Shown in pieces: positions 1 through 64,000 of a DNA stretch of 64,000 nt. Position numbers and translations under genes: made by a program. The stretch comes from Sipunculus nudus (lineage: Eukaryota > Annelida > Sipuncula > Golfingiida > Sipunculidae): assembly GCA_026874595.1 (NCBI GenBank), contig CM049314.1:70200300-70264299 (forward strand), in the 5' to 3' direction. Below the pieces are notes generated by a model. That model searched no databases and was not told where the DNA came from. It saw only the letters and a list, made by a program, of their open reading frames with translations. The stretch's first letter is position 1; every line of letters begins with the position of its first letter.

Positions 1-98
1 TCCAGATGTAAATTTGCATCTTGAGTAAAAATACTTTCAAGGGGAATGTTTTTTATTGCTAACCGGCCACATGGATTTACTAAAGGAGCTGACAAAAA

Positions 99-162
99 CT
101 TGAGTAGCTTGAGTGAGTAGCTTGTGTGAGTAGCATGAGTAGCTGCTCACGTGAGTAGGTGC
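99..162. repeat. Short degenerate tandem repeat, GAGTAGC(TT)
   Basis: About five imperfect copies of a 12-16 bp word (GAGTAGCTTGAGT, GAGTAGCTTGTGT, GAGTAGCATGAGT). It sits in the intron directly downstream of the FERM exon at 169-256. No function is visible. Confidence 0.6.
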
Positions 163-168
163 TCCCAC

Positions 169-256
169 CTTGGCTGTGTGCATGCGTATCCCGTAAAGTT
201 CACACTTGCGTGCAGTCTCCAACAAGTTGAAGTCAGCATCCGCAGGTGTCTGGCCT
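169..256 (-). CDS. FERM gene exon, end of F2 and start of F3
   Basis: 88 bp: 1 + 87 nt. The acceptor is GAATTTTCAG and the donor AAG|GTGGGA. It encodes GQTPADADFNLLETARK, then CELYGIRMHTAK. GQTPAxxDxxLLExAR and [LM]YGIRxHxAK mark the end of F2 and entry into the PH-like F3 lobe. The exon stops at AK, so the next exon should start with the D-x-x-G-T-x-[IL]-x-L-A-V strand off the left edge. An open frame that runs on past 169 into the intron is read-through and not coding. Confidence 0.88.
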
Positions 257-631
257 CTGAAAATTCACCAACATTAAACGTAACTTATCAGAAAGCAAAA
301 TTACAGTTATCCTTCTCTCCGCTTCCTAGATTCAAAATAACAAGAATTGGACTTATAGATAAAAATATGTAAGAATATTGACTGGAGTTACACTTCTGCA
401 TAATTTAAAACTTGCAGCATGAAAGTTTGTTAAAACTAATTTACAAAATTGTAGAATTTGCAAACATAAAATAAACCAGATTTTGTAAAAACCAAAACAA
501 ATTCATGATATTTCCTCACTTATTTTTCACTATTATCAAATCTGCTCTCATCACTTTGTAAGTTGTTATCAAATAATTTACATTTTGCCATACTGAGGAC
601 TTTACAATTTTCATGGTACAATCTTACTTAC
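257..631 (-). other. Intron, nothing recognisable
   Basis: AT-rich intron of 375 bp between two FERM exons. I see no other feature in it. Confidence 0.7.
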
Positions 632-755
632 ACATGGTCTTTATGGTAATCCATGACTCGTATTAGGAACTCTTCGTTTTGGTTCGGGATAAACTTCATT
701 TCCTTTAGGTACAGGTGGTCCAGATACTCCTCATCAAGGAAGTCACCAATGTCCG
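632..755 (-). CDS. FERM gene exon, lobe F2 continued
   Basis: 124 bp: 2 + 120 + 2 nt. The acceptor is a run of T then CAG, and the donor is CCATGT|GTAAGT, a full consensus. It encodes (A)DIGDFLDEEYLDHLYLKE, then MKFIPNQNEEFLIRVMDYHK and DHV. This matches the FERM F2 segment [SA]E[IL]GDFDE...HLxxxxYIPxQ...HxxH[IV]. The next exon supplies GQTPA, as in FARP and FRMD7. Confidence 0.88.
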
Positions 756-800
756 CTGAAAAAAAATATAATCTGTTATCTTTGTGACTTTAAATAAATA

Positions 801-1092
801 GCCCTTTCACATATAATGATTTGGGCAATGCGGATTAATCCATACCCACTGGTGTAAGGCAAAAGTGCATTGTGGGATGACTCATAGCCTTTCCCTGGAG
901 GGAAACCACAAAAGAATTTGGTCATTACTTGGTTTTAAAAACTTTGCCAAAACTGTCCTAAAATATTCACTTGGCACTTAAGCTGAGAGGATAATTTGAT
1001 TCCGATTGGTTTGAAACCACCTCCTAAGCTGGATTTAAAACATTTTGGTTAAAACAGATAAAAAACACTGTGGATTGCTATGTGAATGCTCC
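801..1092 (-). mobile_element. MITE-like element, family A copy 1 (intronic)
   Basis: About 292 bp. The left end is GCCCTTTCACAT and the reverse complement of the right end is GGAGCATTCACAT, giving imperfect terminal inverted repeats. The flanks AATAAATA and AATAAATT look like an 8-bp target duplication with one mismatch, as hAT elements make. Read on the minus strand, its first ~110 bp (ATTCACATAGCAATCCA ... AGGAGGTGGTTT) align with the element at 57823-58040, so this is a dispersed family. It has no coding capacity. It lies in the intron 756-1533. Confidence 0.6.
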
Positions 1093-1533
1093 AATAAATT
1101 AAAATGATTTTAAACCATTTTGCATTTGCCTTGAAAAAGGGGATTAAGGGTCCAACTCTATGTAATCATGTTGAATCTCATCCCTTCTTATAGAAGTTCT
1201 CTTTGCTTTTAAACAGCTATCAAATACCAATTTAAGTCAAAAGTCATTTACAACAAATCTTTGGCCTAGATTCACTTCAAGAATACAATAGTAACTAATA
1301 GACACATTCAGAAACACCAAGAACACTAGAAAGAACCAATTTGATCCAGAATAAAGCATGTCTTATTAATTCTGTTGACATTAATTACTTGAGTTGGGAG
1401 CTCACATTTAGCTGCAGTGTTGACATGTGCAGTTTTGACATTTATAGAACTTTTCTATTTTTTCAAAAGGCCTAAGATGCTTAATAATCACAGCTAGGTT
1501 CAGACAGTTTTTATTACATATACAGACTTTTAC

Positions 1534-1631
1534 CTTGTACAATGAATGAAGCTAGCAGGGCTGCAGTACTGTCCTGACACTGTATCATACCATCCAGCAG
1601 ATCTCGTCTGATCTGCTGGGCATACAAGTAC
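1534..1631 (-). CDS. FERM gene exon, lobe F2 helices
   Basis: 98 bp: 1 + 96 + 1 nt. The acceptor is ATGTTACAG and the donor CAAG|GTAAAAG. It encodes (R)YLYAQQIRRDLLDGMIQC, then QDSTAALLASFIVQ. This is the acyl-CoA-binding-like helical bundle of FERM F2, with the family pattern R-Y-L-[FY]-A-L-Q-[IV]-[KR]-x-D-L and [DN]xxAALL-x-S-x-[IV]-[VL]-Q. The codons split at both borders join correctly to the neighbouring exons. Confidence 0.9.
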
Positions 1632-2947
1632 CTGTAACATACAAAATATCATATGACTAAATTCTCAACATCAAGACATCTGTACTTAACTAACACTCAC
1701 CTTGATTCATTTGATAAGATCAATAATTGCCAGTTCCCTATTTTCCCACAATAAATTACTCATTTATTTAAGACTCATTCACTTAGTTCACTTCAAAGCC
1801 TAGCTAACCTGGTGGATAAATTTCATACTATTAGGCAACGTGGTTCTTGTCTTCTCCAGCATGTTTTAAAATGACCTGATGTTTGCATAATTTTGTGTTG
1901 GTGGAGGAATGTGCTCTCTGAGTGTCTTCTATTTATCACAATATACATATGCATGATATGCAAATTAGCTCAATATTTGTCATTTTGCATACTGAACCTA
2001 TGGGAAAATGGACTGAATCTCAAATAATGAAGAGAATTTCCAAAACATTTAACAGCAGATCCAAAATGTGACAAAGAAAGTTAATGTAAATAAGTATTAT
2101 CTGGATAAGTATGTGAAAAAAATTACATGGTCCATTCACAAAAGGAAGGCTACTGAAGTACAAACAAGCTTTATCCTGATAAACAGCAAATTAACTGAAT
2201 GTTTAACATTGTTAAGCTGCAAGTTCTATACAGTGACAACTGGGCTGAAATTAGTATTCTGCCACATACACATAACACCCATTGAAATGGATACGTCATT
2301 AAAAAGCTGTCTGATTTCAGATGTAGGTGCACTACACTGAGAATAATCTTGAAATTCAAGTGGTTATTTTGACAGTAAAACCAAACAAAATACAAGATAA
2401 TAACGTCTGGAGCTACTGTTTAGTTTACACCACAAGTCACTGCTTCTCTCATGCTGAAATTTATATGATAGTAAAATATAAAGTGTCCTGTGATTAAGCT
2501 GAACTGCACTCAGTGACACAGATAAAGCAATATATGTTTATATAAGACACTTAATGTTTGGATACAATAAGACCAGTGTTTTGTAGTCTTTGTCCCTTAG
2601 AATATCCTCTTTCTGCATGTCTGCTTTAATAAGAGCAAAAACCTTAAAGATAAGAATTTGGTGTCAAACAAAAAAGGATCTTGAACAGGATTCTGTACTA
2701 TCCTTTGAAGTTTCAACACATGAGCACGGAGGCGTGAACACCCTTCTTTTCATTATTATGCCTGGCTTGAAAAAGAAGTCAATGTAAAAGAAGTTGAAAG
2801 GTAAATGTTGGCAGAGCTAAACGTTATGTAATACCTTGTCTTTGAGAAAATTTTATTTGCATCACTGTAGCTATCATCAATGCATGGACTTGTTAATGAG
2901 GTGCATTATAAAGACCACTTTTCTGTGAGTCTGTGCTACCTGTTAAT

Positions 2948-3031
2948 TTTGTGACCTTGACCTGTATTCACACTGACCTTGTGTGTGCCCTTTGAATCTT
3001 TGTGACCTTGACCTGATGATACTGACCTTGT
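2948..3031 (-). repeat. Duplicated ~50-bp unit carrying a second splice donor
   Basis: Two tandem copies on a ~49-51 bp period share TTTGTGACCTTGACCTG and ACTGACCTTGT on the plus strand. On the minus strand each contains ACAAGGTCAGT, which is the actual 5' splice site of the exon ending at 3027, plus AGGTCAAGGTCA half-site words. The second donor (GT at 2976-2977) is 49 nt downstream of the first. Confidence 0.75.
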
Positions 3032-3148
3032 ATATTCCTCCTCCAGGAGTCCTGGGTCTGGGGTATAGAATTTGACAAGGAAGCGCAATGTGAGGTCACG
3101 AGACTGAGCCAACTGTTTCACCACCGGTTTTTCTTTGTCCAACCAATA
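3027..3148 (-). CDS. FERM gene exon, F1/F2 boundary
   Basis: 122 bp: 40 codons plus 2 nt. The acceptor is GTTTTCAG and the donor ACAAG|GTCAGT. It encodes YWLDKEKPVVKQL, LRFLVKFYTPDPGLLEEEYT and the first two bases of an Arg codon. WLD-x-x-K-P-[IV]-x-K-Q and the VKF[YF]xxDPxxLxEExTR strand are hallmarks of the start of FERM lobe F2. The donor is a relatively weak GTCAGT. A near-copy of it lies 49 bp further into the intron (see the repeat at 2948-3031). Use of that copy would add 49 nt and shift the frame. Confidence 0.9.
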
Positions 3149-5635
3149 CTGAAAACAAACACAATTTTTTAAACAGCTATAAAAATGAATATTTCAGGGT
3201 TCCCACAAACCTATCAGAGTCAATGTCTTTTTTCAGGATCTTGACTGATAAAATTCTGGATATTCAAGGGATGTCATGTCTCAACATTAACTTGTGTAAG
3301 TACTTGCATTTACTTGCCTTTGATGAATTTTTACTTGCCCTACAAAATTCAATTCAGTGGTCACGTATTCCACATGAATGTGATGCTTGTTTGATTGCAT
3401 ATGTTAGAAAATAATAATCTTAAAATGTTTGTTTGTTAATAATATTCTTTTTCAGTATTTCTACAGTAACACTTACAGGTGATACAAAATAAAGTGGTAT
3501 TTTCAATATGTTTAATTTTCTCTGAGAAACCAGTTAATTGTTTTAAAACCCTGAATTTATTGTAGATTACTCCCTTGATGAAAACTTAAGTCATCTGATA
3601 CTACATTTTTATCATTTCTCTCATGAATAAACATATAGTGTTTGTAATGGCTTCCTTGTTCATAACTGATCATCGACACCATATCAGCAGCCAATGACCG
3701 ATTATTAGTCTCTTTTAAGAAGTATTGGGAATCAGTTACAATTTCATGATCAGTCATCAGTAAAATTTGGTTGACCTATATTTTTATGAAATTTCTTATC
3801 AAATATAAACCTGTACACCATCTCAATTGATATACAGGGTTAATATTGGGTAATCTATCTAATAACTCTATAGCCTACAAGTGTATAAATAGTAAATGTA
3901 GCTGTTAATCTGTTAAACTTTTTTCCACATAAATTTTATGAAAGTGAAGAATACCACATTATAAAGCCTTAGCTTTAGGAAAAACTCTGTAATCAATGAT
4001 GGCAATGCAAGATCAATTATCAGATCATCTGCACACGGCAACCGATCATCATTTATAAAAATACTGAAATCTCAGTTAACTGGCTAAGTGTGCCCTATTT
4101 CTCTTGTATTTTACTAGCAGGCCATCAGAGTGGAATTCAAGGTCTTTTCAAGGAAATTTCAATACATGCTAAGTCCTAGGTACCATTTTTAAACTCTGAA
4201 AAATCAGAAAAACAATTCAAGGATTTTCAAGGAAATTTTCAATATAAGCTATGTCCAAGCATTTCAAAGTCTTGAAAATCCATGAAAAAATTTATAATTT
4301 TCAAGGAATATTACGCATGTATTAAGCATGTTGAACAACATGTATTTGCAAACAAAAAAGTAGTGTTTAGCATTATATTTATTATCATACCACCAAGTAT
4401 CTGGTGACTGTATCTGTAAACACATATTGTGTTCACTTAACTACTTTTGATGTACAGGAAATTACTATGGATGTCAGAGACACAAAGTGATGTCTCTGTT
4501 TCAAAGACACCTCTTACGCTATACATGACAAGCTCATTTTTCCTGATTGTCAAGTTGATGCAGTCAATCATATCCTGTTCAGCCCAGAGATTCCAAGATA
4601 CCAAAGTACCTGGTATATTTTTTACCGTTACACTAAAGTCAATGTAGTATACTTAGCATGCTCTGTTAAATTAAGTCACAGACTCACAGTATGTACGTGA
4701 ATACACTTCCTCTTTCCACCCAAACCATCTGAATAAAATAATACATGGCCCATTGGCCATGATGCTCAGCTGAGCTTGTAAGCTGAGCTTGTAACCTTGA
4801 TGATTGAGGTAATGCTTGCACCCGAGTTTGCATCTAAACCTGCCAATCAGCATATAATGGAATAAGTGTGTAAAAACGCATCAAAGAATTGATGCATGGA
4901 ATTGCAATCCCTCAATTAAATTGTAATAGATTCATGTACTCCAAATAGATTCATTTCAACTATTATTTTTTTGTATGTTACATCCAGAGAATCTCTATGA
5001 GCTCTCAAATTTGAAGGGAGCAGTTCATGATGTTAAAGCTCTTTATCTTGTATCACATCCAACTCCAAATTTTAAATCCACAACATTCCTCTCTCGTAGG
5101 TCTGATTCTCGGCCCTAGGCCAGCCTTGGTGTTGAGACCTGATAAAACACGCTAAAGAAAGCAGCAGTTAATACAAAGGAGAATTGGAGATTTGACTGCA
5201 GGGAATAACCACTGTTTAGGGAGTGCAGGGATTGTTTGGTCATTTTAACATCAATATAATGTAGACCCATGGCACTTACAGACCCAGGATCATCCTTACT
5301 TACCATACTTGAGTGTCACAAGAGAAATGTTTGAATTAATTCTCGTTGGCGCCACCTGGTGCTAGTGGTTGCACCATCTCTGTTCTTCTCCTGGTATTTA
5401 TCCATGTAATTGACTGATTTGTGATTTGCGTTGATGTAAAAGCGTGAATTGCACTATGGGCACAAACAAGGGTGTTACAATTTTGTGAAAATGTTTTGAA
5501 GTTGTGACAAAAATTTGTTAAAATTTATATCCAACCTGTTGCTGATGAGATTTCTATTGAGTGAAAATTATTAAGGGGGGCTGCTCTGTCCAGTAAAATA
5601 GAGAATCAAGGTAACTGTTGGGTTGTCTGACCTAC
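3149..5635 (-). other. Long intron with a local duplication
   Basis: Intron of about 2.5 kb. It contains two ~45-bp copies of an ATTCAAGG...TTTTCAAGGAAATTT...GCTAxGTCC block at about 4134 and 4214 (period near 80). It also contains a CAGGGTTCCCAC word at 3197, reminiscent of hAT-type terminal repeats, for which I could not find a convincing partner end. Otherwise unremarkable. Confidence 0.5.
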
Positions 5636-5740
5636 CTGAGTGCCCTGCATGTCTGTATACTCCAAGTCAAAGTAGTCCATCTCTAACAACTGCAATTTCT
5701 TTACAACTCCATCAAACAGGGCCTGACCCAAGGCCTTTTG
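5636..5740 (-). CDS. FERM gene exon, end of lobe F1
   Basis: 105 bp, 35 codons, phase 0 at both ends. The acceptor is GTCTTTACAG and the donor is CAG|GTAGGT. It encodes QKALGQALFDGVVKKLQLLE followed by MDYFDLEYTDMQGTQ. This matches the FERM F1 pattern in which a helix (G-x-x-L-[FL]-D-x-V) leads to [DE]YFGLE. In FARP proteins this segment directly precedes the WLD...KPI motif, which is what the next exon supplies. It is the most 5' exon I can identify. The upstream exon encoding the first F1 strands was not found. Confidence 0.85.
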
Positions 5741-5789
5741 CTGTAAAGACAAAAAGAACACCTCTTGTACTGTTTATCACTGTACCATG

Positions 5790-6240
5790 ACGTTATCATG
5801 AACCATCATCATCATAAACATCATTACCATTAACACCACCTTCATTATCATTACCACAACACAATCATCTTCATCAACAATACAATCATGATCATCACCA
5901 TCATTACAGCTAATTTCATTACTACCAATATCATCATCGTTACCATCACCAATATCATCACAGCTGATATCATTACTTAATAATCATAATTACTGACAAA
6001 ATCATCATAATATCAGTACCATCAACACTGCCAGTAACACTCTCATATACATTGTCATTAATGGCATATCATCATTGTCATCATCATTACAAACACCACT
6101 CTCATAATTATCATCACTTCCAAAACTGTAATCATCATCACATCCAATATCATATCTATAACCATTATTACATTACCAATATCATCATCATTAAAACCAC
6201 CACTATCATCATCACTACCAACATTATTTTTTAAGGGTAG
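5790..6240. repeat. Degenerate (TCA/ATC)n trinucleotide tract
   Basis: About 450 bp dominated by CATCAT, CATTAC and CACCAT words, a decayed trinucleotide microsatellite. It resumes at about 6520-6560. The His/Ile/Asn-rich open frames on both strands follow from the composition and are not genes. It lies just upstream of the first identified FERM exon. Confidence 0.85.
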
Positions 6241-6299
6241 GTCCATGGTCTGTTGTTGGCTGCACTGTCTACTGAATGAGGATGAAGGTATTCACATGA

Positions 6300-6515
6300 T
6301 AAGGATGATACGTTTTTATTAAGCCTTCTGGACTTCAGGTTTTATTTGCATGGGGTCAGCAATAAGTCAAACGTAACCTCTGGTTAAGAGATAAAAGCGA
6401 ATCACCGAGGTTCTAGCCAGATATCACCATTATGCCACTGAGGCACCGGCGGGGATTGAACCAGGGACCTTCAGCTTCAAAGCCCAACACTTAACCTCAA
6501 GGATAAGTCCTCCCC
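6300..6515 (-). mobile_element. tRNA-derived SINE
   Basis: On the minus strand a tRNA-like head has an A-box-like TTGAGGTTAAGTGTTGGGC and an exact B box GGTTCAATCCC (plus-strand GGGATTGAACC near 6455), with normal tRNA-like spacing. A ~150-bp body follows (CAGTGGCATAATGGTGATAT ... GAAGTCCAGAAGGCTTAATA). Flanking trinucleotide tract on both sides suggests it inserted into the microsatellite. A second, decayed copy is at 8190-8350. Confidence 0.7.
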
Positions 6516-6559
6516 CTTCACATCACTACCACCATCAGCATCATCACCACCACCATCAC

Positions 6560-9500
6560 CTTCTCTCTTATGCTGATCAGATATAGTATATTACATGAAA
6601 AGGATGATTTCCAAGAAATCCTATTACATTTATACAAAAAAGAGTGACACTGATGACCAACCTGGGTGTGGTAAAGAATAACAGTACAACTGATTTCCCA
6701 AATTAATACAGATGTGCCATTAACACATCAATTATAACATGATTAAGCCATTAGTGGTCAGGCTAAAGATATAAATTATTTCACATGCCTTCATTATAAT
6801 CACATATATATATTATGTTAAAGTTATTTATGTTCTATTCATAACATTAAGTGTCATAAACCCACAATCTATGGACTGGTGAACATATATAACTAACATC
6901 TATATAAAACGCCTGCCATATACAGACTAACCAGCGTTGATCCATACAGAGATATGACAGTGATGTATGGTGTCAAGCAGAAATGAGCACTGTACTTTTA
7001 TGATACAGGTCACGATTTTTTAATTAAAATTATTCATCATTTGCCATGCTGCAAATAATGGAATATATATATAAATGCAGTAGTGATAATTCAATTTTGC
7101 TCAATCTCAGTGTTTATTAAAGTCACAGGTAATATTTAATTTATTTTTATACTATTTTTATATGCTGTCTTATATCAATAAATAAATTGCACTTTGAACA
7201 GTTTTCCATAAACTTTCAGTGACAACTGACATAGATCTTTAACTTTCTGAATTAGGCATCTTGCAAGCAAACATACAAACATACAAACAGACAAATGCAG
7301 AGAAAGTAAGCACCGACATGGGAGGTCAATCTCTACCCTATTTTCAGATATTAATAGCATGGTACTCAGTTGAGCATAAATGTCCACTAGGGAAAAGCAC
7401 TGCAACTGGATCCACCTCTTTTTAAAGCTTGATCTTCACCAAATTCAATGAGATCATCCAAAGCCCATATTAATTCAATCCCTCCACAGGCATTTTGTGA
7501 TAATAAATTCAGCAGTATTTGCATTATCCCCCTAACAGACTATTAAATATGGATGAAGACATAACCTCCTTTGCAGGCATATGATTGAGCAGAAAACACC
7601 ACCTCTTTGGAAATAAAATTAAATCCATATTAAATTAAAATAATAATATTAAACAAAAAATAATATATAAGGTTTAAAATTAATGAAAAACAAAATTAAC
7701 AGAACAAGCACTTGACAAAAATACACTGAATGAGAGGAAGGGCTGGATAAGCCTGTGACAGAAATGTCTGATTTTTATTTAAACCTCCGGTGACTAAGTG
7801 CAAGATGGCATCAACTTGAAGCAGTCAGCTCAGAGGAAGAGGAGGATGCCCCAGTTTGCAGTAAAAGTCAAGAGTAGGGCACTGGGGCTTGGAATCTTCT
7901 GTCAACCGGTGATAACAGTCCACAGAGCAGGCCCCCAGCATGTCACATGTGGCTTGGATATCACATAAGAGACCATCTGTCATCATCGATATGGACCCAA
8001 TTATGCTGCGGCACTTTTATGCTGACAAGGGAGGATACATATATGTAAAAGTTGTCTGTTCCTGAAAGAGGACAGCTACAATAGTTCCTTGCACTGGACG
8101 AAGGTTTTCATATTCTTTTTAGGATAATATGAGTAGCCAATAGGTCACGCTGGCTGTTGATGAATGATGAGAATATGACGTGAATGACAAGTTATTATTA
8201 TGCCTTCTGTGTTTCAGATTTTATATATTTTTTTATTCAAGAAGCCATAACCTATTTTTGAGTCTACAGACTGAATCTCTCATGCTCTATAAAAATGTCA
8301 CCATTTTGCCAATGAGGCCCTGGAGGGGTTCAGACTGGTGCCTTCCCTGCTGTACATATTCCAAAACCTTTCCAAAATAAGAATTCAGATGATCCATAAA
8401 TTAGGTACAAACATATTGGCATCAGGCACATGCACTGTTAGCGGAAGATGTAGAGTCTGCTATGTGCATTTATATTTTGAGTGTTATATGATGATTAAGT
8501 ACAGCAAACCTATGCACAAAATCTGTATAATAAATAAGAGAAATAACATTGATATAACAAGAGAAAAATATACCCATGCAACCTGTAAAGATGAAAGCCT
8601 CCCTAATTCCCTTTACAGTTAGTATCTTATCAGTTGTAAGACCCCTGAGGTGAACACTCCACAGTCTCACTGAAACTAGTAACTGGGAGAGAAATTCTTT
8701 AGATAAAATTACAGCCTCAAAATTCAACTGCCACAGAGGTTGTCTGTCCTTCAATACCTAGCCTAAAAGAACAGTGTCATTTATTTAAGTTTGATACTGA
8801 AATCTTGACAGGGCTTGAAATTAAATTCACACCAAATTGAAGGCTCATTATTGGTGAGGGCAAGAATCTTGTGAAAAATCAAAATGTCAAATGATCAAGA
8901 AAAAGCATGAAAATGACAGAATTATTTGCACGGCAAATAAAGAGAATGCTTTATTCACTATTTAGTTATACTTCACTATTTAGTTATATTTAACTAAATC
9001 AAACACTGTACAGTCTGTCCCCATAAATCCTAACTAAAATTAACATAATATTGTTACTGAAGTCTTGACAGGGCCATGTATTAATTATACAGCTTTTGTC
9101 AAAAATTCATTTACATGTAACCTAGCTGTGCTACTTTTTATATGCTTTTGAGGTCATTCTAAAATTAGCTCAAACTTAAAATTTCAATATATTTCAAGGT
9201 AATTAGGCGGAAAAAAACTTTGTATATGTTTATAAATATTTCAGCTATATGGGAATTAAGCTGTATTTCAAATAATTTAATCAAGCACTAACAAAAAGAG
9301 CTATATAGCACAGTGCCACCTGATATATATTAACTCATAAATGAACTACATTAAAACAGAATAACTGGCATTCTTGCATGCAAATTAAGAGATAATACAT
9401 TAATTTCATACATTAACAAACACAAAAACTAAAATTTAGTTACATGCAGACTCTGAAATACAATCATACAAATAGTCTCAATATGTCTGTTGAAATGAAT

Positions 9501-10300
9501 TATCAAGTCACTGGCCAAGGCATAATTTGGCAAAGCAGCGGAAATGCCATATTAATGATCCCCTACACAGGACATTAATGTCATTTTTATCATCCCCCCT
9601 GGCTGGCTGTTTGGTGTTTATTTCCAACCCTGGGGCACATTTGCGCTAACACATGCAGTGTCACTCCTGGAATGAGCCTGCTGACCCAGCTCTCTGTAGT
9701 ACTGTCACACTGTCAGAAGACAATCAAGTTGTAACAAACTGTTAGTTCTGTAGTCAGCACTGACAGCACTGGATTTGGACTAATCTGCTGGATGACTAGG
9801 TGTATCAGGTGAGGTTTTCTTTCTGAAGTTTTTACCTGATTTTTTCTTATTACAAGAAACAGTTGTTTAAATAATGTTCAAAGAAGTTATTAAATTGAAT
9901 TATAACGTCACCTTCAGGGTAAGCCTTATATACATGATTCTTCTAAATGTGAATCTCTTAAATAACAAAAGAAGATCGTCTTTAAGTGAATGTGTGTGTG
10001 TCTAAGTTTTTTACTGCAAATACTCTATGGATTGCACTATTTTTTTACTTGACCTGAATGATTGTGATAGAGGGCACTTTAATCCCCATTTACTTTTCAA
10101 ACATCAAGCAGACTTGACATGTCTGTCTTTCTGTGTGAAATCATTCAATTTTCCACAGATGTTGAAGGAATTGTAATGAGACCTCTCTTTTGAAGTTTCT
10201 GCTCTGACTATTTTCCAGAGGTTTGAATTTTATTATATAATATTACATACACATGATTATGGTACTGAGGCATCACTCAGAACTGTTTTATTACAGGTAT
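6560..10300. other. Non-coding stretch, no gene seen
   Basis: AT-rich. Apart from the SINE copy I see only small local duplications: TTCACTATTTAGTTATA twice near 8955-8990, and TACTGAAxTCTTGACAGGGC at about 8793 and 9055. A block of higher complexity at 9600-9800 ends in ATCAG|GTGAGG (near 9810), which could be a 5' UTR donor on the plus strand, but nothing else supports it. Any missing 5' exon of the FERM gene could be here, but I did not find one. Confidence 0.4.
8190..8350 (-). mobile_element. Decayed copy of the 6.4-kb SINE
   Basis: Shares with the copy at 6300-6515 the order of the words TTATTAxGCCTTCTG...TTCAG.TTTTAT, TxTCACCATTxTGCCAxTGAGGC and GGxGGGxTTxxACxxG. The B box is degraded. 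Open frames crossing it (8180-8622) are not considered genes. Confidence 0.5.
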
Positions 10301-10310
10301 ACATAACAGA

Positions 10311-10456
10311 CAAGGGTTTGCAGAACCTCTATGGGGACAAAATATTTTGTGATACATGTGATCACATGGAAATGTTTTTATAGATGTTTCATATAGGTTA
10401 CCATTTTGGACTAGGGTCTGAAGAACATCTCTAAGGACAAAATATTTTGTGATCAC
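10311..10456. repeat. Direct repeat carrying a 14-bp perfect palindrome, period 100 bp
   Basis: Two ~45-bp copies (near 10311 and 10411) share GGGTxTGxAGAACxTCT and GGACAAAATATTTTGTGAT. Each contains the perfect palindrome ACAAAATATTTTGT (10337-10350 and 10437-10450), exactly 100 bp apart. Confidence 0.7.
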
Positions 10457-11217
10457 CGACTTATATTAATTCAAACAGCACTTGTGCAAATTATTGGCAT
10501 ATATTGTTCTTGTTCAATTAAGCAATACCTAAAATAGATCATATTTTAAGTTTAGTAAAAAATATCTTTACCAGTCCATGTTCTGGCTAGCACATTTAGA
10601 TAATCAACCAAATAATTAACTTGTGACTTCTTTACAACCTAATTGCGATGTTTCATTCATTAACACTTTTTTTACAGAGTTATAGGTCATGGTTATGCCT
10701 GCTAGAAATTCATTTCTTACAGTGCAAGATCCTTTAACAAGAAGTGAAAAGGCTTTTCCATGGTCACGCTTGACAGAATACAACATTATCTTCCCTGAAC
10801 AAGATGCATATTAAGTTTAAGTCACACTGAAGCTTCACACAAGCATTACAAGATGCAGGGATGAAAGTTTTATGATAATTTGCATTTAACTGGATGGCTG
10901 TACAGCTGGACTGGGCATACAAACTGGACTCAGGTGCATTTTGACAAGGGTATGTACTACTAGTTATATTAAGATGCATTACTGTTAAATTAAACTATAA
11001 TTTTTTTATCAGTTTTAATAACATGTTTGTAGATGGACATACAGCTAATTAAGTTACATTTCTGATAGAAAATCAAGCATTTTTCCTTAAAAAACACAAA
11101 GCCTGAAGAGAGTTAATGAAAACCAAGATTGATTAAGAGCATTTAAAGTTGCCTATGATTAATATAATTACACTTAAAAACTTGCTTCCCTTGAGTGTGT
11201 CAAGGATTCCAAAGTTG

Positions 11218-11635
11218 CTGTGATTGCCTTTTTGTTTGCAGGTTTCAAATTCCTGATTTTCATGAAAGGGAAATTAACATGAAAATAAAACTGTCACACA
11301 TAAGAGGCTCCACTGTCAAAGGCAGTGATCATTAACAATGATTGACCTTTTGTGTTGCCATGTATTTAATAAAGGTATTATAACTAGTCATAACTTTCAA
11401 ATTATCTGCCAACAAGAACCAATGACTTCTACTAGTTCTATACTCACTTTGATACCTCTCCAAATTTAACAATTTTGAGTACATTTTAACTTTTTATAAT
11501 AATTTTATATAATGAGAGATATACTCTGTGTTGTTTTGCTGTATACATGGTGCAATGGAGAAAATTGAATCCTTGTGAAAAGGTGAGAATCACAAAATGT
11601 TAACCTCGCAAATATTAATTTTTAGCCATCCACAG
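11218..11635 (+). mobile_element. TA-flanked MITE, family B copy 1
   Basis: Ends CTGTGATTGCC and GGATGGC (reverse complement CTGTGGATGGC), 418 bp apart. The left end continues TTTTTGTTTGCAGGTTTCAAATTC, close to the copy at 40996-41413 (TTTTTGGTCGTGAGGGTTTCAAATTC). Non-coding and clearly older than the 41-kb copy. Confidence 0.6.
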
Positions 11636-11869
11636 TTAACGTTAATAAGGTCATGCTCTGACACACTGTGTATAGTCAACCCATTTGCAATATTATGAAA
11701 ACTTTCATGAAATTTTTTTTGGTCTCAAAACCACTTTATCAAGTAAAATAATTTAAGAATTTTCCCATATTAAATTTATGCCTATTTACTATTGATAGGA
11801 ATTGGTTGTTATATCATATTCCATGTTGAATGATAAGAGCACTGCAAATGTGCATAATACGCCCATTGT

Positions 11870-12320
11870 GTATCTGGTTACCTATGACCTCATTAAATAT
11901 GAGTGAATTTTTATGAGAAGGTAATTCAGGTGAGAAACTCTATTGGTAAATATGTATAAGGAGGTTCATGAAAGTCCATAGGATTTCACCAAGATGCCTC
12001 CAAAGTGCAGTAACCTCTGACCTAATTGAATATGCATGGATTTTGCTGCAAATCCAACATAGGCAAGATATCTTATTGATTAATATTTCTGCTAAGTTTC
12101 ATCAAAATCCTTCATAATCTTCATAAAAGTAGCCTAGTGACCCATGACCTTGATAAATATGCATGGATTTTGTCCATAATTAATCAAACTATAATCTGTT
12201 GTTAAGTAAATATGGTGAGTTTCGTAAAAATCAATCAAAGCCCCAGAAAGTTATCGCTGCGACACTAGAACTTAACGGACAGATGGTTGGTATACCATAA
12301 TACTATGACGAGGGTATAAA
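11870..12320 (+). mobile_element. Short element built of three ~125-bp units
   Basis: Three spaced units begin near 11878, 12009 and 12135 with TGACCTxxTxxAATATGxATGxATTTTT-type words (for example CTCTGACCTAATTGAATATG and CCATGACCTTGATAAATATG). The element ends with a GGACAGATGG run and a GTATA...GGGTATA pair near 12285-12318. A single reverse-strand unit occurs at about 36530-36565. This is the typical layout of a short dispersed invertebrate repeat. Confidence 0.5.
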
Positions 12321-12771
12321 AACCACAGCTGATCAATTATTGATTGTTTATGTACCACCTATAATACAGAGAAAACATGCTCTGTAGAGTTATACCTAAA
12401 ATATTGACCAAGTAAATTCAGTTTAACTTTTACATCATGCTGAAATTGCCAGCTTATTGACACTTATTCATTGCATATGGTTAAGTCTGAATGCTGTTCC
12501 CTGTTCTGTGCCCTGCTTTTCTTATATCTCTGACAGAATAACAATATTTTCTCCTCAATAATATGACTTCTATGAATGTGCATTTGTTTATTTATAATCA
12601 TTTGCGATCGATTATACAAAAATTTCAATACATTATGAAAGAGAAGGACCAATCATCGATACATTCATTTAAATGGCAAACCACTACTATTTACTGATGA
12701 CAACTATAATTTTACAGATACTGAACTTAACATTAATCGGTTTCCTAAATGATCTAATGCATTTAGTAGAC

Positions 12772-12925
12772 GAGGACCAGATCCTGATCTGGACCAATCA
12801 GTGATTGGTCAAGACCAAAGCCTGATTAGGATTCAGTCCGGGCTAAACCCCAATCAGGATTTGGGCTAGACCAGGATTTGGTCTGGACTAATTGCTGACT
12901 GGTCCAGATTGGGATCTAGGAGGGC
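12772..12925. repeat. Palindrome-word patch 1
   Basis: About 150 bp of degenerate short words made of GATCTGG, GGACCAATC, GATTAGG and TTTGGTCTGG on both strands. It includes two perfect hairpins: CCAGATC-CT-GATCTGG at 12777-12792 and GACCAATCA-G-TGATTGGTC at 12792-12810. Similar patches occur at 34.3, 36.1, 37.9 and 53.4 kb. Confidence 0.6.
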
Positions 12926-14423
12926 CTTGACATAATTATCAAATGTAACAATGTAACACAGCCTTATGGTTCAATCTGTTAGAATTTAAATGAATAAATT
13001 GAAAATATTTTATTGAAATTTTGCTAAATACTTTTCTACTGCTGTCTATAGCCTCATGAAAATACTCCAAGCTGAAAACAAATTAATGATAGGTGAATAA
13101 ACCATCAACATTAGCTTCTTTTTTAACCTGGATATTATCCATGCATGGATGCTAAGGGTTTTATTAGGTGTGTTGCATGTCATGCTGGTGTTATAAGTGT
13201 CACCCATGACATTAATATACCACTGGTAAAAAGTTTATGACAAATGATATACTTGCAACATCAGTGATATCCAGTCTCTACATGTCTGTGTATATATGTG
13301 TAGATATCTTTTTGTGTCTGGTATGAACTTATAAACTGTACCGGTATCACCTGCTTAATAATATCAACAGCACTGGTCAAAATGTTTAATTCGTTCGCAG
13401 GATATCAACTTTAAGGGTTAATTTCACCATTTTTATTACTTCCCCAATTTTTATCATTTTAGCACATTTTGATTTCTGATATAAGACCGACATCAAATGT
13501 CTGACATCCAGATTTTGGTCCATGTGCCTTTTTCAATATGAAAGACCCAATTAAAGTCCAAGCAAACCATTACTCTCTGCCTTTTTTACCATATTACTTA
13601 CAGTTTAAGAAATCTGTATGATGTCCAAACAAAGGAGCTGTACTCAGGGATAAGTACATATGTTTCATACAATAACAATGTTAGAGCAATTTCTATCATT
13701 TTATCACATCAGAAAGTGTCAATTTCCGCAGCTTATTATTAAGCAAGGTTTTATGAGATGAAACCAGTCTATTTTACAGTGATGGACCAATTTCCACTTC
13801 TGAGAATACCACATTCTCCCTGGATATAAAAGTCTGCTGCCTGACAAGTTTATGAATATTTATGAGCACAAGCCTCCCAGCAGATTATCAAATGGTAATT
13901 TAAAAAGTACTTTTCTACTTTGTAAAGGAATCAAATTGTGTTTATGTGAGGAAAATGGAGTTTTAATGATTGGATATCACAAAGCCAGACACTTCTTAAT
14001 CAATGGCCCTCCTGTTGGGCATATTAAACTGGGATCCTTCCTTAAAAAAAATGCCAGGGTCAATTTAGAAAAGACAAGACAAGAAAGGCTCAGTACTGTT
14101 TATACAACTATACCCTACACCAAAAGTTTTAACACACTGTATATTGTAACATACTGACTCAATATTAACAGAATTCTTATGTATTAAAATTTTATTTTAA
14201 AATTAAAATTAAGAATTTTATTTAAAATTTGATAAAAGTAATTTTTTTCAGAGCAAGTTATGTGTTATAGCCTTGATAAAAAATAAATAAGTACACTAAT
14301 TGCAAACTAAAAGGAATGTAATTTATTCAAGTTCACAAGAAGAATATGGAGTGAAAAAAAATATTGTATTACATGTATGCATCTTGTTTTATATGAGGCT
14401 GTGACACATGCAGCCATCAAAAG
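12926..14423. other. Non-coding stretch upstream of the first GT47 gene
   Basis: AT-rich and featureless apart from a 101-codon open frame (13852-14157) with no recognisable domain and low-complexity codon use. The stretch probably includes the promoter and 5' UTR exon of the gene at 14900, but I cannot place a transcription start. Confidence 0.4.
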
Positions 14424-14899
14424 GTAAGCTCCCCTCCCCCCTGTAAAATAAACAGAATACGACATTAAAAAGATTTATTCAGTTTTTAATGTTTCATTCT
14501 GTGAAAGAAAAATAAGAATATTCAAGATCACAACATTCAAGTAATATTTTGGTATTTTCAGTAAATTTATTCTAGCAGTGAGTTGGGTGGTGGGACTTCT
14601 TGTGGAATGTAGTTAGGATATTGGACATCAGATGGCGCTCCTGATTAACAATTAATGAGCAAGGTAATTTTATTCTGAGCAAGATGTCAGACTAATAAAG
14701 GGACACCCATTTTTTTATCTGTTTATCATATTAGTGTAGACAGTCTACTTGAATAATTGTCACTCCAACTTAGGTCGATGGATAATTTTAATGAGCAAAA
14801 AATCTGAACTAATTCATTATTTTCTAGTGGATAGTTTTTGCAAAAATGTTTTTGCCCAACATAAGGAAAAAAAACTTTCATGTTTTTTTTTTTTTTCAG
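14424..14899 (+). other. Probable 5' UTR intron of GT47 gene 1
   Basis: The 3' splice site is strong: about 15 T then CAG at 14897-14899, with the ATG of the GT47 reading frame starting at the next base. The best upstream donor is AAAAG|GTAAGC at 14423/14424. An alternative is GCAAG|GTAATT at 14663/14664. An intron ending exactly at the ATG is also seen in the second GT47 gene, which supports the model. Confidence 0.6.
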
Positions 14900-16447
14900 A
14901 TGGCACAAAGAAGTAAGAAATGGGTCCTTTTTATCATATGCGGCTTCATGTTTATTCAGGGATATATCTACCTCTCCCAGATGCCAAAATATCCAAAATC
15001 AGATGGAAAAGCTGAAGTTTCAGCCATGAAAGTAAACAATGACATCAGCACTATTAGAACAACAAAGGTCAAGGTTGATGAAATATCAACAAAGGTCAAG
15101 GTCAATGAAACATCAATAAAGTTCAAGGTCAATGAAATGACAACAAAAGTCAAGGGCAATGAAATATCAACAAAGGTCACAGACGATATCAAGTCAATAC
15201 CTGGCACAATTAATATCAAATCAGTCACAGACGAGATAGAAAATGGCCAGAGGGATAGAGTACCTAGCGAGGAAGTCAAAATATATATTTATGATCTTCC
15301 ATCAGAGTTTAATAGTGATATGCAAGAGTGTGTCAGGAGAAAATTTCCTTGTTTTGTTACACGAGACAATGGCTACGCTGAAAAGCAGTATACGGATGCA
15401 TACATGTCATGGCGGAACACGTGGCAGTTTGCCCTTGAGATGATACTACACATTAAACTATTATCAAGTCCATACCGTACACTTGAACCTGATAAAGCAG
15501 ACATTTTTTATCTTCCTTACTATAGTGCCCTGGCATGCTTCTGTTTCTGGACAGATCAAAGAAAATGCAGAGATAATGTTGACCATTTCTTTTCTGTTCT
15601 TGAAAACAGTACTTATTTCAAACATGGCCGCCCCCATGTGATGGCTGTCAGTAAAATTGAAAAAGAGCATGCTTCAAGCACTTGTCCAACTCTGTACCAT
15701 CGACTGGCAAGTAGAATACAGACAATTGGTATCGAGGAAGTGGCAGACCCTAATCTCCGAGTGGAGTACTACAATGTTAAATCTCACATGTTTATAGTTC
15801 CGTATCCATCATATGGTCATTTCTGGCCAAACATTACAAATGATGATGTCAAAATTTTAATCCAAGAAAATGAACGAACTGTGTTTATGTTGCTTGCTGC
15901 TTCTGAAAGGAGATCAAATATTTTTCGAGAGTTAATTCTCGACCAGTTTGAGGTCAAACTGTCAGCCGACGTAGACTATAATTTAACAGGATCATCTGTT
16001 GGTAAGGATTATCAACTCGAATCAATAATGTATGTAACGAAAGAATGTATGCCCCAAAAATATCTGAAAAACTGGATGCGACATTCTGTGTTTTGCTTGC
16101 AGCCACAAGGAGACTCTCCAACACGGAAATCCTTTTACGATTCCGTCATCAGTGGGTGTATCCCAGTTATTTTTTCTGGTAAATTTCACATACGTTACCC
16201 TTTCGAAGCCAAGCTGGAGTACAGCAAGTTTACAGTGACTATTCCAGAAAAAGATGTGTGGAGTGGCAAAAAAATAGTTGAAACACTTAAGTTGATTCCC
16301 TCAACACGCATTAAAGAAATGCAAACAAAACTGGCAGAAGTGGCTATAGCATTACAGTATAGCTACCCTCCACATAAACCAAGTAAAGATGCTGTTGAGT
16401 ACTTAGTTCAGGAAATGAAAGAATGGTATAAATTACTGCAAAAGTAA
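14900..16447 (+). CDS. Exostosin-family (GT47) glycosyltransferase 1, plant MUR3-like
   Basis: 515 residues in one exon. I chose the ATG at 14900 over an in-frame ATG 54 bp upstream because the latter lies before the poly-T/CAG acceptor. Layout: short basic cytosolic tail, type II signal anchor (residues ~8-26), Lys/Glu-rich stem with four 9-residue repeats (56-91), then the GT47 domain (~127-510). Landmarks: KIYIYDLPSEFN (127-138), KADIFYLPYY (199-208), GRPHVMAVSK (243-252) and the nucleotide-sugar loop FCLQPQGDSPTRKSFYD (398-414) with GCIPVIF (419-425). Potential N-glycosylation sites: N69, N236, N311, N361. The family transfers sugars from UDP-sugars in the Golgi. The loop resembles plant GT47 xyloglucan galactosyltransferases more than EXT1/2, and there is no C-terminal GT64 domain, so heparan-sulfate polymerase activity is unlikely. 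Donor and acceptor are unknown. Confidence 0.9.
   Translation: MAQRSKKWVLFIICGFMFIQGYIYLSQMPKYPKSDGKAEVSAMKVNNDISTIRTTKVKVDEISTKVKVNETSIKFKVNEMTTKVKGNEISTKVTDDIKSIPGTINIKSVTDEIENGQRDRVPSEEVKIYIYDLPSEFNSDMQECVRRKFPCFVTRDNGYAEKQYTDAYMSWRNTWQFALEMILHIKLLSSPYRTLEPDKADIFYLPYYSALACFCFWTDQRKCRDNVDHFFSVLENSTYFKHGRPHVMAVSKIEKEHASSTCPTLYHRLASRIQTIGIEEVADPNLRVEYYNVKSHMFIVPYPSYGHFWPNITNDDVKILIQENERTVFMLLAASERRSNIFRELILDQFEVKLSADVDYNLTGSSVGKDYQLESIMYVTKECMPQKYLKNWMRHSVFCLQPQGDSPTRKSFYDSVISGCIPVIFSGKFHIRYPFEAKLEYSKFTVTIPEKDVWSGKKIVETLKLIPSTRIKEMQTKLAEVAIALQYSYPPHKPSKDAVEYLVQEMKEWYKLLQK
15065..15175 (+). repeat. 27-bp coding repeat in the GT47-1 stem
   Basis: Four in-frame 27-bp units encode KVKVDEIST, KVKVNETSI, KFKVNEMTT and KVKGNEIST. 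The DNA core is AAGGTCAAGGTCAATGAAA. Units differ by a few substitutions, so the expansion is not very recent. The stem separates the membrane anchor from the catalytic domain and tolerates length change. The reverse complement TGACCTTGACCTTTG is also the core word of the satellite at 46.9-48.7 kb. Confidence 0.9.
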
Positions 16448-16542
16448 TATGAACTGTAATGCAAATATATTTACAGATAAAATGAAATGTTGTATAAAGC
16501 CTTGTGAAAATGCTATACATACAAAAAAACAGCAAAATGTAA

Positions 16543-16548
16543 AATAAA
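16543..16548 (+). promoter_or_regulatory. Polyadenylation signal of GT47 gene 1
   Basis: AATAAA 96 nt after the stop codon, followed by T-containing sequence. It is the first canonical signal downstream. Confidence 0.55.
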
Positions 16549-16559
16549 TATATACACTA

Positions 16560-19500
16560 TAAACATATAACCAAGAGACAAACTGCCCTTGAGTTCTGTG
16601 AAAATATATACACTTTTGCTTTCAAGAACTACTTGAAGCGGCCCAATTACATATGGCCTTTATAAACTACAGGTAATCCCTTGGAGCTTTTATAAAAATA
16701 GGCCAGAAAACATTGATATCACAGCACATAGGCTGCTTGTTTTTTCTGTATCAATGTGTTTATAATATGTGGGCGCCCCAAAATAATCAAAACAAATTAA
16801 GCATGGGCGTCTAGTGGAAAGTCAGATAAGCCAGTGCTTTGCAAATGGCATTTTGCAACAAGTTACCTCTCTACCTCTGCATGCAACCTATCACAATGTA
16901 TTTATATTTACAATCACAATGTATTAAAAAGCAACCACAGTGTATTTATATTAATTACAATGATATTTATTATGTAAAAAGGGAAAATTCACTCATGTGA
17001 CCATATTTCAATTATCTGAGGACACCAACTGATAAGATATATCTGTTATGCTGATCCATGCAAAGTATATGTCTATGATATTATTAGTGACATATGAAAA
17101 GTTTACATATGACAAACAGAGAACTGATCACAATATGCCATGTCAATGATGTGATGTCAAGAAAAAAACAACACATTCGTGAAAGGGCACAAAAATATTC
17201 CAAACTTGACTAGGAGTCTATGCTTACTGACAGAATGCTTTCGTGTAAGCAACATTAAAGTGCATTAACATGTATGGATATTAAATGTGATGTAAAATGT
17301 AATGAGAGAAAACCATTTTTTAAGTTGTATTTTTAAATGTATAATTTTATTGAAAATAATCTTTTCTCCTGGAGCATTAATTGTTACATCAATTCTTATT
17401 TTAACAAAGCCATCATAATAAAGAGCCTGACAGAGACAGTCTTCTGTAATTATATTTATCTTTAAAATAACCATATTTGGCATGTATTTAGTCAAAACAT
17501 GTTGCAAACAAAATTCAGTAGCTCAGATGACCTAAACACAAATTCCTCAAAATTATATACTGTATTAAATATTATCCATTGTAATTGCTTTGTTTCTTTC
17601 TAAGTGTAGCTAAATGAAATCAGCATTACATTCCACTGCTGTATCTCATAATAAGAAATGATAGTACCAAGGTACACCCAGCCTTATATTTAGTACAACT
17701 TTTGACCAGCAGATGGAACTAGCTGCTCTTCCCAGGCATGCATGAGAATTCAGTCTAAAGGAAAGCTAGTTATGGGATCACTAATTATATGGCAGTCTGC
17801 TTTAGATATAAAATATATGTGCAGCTTCACCAATCAAGAAATTATTAATACCAATGACTCATGTATTCACAATTGGCCCAACGTCCATGACTGCACTCTG
17901 AGACAGTGACCAAATTATATAGCAAGTGGCATATAACAGTTGGCATGTGAACAAGATACTCTATAATGAATAAGCAGCTAAAATAAATTTAGAATGAAAT
18001 ATTGACTGTATACATTAAAGATATGAATAATTTCAAATTAAAGGATATTTTCAAAATGTTACAAATTACTTATTGCTCCACTGTTCACACTGCAGATCAA
18101 TCATTCATTTATTAAATCTATTTCAGATTTTGTATGACAACATTTATGAAAATTAATTTACAATCTGTACCCTGGAGCACAGAGGTTGAAATTCTTAGTT
18201 GAGGCAGCAAAGAAATCTAATATTTGAAAATTTATTGACAGACACATATACTTATATATGTATCTTTGGTATGGCAGAATAAATGCCACTGTTTAAATCA
18301 TTCAATCATTATAAACCAGTACTTACCATTTACCATTCTGTTGATTCTAAATCATACAAATATGAACCAGCTTTCTGGACAGCAATAAGAAATTATCTAT
18401 TTATGTGCAACTGACAGATATGGTTTAAAAATAAATCTTCAAAACCAAAGCGGAAGGCAGTGCCATCATAAAAATGTCAAGAACTGTCTAATATACTCTT
18501 CAAAGCGATGTCATAAAACTGATCCAAAATTGAATTTTTCACCCTGATCTGCAAGCAATTTGTCTTATTCACTATTTGTACCATAGCCTCTGTGTGCTTT
18601 GTTTTGTTTCCCATTAAATTACATTCAAACCAGTATCATTTACGAAGTGTGGACAATTATGTCCAACTATTGGACATAAATCAGATATGCTTCTGCTAGT
18701 CGCTGTCATAAAATTGAATCTCGCTCATGTACAAAGGCATCATTTATGTCTATGACTGGCTGTTCAGTGCAAAAAAGCATATAGTGATTTGTGTGTGTAT
18801 TCTAAGTAATTTTTCATGGTCTGGCCTCTCAACATTGAATACTTTTGACACAAAAGTCCCCTTGCAATAACCAACAGTCATGCTGTGTTTATGGCGCCAC
18901 CTTTATAAGGTCGAATTATGTCCTATCTAGATGACACTTTTCCGCACTATTGACGATGAAAAATGTTTTAAAATTTAATTAATACACTGCTGACCCTCCT
19001 GTATCATGTGAATATATAAATAGATGGAAAAATTTGAATATTTCTTATTATTTCCTAGGTATTTTAAACTTCGAAGAAAAGTGCTCTGTCTATATAATAT
19101 GAAAATTTGCTTGAGTGATAATTACTTGAAATGAAAGTCAAAACCAAATATCTATGGCATATTGGGTCTACCAATAATATTGTGAATATGGATTAGTGCT
19201 CATCCCACATCTCAATTAAAACCCTTTTAAACTTATTTATTTTCACATTGATTATCCAAATCAAATAGCTATAATAACTAATACTAGGCACTCTCCAGGT
19301 TGGTTTTTGTGGCATTTGGTAGTCTTAAGAGTCTAGGCCCTTTTTCACAGATAAAGAATTGTTACTGTACTTTGATAAAAGTATGTTTCATTATTCCTCT
19401 ATTACAGTCATTAAAGTAAAGGGAGCAATAATATGCCTATTCTTTCACACTATCATTTCAGTTTTGCTTTATATAAAAGTTTCTCAGCAAAAACCATCCC

Positions 19501-20500
19501 GAGCACAGTTTCAGTACCTCCTATTCAGCTGTTTTACACCTTTTAGGTAAAAACCATCCATATGTGTCTGTTTACTAAAACAAGGCTGTGTGTCCGATTT
19601 TGCACATGTGCAACAGATTCAAAACAAGAGTGGGACAAACATGAATAAGCATGGTTGTGAAACAAAACAGAAAACAGAAAACACCGGTGATTGCTCGTGA
19701 TCCTACATTTTTAACACTCGTGCAAAAGAGTAAGCCGAAGCTTTTGGGGTAATATTTTGGCAGGTACCATTTTATTTCAGAGAGAAGACAATATTTTCCC
19801 TGTTAATTTAACATGCTTTGTTTGTGATTAGGTGCCTTTAAATGTTAATGCTTGACTCTGTCAGGCTCATCAACTGATCCAGATCTTAAAGACTGTTTGA
19901 TATGCCATATCATTGTTGTTCTGTAAGAAACTTGCTCTGGTAAAATAGTCCTTATGAAGTTCACTTAACATGGACAAAGAACATAATGGTTAATAAACTG
20001 TCTGGATCTTTTCACCAACATGTTTTGCAGATGACAGCCTTATAATCAAAGTGATGCACTTATGGTCTTGAAAAGAAGATCTCTGATTTTTCCAGCCCAA
20101 CACCATAACATTCTAACTTCTAAATACAATAAATGGTCTCCTTGCAGAAAAAAATATCTCCTGTCTTTGTCTTTAAGCTCATTGGTAAAATACCAGTCAG
20201 AAATAAAAGCCTCAAGAATGAAAAGGTGTTGTTTTGGTAATTACAGGTGTCTCCAGTCTCATGTATGTCTGTGCGCCATGCATTCAGGAGTGTTCTCTAA
20301 TTGTACAGGTTATGTACACAGAACATGTGTGGTTACTTTATGTTGTAAAATGACAAATAATCATACAAATTTTTTTTATCTAGCTGCTACAAAATGTCAT
20401 AGATTATCTACGACTATCATCACAGATATACTACTTTTTTAACACACAACGTTCAATCTGATAAAACCTAAAAGAACTCCAAAATTTGCAATAATACTTT
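16560..20500. other. Intergenic stretch between the two GT47 genes
   Basis: AT-rich. I see a short local repeat of CAATGTATTTATATT-type words at 16890-16970 and an operator-like inverted repeat at 18657-18679 (listed separately). A 126-codon open frame at 20062-20442 has no recognisable domain and I do not call it a gene. Confidence 0.4.
18657..18679. repeat. 10-bp perfect inverted repeat
   Basis: TTATGTCCAA, spacer CTA, TTGGACATAA. It overlaps a second dyad, GGACA-ATTA-TGTCC (18651-18664), so three GGACA/TGTCC half-sites lie within about 30 bp. It could be a factor-binding site or a remnant of a small inverted element. Confidence 0.5.
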
Positions 20501-21239
20501 GTTTCTACATTCTGATAATCAGTGTCAATGGGCTTCGATCCAGTGCCCTATGAAAAAAATTTGTGCTGAGCTGTTCTACATCAAGAAATAAAGGTTGTGA
20601 CAAATTGTTTTGACGGAAACGGCTGTACTGATGCGATTCATACTGAACATAAAAAGACCTTTGAAGCGGTGCCAGCAACAAAGGTGGCAGGTCTTAATGC
20701 TTGAGCTACCTAACAATCAACAAGTTTCGGCATCACTGCTTGGAGACTATAAAACCACCTGCAGACAAAATAGCCAGCCAGAGTACAGGATATCGGTGGC
20801 TATCTCAACTCACCCTGTGTTTCCTCTACAGACTCATACCAGGTGTGCTGCTACACTGATAAAGAAGTCAGGAATCTAGACTTTTCTTACATCAGGACAG
20901 AAACGTTGACGATTCCTGGTGGTATCATATTTAAAAGTGGGAAGTGGACTTCTTGGCGCAAAGATGAAAACCACCCTGCTTAACTGATGAAGAACGTTTA
21001 AAACCGTTACATCTGGTTTGTCATTAATGAATGACTTTGGTTCTTTTTGAGTGAACTCATTTCCTAGGACTTTAAACTCAAAAATTTTATGTCAAAAATA
21101 TTCCATGGAAGTTTGATATCCAACTGATCTTTGTGTTGCTAATACTGAAGTAAACATATGATAAATCTGAATATTCACAACAGTGATTGTCGGCTGAATT
21201 GGAGAATTTTTTCTACAAGTAGAAAATTGGAAGACAAAG

Positions 21240-21783
21240 GTAAGTGCAATTTAGTTGTGTAATGATATATGGTATTTAAAATATGATTAAGTTGATGCTG
21301 CACAGTTTACTAAAGCAAGTAGGAATAAGATAAAGCCCAATAAGACATTCTGAAACTATGAACCCAAGGCCTCACACCAATATCTATATCTTATAAATGA
21401 GAATGTTACTGGTAAATATTCCATCTTGGTTTTAATATTCATGTTCATATCAGGATCATTTAATCATGTTTACCATTCATTATATCTTTGTATGAGCAAT
21501 CTTACCACTGCAAACACCATTTGCTAGTAGTGTTTCCATTAAAATTTGCATTCTGATGAACAGTAAATTTTATTGTATGTATGTATTGCAGCATGTGTTT
21601 AAATGAATACAGAACTTTTTTATTTAATATTTAACAAATTCTTCATGATCTACAAATGAAGATGTCATTATAAAGTATGTATATTGAACATAATTACTGA
21701 TTACAATTAAACAGATCTGAGGCACAGATGAACAAGGCAGCATATGTATTGATAATAAACAAATCATTCTCTTTTTATTACAG
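21240..21783 (+). other. 5' UTR intron of GT47 gene 2
   Basis: Consensus donor ACAAAG|GTAAGT at 21239/21240 and acceptor TTTTTATTACAG ending at 21783, directly before the ATG. Length 544 bp. The 5' UTR exon would end at 21239. Its start is not visible, but it should lie somewhere in about 20.5-21.1 kb. Confidence 0.75.
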
Positions 21784-23694
21784 ATGAAGTCCTTAATTCC
21801 TGCCATTACACATTCCTTGTTGCTCGTGATTACCCTGTCTGGCGTCACAAACCAATGTCCTTCTATGGATGCAAACAGACTTGAAGAAACTGACACATCT
21901 TTATTTAGTACATCCTCAGTGTCAGACCAAGGCTTACGTAATGATAAAGGAAGTGACTTCAAAGACTCAATTCTACTTCCAGCGGAAAAAGAGAATCTGG
22001 CTTCAAAGCCGGCCAATGATCCAAGATCAAAGAATTGGAATGCCAGGCTTCGACTGAGATCATCCGTTGATCTTTCACAGTGTGGGACTGGCCAGAAAAA
22101 TTTGGCCAGTAATACAAATATCCCTCTGGAAATGAATTTTCCTCCTTGCATTTCCTGCAAAAATATTGTAGGTTCTGCCAAAGTCTGTTACACTGAGAGA
22201 AGCAAAGTTTTATATCATGCAATGGAAGGGCCACACCAAGACCAACATGTCACTGACTGCAGATTTACTTATTTGGATAATCAATCAATGCTTACGGATT
22301 ATTCTCTAAAACCTCTTCATAAAGAAATAGATGAAAAAGCTGTTCCAACTTTAGATGGTATATTTACAGCGACAAACCAAGAAGAAATGTCTGGATTATC
22401 TTCTAGATACCAAAGGTTTCTTTTCTTGAAAAATGGAAAAGACCTTTCAGAGGAGGCAGTGCCGGGATTAATTCTAACGGACCAAATGGATTCAGTTTTC
22501 TTACTAGATCAAAAGGAACTTTTAAGTCAGGGTACACCGTTCAAAATATATGTGTATGACCTTCCTGCACAATTCAATGAAGATTTATCAAGATGCATGT
22601 TGGGAAATTTTGATGAAAACTGCAGCATCAAGGTCACTCACCAAGGTTATGGTGACGAGTTATACAGTGATCGGTACCTGACTGTTCGAGACACATGGCA
22701 CTTTTCACTGGAACATATTATTCACCACAACTTATTACAAAGCCCATATCGAACGACAAATATGACTGAAGCAGACATTTTTTATATTCCATTTTACGCT
22801 GCAGCAGCATGCTTCTGTGCGGGATTAGATGGTGATGAATATATCATCAAGGATTTGTTCAAGTATCTATGGCAACAGATACCCTTCAGACAAGGCCGAC
22901 CTCATGTTAGTACAATTGGCAAAATCCAACGGGAACACTGTTTCCCACAGTGCTCCATCTTCCTTCATCCAGATGCAGAACGAATACTATTTCTTGGCAT
23001 TGAAGAGGAATATTTTCGAAAGATTGTGTTCAATGTTAATGCATCTCTGCTTGTAGTACCTTATCCAGCATATGCTCACCTTAAGAGACACATGGAAGAT
23101 CGTCAACTGGAAACACCAACAATGGCTGACCGTCCTGTGCTGATGTTTATTGCAGCATCCGACTGCTATGCCAATCCACTGCGGGTAACAGTCCTTGATC
23201 AATTTGAGAACTTCACTATGAAAAACTTTACCACATATGTGAGAAATGCTAGGAAAGTACCTAAGGCAGTATGGTACTACACATCAGAGTGTGACAATAA
23301 TAAGTATACATTTGACTGGATGCAAAAATCAAAGTTCTGCCTCCAGCCACCAGGTGACTCTCCAACAAGAAAGTCTTTTTTCGACGCTCTACTTAGTGGA
23401 TGTATACCAGTGTTGTTCGAGCATGAGAACCCTGTAAAATATCCCTTTGACAATCAATTAGACTATTCCAAATTTACCCTCACTTTACCAAAGAAATATC
23501 TTGAAACATCATCGCTAAAGCTTGCGGATGTTTTAGCACAAGTGGACTTGGACTCTCTTAATCGTAAACAAGCAGCTTTGTTGCAAGTAGCACCATATTT
23601 GCAATACAGCTACCCAATAACAAGAACAGCACACAAAGATGCAATTGGGGTAATACTGAAAAATGTTGCTAAATATTTCAGTATAGACCCCTGA
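21784..23694 (+). CDS. Exostosin-family (GT47) glycosyltransferase 2, plant MUR3-like
   Basis: 636 residues in one exon; the ATG abuts the splice acceptor as in the paralogue. A short hydrophobic N-terminus (residues ~8-21, HSLLLVITLSG core) is a signal peptide or weak signal anchor. A ~230-residue region with few landmarks and scattered Cys (25, 100, 122, 125, 135, 159) follows, with no similarity I recognise. The GT47 domain spans ~253-630: KIYVYDLPAQFN (254-265), EADIFYIPFY (329-338), GRPHVSTIGK (371-380), FCLQPPGDSPTRKSFFD (518-534), GCIPVLF (539-545). It is collinear with gene 1 throughout this domain (for example W-H/Q-F-[SA]-LE and SPYRT), so the two are tandem paralogues. The divergent N-termini suggest different localisation or acceptors. 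It lacks the GT64 domain of true EXT proteins. Enzymatic specificity cannot be read from the sequence. Confidence 0.92.
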   Translation: MKSLIPAITHSLLLVITLSGVTNQCPSMDANRLEETDTSLFSTSSVSDQGLRNDKGSDFKDSILLPAEKENLASKPANDPRSKNWNARLRLRSSVDLSQCGTGQKNLASNTNIPLEMNFPPCISCKNIVGSAKVCYTERSKVLYHAMEGPHQDQHVTDCRFTYLDNQSMLTDYSLKPLHKEIDEKAVPTLDGIFTATNQEEMSGLSSRYQRFLFLKNGKDLSEEAVPGLILTDQMDSVFLLDQKELLSQGTPFKIYVYDLPAQFNEDLSRCMLGNFDENCSIKVTHQGYGDELYSDRYLTVRDTWHFSLEHIIHHNLLQSPYRTTNMTEADIFYIPFYAAAACFCAGLDGDEYIIKDLFKYLWQQIPFRQGRPHVSTIGKIQREHCFPQCSIFLHPDAERILFLGIEEEYFRKIVFNVNASLLVVPYPAYAHLKRHMEDRQLETPTMADRPVLMFIAASDCYANPLRVTVLDQFENFTMKNFTTYVRNARKVPKAVWYYTSECDNNKYTFDWMQKSKFCLQPPGDSPTRKSFFDALLSGCIPVLFEHENPVKYPFDNQLDYSKFTLTLPKKYLETSSLKLADVLAQVDLDSLNRKQAALLQVAPYLQYSYPITRTAHKDAIGVILKNVAKYFSIDP

Positions 23695-23959
23695 GTACTT
23701 TCAAGTTTATTATTCCAGGTATTACTTCAATATTCTCATCTACGTTTACTAAGTTTTATTAGGCTGCACATTTAAAGTGGTTCTAAAGTCTAAGACCATG
23801 TAGTAATCCTTATTAGGGTTGGAATCAAGTTTAGCTAAAAGCACACCATTTGATTTTTTGGAGTCTACAAAATTTTTAAATTATACTCGACTCAATCTTT
23901 ATAAGTTTATTACTCATGTGAGCAAGTTGTGAAGAACTTTTTTGAGCCTTTGTTTCTTT

Positions 23960-24161
23960 AATTATTAAACTGAGTGGTTTTTGAGTATTTCTTCATCAAA
24001 TGAAAGCGTTGTCCTTTAGGATAATCACAAGAATATCTAAATCTCACAAATGTGAGTATTAATTATTAAACTGAGTGGTTTTTGAGTATTTCTTCATCAA
24101 ATGAAAGCGTTGTCCTTTAGGATAATCACAGGAATATCTAAATCTCACAAATGTGAGTATT
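23960..24161 (+). repeat. 101-bp tandem duplication in the 3' flank of GT47 gene 2
   Basis: Copies 23960-24060 and 24061-24161 differ at one base (A24030 versus G24131), so the duplication is recent. Each ends with the hairpin CTCACA-AA-TGTGAG. It lies between the stop codon and the first AATAAA, so it is probably transcribed in the 3' UTR. Confidence 0.95.
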
Positions 24162-24202
24162 AATTTGAGTTAACGGTATATACATGTCATGTGTTAATGT
24201 TT

Positions 24203-24208
24203 AATAAA
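24203..24208 (+). promoter_or_regulatory. Polyadenylation signal of GT47 gene 2
   Basis: AATAAA about 510 nt after the stop. A second AATAAA lies at 24382-24387. Either could be used. Confidence 0.5.
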
Positions 24209-24769
24209 TAGAACTGTCAGCAAGCTGTATCATCAATCAAACAAATTTAATATTGAAGTCTCTCTCTATGAGTTTTTGTGAACTTATACAGACAATTTGT
24301 CTTGATTCTTGAATGATAATTTAAAACAGTCTTGTAATCTTTGTTTTTCAATTAATTACTACTTTTAAAATTATATGTTGAAATAAACATTACAAATAGA
24401 ATAGATATTTTCTTTGCAATGTCATTTGTATTTTACTTCAGCCATAATGCTTTGAATGACACAAAGACTGAAATTCTTAGACAAATTTTACTCAGAGGAC
24501 ATTTCTTATTTTCCTCTGAATAATAATTTTTACATTCTGTCCCACAGGGATTAATATTTTATGAATTAAAGCAGCTGTGACCAGAGATAAAACTTCCACT
24601 CACATTGTTTATATGTATGTAAACAACCAAGTTCATATATATTTATTTTCCAGAGTCAGTCACTTCTGGCCAATAACAGTTTGCCCTGTCCATCAGTTTT
24701 TCAATCTAATATCTCCTGTCCTCGCATTTTACAGAGCTGCCATGGTGGTCTTCATGGTTAGGTTATCCT

Positions 24770-25270
24770 CTTGACAAGTTAACCCACAGTTTCCCGCCAG
24801 AGCTGCTCTTAAGTAACCGTCCAATTACCACACACTATCTGTCTAGACAGAGGCTGTGAGCATGGCAGGACTCTATTATTTACACTGGCTTGGTCTGAAA
24901 ATTTACCATCTTTTCTGTGTGGCCTTGCATGTGCATGATGGAAACATTTCTCTTATTTCTTAACAGGGCTGTTAAGCTTAAATTTCAAATGCAGAATGTG
25001 TGTTGAGGAATTTCATATGTAGCCGCATGCATTGCATCAATAGTGATGTACCAATATTGCAACATGTTTTGTATCACTAGAAATGTGCTCAGACAGCGCA
25101 GACCACCGCCAAGGCAGCTCATTATCTACATATGGCATTGTCAGAAATGCAATATTTTTACTCATAAAAATGGTTCCAATGCTCTACGTTGATTTACAAA
25201 CACCTTTCAGGGAAACGGCACCTACACTTGGAGTGACGTAATTGTCCACTATGAAGTCATGACTCGCACT
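24770..25270. other. Higher-complexity island, candidate regulatory DNA
   Basis: Less AT-rich than its surroundings and free of repeats (for example CCCGCCAGAGCTGCTC and GCAGACCACCGCCAAGGCAG). There is no convincing open frame. Function unknown; it could be an enhancer of the flanking genes. Confidence 0.25.
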
Positions 25271-25379
25271 CCAAAGATTGCCATATAGTTAAGTTACTTC
25301 CCTGTGTAAACAATTGTGCTTTAAAACACAAAAAACACTTATTCTGAAATTATTTTCTCATGGGACACCCCCAAAATTT

Positions 25380-25540
25380 AATCAGTTATTCTTTCTTGCA
25401 TCATAGCTGAGCTATCCTGAAAATTTCATCAAAATCTTTTAATATCTTTCTGAGTAATGTTACTAAAAGACAAACAACCACACAGACAAACAAACAACAC
25501 CAAAATCATAACCCCCGCTGCTTGGTTGAGGTAATAACTT
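25380..25540 (+). mobile_element. Short dispersed element, 3' end
   Basis: TGAGCTATCCTGAAAATTTCATCAAAATC leads to GACAAACAACC/ACAGACAAACAAAC runs, then ATAACCCCCG...TTGGTTGAGGTAATAA. The layout (variable head, GACA-type run, terminal hairpin-like sequence) resembles dispersed repeats common in molluscs. The reverse form ATTACCTCCATCAAGGAAG occurs at 49551. Confidence 0.45.
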
Positions 25541-25549
25541 ATAATAATT

Positions 25550-28500
25550 TACCACTGCCCATCCCCCATACAGTCTTGCATTGTTTTCTCCTTCTCCATA
25601 GGGCCCTGTAAATATTCTCATAGTTAGGGTTAAGCCAGAGTATGGTAATTAAATCTGTCTGTATCAGTACATGTATGTACATGTCAGTGGGATCTGGATC
25701 TGTAACTTAAAAGCTTATATAAAGTTACAAGATGTAGTCTCTACAGTATCCCGGTCAGCTGCAAAGATGATCCCGATCCAGATTCTTAAATGTACAGGGT
25801 AAAAATTATTAAACTGTGGTATATTCTTCCCTCCCCAGATGGCAGCACGGTTAGGGTCTACAGTCGCTGGCTCTCTTGTTCACAAGTGCCACTGCCCCAT
25901 TTGCACTATTTGCTTTTTCTAAAGACATGTTCAATACAAGTTGCTGCCTTGAATATGTTGAATTTTTCACCACCAATTTATGACATGCATTACAATGTTA
26001 TCACCAAATGAATTTTCACTGATGTATTATGACTAATGATACAACCTGGAATAATGTCTTTTTAAAAAAAGGATTACAATGACTGCAACATTTGCAACAC
26101 ACAGACACAAATCTTGGTATTTAGACTTCTTGTAATTAAGCTGGTATTAAGTTAAGCAATAACTGTCAAAATTATTAATGTAACAACAAAGCCCACCCAT
26201 GTTCTAATTTTGTCTACTTCTGAAATGCGTCTCAAAAGAAAATATCACACCAGCAGGGCTTACAGCTAAGTTGATAAAAAACATATCAAAATCTAGGCAA
26301 TTCTGAAAAAATAACAAATCTGCTGAAAATGGAATTAAGTAAAGACAGAAGAAGCAATAAACTGAAACAATGGCATTTCTTTCATCTGAATCTAATTTTT
26401 AGTAGAGGATACATTTTTGTTTGCATTTAAGAGTAATTTGTTATTTTCATCCTCATTTTGACAATATAATTATAATAAAGAGAATGTCACCTAATTTTAA
26501 ACATTTATTCAACAATAGGTGACTTTGCACAGTACAGACAAAACTTAAAATGCAGTTACCATACTTCTGACAAGCTTGACATTGTGAGCTTATTAAGTTT
26601 TCTTTCAGCGGAATTATATATTCTGTTAAACATATGTAGACTCACAAAGTCAAAATTAAATGTATCCCAGTTAATTATGCTACAAACCCCCAACCTTTTT
26701 TGTTGAGAGCCATTTAATTTGTTTTCTATAATTTTACTCTATGTGACCAAATGTTTACTTGCACATTTGATTAGAATATTTCAAATATAACTTCCCTTTA
26801 TTGTTTTCTTTTTCACAAAAAATTACTAGACAAAATAATGGAAAAGCATTCCTTGTAGTCTGCAACAAGTTCCATCCTTTTAATTAAGTTTTCAAGAAAA
26901 TTTTGAAATCACTTCCTTTCTCACATAAAAGAATGCACCGAATGAGATATAAATGCATAAAAATGACCACATATACTTGCACTTTTTAATGAAAGTCATT
27001 AAAAATTTCAATAGGATTATTATTCACTACAACTATTATTACTGTTGCTATGAAATCTCCTAAAAATCACCTTTTTATTTTTACATGAAAACATTTATGT
27101 CTTAATCATCATCATCATCATTATTATTATTATCATTATTTTGATTAAAAAAGAAATCCCCTAAATTCAATCATATTAAGATTATTCAATTTTGCCAGAT
27201 AAAAGTATAGAAGTATTTGCAACAGAGAAAAGTAGAAAAATGTTTCTACAAAAAAATAGAACTGAATTTTCTTGATTTAAGGTTAAGAAATTAAAGTAAA
27301 AATTGATGGTACCAATGTGTTTTATGATGCAAATCTTAATCTGACTAAATTAAATACATCCATTTCAGTATGGTACTAAACTTCTGAGCCAGTTGAAGAT
27401 TAAGCAGTAATGGCTATATGCAAGAAATTAATTAAGTACATGCTTGGGTGTTTAGCCTACATTGGGTGAATAATGACCCACATTATATGCCCAGCCATAA
27501 GGGAATCCATGTCACACAGCTCCAATCTGATGACACTGCAAGTGACAAGTCATTATTCGTGTTCATGTACGGTGCAAATGTTACAATAGCAAAGGTTCTG
27601 GTTTTTCTTCTCCGGATAGCAAGTTCATCAAGATTTTATCACAAGTACAGAATATGTGTCAAATGGGAAACCTGTAAAATGAAATATCAGGGGACTGCAG
27701 GCGTTTTGTTTGACACACTCACCATGTAGCAAGCCATGGCGAGAATTTTAAACAAGTTTTTTTTTTCACACTTGGTGTTCCTGGTCCTGTCAATATAGTC
27801 AAGAGGACTGAATCACCCAATGTTAAATTGCCCTGACTTATGACAGGGTTTATACACATGATGGCTTATAAAATTTAAAACCTTGTTCATCCAGGACTTA
27901 ATTTGCAAGTCTGCATTTTAAAATGACCATTTTCAAGAATTTTCTAGGAATTCAATTATATTAAATGCCATTTACAGGAAATAAAATATTTATATGACTT
28001 TCCCAATAGAATGACACTGAATACAAACATTTCCTATGTTATTTGTCAGATTTCATGCCATAAGGGGTACAGTATTGTTTACATTATAATGAATAAAAGT
28101 ATATAGGACCTGATTCATTATCTGAGCAGTCTGAGGATGTCTCACAGAATGTGTATTGAATCAGTTGAATGATATAACTCTGACATCATTAGCGGTAAAC
28201 CCTTGATTCCTACACACAACTTGATTTCATGGTTTTAGTATGTATGGAAGATGGCAAAGCTTGACGCTTTTACAATGTGAGGAATGGACCGGTCAGGGTT
28301 TGATACAGGCACAGACATGCAATACAAATACACTGTAAGGACAGTCCAAACTGAAAGGTATAAATCTGTCAAATGAGAGGGTTTAGTGGCAGAATAACAG
28401 TTCTGGGTGGCTATCCCGCATGTAAAAGTTCAAATTCCAACAGAGAGTTATTTAGTCTAAATTTATAATAAACTGTACAACACCTTTGCCGCCTTATTAT

Positions 28501-30840
28501 TTTTTGTGCCTCCATGTACATTTTGCCTTGTCTGGTTAACAAGTTTCAATGACTTTATTACATCAGAGTAGGTGCGATTTGGTTGTAATTAGGTCAGAAA
28601 CACCTACTGAATAGTTTAAGTGTTCTGTGTTCACCATTTAACACTTTTTCAGCTGCGGTAATTTATCTTACGCCATGTCATGATGATTCTCCGTAATTAA
28701 TTAATTGACAAAGACCGCTAGCTAATTCTCAAGTGCTTGTACTAGATTAACCTACATAACAGTCAAAGGTTTTCTTAATTTGCTCACAGTACACTCGTTA
28801 GGAGATATAATCTGTTCTTTATCATTAACGTTAAATACTGAGCCATTGCTATCCAAATGTTCTACATACTGTATAACAGATGTCTCACATCTCCACTCGC
28901 ATTTACTGGAAATGTAATTTATAATGCATATGGTGTTTTTTTTCTGTTGACACATGACACAATCTTTCCTCTACCATAATCATATATTAACTGGTATTGA
29001 GAACTTATTATCTTATGTTGATAAGAAAAAGTTAATGCAAAACCATAATATCCTATGATTTTTTTTTTTAATTTCAGAATCTGGGACTCTCTTTATTAGT
29101 GTGAAGATTTCTCAACAGATGGCAGCACATCCATGAAAACTGGGTTTTTTGTAACTTGAATTTTATTAGCATGTTGGTAACTGCCTATTGAAACTGATTG
29201 TCAATATTTGAAAAATGTAAAGCACCAAAATGATAACAACAAGAAATTTCATTTCATTGTGTAGTTAATTGTAAGGACATACAATGTTAAACACCTTTCA
29301 TATGTTGTTATAGGGAACAACAAATTATAATTCATACAATTAATGATTAAAATACATTATAATTATAATAAAGAAAAAAATTAAATTAAATCTGCAGTTT
29401 TATCTAAAATATCAAAAGGAAATTACAGAAACAAAGTTTAACAGTTTCATATTCTACAACAAGCGCTGCCATCTTCACTCCAATGAAGGAAAAGCTAAGA
29501 AAAAGCTTGAATCGTACAGAGTACAAGCCCATTCAGTATTTGCGAACTTTACCAAAAATGTATTGCAATATCTTTCAAGGTACAACAAAAATGGACTGAA
29601 TCAATCACATAAAACCTTGAAACACTCCACTTGAAATCAATGTTGCTTCTCACAAACCTCACAGCAAGACAGATGAGCCAGTGATGAACTCGGGTAAAAA
29701 CAGATCTTCCTCATTAGCTGACTCTTTTCATCACTGGCAAATCCATAATATGATATTTTTTTCACCGGAAGTTCATTTGATCTAAGGCAGCCACCAGAAA
29801 CTGAAAACCCTGTTAAAACCAACACAAAACTATATAATAAATTGAGTTTTTTTTATATTTTAGATAACAGTGCCTTGAAGAGTTACTGATACTGCTCTAG
29901 AAACAACAGAAAAAGTGGGAGTTTTCAATCTACTGGAATTCTCAAAAGTGTTTGATGAAAAGTCTTCAAAAACTGTCATCCACATTGCTGGGTGCTGTGC
30001 CAGGACACAATGTGTTATAAACCCAAATAAAATAGCTCCACTTGAAGTGACATGTCATTACACTGTGTAATTGATTTCCAAATGTAATAAGCAGACTGTA
30101 CTGACATCTAGTGAGCATCTCAGTAACTAATATAATCACCATGAATTTGACTATGAATATTAAATAATTAACATAGTTCTTGATATTTGTTCCACCTATT
30201 TACTCTCACCAGGTATTCCTTTTTTCAGGTCTACTTTTACTTTTTCATTGAGAAAGGAGAGGAGAAATGTTGAAAATTAATAAATGTTATATAAAAGATC
30301 ATAGAATCTAACAACACCAATATTACTGCACTCCTTCATATCATGCTGTCTTTTCATTCTATTCCTTGCTAATGTTTCTTCTACTTTTAATTTATCTTTC
30401 TTCCATTTTTTAATAATTCTCATCTTTTGCTGAACATGAAGACAAACATATGAAAGCATAATAATCTTGAACTTACATGAGTAAATGTGCCATTTTAATA
30501 AAAATACAAGTACGTCTTTAAATTTAATTCATGCCAGTACAACCTGATAAGTTTTAAATACTGGTGTTTTAGAAAATAAAGTTTATCCAATATCTTAACT
30601 GAAACAATACTTTCAGACATCTGATTTTCGCTGCATAAAACAGACACATTAATTCCTATGGTCATTCTTTCATATCACACGGATTATTTTTAATCAGAAA
30701 TTTTCATGACAAGTCTTTACCTCTGAATTCTCTATACATATCCAAAATTTAAGAACTGAACCTGTTGCGGTGATATAACCTTTTCACGTTCCTAGAATCT
30801 GCAAAAATTAAACTTTTTATTGGCAAGTTTGCACTAAAAT
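25550..30840. other. Non-coding stretch, no gene seen
   Basis: AT-rich. It contains a clean (ATC)n/(ATT)n microsatellite at 27107-27140. A compact block at 28480-28740 includes TCCGTAATTAATTAATTGAC and looks like candidate cis-regulatory DNA. Short open frames (27448-27729, 28752-28955, 29637-29825) have no recognisable domains. Confidence 0.4.
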
Positions 30841-30844
30841 GTTT

Positions 30845-30920
30845 TGTTTTCCCACAGCCAAAAGGTTTTGTCTTCCCACAGCCAAAAGGTTTTGTCTTCC
30901 CACAGCCAAAAGGTTTTGTC
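30845..30920. repeat. 24-bp tandem repeat, about three copies
   Basis: Unit CCCACAGCCAAAAGG then TTTTGTCTT, starting at 30851, 30875 and 30899 and nearly identical, so recent. Each unit contains a splice-acceptor-like TTCCCACAG on the plus strand. On the minus strand it reads as KPFGCGKT repeats, which I do not take as coding. Confidence 0.9.
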
Positions 30921-31059
30921 AGCTGTTTAAAGTTCAAAATAATTAATGTACATCAAAATGCCTGATAGAAATAAATATCCATTTTCTTGATTAAAATAAA
31001 TCTAACTACATTCTAAACAAAAAAAATCATATATTTTTTTTTTATTTCTGAGAGTACAA

Positions 31060-31400
31060 GACTTTAACTGTGAACAAACCATAAAAGTAACCGACAAGGT
31101 GCCATGGCACATAGAGCTCCCCGGGAAAATCGAGCCACCAGCATCTGTCGTGCCTCAAGAATCAATATGTCTGCCGTCTTGCCATGATGAAAGATGCCCT
31201 GCATGACCACGGAATCAAGCTTCGAAACACCAATGCAGTGCTCACTCTGCAGGTCAATTAAATCTTTCCGAGGTTGCAGCAATGCCCTAATAAAGCCACA
31301 GGAAAAAAAATCGGCTTCCCATTTACTCATTTGGTTTTTGCCCCATCTACCGTTTTGCATGGATAGCATGATTGAGTGAATATTGGAATCAAATGATGAT
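31060..31400. other. Higher-complexity island, candidate regulatory or exonic DNA
   Basis: A markedly less AT-rich block (GGTGCCATGGCACATAGAGC, GAGCCACCAGCATCTGTCG) flanked by T/A runs. Both strands have open frames (101 codons minus, 61 codons plus), but neither shows a known motif or a consistent splice context. Confidence 0.25.
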
Positions 31401-33368
31401 TTTGAGTGGTTATCCCTCTCTTGTCACGGTTTTTCCTCCCAAACAGCATTTACACCTCCCTTTTTTCTTTCTTTTGTACTCCACAAATTATTCCTTTGGT
31501 TTTTCTGCAGTAACTATTGTGGAGCTGAGAAATGAATACCATTACTGAGTGAATATTGCCATAGCAACATAATTTTGTTCTGTTCTTTACTGTTCATAAT
31601 TTATTTTTTTTTTTGCAAAATAACCTTCATACCCAGCTTCCAGTCATGGAAACTTTTATAATTTAAAAAAATTATTTTTTAGATTTGTCCTTATTTATGA
31701 TTTGTATGAATAGCAATTTTGAGTAAATTTTATCACAGGTCTAAATGCCAAGCAGGTATAATGCATTCTATCTCATTCATGTGTGAATGTGTTTGGTAAA
31801 CCATCTCATTTTCTGATCTTTATGGCAATTATGGATGCAAGTCCTTCAATGTATCCTCTTTTCTGATTTGTTATCAATAAAATCCTTTTTTTTTTCTTAT
31901 TTGTCCTCTTATCTCTCTAATTTTTACCATGAAAAAAATCTGATAATTTTCATGCCTTTACAATGTTCTTTATAAATTAATATAATGCATCTTATAATGT
32001 TTATGTCCCAAAATAACCATTCTAATTTTTATCTATAAATTTCCTCTTAGTAAGAACCCCATTCATGATTTTCTGTCTGCTGTTCAAGTATGTAAACTTG
32101 TTCCACAACAATTTCAGAAAATGTTTTACGTTGATGGAAATGAGCAGTACACATTTTACAGAGTCAACAGGTACACCTGATGCAGAGGTCTGGTGTTAGA
32201 TTGCACATGGTGCCTCCATTAAAATCTGATTAAAACCTGTCAACCTTAAAAGGACAGAATGATCTCAAACTGTCACTTGTGACATTACGTGTCATTCAGA
32301 ACAGAACAATCTTTGGGTTTTTTCTCAGTCCATAGCACTTGTGAATGTATCTTCCATTCCTAATCTCATGAGGTAAATGAGCCTGGCACCAAGCTATTTT
32401 TATTGAGCTGAACAGCATAAACCAATATAAATGTGTGCTACCTTTCAGCAGATGTCATTTCAATTTGGAAAGCCAATGCATGGTAAGTAATTTAAGGTCA
32501 AGCAAAGAGTCATATTTTTAGTAAAAGCTGCAGCATTTGTCAGCTTCAATCTGCCAGCCTCAGCAGGATTTTATATCTTCTACAGAGCTTAACACACAAA
32601 CCAGCTTCTGCCGGCCCACTCTCTACCATATGTCACTTCTATTTGAACATTAATGTACATGCAGTAATTTATGCAGCAGGAAAACCGCCTATTTCCTGCT
32701 ATAGAACTAAATAATACAAAACCAACCTGTTATACCTAGAACGTTCTCCCATGATGCTTTATGATTTCTGTTTGCATTATTCAGCTGATATACTTCTTGA
32801 GTTACTTATTAATTTATGAATATCCTGTGTGTATCGAGAAACAGTTCACCTGACATTGATCATAAACTACTGGCAATACAGCCATTCTTTTCTGAAGTCT
32901 GACATTGATGGATTGTTAATTTTTTTTTTCAAAAATGCAGTTTGACAAGCTCATTTATTCAGTAATCCCAAGCTTTTTATTATTTTATATCTTTTTTATT
33001 ATTTCATATCAATATTTTTACTTTCAACATTCAATGCTATACGCATGGATAATGTACAGGTTATGTCAAAGAGATTACTGTCTAAACAATCTGTGAAGAT
33101 GTCTTGTTCATGAAGGATTATTTTTTTGCAATAAATTCTCTTTCGTGAAGGTCTCTCATGATACCAAATCGTTTTCTAACCACTTTAATAACAAAAATAG
33201 GGTTTACCTAGTGACCTAATAACTAGGAACCAGTGGTTTATGAATATTCATAAGCTATTACTCAAAAATTTAATTTCTTCCTCTCATCTTGAAATATGGC
33301 AATGTAATTCAAGTATTTATGGTGGTTCCACCAATAACTGTCATAGAACTTTCCATCCTGTTCCGCAG

Positions 33369-33530
33369 AGCAGCAACAGTGTTGATCTATGCGAGCCTCT
33401 ACTGATCCAGCGCCTGCGTTCCTTTAAGCTAAAAGACCAGCAATCAAACGGGGCAGTATGCTCCGAGGAACCACAGGGAAATCACAATACCATCACAAAT
33501 CACGAACTGGCCACAATCAATGGACGTTAA
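33369..33530 (+). other. Candidate terminal exon of an unknown plus-strand gene
   Basis: The acceptor-like TTTCCATCCTGTTCCGCAG ends at 33368. It opens a 53-codon frame (SSNSVDLCEPLLIQRLRSFK ... ELATINGR) to a TAA at 33528. Composition is more gene-like than the surroundings, and the sequence after the stop stays fairly GC-rich to ~33720. I found no partner exon and recognise no family, so this is weak. Confidence 0.18.
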
Positions 33531-34318
33531 ATCCAGGACTGGTTCTGCGACTTGATCCATGATTAGAAAACTGTTACTTCAATATTACTTGTCCTCTGAG
33601 GACACCCTTGTCTGGGGGATCCGTCACTTAAAACTTCTTCCTGTCTGGCAGGATGTTAAACAGGGGTGGCCTGGGTAATAAATTTACCTCCTGGTCCCTA
33701 TGTCCCCCAATTAGTAAAGCCCCTTCACAGCAGAGGTGAACCCTGAAATTCTGTCAATGTGCCCCTGACAATGCCCGAACTATCAAATAACAGTGAATCA
33801 TATTATAATATTGTCATTAATGAAGGCTTTCTTATATAACTCAATCACCCAACCCCCATAAACATACCCACATAATTAATCTATTAAATGTGCAAAACTG
33901 GTTATACCAGGCTATTTTTGGCTACTTTGTCAGATATTCCTGAAGTAACATTAATTTATACACATGGGATTACCAATTTAGACTTGTACCCAGACATACT
34001 TTTTTATCAGAAACAGATGTTCCCTATGGTGGAAGGTACCAGACAAGTGCATGCCAACAAAGATTAATCTTTATAGACTTGGGCACCATGTGTTTGTAAT
34101 TAAAGAGTGTGACAGATTGCAATGAGACTGATGATAAGATTGGGTACATGTGTTATTTATGAGTTATATTTATTACATTATGAAAATATAGCACATGCAA
34201 AACTTGAAGGACCCAGCATGATGCAACCATGCAATTACAGAGGTGTGAAGGGAATGGAGTGTTCATTTTAATATACATTAAAATTTAACTTCCTTTTCTA
34301 TACTAAGAACAATATAGG

Positions 34319-34442
34319 TATGGCCCAGATGGATTGGACCAGTTATATAGGTCAACAACTTTGGCCTGGACCAGACTGACAACACAAAATACTGGACAGC
34401 ATACTCCTAATGGCTCTGGACTGGTCCGGATACGTCCAGAAT
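34319..34442. repeat. Palindrome-word patch 2
   Basis: Contains GGCCCAGATGGATTGGACC, GGCCTGGACCAGACTG and CTGGACTGGTCCGGATACG then TCCAG. These are the same kind of short two-strand words (TGGACC, GATGG, CTGGAC) as the patch at 12.8 kb. Confidence 0.45.
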
Positions 34443-36092
34443 GCCACTTCTGAAATTTAAATAATGGTTTGTGATACTGCTGAATTTCTTTCATGTGATA
34501 AATTTCAACCTGTAACCCTTGTTTTAAACAATGAGCTTGTGTTTGTCAGTAGCTTATAAGTAATGACACCTTAACCACAATAAATGTACTTGAACCACTG
34601 GCAGAATTTTTCTTTGAGCAAGATGTTCTAGCTAGCTTACACAGAGAATTTCAGGTCTGTAAAGAGGGCTGGTGGAGTCAGCTGGTTTATTTTCATATAA
34701 TTATTATAATTTTATCTTTATCATGTATATATTTTTTATATATAATTTCAAATGATTAATTTTCTAATTACTTTTAAAATAATAGACGAAACCACTTGGA
34801 CTGGTTCACCCTAATACCTGACTGCCTACAGCTGGCCTCACCTGTGATGAACATTTAAATTATGTCACATGAAAATGGAGTATGAAGAGAACTTTAACTT
34901 TTTAAAGAAGTTTTTAACCATCATGCCTCTAATAACTGGTATATAGTAAAAAGGTTCATATACTAGAACAAATAAATATGTCCCTGTTCAGCTGCCAATA
35001 TTTTTGACCTAATACCTCATAACTTTGAAGATAAGAAGATGAATGATACCTGTAATAATTTATTAATTAAATCCTCAATAAGAAGTAAGGTATCCTTTCA
35101 GCAGATTATCTTCTCAGATATAATATCATATAACATCATTCATGTGTGCTCTATAACAATGATAAACTCCACGCTATCAGCCCATGATCAAGGGCATTAA
35201 TTGATTGAAATGTGCTGTAACTGCACAAGTCTTTAACACTGTCTTTTAATTAAAACAGAAAATTTTAACACTGCACATTGGTGTATTTTATACATATGAA
35301 TTCTAAACAAATGCAATATTCTCACTATATTCTCACTTAATTTTTTTTTCAAATTTTATGTTCCAGGTTTGTTTAATGCTTGTGATTTGTTAGACTTTAA
35401 ATTTTTCAACTGGAAAGCAAAATATGCATAATTGACCATTTTAATTATACATGCCTATAAGCAATAAGGTTTTTATTATTTTAAATTATATATAAATATT
35501 TTTTTTAATTTAAATTAAATATTAATGATTTTTTTTAAAAATACAGCACATTTATAAACTTTATATGACTCTCCATAAATGAAACATGTATTCATGTACC
35601 TTATGAATCACCAGTTCAACCATCAGAAATAGCTGCCCACAAAAAGCTGCACTTGCTTGAACTGTTTAAAAGTGAATGCCAAAAGTATTCACTGTTTCTC
35701 ATTAACAAGAAAAGTGACACACAAAAGACATTGGCAGGCATGCACATATGTAGACCTATATTTATTTTCTATGCTTTGGTTAAAACATCACCACAAGACA
35801 ACAGTAACAACTGAACTTGAAGACTGGAATTTCAACCGTGGCTTGATCCCATATGCACTTGGCTGTGCCTAACCACAGAAATACCAACGTGAAACTATAG
35901 CACTGATGGGATATGTTTGTGTGGTTTTATAGTGCTTTGATGCTTGGTATATTATAAAACTTTTAAAGTCACGTATGGAGGTAATTAACTGCTGTGGAAC
36001 CTGACCCATAAGCAAACCCAGATGTTACGGGCACTATCTGCTGTGGTAATGTCCATTCATCAGGAAATCAATAATAATAATGATTCTCGCTC

Positions 36093-36160
36093 ATTACAGA
36101 CCATCTGGCCACGATCTTGTTACAGACCATCTAGTGACCACTGACCAGTGGAGTGGACTG
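36093..36160. repeat. Palindrome-word patch 3
   Basis: TTACAGACCATCT occurs twice about 27 bp apart, followed by CCACT-GACC-AGTGG. It is shorter than the other patches. Confidence 0.4.
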
Positions 36161-37643
36161 AAGTGCCCAGTACTCCTGAAATAAGTACCCCAGTAATAGG
36201 TTGGATTGTCATTTTTAGCACATCATTGCTGATCTGAATTGTCTTATATTTACTCAATAGAATATATCCTTACTTTGTATTAATAAAATAAAATCAGTTT
36301 ATATCCATCACATCATCCCACAAACTTTTATGTTTCTTTCATTTATTTAATAAATTAAATACACTTCACTTTTGAATACTTTTGGATTTAATACATCTTT
36401 TATATCCCTTTTATAAACAACCATTCAGTTTCCCCTCAATAGCTGACCAGGAATTTAATGGATTTACATATACTCACTATAAATCTTTAAAGATACATCA
36501 TGCTACATGCTACTTAGCAAAATCTATGCATATTTAATGAGGTCAGAGGTCACATGTGAGCAGCATCAAAAGAGAAACACCAGAGAACAAAGGGTTAAAT
36601 AGGCATCTTTGCAACACTTGTTAAACTAAAAGTGATCCAGGTTTTAAAGCCAAATGTAGGCCACATATTAATGTAACAGATACTTAACACAAACACATCA
36701 TTAAAGTTACATAAATCTGTGAATGTTGCAAAAATTACTCTGAGAATGATTTTAATTTCCCTTTAAATATTTGGTTGATAAATCATTCATTACATATATA
36801 ATAATTTTTTTTTTATCTTTTAAATTTATTCTCATCCTATAGTTGACTAAGTGCCTTGTATTATCCAATCAACAGTCAAAACATGAAGCCATCTACGATG
36901 AATACATTAATTACCATGGTTGTATCCATGAACCAGTACATATGACATCTATAAATATGTTATATGAAAAAGAAAAACCTATAAGACTAACTATTTGATT
37001 TTTTTTGTTTTAACTACCAATATTTATATTACCTACTTTTTAATATTATTGATGTAATAAACTATATATAGGGTAATGTACATGAAGACATTATATAACA
37101 GTGGCACATTTGACTGAAATATAGGTACTGCTATAACAGAATGCAATATTTTCATTTCTGATAATGTAAAAATACATTAGATAAAACAATTCAGTTTAAT
37201 AAAGTATTCATTAATCATTAGTGTCCAACTTAAGCAGTGGTTTTATCGAACCTTTATTTCATGTTTTACATGAAACTAGCTGACACAGCATCTGTTTCAG
37301 TGTATATTGATTTTTCCGCGGATCATTCCCAGGACATCACCTGCCTGGCTGTCTGCTACGAACAAACAACCATTAACGTTTGCAGTTTCTGGGTTAACTA
37401 TCAAATGAAGCAGGAAACTATACCATTCCTTGGTATATATGGAACATTGTTTAGTTGCATCTGCTTAAAAACAACTATCATTAAATGTCTTTATCTTAAT
37501 AAACACATCTCTCACACCGCCCTCTATCTAAAGAATATGAAAGTAATCTTTCCACTAGTTTTCAGATTTATATTGCTACCAGAACTGTCAAGTGGCTGAG
37601 ACAGTAATATTAAATGGTTCAAAAACAGAACAAGAGCACCGCT

Positions 37644-37820
37644 AATGGTACCATGCAACACTAAATGATTTGGTGAAACATCCCATGTTTCACTCCTGTG
37701 ATAGGAACGAGTCAAAAATGCCTTTTTGTATTATAATTGTATTTATTATAGAGGGAATGGTACCATGTGATTCCAAATGAGTTGGTAAAATATCCAATGT
37801 TTCACTCTTGTGATAGTAAA
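37644..37820. repeat. Diverged tandem duplication, period 112 bp
   Basis: 37644-37707 and 37756-37820 share AATGGTACCATG, ATTTGGT-like words and ATGTTTCACTCxTGTGATAG. They are clearly related but differ at many positions. Confidence 0.75.
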
Positions 37821-37827
37821 AGCATGG

Positions 37828-38092
37828 ATCGCATTATGGGCCGATCAAGTTTAGGATCGCACTCTCAGCTGGACAGATCTTAGATCTGTCCAGCCCATTT
37901 TGCAATCCTGAAGCAAGAAAGACAGGATCGCAATCTGGGCTGGAATAAACTGCGATTGCAATCTAGGCTAGACAGATCTAAGATCTGGCCAGCTTGGATT
38001 GCGATCACAGTTTGGGCCGGCCTGGACTGCGATCGCAATTTGGGCTGGAATGACCTAAGATCCGTCCAGATCACAATCTGGGGCTTAACATA
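37828..38092. repeat. Palindrome-word patch 4
   Basis: Repeated GATCGCAATxTGGGCTGG-type words on both strands at roughly 40-bp spacing. It includes a hairpin with 13-bp perfect arms (GCTGGACAGATCT and AGATCTGTCCAGC, 1-nt loop) at 37868-37894 and a near-copy at ~37970-37995. A GATC/CGATCG-rich patch is unusual in this AT-rich window. Confidence 0.65.
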
Positions 38093-38125
38093 TATTTTGT
38101 GCAATTTTCTAAAACATGCAAATTC

Positions 38126-38336
38126 AAGGTCATGGCAACTCTCAAAATAGTGGTCATGCTCCCATTCTAAATACATTTTGTCCTCTCACAAATATCTATG
38201 TACATGTAAAGTTTGAATAAATATCTGTGAAATAAAATATTTTGAGTAACCTCACTTGGAATAATTTTTCTGTGTCACAAATGTGACCTAATGAAACCAT
38301 AGTATCCCTGACTTTCAGTCTGGGGATACTGTAAAT
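38126..38336 (+). mobile_element. Short copy of the 46.9-49.4 kb repeat family, with 3' hairpin
   Basis: CAAGGTCATGGCAACTCTC ... GGTCATGCTCCCATT ... AATATCTATGTACATGTAAAG aligns in order with 48840-49260. It ends with hairpin AGTATCCC (38301-38308) / GGGATACT (38323-38330) around a GACTTTC loop, as at 49338-49364. There is no tandem array in this copy. Confidence 0.7.
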
Positions 38337-39329
38337 TAGCAGAGTTTTTTCTTCAGACAATTAAGAATATATCCAGTGAAACCTGTGGAATAAGGACATC
38401 TGCAGGTGTGTCCAAAATTAGTCTTACTTTACAGGATATCTCATTAAAGAGGTCAGTTATTGCCAATGTGAATGCGTTTGGTTCACTCAAGGGTGGTCTT
38501 AATAGACAGGTGGTCTCACTCAACAGATGGTTTTTAAGACAAGTTCCACTGTATTAAAATTTTGCCAGGGCATTAGGATATTGCATAATTCACAATGTTA
38601 TCATAATATTTTTTTTAATATGCAAAACAAAGTTACAGCGTCCTACTTTATAATAAGCACTTCTTATCAAGCATAAAAAATATATATCTAAATAGTTTAT
38701 CTGATGCAACCTACATCACATCACTTGTTCAGTACAAAATACATCTGTACATGTATCTTCCTCCTGCCAATCAAACAGAACAGCACAATCTGAACTCCTG
38801 TCACACTTGACAGTGGGTAGAAGTCCCGCTGTTCTGTGCAAGCTGCATGTCACATACTGGGACAGATACAAGGTCAAACTTGACAACCTCCGCAAAGATT
38901 CTATAATGTAAGGTCAGGGTAAACTGTCACTGCTCCAGGCCTGGAGGCTATATTTCATGCCTAACCACTCACCTATCTTGGGTTTTTATAGGTATTTTTT
39001 CTTCTTTTTTTCTTGCATCTGTTTCTCAAAAACATGAGATGTATGGGATATTTAGCACTGATATACAGCTGAATGTTGCCTGGTATATAAGCATGTATGT
39101 TAGTGGTGAAGCTTCTGTTTGAAATATTACATAAAAAAAAGAAGAAATAAAGGGCAGCCCACAGCTGTAGTCTTACATCATAATCGGGATGGTTTGAAGA
39201 CAAATACATTCTTTATTTTATTACATTGGTCATGATACTTGTCAGAATGTAACAAGTGACCCAGGGGTCATGACGCTTAGCTTACTATTAAGACATTCAC
39301 AAAAGGAATTTATAATCTGAATGCGTAAT

Positions 39330-39512
39330 TTTGTAGATGGTGTGCCCATTCAACAGCCCCATAGCTGGGAGGATATTGGTAACAGAGACCAAATTTCAGG
39401 TTTCCAAAGAGATTTTTCAGATAGGCGGATGGACAGATGGATGGACAGATGGACAATGGACAAAGAGAGATCGCTATAGCTCAGATGACTTTCATTCAGC
39501 TGAGCTAAAAGG
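39330..39512 (+). mobile_element. Short dispersed element with GGACAGA run and 3' hairpin
   Basis: CAGAGACCAAATTTCAGG, then GGATGGACAGATGG repeats (39427-39462), then hairpin TAGCTCAG (39477-39484) / CTGAGCTA (39500-39507) with GACTTTC in the loop, ending AAAA. This arrangement is familiar from bivalve and gastropod dispersed repeats. Confidence 0.6.
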
Positions 39513-40369
39513 CACATGATGAACAAATATATTTTCTGTTCTGCAGAAAAAGCCGCTTATTAAATTTAAATAATTATACAATTAATCAGAATCAGAATCT
39601 TATTCAAATCTTTTACCTATGAGAGGGTATTTTCTACAGGATAAACATTATCAACATGAAACACAAATTTTCTTTGTTGTTGTCTGAAATGAAAATGTTG
39701 ATGCTAGAGACTCTTCTTAAGCAGATGACCCCTCCTAATCCAAGTTTATTGCTTCCCAATGATGCTACGTTTCCAACAGATAAAGTCAAGTTAAAATCAA
39801 GCAGACAATGCAAATGCTCATTAGGAAAGCAGCTGCTGCTCAAATCCCAGTACAGTCTGATAGCAGTCAGTGATTTTATTTTTGCTTAGTGTTGCTTGCC
39901 TTTTCCTTCTTTATCGTTACCTCATCTGGATTCCCCAATCACAGTATAAATCTGAGGTCTTACAAAGTGCTCATTTGGTATTCCAGCGAAACACATCAAT
40001 ACCAACATGGGTCAGTAACCACTATGCAGAGCACTCTCTTACACCGGAGGAAGAAAATGCCAATGTCCTTATCAATCCTGGCATCTCCATCAATAAACCC
40101 ATAGCACTGCGAGCTGTCCGGCTGTTTTCCAATGCAGCTCACACAACAAGGTAGTCTGCTGGAAAACTTAAATAAGTTCTGCTAGGGTAAGCCATTAAGG
40201 AACGTCACTTCTAGGTTCACATTGAGCCGTACATGATCCGTAATAAAATGACTGGCATCTTCCTATACTATTCTTTGAAAGGAGATATGCTCCTCATGCA
40301 GCAGTTATACACTGCAGTCATCAGAGTTCTATTTGTTTTACCCACTGCTTTGTATAGTAAGTTTCTGGG

Positions 40370-40515
40370 TTCCACCACCAGGGTGGGCACACTGTAATTA
40401 AAGAATTTAAATCAGACCAATGAGAGCATGGTAACACATTGTGCCTCCAGCTCCAAATTTTAAACATGCGACAACCGCTTGTTTGGTTCGATTCCTGGTC
40501 CTGTAAAACAAACCA
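40370..40515 (+). mobile_element. Possible tRNA-derived SINE head
   Basis: A B-box-like GGTTCGATTCCTGG at about 40486 is preceded by GAGAGCATGGTAACACATT and CATGCGACAACCGCTTG. The A box is not convincing and no second copy was found, so it is weak. Confidence 0.3.
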
Positions 40516-40995
40516 GCGGTTAATTTTTGTTTTTTCGTAGAAGGACTGTTTCTCTGCTTACACCTTTTTTCTTAAATTTAAATAATAGGCCTATGTACTG
40601 TGGCTATAGAAGATGTATGAATTATAGATAAGGATGAACCCATATCTAATGATAAATTATACAAAATCTGTCAAATGTTCAAAGAAGGACTGCACACAGT
40701 AGGTTTTGAAATGGCAAACGGATGACTTCATATATCTGCCTTCCAACTCCATTCAGCTGTGCAAGGCACATTGTAAAATTTGAACACAGAAACACCCCAA
40801 CATTTACAACCACCAACAGGACCATGATTAAATGGTCATTATTCTGAGGTGGTCACTAAACAGAGGAGTAAATAAGCTAAGTTTTCCTGTATTCCACTTC
40901 CTAACTGCTGCTCACTTGCAATAAATTAACCAGCTTGCTCATGAAAATATAGAATCATGCACTGATATAGCACTTCATGTGGTCCAATGTTTCGT

Positions 40996-41413
40996 ATACT
41001 GTGGTTGCCTTTTTGGTCGTGAGGGTTTCAAATTCACGATATTTGCGAAATATAAAAAATCTGGTAAATAAAACCTTTGTGAATAGGAGGCCCATTATGA
41101 ATGGCAAATTGAAAGGTAAATGTTTGATATTCAACATAAATAATGAGATTTAAAAGATGTTCAAAGATCTTCAAAATCATCTGTCATTAAATAACAATTG
41201 TTTCAACTCTGTTGATGTTAAATTGTCCAATTTTTTAAGATTTTGCACACATTTTTATATAATCACCTGTAAATCATAATATAATGGTTTATTCTGTGAA
41301 GGTTTTCATATAGCAGGATTGCAAAAATGAAACCCTAGCAAATCACTGAAACTGTGAAGTTCACAAAATTTTACCCTCGCGACTATAAAGCCAACCAGTG
41401 GCAACCACAGTAT
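40996..41413 (+). mobile_element. TA-flanked MITE, family B copy 2 (best preserved)
   Basis: 418 bp with a perfect 14-bp terminal inverted repeat, ATACTGTGGTTGCC / GGCAACCACAGTAT. Weaker inverted similarity continues inward (TCGTGAGGGTTTC versus TCGCGAGGGTAAA). TA on both sides of CTGTGG...CCACAG suggests a Tc1/mariner-type TA target duplication. There is no coding capacity; an ORF at its left end (40955-41137 minus) is incidental. Confidence 0.85.
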
Positions 41414-44400
41414 GTAAACTGTCATGTCAAAGACTAACCAGGCTGAGACAAATTTCCAAACTTGATGCCCCACCTATGGACTATTCACCCATTATGAAGA
41501 CATGATGGATGGTCAAAGGTATTGCCATATCGTCTGGATTCTGTGATGTCATCCATCAACCCATATGAAGAGAACATTACACGAAAATGTGTGATCCAAA
41601 ACACTATGGAACTAAACCGGGCTTGTGCCTGGGGAGTATTTTAATATTGATAATCCACAAGGGTTTGGTGATCGATTGTTTGTCAAATACTGATTCATCA
41701 AAGTTTATACAATATGGCATTAAAGAAATTTGTAATTATATGATAGCATTGATTGGCCATGACATTTTCACATGAAACTGATAATTAACCAACGAAATAA
41801 TAGACCTTTCAACCAGGGTATAATTTTTTAACATAAGAATTGAAATTCACACTTGTGTCAATAAGTTGAGGTGAATAAACACATCAGGACAAAAAAAAAG
41901 TTAAACAGCCTTTTGCAAGAAACCCAAGGCTTGCCAGAGTTTCCCTCAATTTCATACAGCCATACCATTACAGGTTTCAGTTATACTCCAATTGCCTTAT
42001 TGCATCTTAACATAATTCAGAACATTTTTCATGAAATATCATTACATTTGAATTAAAACTTTATGAAGAATATACCAAATATATATGAACTGATTCCTGC
42101 TGGTGTTTTCAATAAAAATTCCTGACCTCTTACAATGACTTATATAAATGTCAATAAATTGTGCCAGGCCTGGAAAAATATGTAGCCTAATCTGATTGCT
42201 TCGTGAAAACTGAATACAACAGGTTTTCTCACAGAATCATTAAATACCAATTTACACCATACAATAGGATACAAGAATATATATATTTTATATAAAGTTA
42301 AAAAATGAGAAAACAGGTACTCCTAAAACACACAAGAATACAGAATGACAACAACAACGCTACAAGAAGATTTGCAAGGACAATTAATGATACCAAAATC
42401 ATAATGTTACTATTTTTCTTATTCTGACACTCCCACAATTTTTTATCAATTACCCAGAATTCCAATGTGAAATCACCAAGGCAACCTTGTTTGTATCCAG
42501 TAGATAAAATGTTCACCAAAAGAAGTTGTCCCAAAATAATTGTTCTTTGGAATGTATAGCTCTAGGGTTAATCTAATCTTCTTTGAAAAATAATCTGCTC
42601 TTACTCTCATTCTAAAAACCTGCTGTCGTAATCAACAAAGTGACAAGCATGCAGGCTTCTGTATTGACAAAACACTGACAAAACACAGTAACCATTTAAA
42701 AGAAACATCTATTTGAATAATTCACTTCCAGTCATTTCAGCCCACTTTCTTCTGAAGGCGCTTGCTCCTGAAAGGGCTGCAGACCTAATAGCTCTGATGT
42801 TGATGACTACACTTTGGCTGATATTTTTGGTTATTTCAAATTTATCTTAAAGTGTTGAACGGTCATATGTACTAGTTGCACGAGTGATATAAATGATGAC
42901 AGACATGGTAAAGCACTGTCTGCATGAGAGCTTCTAGAGCTCTTCCTATGATGGCACTTTAAAGGTCACACAACTTGGAAACGAAAAACAAGATAACGAA
43001 AAGAAACTCCAAGGCAGGCAATTGGCATCAACTAATACCGAGCAACATGGAAAAAGCAGCAAAACTCAACTACAACTCCTAGATTCTTAAGGTCACATGA
43101 CACATCTGGCATGTTTTCTGATTAGGAAATAATAATGTGATTAGAATAAATCGTATTGCACAAATTGGAAAAAAAAAATATATCAAAGCCCAAATCTGAC
43201 ACTACATGCTTAAACATAATTGACTTGAATATAATGATATGGGTGTTTTAAAGTATGAAAACAAATACTCTTTTACCCGAATAATAAATGATAATTAACG
43301 CCAGCCAATAGAGTAAGTACCAAATATTTCACAGTTTATTTATGAATTCACGGCACTATGTTCTGACATGCTGTGCTGAAAAGATTAGAATTGTTGCACA
43401 AATAGGAATAATTATGATAATTACACTAATTTTAGTCAAGTATATTGTTTGCAGAAAAAAATAACAGAAATATTATTTGATAATTATGACACACAGGTCC
43501 AACATATTTGTCCACAAAATATCACAGTCAATATAAGTCACTCTGTGGTATTGTCATATTAATACAGCATCAAAAAGCTGTTTCAGCTGGCAGACTGTCA
43601 CTAATTCAAACAGTTGTCATAAAAAAGTACGGCATCTTAAATCATACACTTGATTCCCTATTTATACAAACATGGATAAAGAGATTTCAATCAACATTTC
43701 AAACATTCCCCTACCTTTTACTATAAGACTAAACCAGTAAACATTAGTTGCCAGTAGCTTATATATGTAAAAAGACACAAGACTGGCATCTTCATTTGTA
43801 ATGTACTGGATTGCACACATTAAGAAAATACCCACACAGAATTATTTAAAATCTTGTGATGAGTTTATTATAATTGTGCTGAGTACCAGTCTATAAATTA
43901 CTTGTTAACAGTCAATCAAAAGTTGACAAAAACTTCTGTGCGGGGCTACTACCTAATGGATGCAATACAGTTGCAAATGTTGATTCTGGCCTTGTTTGTC
44001 TCTTTATAAACAAGTAACTAGTAACATTATTCAATATTTTTTAATCTTATTATTAAAATGGCAGGGGAATGTTTATAAAGTAGATTGAAAATTGTGTAAG
44101 CAAATATTTATACCAATAGCTAGAGATCCAAGCACCTGTAACTAAAATATACATTTGAAACATAATCCTAAATGCATGCCATAATCAAAAAAATATTAAT
44201 TAAGAATGTTGGCTGTGATATTTGACACTGGTTGAAACCACATGTAGATACAGACAAAATGAACCCTTAAAGGTCAAACTGGATATTCAGTGTGATGCCT
44301 CGATTTTTTTTTCACTGGGAACAAAATGTCTGCCAGCCATTGATAGTATTTGCCATGCAGCACTGCACCCAGTCGCTGAAGCAATCAGCTTTAAGGAGAC

Positions 44401-44714
44401 GCATCTAACCAGAAATGCCAGTTCAAACAGCTCTGCGTTTCTTCAGAACAAAAATTTAACAGTATAATTTAGGTTGCTTGTTCCTGTCCGCGAAAAACTG
44501 GCCTCGGGAGGAATAAAATATGTGCTGTTGTCATGGTAACTGTTAGTTTTCCCCAGGCCAGCCAGGGAATTTCCCACCAGAGCCAGTAAACCATAATCGA
44601 GCTGTCCTCAGCATTACTGTCCAAAGCATCTGGCCTCGGCACCTGTCCACAGAGTGGCCTGGTGTTATAACAGTTCGCAGCCAATAAACATAACCTTGGC
44701 ATATCTCTGGCTAC

Positions 44715-45140
44715 ATACTGTCTTTTGCTTCATACTTGCGGGACTGAAATTTCACCATTTCCACTTTTCACTGTTTCACAAAAGTCACCATTTTTGCAAT
44801 CTCACCATATTAGAAACCTACATTAAGTTATCAATTATATGAATCAATATATGAAATAAAATGTGCGCAGATTCTTAATAACTGGACTGGGACCCAAGGT
44901 AACATCAAACCATATTGCACATTAACAGAAAATATTTGAAAGATCTGATATAATTTAAAAAGAAATTTTTTTGTGAATACAAGATTTATTGTTAATTATA
45001 ACAAATATCAATGTTCTACCTTTTGATTTGCCTTCCACAATTGAGCCTCTTATCCATGAAGGTTTTATTTTTGCAATAATTATGCTTTCGCAAATATTGC
45101 AAATTTGAAACCCTCACGAACAAAACGACAATCACAGTAT
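44715..45140 (-). mobile_element. TA-flanked MITE, family B copy 3
   Basis: Ends ATACTG (44715) and CAGTAT (45135-45140), 426 bp. Read on the minus strand the right end (ATACTGTGATTGTCG, TCGTGAGGGTTTCAAATT, AATATTTGCGAAA, AATAAAACCTTCATG) follows the left end of the 41-kb copy for over 100 bp. It is inserted in the opposite orientation. Confidence 0.7.
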
Positions 45141-45350
45141 CTGGTTAAACTAAAAAATCTTACATCAAAGTGGCTAGTTCTAACACTTACAGGAAAGTCA
45201 GAAATAATAAAATAAAGATTTCATGAAAAGGCAGAAAACCTGCCATTGGAGTTATTGCACAAATTTTCAAGGCAGTTCTGTGGGCCCACATAAAGAATTA
45301 ACTGTTCAAAGTCCCTTGGGGAAAATTTATTTGAAGCCAGCTCATAAAGA

Positions 45351-45660
45351 GGTAATTAATAGACACTTGGAGTTTGAGTAATGTTGTATTTTTTCTCAAA
45401 TGTTATAAATGTCACTAATGATGCATTCGTTCACTAAAACCTTATACTTCAAACAGTATCTTGGTTCAATATTTTTCTTGTGTCATTTGTTTCCTGAGAC
45501 AAATATTCTAGGTAATTCAAAGACACTTTGGAGTTTGATTTATATTACATTTTTTTCTAAAAGTAATGAATATCACTTATGAAGCATTTGTTTTCTAAAT
45601 CCTTATTCTTCAAAAGTTATCTTGTTTCAATTTATTTTTTGTTTCATGTTTTTTAGATGG
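45351..45660. repeat. Diverged tandem duplication, period 160 bp
   Basis: Copies starting at 45351 and 45511 share GGTAATTxA, AGACACTTxGGAGTTTGA, ATCACTxATGAxGCATT and AxTATCTTGxTTCAAT in the same order. An old duplication with no visible function. Confidence 0.75.
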
Positions 45661-46289
45661 ATATATTTAGTGGGTGCAGTTACAATAAAACATTGTACAA
45701 TGATAATTGCATTTTTCATTTATACACAGAAAACCTTCATACCTGTTGCAAAGAACTGACATATTTCCCCAGAATTTTTAATAATGTTCTATATTGTAAT
45801 TGCAAGCATTTTGTATCTGTTATTAAAGGATAAGTAATGGCCTGCAGGTGGCACAACCTATTCAATGAAGATGAAGGAAACTACATGATAAAAATTATGT
45901 TATTTTTAACCCTTTTCTGCATTTTTTTAACTCTTTTGTGCAAAAATGTACCATAATCTAAATTTAATCTAAGAGTACTGGTAAAAGGTTAAGCCTTCTG
46001 TTATTCTAAATTTTTCATGAGATTTCAAATATGTTTTCAATGGATATTTAAAGTCTTGCAAACTGTGGCAGTGAACATGAAAATTTAATATATTTTGCTC
46101 AAAAGAGATCTAAGCAAATGGAGCCATATTGTATACAGGCTTAAAATAGCTCAACTCATCCTGGAACAGCCGGTGCACCAGACAGAAACACAACAGCTTA
46201 CATGCAAGGTTCAGTCCAAAGTAGCAATATCACCACTCAAGTCAACAAGCCTGAAGTCTCTTTTCTTAAACTACCGGTACTCGTCTTGG

Positions 46290-46570
46290 TGCTAAAAATA
46301 GTTGTCACATTTTTCCGTATTGCGGAGATGCTCCTCAGAACAAAGTCAGAGCTGTGATACGGAGGTTGGCTGAGGACCTATTAAGAGGTCCTTGTTCTTC
46401 CCCTGTGGTGTAATTTAGTTCGAATCAATACCGCCGGGAAACGAAAAGTCTGTGTTACCCAAATGTCACATCACCACATAGGAAAACCAGGCTTCGTTAT
46501 TACACGCTGCATAATATATGTTTGTTCTTCTTAAGGTCTCCCTGCAGCCCGCAACAACGGAGGTAACATT
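46290..46570. other. Higher-complexity island with dyads
   Basis: Contains CCGTATTGCGGAGATGCTCC, AGGACCT-ATTAAG-AGGTCCT (perfect 7-bp arms) and CAATACCGCCGGGAAACG. It is repeat-free with no supported open frame. A candidate enhancer or unrecognised exon. Confidence 0.25.
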
Positions 46571-46802
46571 ATGAAGGTCTTTTAATGCTTTTGTTCCATC
46601 CATTCAATGTAACCATCTACTGAACTTCTTTCTGATTAATATTATTACATTAACAAAGGGCTGTTTCATGACACACACTTTACACATTGTAAATCTGCCA
46701 CTTTTATTCAATCTTTTAGCACCTTTTAAGTAATCACTATCTTCATTATGAACTAGACATTTCTTGGCACCGCAGGTGCCAGAGTATCCCAAGACATAGT
46801 AG

Positions 46803-46820
46803 CCCCCCCCCCCCCCCCCC
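46803..46820. repeat. Poly-C tract of 18
   Basis: Uninterrupted C18, the only long G/C homopolymer in the window. It lies about 90 bp before the 288-bp array. Its length may be unreliable in sequencing. Confidence 0.9.
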
Positions 46821-46897
46821 TTTAAGAATAGACCCCCATTTTTAGCAGCATATACTGACACTTGGCATATTTATTGTTTCTTCCATCTAACAATCGA

Positions 46898-48720
46898 CAA
46901 TCTTGTTGAAGATGTTGGTCCTGTGACCTTGATCTTTTTAAAGATGTGTCCTGTGACCTTGACCTTTGACCTCATGACCCCAAAATCAATTTGGGTCTTG
47001 CTTTTCCAATGGGACATATGCAAGTCAAGTTTGAAATCTATACCTCAATAAAGCAGGAATTATCATCCAGAAACTAATTTTTGGACAGATGGCTCCTGTG
47101 ACCTTCACCTTTGACCTTGTGACCTCAAAATTGATAGAGTTCTTCCTCTCTTGGCAGGAGAACTATATGTGCAAGATGAAAGATCTGAGATGAATTGTTT
47201 GGCTGAAAATGCATCCACAATCTTTTTAAAGAGGTTTCCTGTGACCTTGACCTTTGACCTCATGACCCCAAAATCAATTCGGGTCTTGCTTTTCCAATGG
47301 GTCAAATACAAGTCAAGTTTGAAATCCATACATCGATAAAAGAAGGAATTATCATCCAGAAACTAATTTTTGGACAGATGGCTCCTGTGACCTTCACCTT
47401 TGACCTTGTGACCTCAAAATTAATAGGGTTCTTCCTCTCTTGGCAGGTGAACTATATGTGCAAGATGAAAGATCTGAGATGAAATGTTTGGCTGAAAATG
47501 CACCCACATCTTTTTAAAGAGGTTTCCTGTGACCTTGACCTTTGACCTCATGACCCCAAAATCAATTCGGGTCTTGCTTTTCCAATGGGTCAAATACAAG
47601 TCAAGTTTGAAATCCATACATCGATAAAAGAAGGAATTATCATCCAGAAACTAATTTTTGGACAGATGGCTCCTGTGACCTTCACCTTTGACCTTGTGAC
47701 CTCAAAATTGATAGAGTTCTTCCTCCCTTGGCAGGAGAACTATATGTGCAAGATGAAAGATCTGAGATGAATTGTTTGGCTGAAAATGCATCCACAATCT
47801 TTTTAAAGAGGTTTCCTGTGACCTTGACCTTTGACCTCATGACCCCAAAATCAATTCGGGTCTTGCTTTTCCAATGGGTCAAATACAAGTCAAGTTTGAA
47901 ATCCATACATCGATAAAAGAAGGAATTATCATCCAGAAACTAATTTTTGGACAGATGGCTCCTGTGACCTTCACCTTTGACCTTGTGACCTCAAAATTAA
48001 TAGGGTTCTTCCTCTCTTGGCAGGTGAACTATATGTGCAAGATGAAAGATCTGAGATGAAATGTTTGGCTGAAAATGCACCCACATCTTTTTAAAGATGT
48101 GTCCTATAACCTTGACCTTTGACCTAATGACCCCAAAATCAATTTAGGTCTTGCTTTTCCAATGGGACATAAACAAGTCAAGTTTGAAATCCATACATCA
48201 ATAAAAGCAGGAATTATCATCCAGAAACTAATTTTTGGACAGATGGCTCCTGTGACCTTCACCTTTGACCTTGTGACATCAAAATTGATAGGGGTCTTCC
48301 ACTCTTGGCAGGTAAACTATATGTGCAAGATGAAAAATCTGAGATGAATTGTTTGGCTGAAAATGCATCCACAATCTTTTTAAAGAGGTTTCCTGTGACC
48401 TTGACCTTTGACCTCATGACCCCAAAATCAATTCGGGTCTTGCTTTTCCAATGGGTCAAATACAAGTCAAGTTTGAAATCCATACATCGATAAAAGAAGG
48501 AATTATCATCCAGAAACTAATTTTTGGACAGATAGCTCCCGTGGCCTTGACCTTTGACCTTGTGACCCCAAAATTAATATGGATCATCCACTATCGGCAA
48601 GTGAGCTATATATTCAAGATGGAAGACCTAGGATGAAAGTTTGGCTTAAAATGCATCCAATGTATCTTTTAAAATGCCAGTCCATTGACCTTGACCTTTG
48701 ACCTCATGACCCTAGAACCT
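46898..48720 (+). repeat. 288-bp tandem array with 577-bp dimer structure, rich in AGGTCA half-sites
   Basis: About six units of 288-289 bp. Variants alternate: the start of one internal frame recurs at 47151, 47728 and 48305, exactly 577 bp apart, so the array is built of dimers. Each unit has two half-site clusters, TGACCTTGACCTTTGACCT and (one mismatch) TGACCTTCACCTTTGACCT. The word TGACCTTTGACCT is the reverse complement of a DR1 nuclear-receptor element. The cluster with TTGACCTTTGACCT recurs eight times from 46954 to ~48690. Open frames of 61-74 codons on both strands are copies of the unit and are not taken as genes. Confidence 0.92.
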
Positions 48721-49372
48721 ATAGGGTTCTTACTTTAGTGGTGGGCCATACATAAGTCATGTTTGAAATCCATATGGCTATCAACCCTGGAGATATCATA
48801 AGAGGTGTGTGATTTTCACCATATATGGCAATATTCAAGGTCAAGGCCACTATCATAGGAATGGTCATGACCCCAATTTAAATAAACATCATCCCATAAC
48901 CCATACCTATGTATATGCATAATATAAAAGAAATCTGTCCATTAGTTTTTGACTTATAATGTTAACAGTACTGTAAGGTGGCAATTTTGGGGGTATTAAA
49001 CGGCACAAAAACAAGTAAAGAATAATAGGTGGCGCCACCAGTTTCTGGAACATGACAACCCTATCCATGATCTTCCATCAACTTGATTTTGGGATAAATC
49101 CATGCAAGATTTCTTGAGATATTAAAGAATTTGAGTGATTTTCCCCAAAATTGGACCTATTCAAGGTCAAGGACACTTTCCTAGTAAAGGTCATGACCTC
49201 CTTTTAAATAGGCGTCGTCCTCTTACCCATATCTATAAATATACCAAGTTTGGTAAAGTTCTGTGAAATATTTTTTGGGTTATCGCGCCAACAAGATTTA
49301 TATGCGGCGGCGGCGGCGGGACCGGTATGAAAACATAGTATCCCCCGACTTTGTCTGGGGATACAATTAGAT
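48721..49372 (+). mobile_element. Non-tandem 3' body of the same element, ending in a hairpin
   Basis: Two diverged copies of a ~310-bp module (ATTCAAGGTCAAGG...ACTxTCxTAG...GGTCATGACC at 48834 and 49160) follow the array. Then come GGGTTATCGCGCCAAC, a (GCG)5 run at 49304-49319 and hairpin GTATCCCC (49338-49345) / GGGGATAC (49357-49364) with GACTTT in the loop. Similarity with 38126-38336 shows this is the end of a dispersed element, with the 288-bp array inside it. Confidence 0.7.
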
Positions 49373-49399
49373 CATTACAACAACACTTTCATATCAAAC

Positions 49400-52254
49400 C
49401 ATGCTCTGAATTGTTATAATAAAAGTAGAAAGTCAATTTTTTTTGTGAGAGCAAATGTGTGGCAAATTACAGATATATTGAAAGTACTATAAAATTAATC
49501 TTGAATACTTCCCTGAACACTTAGATGCTTAGATATCTGATAAGAACATAATTACCTCCATCAAGGAAGTTATGTCTTCACCCATGTCTGCGTGTTAGTC
49601 TGTTTTATATGTTTGTTGGTTCATTACATGGAGTATGCAAAACCCACTAAAATGATTTCCCTGAAACTCAGTGGATGGATGCGACACAGGTCAGTGAATT
49701 AAGTCCAAATTAAAGTGCCCAATCCACTAGATTTTACTTTTGCAGAGGCATCCACTCATATGGATGTCTTTTCACTCAAATATTTGTTGTTAAAACTTGA
49801 TTCAAATAATAGAAACATAAAGCCTTATGAATCCTTTAATTACAAAGACAATGGTGAGAACAGAACTGAAATAAACATCACTTGTAGAAACTATTCTTGA
49901 TTAATGAGACGTGCTTGTATTGCAAAATTTTATTAGATGATAGATAGGTTGGGATAACTTACTGACAGGAATACTTATGAAGGGCTGGCCTACTTTCCAT
50001 GGATATCTGAATGGACTTTTTCCATGCAACCAAGCAATCAATGATAGCCAGGGAAAGGGTCTAAAGGGTTCACTGGAGTACACTATAAACAGCTGCCGCA
50101 ATGGCCTGTGTAACATACCCGCCCTGCGTTCTGTTTCTTTCATGGTTTCAGGTCTGTATGACATTTGTATGATTGACATCCAGGGGGGTTGCATCTCGTT
50201 ATCAATTTCACATACAATTACAAAGCATGCTATCTCATGTTAACCAGCCTCTCAACCATGATATAAACATCCGTTGTAGTGGAATCCAGGGTGCAGAGAG
50301 CAAAATTTGGTTTTTTTTTGCTGACTGAACATATGACGATGAGAAATTACGTACTATGCCAAAATAAAGCCATCATGGCTGAAACTGAGACAAGTCATAT
50401 GCTTTTCCTTGGGATGGGGCCAAATTGAAAAGCAGCCAAGTCAACAATCCACATACAGCTGTGGATAAAAATATACTTATTAGGTCTATAAATTCTGGAT
50501 GTATTATTCATTTTGCGACACCAGATGGTGCTAGTGTGCCACAAACAATCTGAGAATTGTTATTATATTCCCTGTGGGGTTGCGTTCTGGTGCTCTTGAG
50601 TGATCTTCAGCAGGTAAAATCATGAATTAAGCCGAGGTGAAAATCCCCACCAGCTGGGCTTGCGTTCAATAAATGTGGACCAAGCGCGAGTTAATACAAC
50701 CCTCTAGGGAATGGAGAACTGCAATAAGCCACAGTAGGATGAGTTGAGGAGTTTGCTTAGGTAAATATCAACTATGATGCTTGGAGCACATGCTGCCAGG
50801 GGTCAGCTCCTGAGCCTGAGCCGATCAAATAGATGAAGACAGATGTCCCTGAGCCAACCTGTATTTACCTCCAATACACAAACCTAAATGGGAATGTAAA
50901 CAACGCTACCCACAGGTGCCCTGAAGTGATGTCTGTATTGCCCAAAAACATGTATATTACTGTGGACTGGTGGAAATGTACCACTTAAGTATATGTTTAT
51001 ATGAAGTTCATTGATATCAGCAAGGAACAAATATATATACAGGCTAAAATTGTTCATAAGTAAACATGGAATAAGTACATTACTGTGGATATTTGGGTTG
51101 AAAGTAACCAGAAAAGGATATTTGTTAAGTTCATGTTGCCTAGAGATAAAAACATAACAGCAGATTCATCTCAATGTCCATATAATATTCACTTTTCATA
51201 ATATTTCATGTGTGATGTTAACTTTATTGTGGGCCATATGTGTAATAGTTATGTACAAAAATTAAGTATATCAGAATTATAGATTATGGATTTCAGATTT
51301 CACAAAAAATCAAGTTTGAGTATCTAACTTTCAAAATTAACCAAGACTTAAGGAATACATTCAAGACAGCCTGAAAGACCTCATTTTCCCTAAGGTGCAA
51401 TCTGTAAGCCAAGCCTGGTCAATATTTTACATTCTTAAAGCTTGTCACCATTTATATCTTAAGGTCTCAGTCTTCCTGAGAACCCATCTTGCAGCCTCCT
51501 CCACTTAGAATTTAATAATTTTCCAGCATGTCAGTGTTTTGCCTCCTAGCAGCACTGCCTTAGCTGATCTACAGCACTGCCGTAGTTCATAATGTTTGAA
51601 GGACAGCCCAGGGCAGTCTGTATTATGATCACACTCACAAAGGTCAATAACAGTGCTTCGCTTCTTCCACACTGCCAATGCACTCTTCCAGCCCCGTTCC
51701 AGCAATACAGTGACTGGCAGGGCCTCTCCCATTACTTCACCAGCAAAATGGACAGCCAGACTTCAGTCAATGAATTTTATGCAACAAAACAGATTTTCTC
51801 ACAATGGACAGCTTTTTCAAATTCCTGTTTGACTCCCAGACAACACTGCTACAACTTTGGGAGTTCTTTTTATCTAATGTTTTACTGGTATGTTTATCTA
51901 CGAGTTCATGCTTTTTACAAGTGCTTCCTTTATCTACATCTGCTGGTCGCTGTGGAAATTGCCAGCTGGTCTATGGACCCCTGGTAACTACATAAGATGC
52001 TGCTGGTCCACATGGTTACTGCTTCAGCAGGTGCCACTGAGTACCATGGCGACTGACATTTTTTATCGCAAACAATGATAAACATGACAGAATATCAAAT
52101 TTTCATTCAATATGTGAACCTCCTTGTATTTAATAGTTTATATATATGCTGTACATATTCCATCCATTCATTGCAAAGTTTATTTCTTATGACCTGAGAT
52201 CAGGTTATAGTCAGTGTTATAGTCACTACCAGGTTATCTCAGATGAAGACAGAA
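49400..52254. other. Non-coding stretch, no gene seen
   Basis: A repeat-poor block at 50560-50960 and another at 51470-52070 are less AT-rich. The second has three overlapping open frames on the plus strand (up to 131 codons, 51592-51987) with no known motif. I see no splice-consistent model. Confidence 0.35.
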
Positions 52255-52866
52255 ACTGAGACCATGGGATAACTGAAACCATAGGATAACTAAGACCATG
52301 GGATAACTGAGACCTTGGGATAACTGAGACCATAGGGTAACTGAGACCATGGGATAACTGAGACCATGGGATAACTGAGACCATGGGATAACTGAGACCA
52401 TGGGATAACTGAGTCCATGATATAACTAAGTCCATGGGATAACTGAGGCCATGGGTTAACTGAGACCATGGGTTAAATGAGACCTTGGGATAACTGAGAC
52501 CTTGGGATAACCGAGACCATGGGATAACGGAGACCATGAGATAACTTAAGACCATGGGATAACGGAGACCTTGGGATAACTGAGACCTTGGGATAACTGA
52601 GACCATGGGATAACTGAGACCTTGGGATAACTGAGACCATGGGATAACTGAGACCATTGGATAATGGAGACCATGGGATAACTGAGACCATGGATTAACA
52701 AGGACCATGGGATAACGGAGACCATGGGATAACAGAGACCATGGGATAACGGAGACCATGGGATAACAGAGAGCATGGGATAACTGAGACCATAGGATAA
52801 CTAAAACCATGGGATAACTGGGACCATGAGATAACTGAGACCATGGGATAACTGAGACCATGGGAT
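52255..52866. repeat. 17-bp minisatellite, about 36 copies
   Basis: Unit GAGACCATGGGATAACT with scattered variants (CCTTGG, GATAACGG, CATAGG). Because 17 is not a multiple of 3 and the unit lacks stops on the minus strand, all three minus frames stay open, giving frames of 72, 76 and 216 codons with a 17-residue period. I regard these as artefacts of the repeat. Confidence 0.95.
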
Positions 52867-52899
52867 CCAAGACCAAGCCCAGTACCTTTAGATGTAAGA

Positions 52900-54423
52900 C
52901 CTAGACTGGGGTATCTGAGACTTAGATTTCAGAACTCCAGACAGAAAGCCAGGGACTACCAGCTTTTACCCTGTATCACTTAGGAAACAGCAAATTACAC
53001 TTTACAGAATTAAAGAACAAGTTTATTCAAGTCAGATATTTTTTATTTATATTCTGCTATTTTAAATGCTCAATTAAGGTTTCTCAAAAGATTTGTGAAC
53101 CGGCTATATTGCAGTAGGCGAATTTTTATGCTTGCATTGTATGCATAGGTCACAAACTCTTGAGAGCTCAGACCTTCATTAAAGCTCTATTATAATTTAT
53201 ATATGCTACAAAATCAACTGACAAATGAACAAGCAACATGTACATGTCAGAGATGAGACTGAAATCCAGGAAGCTTGTAAATTCGCCTTGACGAGATAGC
53301 GATTGTGATCTCGCCTAGGTGAGATTACAATTGTGATCTTGCCTAGACAGATTTAAAACTTGCCCAGATGACAATCGTTATCTTGCCTAGGTGAGATTAA
53401 AATCCATCATGATGCATGCCAGGAGTTTAATCTTTCCTAGGCTAGTTTATAATTAATCCATCTGGTATCATCCAGGCAAGTTTAAAATCAGCCTGATATA
53501 TCTTAGGCGAGTTTAAAGCCCTATTATTTGTGCTACAAAATCAACAGACAAATGAACTAGCAACATGGATATATATCATCTTTTGTAAAGGAATGTGAAC
53601 AAGAGTTGTTCACATGCATATTACGGTGCATACTTTATATACATAACATAAAATTAGATATCTGCTCAATCTCAAAGCCAAAAACAGTATAGAGACCCAA
53701 GACCCTTTTGCTTTGTGTCAAAGACTGAGATCAATTGCAAGACCAGCAAAAACTGGTCTCACTACCTACATCATTGGTGTATGTAATACCTTGATCAAAT
53801 GTTCTGATTACACGGTACAGGACAAAACCGAACGAGATAACAGTTCTTTTCTCAACCATCAGTGAATGTAATCATAAGTTTTTATGTTCTCTGTGAATAA
53901 GGAATACACGGCAGACCAGATATTGCAAGTGTTCAAACATTTACACAAATACATGGCCTCAGTGATCACGCATAAAGTGCCTCTTTGTACTGGTATCAAT
54001 ATATCATAAACACTAACTTACGTTATGAATAGAAACACACATATAACTAATGTGTGGGCATACAGTCAAACAGTACAACCCGCACAAATATATCCCCATA
54101 TAAGCAGGTACCTGTATAACCACACAACAGAATTTAATGCTGTATAGATCGAGGCACGAGTTCAGTTTTCAGTCCAAGGAATTTCTGAATATAGGTCCAT
54201 CCATTACCAGTTGATGGTATTTTAAATATTGAAAGAGAGAACCAAATGTTATAAATTTATAAATGTGCCTTCTGCATAAGTGATTTTATTTACACAAGGC
54301 TAGCAATAATCCAAGATACACAACCTGTCATAAAGATCTCAGAGCAAATCTCCAGTTTATCAAGATTTCTTTATTTGGCACTAGAAGACTCCAAACTGGG
54401 GAACCTCTGCTATGTCCAATGCC
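52900..54423. other. Non-coding stretch flanking the patch at 53.4 kb
   Basis: AT-rich. TACAAAATCAAC[TA]GACAAATGAAC occurs at 53208 and 53534, flanking the palindrome patch as direct repeats. Nothing else recognised. Confidence 0.45.
53281..53520. repeat. Palindrome-word patch 5
   Basis: Degenerate words GATCTCGCCTAGGTGAGATT, GATCTTGCCTAG, AGGCxAGTTTAAA and CAATTGTGATC at 30-40 bp spacing. The near-perfect dyad ATCTCGCCTAGGTGAGAT (one mismatched pair) is centred on CCTAGG. Similar in style to the patches at 12.8, 34.3, 36.1 and 37.9 kb, with a different consensus. Confidence 0.55.
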
Positions 54424-57400
54424 TCTGTTTCCAAACAGTTTAGAAAATGTTTTGAGCAATCACACTGCAAACGCAAACTGTTTCCAAACAGTTTAGAAAA
54501 TGTTTTGAGCATTCACACTGCAAACGCAAACTGTTTCCAAACAGTTTAGTAGAAAATGTTTTGAGCATTCACACTGCAAACGCAATTTGTTTCAAAACAG
54601 TTTAGAAAATGTTTTGAGCAATCACACTGCAAATGCAAACTGTTTCCAAACAGTTTAGAAAATGTTTTGAGCATTCACACTGCAAACGCAAACTGTTTTT
54701 TAAACAGTTTAGAAAATGTTTTGAGCATTCACACTGCAAACGCAAACTGTTTCCAAACAGTTTTGATAATGTTTTGAGCATTCACACTGCAAACGCAAAC
54801 TGTTTCCAAACAGTTTAGAAAATGTTTTGAGCATTCACACTGCAAACGCAAACTGTTTCCAAACAGTTTTGATAATGTTTTGAGCATTCACACTGCAAAC
54901 GCAAACTGTTTCCAAACAGTTTAGAAAATGTTTTGAGCATTCACACTGCAAACGCAAACTGTTTCCAAACAGTTTAGAAAATGTTTTGAGCATTCACACT
55001 GCAAACGCAAACTGTTTCTAAACAGTTTAGTAGAAAATGTTTTGAGCATTCACACTGCAAACGCAAACTGTTTCCAAACAGTTTAGTAGAAAATGTTTTG
55101 AGCATTCACACTGCAAACGCAAACTGTTTCCAAACAGTTTAGAAAATGTTTTGAGCAATCACACTGCAAATGCAAACTGTTTCCAAACAGTTTTGAAAAT
55201 ATTTTGAGCATTCACACTGCAAACGCAAACTGTTTCCAAACAGTTTAGAAAATGTTTTGAGCATTCACACTGCAAACGCAAACTGTTTCCAAACAGTTTA
55301 GAAAATGTTTTGAGCATTCACACTGCAAACGCAAACTGTTTCCAAACAGTTTTGATAATGTTTTGAGCATTCACACTGCAAACGCAAACTGTTTCCAAAC
55401 AGTTTAGAAAATGTTTTGAGCATTCACACTGCAAATGCAAACTGTTTCCAAACAGTTTAGAAAATGTTTTTGAGCATTCACACTGCAAACGCAAACTGTT
55501 TCCAAACAGTTTAGAAAATGTTTTGAGCATTCACACTGCAAACGCAATTTGTTTCCAAACAGTTTAGAAAATGTTTTGAGCATTCACACTGCAAATGCAA
55601 ACTTTTTCCAAACAGTTTAGAAAATGTTTTGAGCATTCACACTGCAAACTGTTTCCAAACAGTTTAGAAAATGTTTTGAGCATTCACACTGCAAACGCAA
55701 ACTGTTTCTAAACAGTTTTGAAAATGTTTTGAGCATTCACACTGCAAACGCAAACTGTTTCCAAACAGTTTAGTAGAAAATGTTTTGAGCATTCACACTG
55801 CAAACACAAACTGTTTCCAAACAGTTTAGAAAATGTTTTGAGCAATCACACTGCAAATGCAAACTGTTTCCAAACAGTTTTGAAAATGTTTTGAGCATTC
55901 ACACTGCAAACGCTAACTGTTTCCAAACAGTTTAGAAAATGTTTTGAGCATTCACACTGCAAACGCAAACTGTTTCCAAACAGTTTAGAAAATGTTTTAA
56001 GCAATCACACTGCAAATGCAAACTGTTTCCAAACAGTTTAGAAAATGTTTTGAGCATTCACACTTCAAACTGTTTCCAAACAGTTTAGAAAATGTTTTGA
56101 GCATTCACACTGCAAACGCAAACTGTTTCCAAACAGTTTAGAAAATGTTTTGAGCATTCACACTGCAAACGCAAACTGTTTCCAAACAGTTTAGAAAATG
56201 TTTTGAGCATTCACACTGCAAACGCAAACTGTTTCCAAACAGTTTTGATAATGTTTTGAGCATTCACACTGCAAACGCAAACTGTTTCCAAACAGTTTAG
56301 AAAATGTTTTGAGCATTCACACTGCAAATGCAAACTGTTTCCAAACAGTTTAGAAAATGTTTTGAGCATTCACACTGCAAACGCAATTTGTTTCCAAACA
56401 GTTTAGAAAATGTTTTGAGCATTCACACTGCAAATGCAAACTGTTTCCAAACAGTTTAGAAAATGTTTTGAGCAATCACACTGCAAATGCAAACTGTTTC
56501 CAAACAGTTTTGAAAATGTTTTGAGCATTCACACTGCAAACGCTAACTGTTTCCAAACAGTTTAGAAAATGTTTTGAGCATTCACACTGCAAACGCAAAC
56601 TGTTTCCAAACAGTTTAGAAAATGTTTTAAGCAATCACACTGCAAATGCAAACTGTTTCCAAACAGTTTAGAAAATGTTTTGAGCATTCACACTTCAAAC
56701 TGTTTCCAAACAGTTTAGAAAATGTTTTGAGCATTCACACTGCAAACGCAAACTGTTTCCAAACAGTTTAGAAAATGTTTTGAGCATTCACACTGCAAAC
56801 GCAAACTGTTTCCAAACAGTTTTGATGTTTTGAGCATTCACACTGCAAACGCAAACTGTTTCCAAACAGTTTAGAAAATGTTTTGAGCATTCACACTGCA
56901 AATGCAAACTGTTTCCAAACAGTTTAGAAAATGTTTTGAGCATTCACACTGCAAACGCAATTTGTTTCCAAACAGTTTAGAAAATGTTTTGAGCATTCAC
57001 ACTGCAAATGCAAACTGTTTCCAAACAGTTTAGAAAATGTTTTGAGCATTCACACTGCAAACTGTTTCCAAACAGTTTAGAAATGTTTTGAGCATTCACA
57101 CTGCAAACGCAAACTGTTTCTAAACAGTTTTGAAAATGTTTTGAGCATTCACACTGCAAACACAAACTGTTTCCAAACAGTTTAGAAAATGATTTGAGCA
57201 ATCACACTGCAAACGCAAACTGTTTCCAAACAGTTTTGAAAATGTTTTGAGCATTCACACTGCAAACGCAAACTGTTTCCAAACAGTTTAGTAGAAAATG
57301 TTTTGAGCATTCACACTGCAAAAAGCAAACTGTTTCCAAACAGTTTAGAAAATGTTTTGAGCAATCACACTGCAAATGCAAATTGTTTCAAAACAGTTTA

Positions 57401-57822
57401 GAAAATGTTTTGAGCATTCACACTGCAAACTGTTTCCAAACAGTTTAGAAAATGTTTTGAGCATTCACACTGCAAACTGTTTCCAAACAGTTTAGAAAAT
57501 GTTTTGAGCATTCACACTGCAAACGCAAACTGTTTCCAAACAGTTTAGAAAATGTTTTGAGCATTCACACGGCAAACGCAAACTGTTTCCAAAGAGTTTA
57601 GAAAATGTTTTGAGCATTCACACTGTAAACGCAAACTGTTCCCAAACAGTTTAGAAAATGTTTTGAGCATTCACACTGCAAACGCAAACTGTTTTCAAAC
57701 AGTTTAGAAAATGTTTTGAGCTTTCACACTGCAAACACAAACTGTTTCCAAACAGTTTTGAAAATGTTTTGAGCATTCACACTGCAAACGCAAACTGTTT
57801 CCAAACTGTTTAAAAAATGTTT
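54424..57822. repeat. 53-bp palindromic satellite, about 64 units
   Basis: Consensus pieces in order: AAACTGTTTCCAAACAGTTT, AGAAAATGTTTTGAG, CATTCACACTGCAAACGC. The first piece is a perfect hairpin (9-bp arms, CC loop). Length variants include a GTA insertion (TTTAGTAGAAAATG) and ~44-bp units lacking ACGCAAACT. Variant markers recur as blocks: CGCTAACTG at 55911 and 56541, AATGTTTTAAGC at 55991 and 56621, CACTTCAAAC at 56061 and 56691, all 630 bp apart, showing block duplication. Some frames stay open (60-74 codons) but reflect the repeat. Confidence 0.97.
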
Positions 57823-58040
57823 TGAGCATTCACACGGCAATCCAAAGCGTTTTCAAACTGTTTTGGCCAAAGCTTTTTGGATCAAGCTCAGGAGGTGGTT
57901 TGAAAGCGTTTGGAATGGGAATAATTTTATTTGCTTTGCTTAACTGTCGTTTAAATGCTCCGAAGCATTTTTCAAAGCGTATTGGACACAAGGTTGCCTT
58001 ATGCTGATGTGAATGCAATGTTTTGGCCAAACAGCTCTGC
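57823..58040 (+). mobile_element. MITE-like element, family A copy 2, abutting the satellite
   Basis: Starts GAGCATTCACACGGCAATCC and continues with AAACTGTTTTGGCC and TCAGGAGGTGGTTTGAAA. These align with the minus strand of 801-1092 (GAGCATTCACATAGCAATCC ... TTAGGAGGTGGTTTCAAA). It ends near GATGTGAATGCAATG. Its first bases are the same as the satellite unit's GAGCATTCACAC-GCAA, so array and element join without a break. Non-coding. Confidence 0.7.
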
Positions 58041-61000
58041 AGAAATCGGTTTGAAAATGTTTGCCTGTAAAAGTTGTGTACAGCATAATTCTGTATCATA
58101 ATCACTAAGGTGTCTATATACTTTAGACAGACTTCACATAAATTACCTGTTGCAACCTAAAATTATGAATACATGGATATTATAATAACTCATTAATTGG
58201 TATTTGCATAACTTAAGTCATTGACCATCTAAGTAATCTAACCCCAGCTGGCCTCCTGAAGAGGAGTTGCTATGACAACAAGGGGCATGATGGGAAAATG
58301 TATATTTCTTTAATTTTCACTAATTTCCTTCAATGCTCAATTTGTTCTGAGGAAAGGAAATTAAAGAAATAAAAACTTTCTGAAACAGCCAAAAAATTGC
58401 TTAACAAACAATGTTTATTCACTGATAAACAACCAACAGGAATTAGAAATTCTTTTATTACTAATATTTGGAAATCACTGGTAAAGGAAATACTTAATGA
58501 GTTTTGTAGAATATTACTTAAAATAATCACTACTATTATGAGAAATGATATTCTAAGTACTCATAAAACACTCAACAGACTGCCATAAGGGTGCTAAAAG
58601 AAAATTAAATTAAATGATATATGAAACATGGTTTGAAGAAATCATATATATATAAAGCTTATGTCACAACAATTGCTGAAGGAACACACCAAACCTGTGA
58701 AACATTTTATGTTATGTTCTTGTGTAACCATCCAGGCAGATAATTCAATTCATAATTGTGTGTATTACCAAAGCTACTGGTGCTCTAGTCTCTCAGATGA
58801 TGGAGGGAGAATTTCACACCAGTGATCAATCTGACAATGCAAAGACAAGTTTTGCCTCGATCCACCCTTCTGCTGCAATTACAGACGACGGAGCTCTCCA
58901 TGCACGATGAATAGTGTAAAACACTGACAGCTTGGAAAAGACAGGGAATGTGTGTTTTCATGGTTGATTAATCAAGCCATAAAAAAACACGGTCAGAAAT
59001 ATATTGGACTATTTATATCTGTATGCCACATTAGTGCTACTTCCTTTCCCACCAGTGGCCAATTTATTCGGCAATAACGGCACCCAGAAAACTGCTATAA
59101 CATGACACTCTCTGCGTAAAATCCATCGTAGATTGGCCAGATGACGTTTTGATGGACACTTTTTGTTTCATTTTAAAGACCTATTAAATTGGACGGCTAG
59201 CAGCAGGACCAACATTATTTTCACTTTTTTGGTTTCTCCTCAATATTACCACAAAAAAATGGTGAAGAAAGGGTTAAATTAACAGCTAAAAATGTGAAAA
59301 GGGGTTAATAATCTCATCAGCTGGTCTACATCATGAAGCCTGATGCTGAGCTTTAGGGCTGTGTCAGGAACTGTTGTAGCCCCTCAGGTTGTCTGATAAA
59401 TAGTCCATTACTGGTCATTAAGACTGTTAGCTGAAGCTGGTCACAGCTGGCAAAATGAGTGATGCTTAGAACCATCAAGACAAGCAGGTTTCCATGGAGA
59501 GATATCTCTCTGTTTGGACATGTATTCAACAGCGTTATACCTTACACAAACAGTTTTCTGGAAAAAATAAAAATGCTTTGTATTTTTGAGTGAGACCTTA
59601 TACTTTTCCCCCATAAATCACAATCATTATTTGTCATTTATTCTGAGTGATGTTCAAATTGTATTTAAAAATATACAGGGTTATTTGGTTTGACTGATTT
59701 TGAGATTGGTTGATTATCTCAATTATTACGAGTCTGACCATTTTACCCCCAAGTGGTCTTGGAATTTTTGGGTAGTTTGCGGCGCATAGATCTCATATGA
59801 AAAACTGCACTCCTAAATGTGGTTACCTTTGTGAACTGAACGTTTTGAGGAAATGTATTGATGCTGTTAGTGTTGTTATACCTTACCAATAAAATAACCC
59901 GAAATTTGTTTATAATAAAAACACTGGGTCTGATGATGTAAAAACCAATCCCAATATGAATCAAGATTGAAAATACTTGGTGAATTGTCATTAGCTTGCA
60001 GAATAAATAAAAAAAATAAATAAAATAAAAAAAAGCAGGAATTGCTTGTAGTTGAAAAATGTAAATAACAAGATGATCAATAATCTGATTCAGACGAGTT
60101 TTTCAAAAGAAAAGAAACTACAAATAACAACGCATTTACAGTCAGAAGATCAAAGAAGAATTTGATTACCACTGCATATGGCAACATTGACAAACGTATT
60201 GTGACAGGTTATCGTTCTTTTCCAGATGAAACATATTAAGTAAATCTCCAGCACATGGTGAACATGTATCTGCTCACAAAAAAATAAAACATGGAACCAA
60301 TTTAGACAAACGACAGGTTTAGGTAAGTTATGAGGATCACTTTATCAATATTTTACAGCCAGTCTAGATGTGGCAAGTCTCGTTTTAATGTAACTACTTC
60401 TGTGGATCATCCTTACAGGGTAGTCATTGAATCGGCATCTGAGGTGAAGCGGTGATATTTCGCAAATCAATACTAGGCTGTCAATGTGAGGTTCACGGAG
60501 CCAACGACAAGTGGGACTACACGCAACCTTTTTTTGCAGTTCTCCCTCCTGCTCAAAGGACTTGGATATAACTATTGATTGGGCTCGCTACACTGTAGAA
60601 CGGCAGAATGAGGTCTGTTCAAGAGAGCTATAAAATCACACTCCTGATGAAATACAGCAGAATTTTCTCTGCGTAATTGTGATTTCTGATATGTGAATTT
60701 GCACATATTTTACAAATTCCCTACACCATGATTCCTTTGTCAATTAACTCCAGTAATGCTGGCGGCTGATTTTTTACCAACACTTAATGTGCATGTCTTG
60801 CTTTCCATATTAAAAACCACCTAACACAATTTTACACATACAGCAAGCACACAGACCAGATCTCCCAAATCAATTCTTATTAAATTTTCCACATTTATAT
60901 TTCATGTAAATATGAGAGTCTATGAATGTGTTTTAAATTACTGCAATGCTTTCTGGCCCTGAATGATGATAACTGGTTTATCCATCCCACACATGGTCTA

Positions 61001-64000
61001 TGAATTCCTTTTCAAGTTCAAACTTGGTCCACTGCACTATAAATATTAGATATATTCTAAATTAAGCAATATTAAATTCACACTATAAAGAATAAAGTAA
61101 TGCAGGCAGGATGTCCAAAAATCAGAGAACTTTGAATTGTCTGTCTTCTTATAAGTTATGCTTCCTCTTCCAGTTCTAAAAAAAAGTAAGGGTCATTTAG
61201 GTGCATCCTTTACTTGTTAGCTTTAAACATTTGGTCATTTTGAGAAATTTACATATTCAAATTAATCTGTGTATTTAAAAAGTATCAAAGTTAGAAAAAA
61301 TTGCAATTTACAGAATGATAAGTAGTCGACAAAATGCATTTTTTTACAATACTGTATGCACAGTAATACAATTGTCTTTGACAACATTGAAGCTAACTCC
61401 TACGGTTAGATCTAGATTTCTCCAGGAGGCTATGGCAGCGGTCAAACAAAGGAAGTACAAGGACTTACACCAGAACTGTTATTTATTTCCCAAATATGTA
61501 TGCTAGCATGTATAATATTTACACTGAAGCCAGTGTGTTTCAGGATCAAGCTGTTTGAGTAACTTTCCTTGGTTTTAGTGTACATTCCCTGCTTGTCCTT
61601 TCCCCAGGGCTTCAAGGTCACAAGGGGCTATAGATAAAGTTACCACCAGCGCAAATCCCTGCTGGTTAATCAGTCCCACAGCCCCCTGTGCTATTTCAGC
61701 GCTGCTACAGTCAATTAGGCACATGGTCAGCCCTCTGGCTGCACTGGTCAACAACATCAGCAGGTCACTTGAGGTCAACAGATTCTGTAACACTTAACAG
61801 CAAGGCCAACATAAATATTGGCCTTCCCAGAAATCCCAGGCTCCTCTGTTAAACTAAGAACAACAGAAAGGCCATATAATTACGATTATTCAGGAATGTC
61901 AGTTGTGGTGTAGACATACCCAGATATACAATACTGGTGAGTTAGGCCTTGGCAAATCATCTGTATCACCAATTGGTTTACTTTGTCTGCCACTAATCCA
62001 CATCAGTTTGGTCTTTTGTGGTCCGCTTCAAGGCTTGGAAGACGGTCTACAGAAGTTCAGTTTACTTGAGTCAGTTTTTCAGTGACAGTAAACCAGTTCC
62101 TAAATTAAGGCTAATGCATACAAGGAACATTTTTAGTATGCATGAGGCCAGTTTTCACCAGTTCCTTTTTGGACATAACACTTTTAATGCAGCATGGTAC
62201 ATCTAGATAATGATGCCTGTTAACTGTGAGGGGTCTTTGAATCAATTCAATTAATAAACTCTTTACCTTTAAATTATTATTTCAGTGGTAACTTCAGAAT
62301 TTCTTTAAAATAATAATAAATATTTTATTGCAATGGATGCTAGTTAATTTTAGCAACTAATGGAACAAAGTAGGTTGTAGCAAACAATTATAAAAACATT
62401 AAATGTCCAGGCCACAGGCTGAAAGAATGAAGGAAAACATCCCTACCACTGCTTCCCAAAGTTCAAAGAAGAACTGAACATACTTGTGTCACTTACTGAA
62501 TGCTCATAAATCACAGGAATGCTATTTTAAGATCCAAGAGGGAAACACTGGTTGACTCTACTAGCTTTTGTAAGTGTCCTCCACCTAGCAAAATTTATTA
62601 CTATGATCCCTGGAGTAGTTTTTTTATGGATATGCAAGAAATATTTGAAACTGTTGAACACCAAAAACTGATTTCCTGCTATGGATAACACAGACAGAGA
62701 AAATGTCAAAACCTATGATATTTGAGTGAAAACAAAGATGGTTCCTTTTACTTTTAACATTGGATCAAAACAAAATTTGTTATATATGATCATAAATTAT
62801 CCTACAAACTTCCAGTGAGAAATACTACTTTAGCATTGCAGTTTATGGAAAACAGAAAGTGAAGACAAAGAAAGGGCTATTTAAATTATTTCATTACAGG
62901 GGATGAGGACTTAATAGTCTAATTTCTGGACAACAAAATATTAGTCCTCTAATGATGTCATCATCTTATTACAGAACACTATTTATATAAAGGGTGCAAA
63001 AATATAATTATAATAGATTCTATCCAGAAGCACCCTGAATTATTTGCTAAACATAAAGCAAATTCAATTAAAATCTACCAGCTAAAAACTACTGATAGGC
63101 CAAATTTATTTTTTAGTCAAGGAATTTTGTTGAGGCATTTTCATAATTAACTGACAAAGCCCCAATCTAAAATTGCCATTTATTTAAAATCCTGTCTCAA
63201 CGTGAAGATTTATATCACAAAATAAAATCTTAAACCAATTTTCAATATTTTGCTTTTTGCCATAAAAAGCTGTTATACGGATGAGTAAGAAATACTAATG
63301 AAGATCAATGTTTTGTTTGGTATATGTACGGTAGCTGCAGGTTAATTGGACATAGTGGGACCCGATGGCCTCACTGCGGAATCAGCGATCCCGAGGAAAT
63401 GATACCCTATAGCCTCCCCTGGTGTAAATATTAGCATTTTTGAACCCAATTATATTCAGCCTGTCCCCCTGGCTCGAGTTCATGCTGTTCTGCTTTATCA
63501 ACTTACTTGCTGAGTGATGAAGTTAATCAAGCGTTAGTAAATGTAATCATGCCTTGGTGATGCCACAATATATCATGTAGCAACACCTCCTATCTCAAAA
63601 ACAAACAGGAAACAACTCCCAAGACTGCTCCATTGTTAGAGTGCCTTGACAAAATAAACCTGTTACACTCTATAAAATGTGGAAATCTTGTATATTGTAG
63701 CTAAAGGCAAGAATACATGAAACATTAGAAAACGGAGAGATCATATGAAAATTTTATACATATGGACCTGTGAAATGGTGGAATCGAGGAAACTTGAGTT
63801 ACAATCTTTCTTAGGGTATCTTGGTTTTCATGTGACACAACTTTATTTAGGAGAACCTTATATAGGCATATTTATATGGAAGAGACACTTCAGACTAAGA
63901 GTTGTAAGACAAAAGAATTTGGAATCTTGCAAAATCGGAATAAAATATATTGTGTAAATATATTTCTACCTTGTCTGATACACTTCTTTCCCTCAATATT
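58041..64000. other. Non-coding stretch, no gene seen
   Basis: AT-rich with several repeat-poor, more complex blocks that may be regulatory: 58780-59480, 60360-60620, 61560-62060 and 63330-63650. An A/AAAT tract lies at 60000-60035. Short open frames (for example 61575-61793 minus and 63745-63957 plus) show no known domain. Confidence 0.35.

Follow-up and report, generated by a model that had tools for sequence, protein, structure and literature searches.

Candidate GT47-A-like glycosyltransferases apart from the exostosins in Sipunculus nudus

The 64,000-nucleotide stretch of Sipunculus nudus DNA analysed here (the window) carries two intact genes, each of which encodes a protein with one GT47 domain, and a genome search found a third intact copy (gene 3) on the same chromosome, 26 Mb from the window. 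With a probability of about 0.6, we consider the three copies to be probably active glycosyltransferases of the Golgi, from a GT47-A-like lineage outside the exostosins.

Gene copies, domain architecture and origin

The tandem pair of animal GT47 genes reported in a preliminary description of this DNA was borne out: both open reading frames are present (Table 1), and the Pfam GT47 profile (PF03016, cut-off 33.4 bits) matches gene 1 with 146.8 bits (E 1.1e-42) and gene 2 with 131.3 bits (E 5.8e-38), as it does the third copy with 150.3 bits (E 9.6e-44). The count of two copies given there has to be raised to at least three, all copy counts in the genome being lower bounds. The domain limits proposed there (residues 127–510 and 253–630) lie close to those of Pfam at their starts and extend beyond them at their ends, which Pfam places so that the domains span about 124–462 in gene 1 and 251–573 in gene 2, counted from the ATGs. 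NCBIfam and PHROGs profiles gave no match for any of the three copies. Two AlphaFold runs with three sequences each returned mean pLDDT values of 35.5 and 34.9, which are unusable as fold evidence for GT-B.

Table 1. Features of the two window genes (positions within the window)
Feature	Gene	Coordinates	Strand	Remark
Entire coding sequence	1	14900..16447	+	515 aa, one open coding exon
Entire coding sequence	2	21784..23694	+	636 aa, one open coding exon
Polypyrimidine tract + CAG, acceptor-like, abutting ATG	1	14880..14899	+	15/17 pyrimidines
Pyrimidine-rich stretch + ACAG, acceptor-like, abutting ATG	2	21764..21783	+	14/17 pyrimidines
Predicted signal anchor, hydrophobic	1	14921..14977	+	hydropathy only; 19-residue mean 1.79 at residue 8
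Predicted signal anchor or signal peptide, hydrophobic	2	21793..21849	+	hydropathy only; mean 1.78 at residue 4
27-bp tandem repeat, in frame	1	15060..15179	+	4.4 copies; nine-residue repeat within stem
GT47 domain (PF03016)	1	15269..16285	+	Pfam profile match
GT47 domain (PF03016)	2	22534..23502	+	Pfam profile match
Arg343	1	15926..15928	+	by-eye alignment with UDP-binding Arg280 of human EXT1; invariant in three copies
Arg467	2	23182..23184	+	at place of EXT1 Arg280
Donor loop FCLQPQGDSPTRKSFYDSVISGCIPV	1	16091..16168	+	alignment of copies; Asp414 (16139-16141) at place of EXT1 Glu349
Donor loop FCLQPPGDSPTRKSFFDALLSGCIPV	2	23335..23412	+	alignment of copies; Asp534 (23383-23385) at place of EXT1 Glu349

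The genome also holds EXT1, EXT2 and EXTL3 with GT64 exons, and is thus an animal's. The haemocyanin profile PF14830, used as a mollusc marker because the preliminary description had spoken of a mollusc-like animal, gave no match in a search in which no control matched either. The GT64 domain, which the preliminary description had named as an addition in EXT1/EXT2, is missing from the window genes, the stop codon of both coming after GT47. A GT64 profile search of the genome, which weak matches may escape, gave 12 matches; all of them lie at the EXT1, EXT2 and EXTL3 loci, and the chromosome of the window has none.

Gene 1 is 58% identical to the distant third copy and 37% identical to its neighbour, gene 2, which rules out a recent tandem duplication and makes the pair in the window an old one. 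Over 396 aligned codons, genes 1 and 3 differ at codon positions 1, 2 and 3 in 132, 85 and 237 cases, respectively, a distribution that fits purifying selection on the protein. The corresponding dN is 0.33, and dS has no finite value by NG86, i.e., it is saturated.

Gene 1 may have an intron in its 5′ untranslated region, given the acceptor-like site that abuts the ATG. At a cut-off of 11/17 pyrimidines, 14 of the 2997 ATGs in the window are preceded by such a site, genes 1 and 2 being counted among the 14; the site before the ATG of the third copy has 10/17 pyrimidines and falls under this cut-off. Since an acceptor-like site stands before all three ATGs, an origin of the copies as retrocopies from spliced mRNA seems unlikely. 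A recent transfer from a plant also looks unlikely, because dS between the copies is not finite and because their GC3 (0.35–0.44) is similar to that of the EXT1 and EXTL3 exons (0.36 and 0.44); an old transfer from a plant may have taken place. Scans of prokaryote and viral collections, with two alignments and two short patterns per scan, gave no confirmed relative; a loop pattern had 0 matches in viral contigs, and a search with gene 1 gave no match in plasmids at E 0.1 and two phage records at E 0.07.

Donor loop and nucleotide-sugar contacts

Both proteins contain the loop FCLQPxGDSPTRKSFxD...GCIPV that had been described for them, as FCLQPQGDSPTRKSFYDSVISGCIPVIF in gene 1 and FCLQPPGDSPTRKSFFDALLSGCIPVLF in gene 2. 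Its core, GDSPTRKS, is present in all three copies and fits the motif GDSxTR(R/K)S, which we take to be the donor loop of plant GT47-A enzymes of the MUR3 type. PDB chains of EXT1 and EXT2, whose complexes are solved in entries 7SCH and 7ZAY, align at that place with a different loop, in agreement with the earlier statement that the exostosin loop differs.

The preliminary description had named a loss of nucleotide-sugar contacts as evidence against active enzymes, and among the charged residues compared, such a loss is seen for some and not for others. Two reports list Arg280 and Glu349 of EXT1 as UDP contacts (PMC9675754; PMC9178029), Glu349 being the acidic residue on helix C-alpha-4 that contacts the ribose (PMC9178029). 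In our alignment, counterparts of both are kept in all three copies, the acidic residue being Asp414 in gene 1, Asp534 in gene 2 and Asp375 in the third copy. In the excerpt of PMC9675754, Arg346 of EXT1 binds UDP, is required for GlcA transfer and is missing from the domain of EXT2, and Asp162 and Asp164 are likewise required in EXT1. Arg346 is replaced by Ser in all three copies (Ser411 in gene 1; EXT1 numbering taken from a provisional human sequence), and an acidic counterpart of Asp162/Asp164, which probably correspond to LDRD in the EXT1 of this animal, is not evident in the alignment of the copies. These two differences would suit proteins whose GT47 domain is inactive or has a regulatory part, as has been proposed for EXTL3 and EXT2; this explanation, compatible with either lineage, we regard as distinctly unlikely. 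However, the acidic ribose contact and the Arg280 counterpart are kept, and the EXTL3-type insertion ahead of the helix is absent from the copies in the alignment. Moreover, the active plant enzyme MUR3 presumably also has Ser at the Arg346 position, preceded by two basic residues.

Position among plant and animal GT47 sequences

MUR3-type enzymes are plant xyloglucan galactosyltransferases of GT47-A. The plant rows in our comparisons were provisional MUR3 and IRX10 sequences, which were not drawn from database records and cover two plant clades only, B, C, E and F being left out; with Pfam GT47 scores of 305 and 260 bits, they qualify as plausible GT47 domains and no more. The best BLASTP stretches of genes 1, 2 and 3 against the provisional MUR3 domain scored 101, 96 and 108 bits over approximately 400 residues at 25–27% identity, and those against provisional IRX10 scored 68, 56 and 51 bits, the last over 85 residues only. 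The animal's own EXT1, EXT2 and EXTL3 gave 17–31 bits over short stretches (EXT1 and EXT2 being partial, which lowers the attainable score), and MUR3 gave 31.6 bits against IRX10, both being the provisional sequences. Profiles of GT34 and GT37 had no match in the genome search, in which no control matched either.

With provisional MUR3 the copies share the single GT47 domain, the loop FCLQPxGDSxTR(R/K)S...GCIPVxF, a longer stretch behind the loop and a KDA/QKDA helix region near the end, whereas they have Pro in place of Tyr in GDSPTRKS, an ADIFYxPxY motif closer to that of IRX10, and an animal host. With the IRX10-type xylan xylosyltransferases (provisional sequence) they share the single GT47 domain and the stretch SSPxRTxxPDxADxFYxPxY, whereas the IRX10 loop is WAPWSPRLVEA. 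With EXT1, EXT2 and EXTL3 (GT47-G) they share the GT47 domain and the counterparts of the EXT1 ribose contact and Arg280; they differ in the missing GT64, the loop, the Ser at Arg346 and the absence of the CxxxxCFDxxxC start found in the animal's own EXT1, EXTL3 and EXT2.

Placement of the copies inside the EXT/EXTL clade, which would speak against the plant-like assignment, was not recovered: in all three trees, a branch has EXT1, EXT2 and EXTL3 on one side and the copies on the other (99/95, 96/93 and 96/97). In the two trees with provisional plant rows, the copies and MUR3 share a branch relative to IRX10 and the EXTs (99/97 and 100/100), and constraining the copies with the EXTs was rejected (AU p 0.025 and 0.006), as was constraining them with IRX10 (AU p 0.004). 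The claim of a plant MUR3 type is partly supported: MUR3 is nearest among the sequences compared, and loop and architecture are not EXT-like, but the MUR3 sequence is provisional and the comparison covered two plant clades.

That the copies are fast-evolving exostosin paralogues, which lost GT64 and changed their loop, we consider very improbable. On database sequences alone, the constraint of the copies with the EXTs was not rejected (AU p 0.16), and a profile of the three copies matches human EXT2 (1.9e-5) and EXT1 (0.015) in the PDB, as any GT47 might. However, the tree of these database sequences sets the EXTs against bacteria, the copies and the C16 gene (96/97), a third or less of its columns being filled in the rows of EXT2 and of the C16 gene. 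Single-sequence PDB searches with a limit of E 1 found no exostosin with gene 1 and, with gene 2, one at E 0.97, and the CxxxxCFDxxxC start is lacking.

A stronger competitor, although still an unlikely one, is an old eukaryotic GT47 lineage of its own, approximately equally distant from GT47-A and other plant clades. Some animals would have retained it, whereas vertebrates, flies and nematodes would have lost it, and the likeness to MUR3 would reflect shared ancestry or a convergent loop. The N-terminal LLSSPYRTxxPDxADIFYxPxY is closer to provisional IRX10 than to provisional MUR3 in the alignment, and this reading gains from the comparison of two plant clades and from the long branches in both plant-row trees. 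MUR3 itself (provisional) is a long branch, and the second plant-row tree (100/100) nests it among the three copies (59/90), which points to a long-branch problem. Against an independent lineage, MUR3 outscores IRX10 for all three copies, and the IRX10 constraint is rejected, both with provisional plant rows.

Proposed function and significance

On the GT47-A-like reading, which we prefer, the copies are predicted to be type II Golgi membrane proteins with a short tail, a hydrophobic anchor, a variable stem and one catalytic GT47 domain, of a lineage apart from the exostosins and nearest to plant GT47-A (MUR3 type) among the sequences compared. By analogy, the C-terminal Rossmann lobe would bind a UDP-sugar, the acidic residue contacting the ribose and the arginine and the T-R-K-S helix start contacting the diphosphate, and one sugar would be added, with inversion, onto a Golgi glycan, probably on a side chain rather than in the backbone. 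A role in mucus, cuticle or shell is speculation.

Tentatively, some animals may have kept or acquired plant GT47-A-type enzymes that add a side-chain sugar which vertebrates lack to a polysaccharide or glycoprotein, in an undescribed pathway. Animal GT47 usually means glycosaminoglycan synthesis, according to part of one report (PMC11468063), and in the excerpt of a GT47 phylogeny covering human, fly, nematode, sponge and a choanoflagellate, the opisthokonts fall in one exostosin clade (PMC9178029). The presence in one animal of three open, constrained copies outside the exostosins points to a wider GT47 repertoire among animals. Such genes, closer in look to a plant cell-wall enzyme family than to the heparan-sulfate enzymes usual in animals, hint at an unmapped animal glycan, and named proteins are now at hand for asking which sugar joins which glycan.

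GT47 and GT64 genes of the genome

The genome measures 1.43 Gb; the window is part of its 79.8 Mb contig C9 and carries two genes whose GT47 identity, as given in the preliminary description, was borne out by a Pfam search of both proteins. The exostosin GT47 domain PF03016 covers genes 1 and 2 over nearly the full profile (E 1.1e-42 and 5.8e-38) and is alone above the cut-off. A modestly hydrophobic N-terminal segment (19-residue means of 1.79 for gene 1 and 1.78 for gene 2) fits what a predicted Golgi type II or secreted protein would show.

A whole-genome PF03016 search gave at least nine matches: three single-exon genes of the window kind, i.e., genes 1 and 2 and a third copy (gene 3), five exon matches accounted for by the EXTL3, EXT1 and EXT2 loci, and one further match on contig C16. 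Protein searches of the genome with gene 1 and with gene 2 each returned just the same three copies, and all 12 whole-genome GT64 matches fell at the EXT1, EXT2 and EXTL3 loci. GT34 and GT37 are partners in xyloglucan synthesis; their profiles found no match in the genome, and since no control matched either, this absence speaks only weakly against xyloglucan synthesis in the literal sense.

Locations of GT47 genes and repeats (window positions unless a contig is named)
Feature	Location	Strand	Details
Gene 1	14900-16447	+	515 aa from ATG; long open frame
Gene 2	21784-23694	+	636 aa from ATG; long open frame
Gene 3 (L001)	about C9:44.13 Mb		489 aa
EXTL3	C5:24.98 Mb		match to human EXTL3, E 1.5e-123
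EXT1	C5:78.59-78.75 Mb		identified from loop sequence
EXT2	C6:68.28 Mb		identified from loop sequence
C16 GT47 gene (G000)	C16:28802124-28803685 (L004:1625-1855 and 3019-3186)	-	at least two exons, joint set by eye
Repeat in gene 1 stem	15060-15179		27-bp tandem repeat
Satellite	46932-48712		288 bp
Minisatellite	52254-52866		17 bp x 36 copies
Minisatellite	54425-57863		53 bp x 65 copies

Structure and history of the three copies

In genes 1 and 2, which are spaced 5.3 kb apart, the ATG directly follows a pyrimidine-rich ...AG, suggesting that each is probably a single coding exon after a predicted 5'UTR intron. They scored 42.2 and 40.4 in a codon-usage scan that was partly trained on these same two genes and is blind to short exons; the runner-up (10.3) is antisense to gene 2. 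Rfam gave no match in the window at the gathering score.

Gene 1 is closer to gene 3 (58% identity) than to gene 2 (37%), so the tandem neighbours are not the closest pair; gene 2 and gene 3 share 40%. Over 396 codons, genes 1 and 3 differ at 132, 85 and 237 first, second and third positions, with dN of 0.33 and no finite dS, which points to protein-level constraint on the copies and an old split between these two.

The word AAGGTCAAGGTCAA is common to the gene 1 stem repeat and the 288-bp satellite, and occurs eight times in the window at up to one mismatch (two in gene 1, six in the satellite; 0.01 expected). This word may be the genomic source from which the gene 1 stem expanded; searched against the genome by a method that skips very common words, the stem DNA matched itself only. 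A 224-aa minus-strand frame in the 17-bp minisatellite looks like repeat rather than gene.

Relation to exostosins and plant GT47

Human EXT1 has the loop GRRLGSFRFLE, whereas the three copies have GDSPTRKSFxD. In the PDB, gene 1 by itself matched no exostosin at E up to 1, gene 2 by itself reached exostosin-2 at E 0.97, and a three-copy profile reached EXT2 at 1.9e-5 and EXT1 at 0.015. A tree of fetched sequences comprised the three copies, EXT1, EXT2, EXTL3, the C16 gene and two plasmid-borne bacterial GT47 sequences; EXT2 fills 33% and the C16 gene 25% of its columns, and the tree software issued a warning that two long branches, the C16 gene and Gloeothece, come together. In this tree the EXTs stand alone on one side of a branch (96/97) and the copies group at 99/99; a forced union of copies and EXTs is not rejected (AU p 0.16).

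The description had further noted a plant MUR3-type loop in both proteins. The GT47 domain rows used for MUR3 and for the xylan xylosyltransferase type IRX10 have Pfam GT47 scores of 305 and 260 bits, which make them plausible without thereby verifying them. In BLASTP, genes 1, 2 and 3 scored 101, 96 and 108 bits against MUR3 along some 400 residues, 68, 56 and 51 bits against IRX10 (the last over 85 residues only), and 17-31 bits against the animal's own EXTs; the two plant rows matched each other at 31.6 bits. Trees including these rows put the copies and MUR3 on a common branch (99/97 and 100/100) and rejected a forced grouping of copies and EXTs (p 0.025 and 0.006). Three points complicate a MUR3 reading: the MUR3 branch is long, it nests within the trio in the 100/100 tree (59/90), and one N-terminal stretch of the copies looks closer to IRX10 than to MUR3. 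The plant side of the comparison consisted of the MUR3 and IRX10 rows, with no member of clades B, C, E or F, so the copies are classed as non-exostosin, GT47-A-like GT47 and are not filed as GT47-A members.

The C16 gene may represent a second type of GT47 outside the exostosins in this animal. Its loop is IRX10-like (AWSPRLMDALWFGCVPVILSD), its contig has no GT64 match, and it scores 58.5 bits against the IRX10 row and 37-44 bits against the animal's own EXTs; constraining it with the EXTs was not rejected (AU p 0.385).

Predicted donor site and significance

EXT1 residue numbers were counted along the human sequence, and their correspondence with the copies was aligned by eye. Human EXT1 binds UDP through Arg280, Arg346 and Glu349 together with Tyr324 and Tyr319, and the R280A, R346A and D162N/D164N mutants lost most of their GlcA transfer (PMC9675754); the acidic residue at Glu349 is conserved across GT47 (PMC9178029; PMC12235428). 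The loss of nucleotide-sugar contacts was envisaged earlier as a sign of inactivity; among the charged contacts, in this by-eye alignment, Arg280 corresponds to Arg343/Arg467/Arg300 and Glu349 to Asp414/Asp534/Asp375 in genes 1/2/3, both invariant in all three, and Arg346 to Ser, with Arg-Lys just before. The probable equivalent of Asp162/Asp164 in the EXT1 of this animal is its LDRD, for which the multiple alignment has no acidic counterpart in the copies. We take the copies as predicted active inverting transferases that would use a UDP-sugar donor and be unlike the EXT1 GlcA transferases.

The literature matches listed, judged by titles and abstract openings, held no account of non-exostosin GT47 in animals. 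Automatic annotation labels some invertebrate proteins as plant xyloglucan galactosyltransferases; if this is true, these genes are already in databases, perhaps undiscussed. For the snail Achatina fulica a published table gives GT47 (2) and GT64 (3) (PMC10295696), so some molluscs may lack copies of this kind. The open, non-exostosin GT47 genes of this animal are a real set whose interest lies in its placement on the tree of life, the architecture being ordinary.
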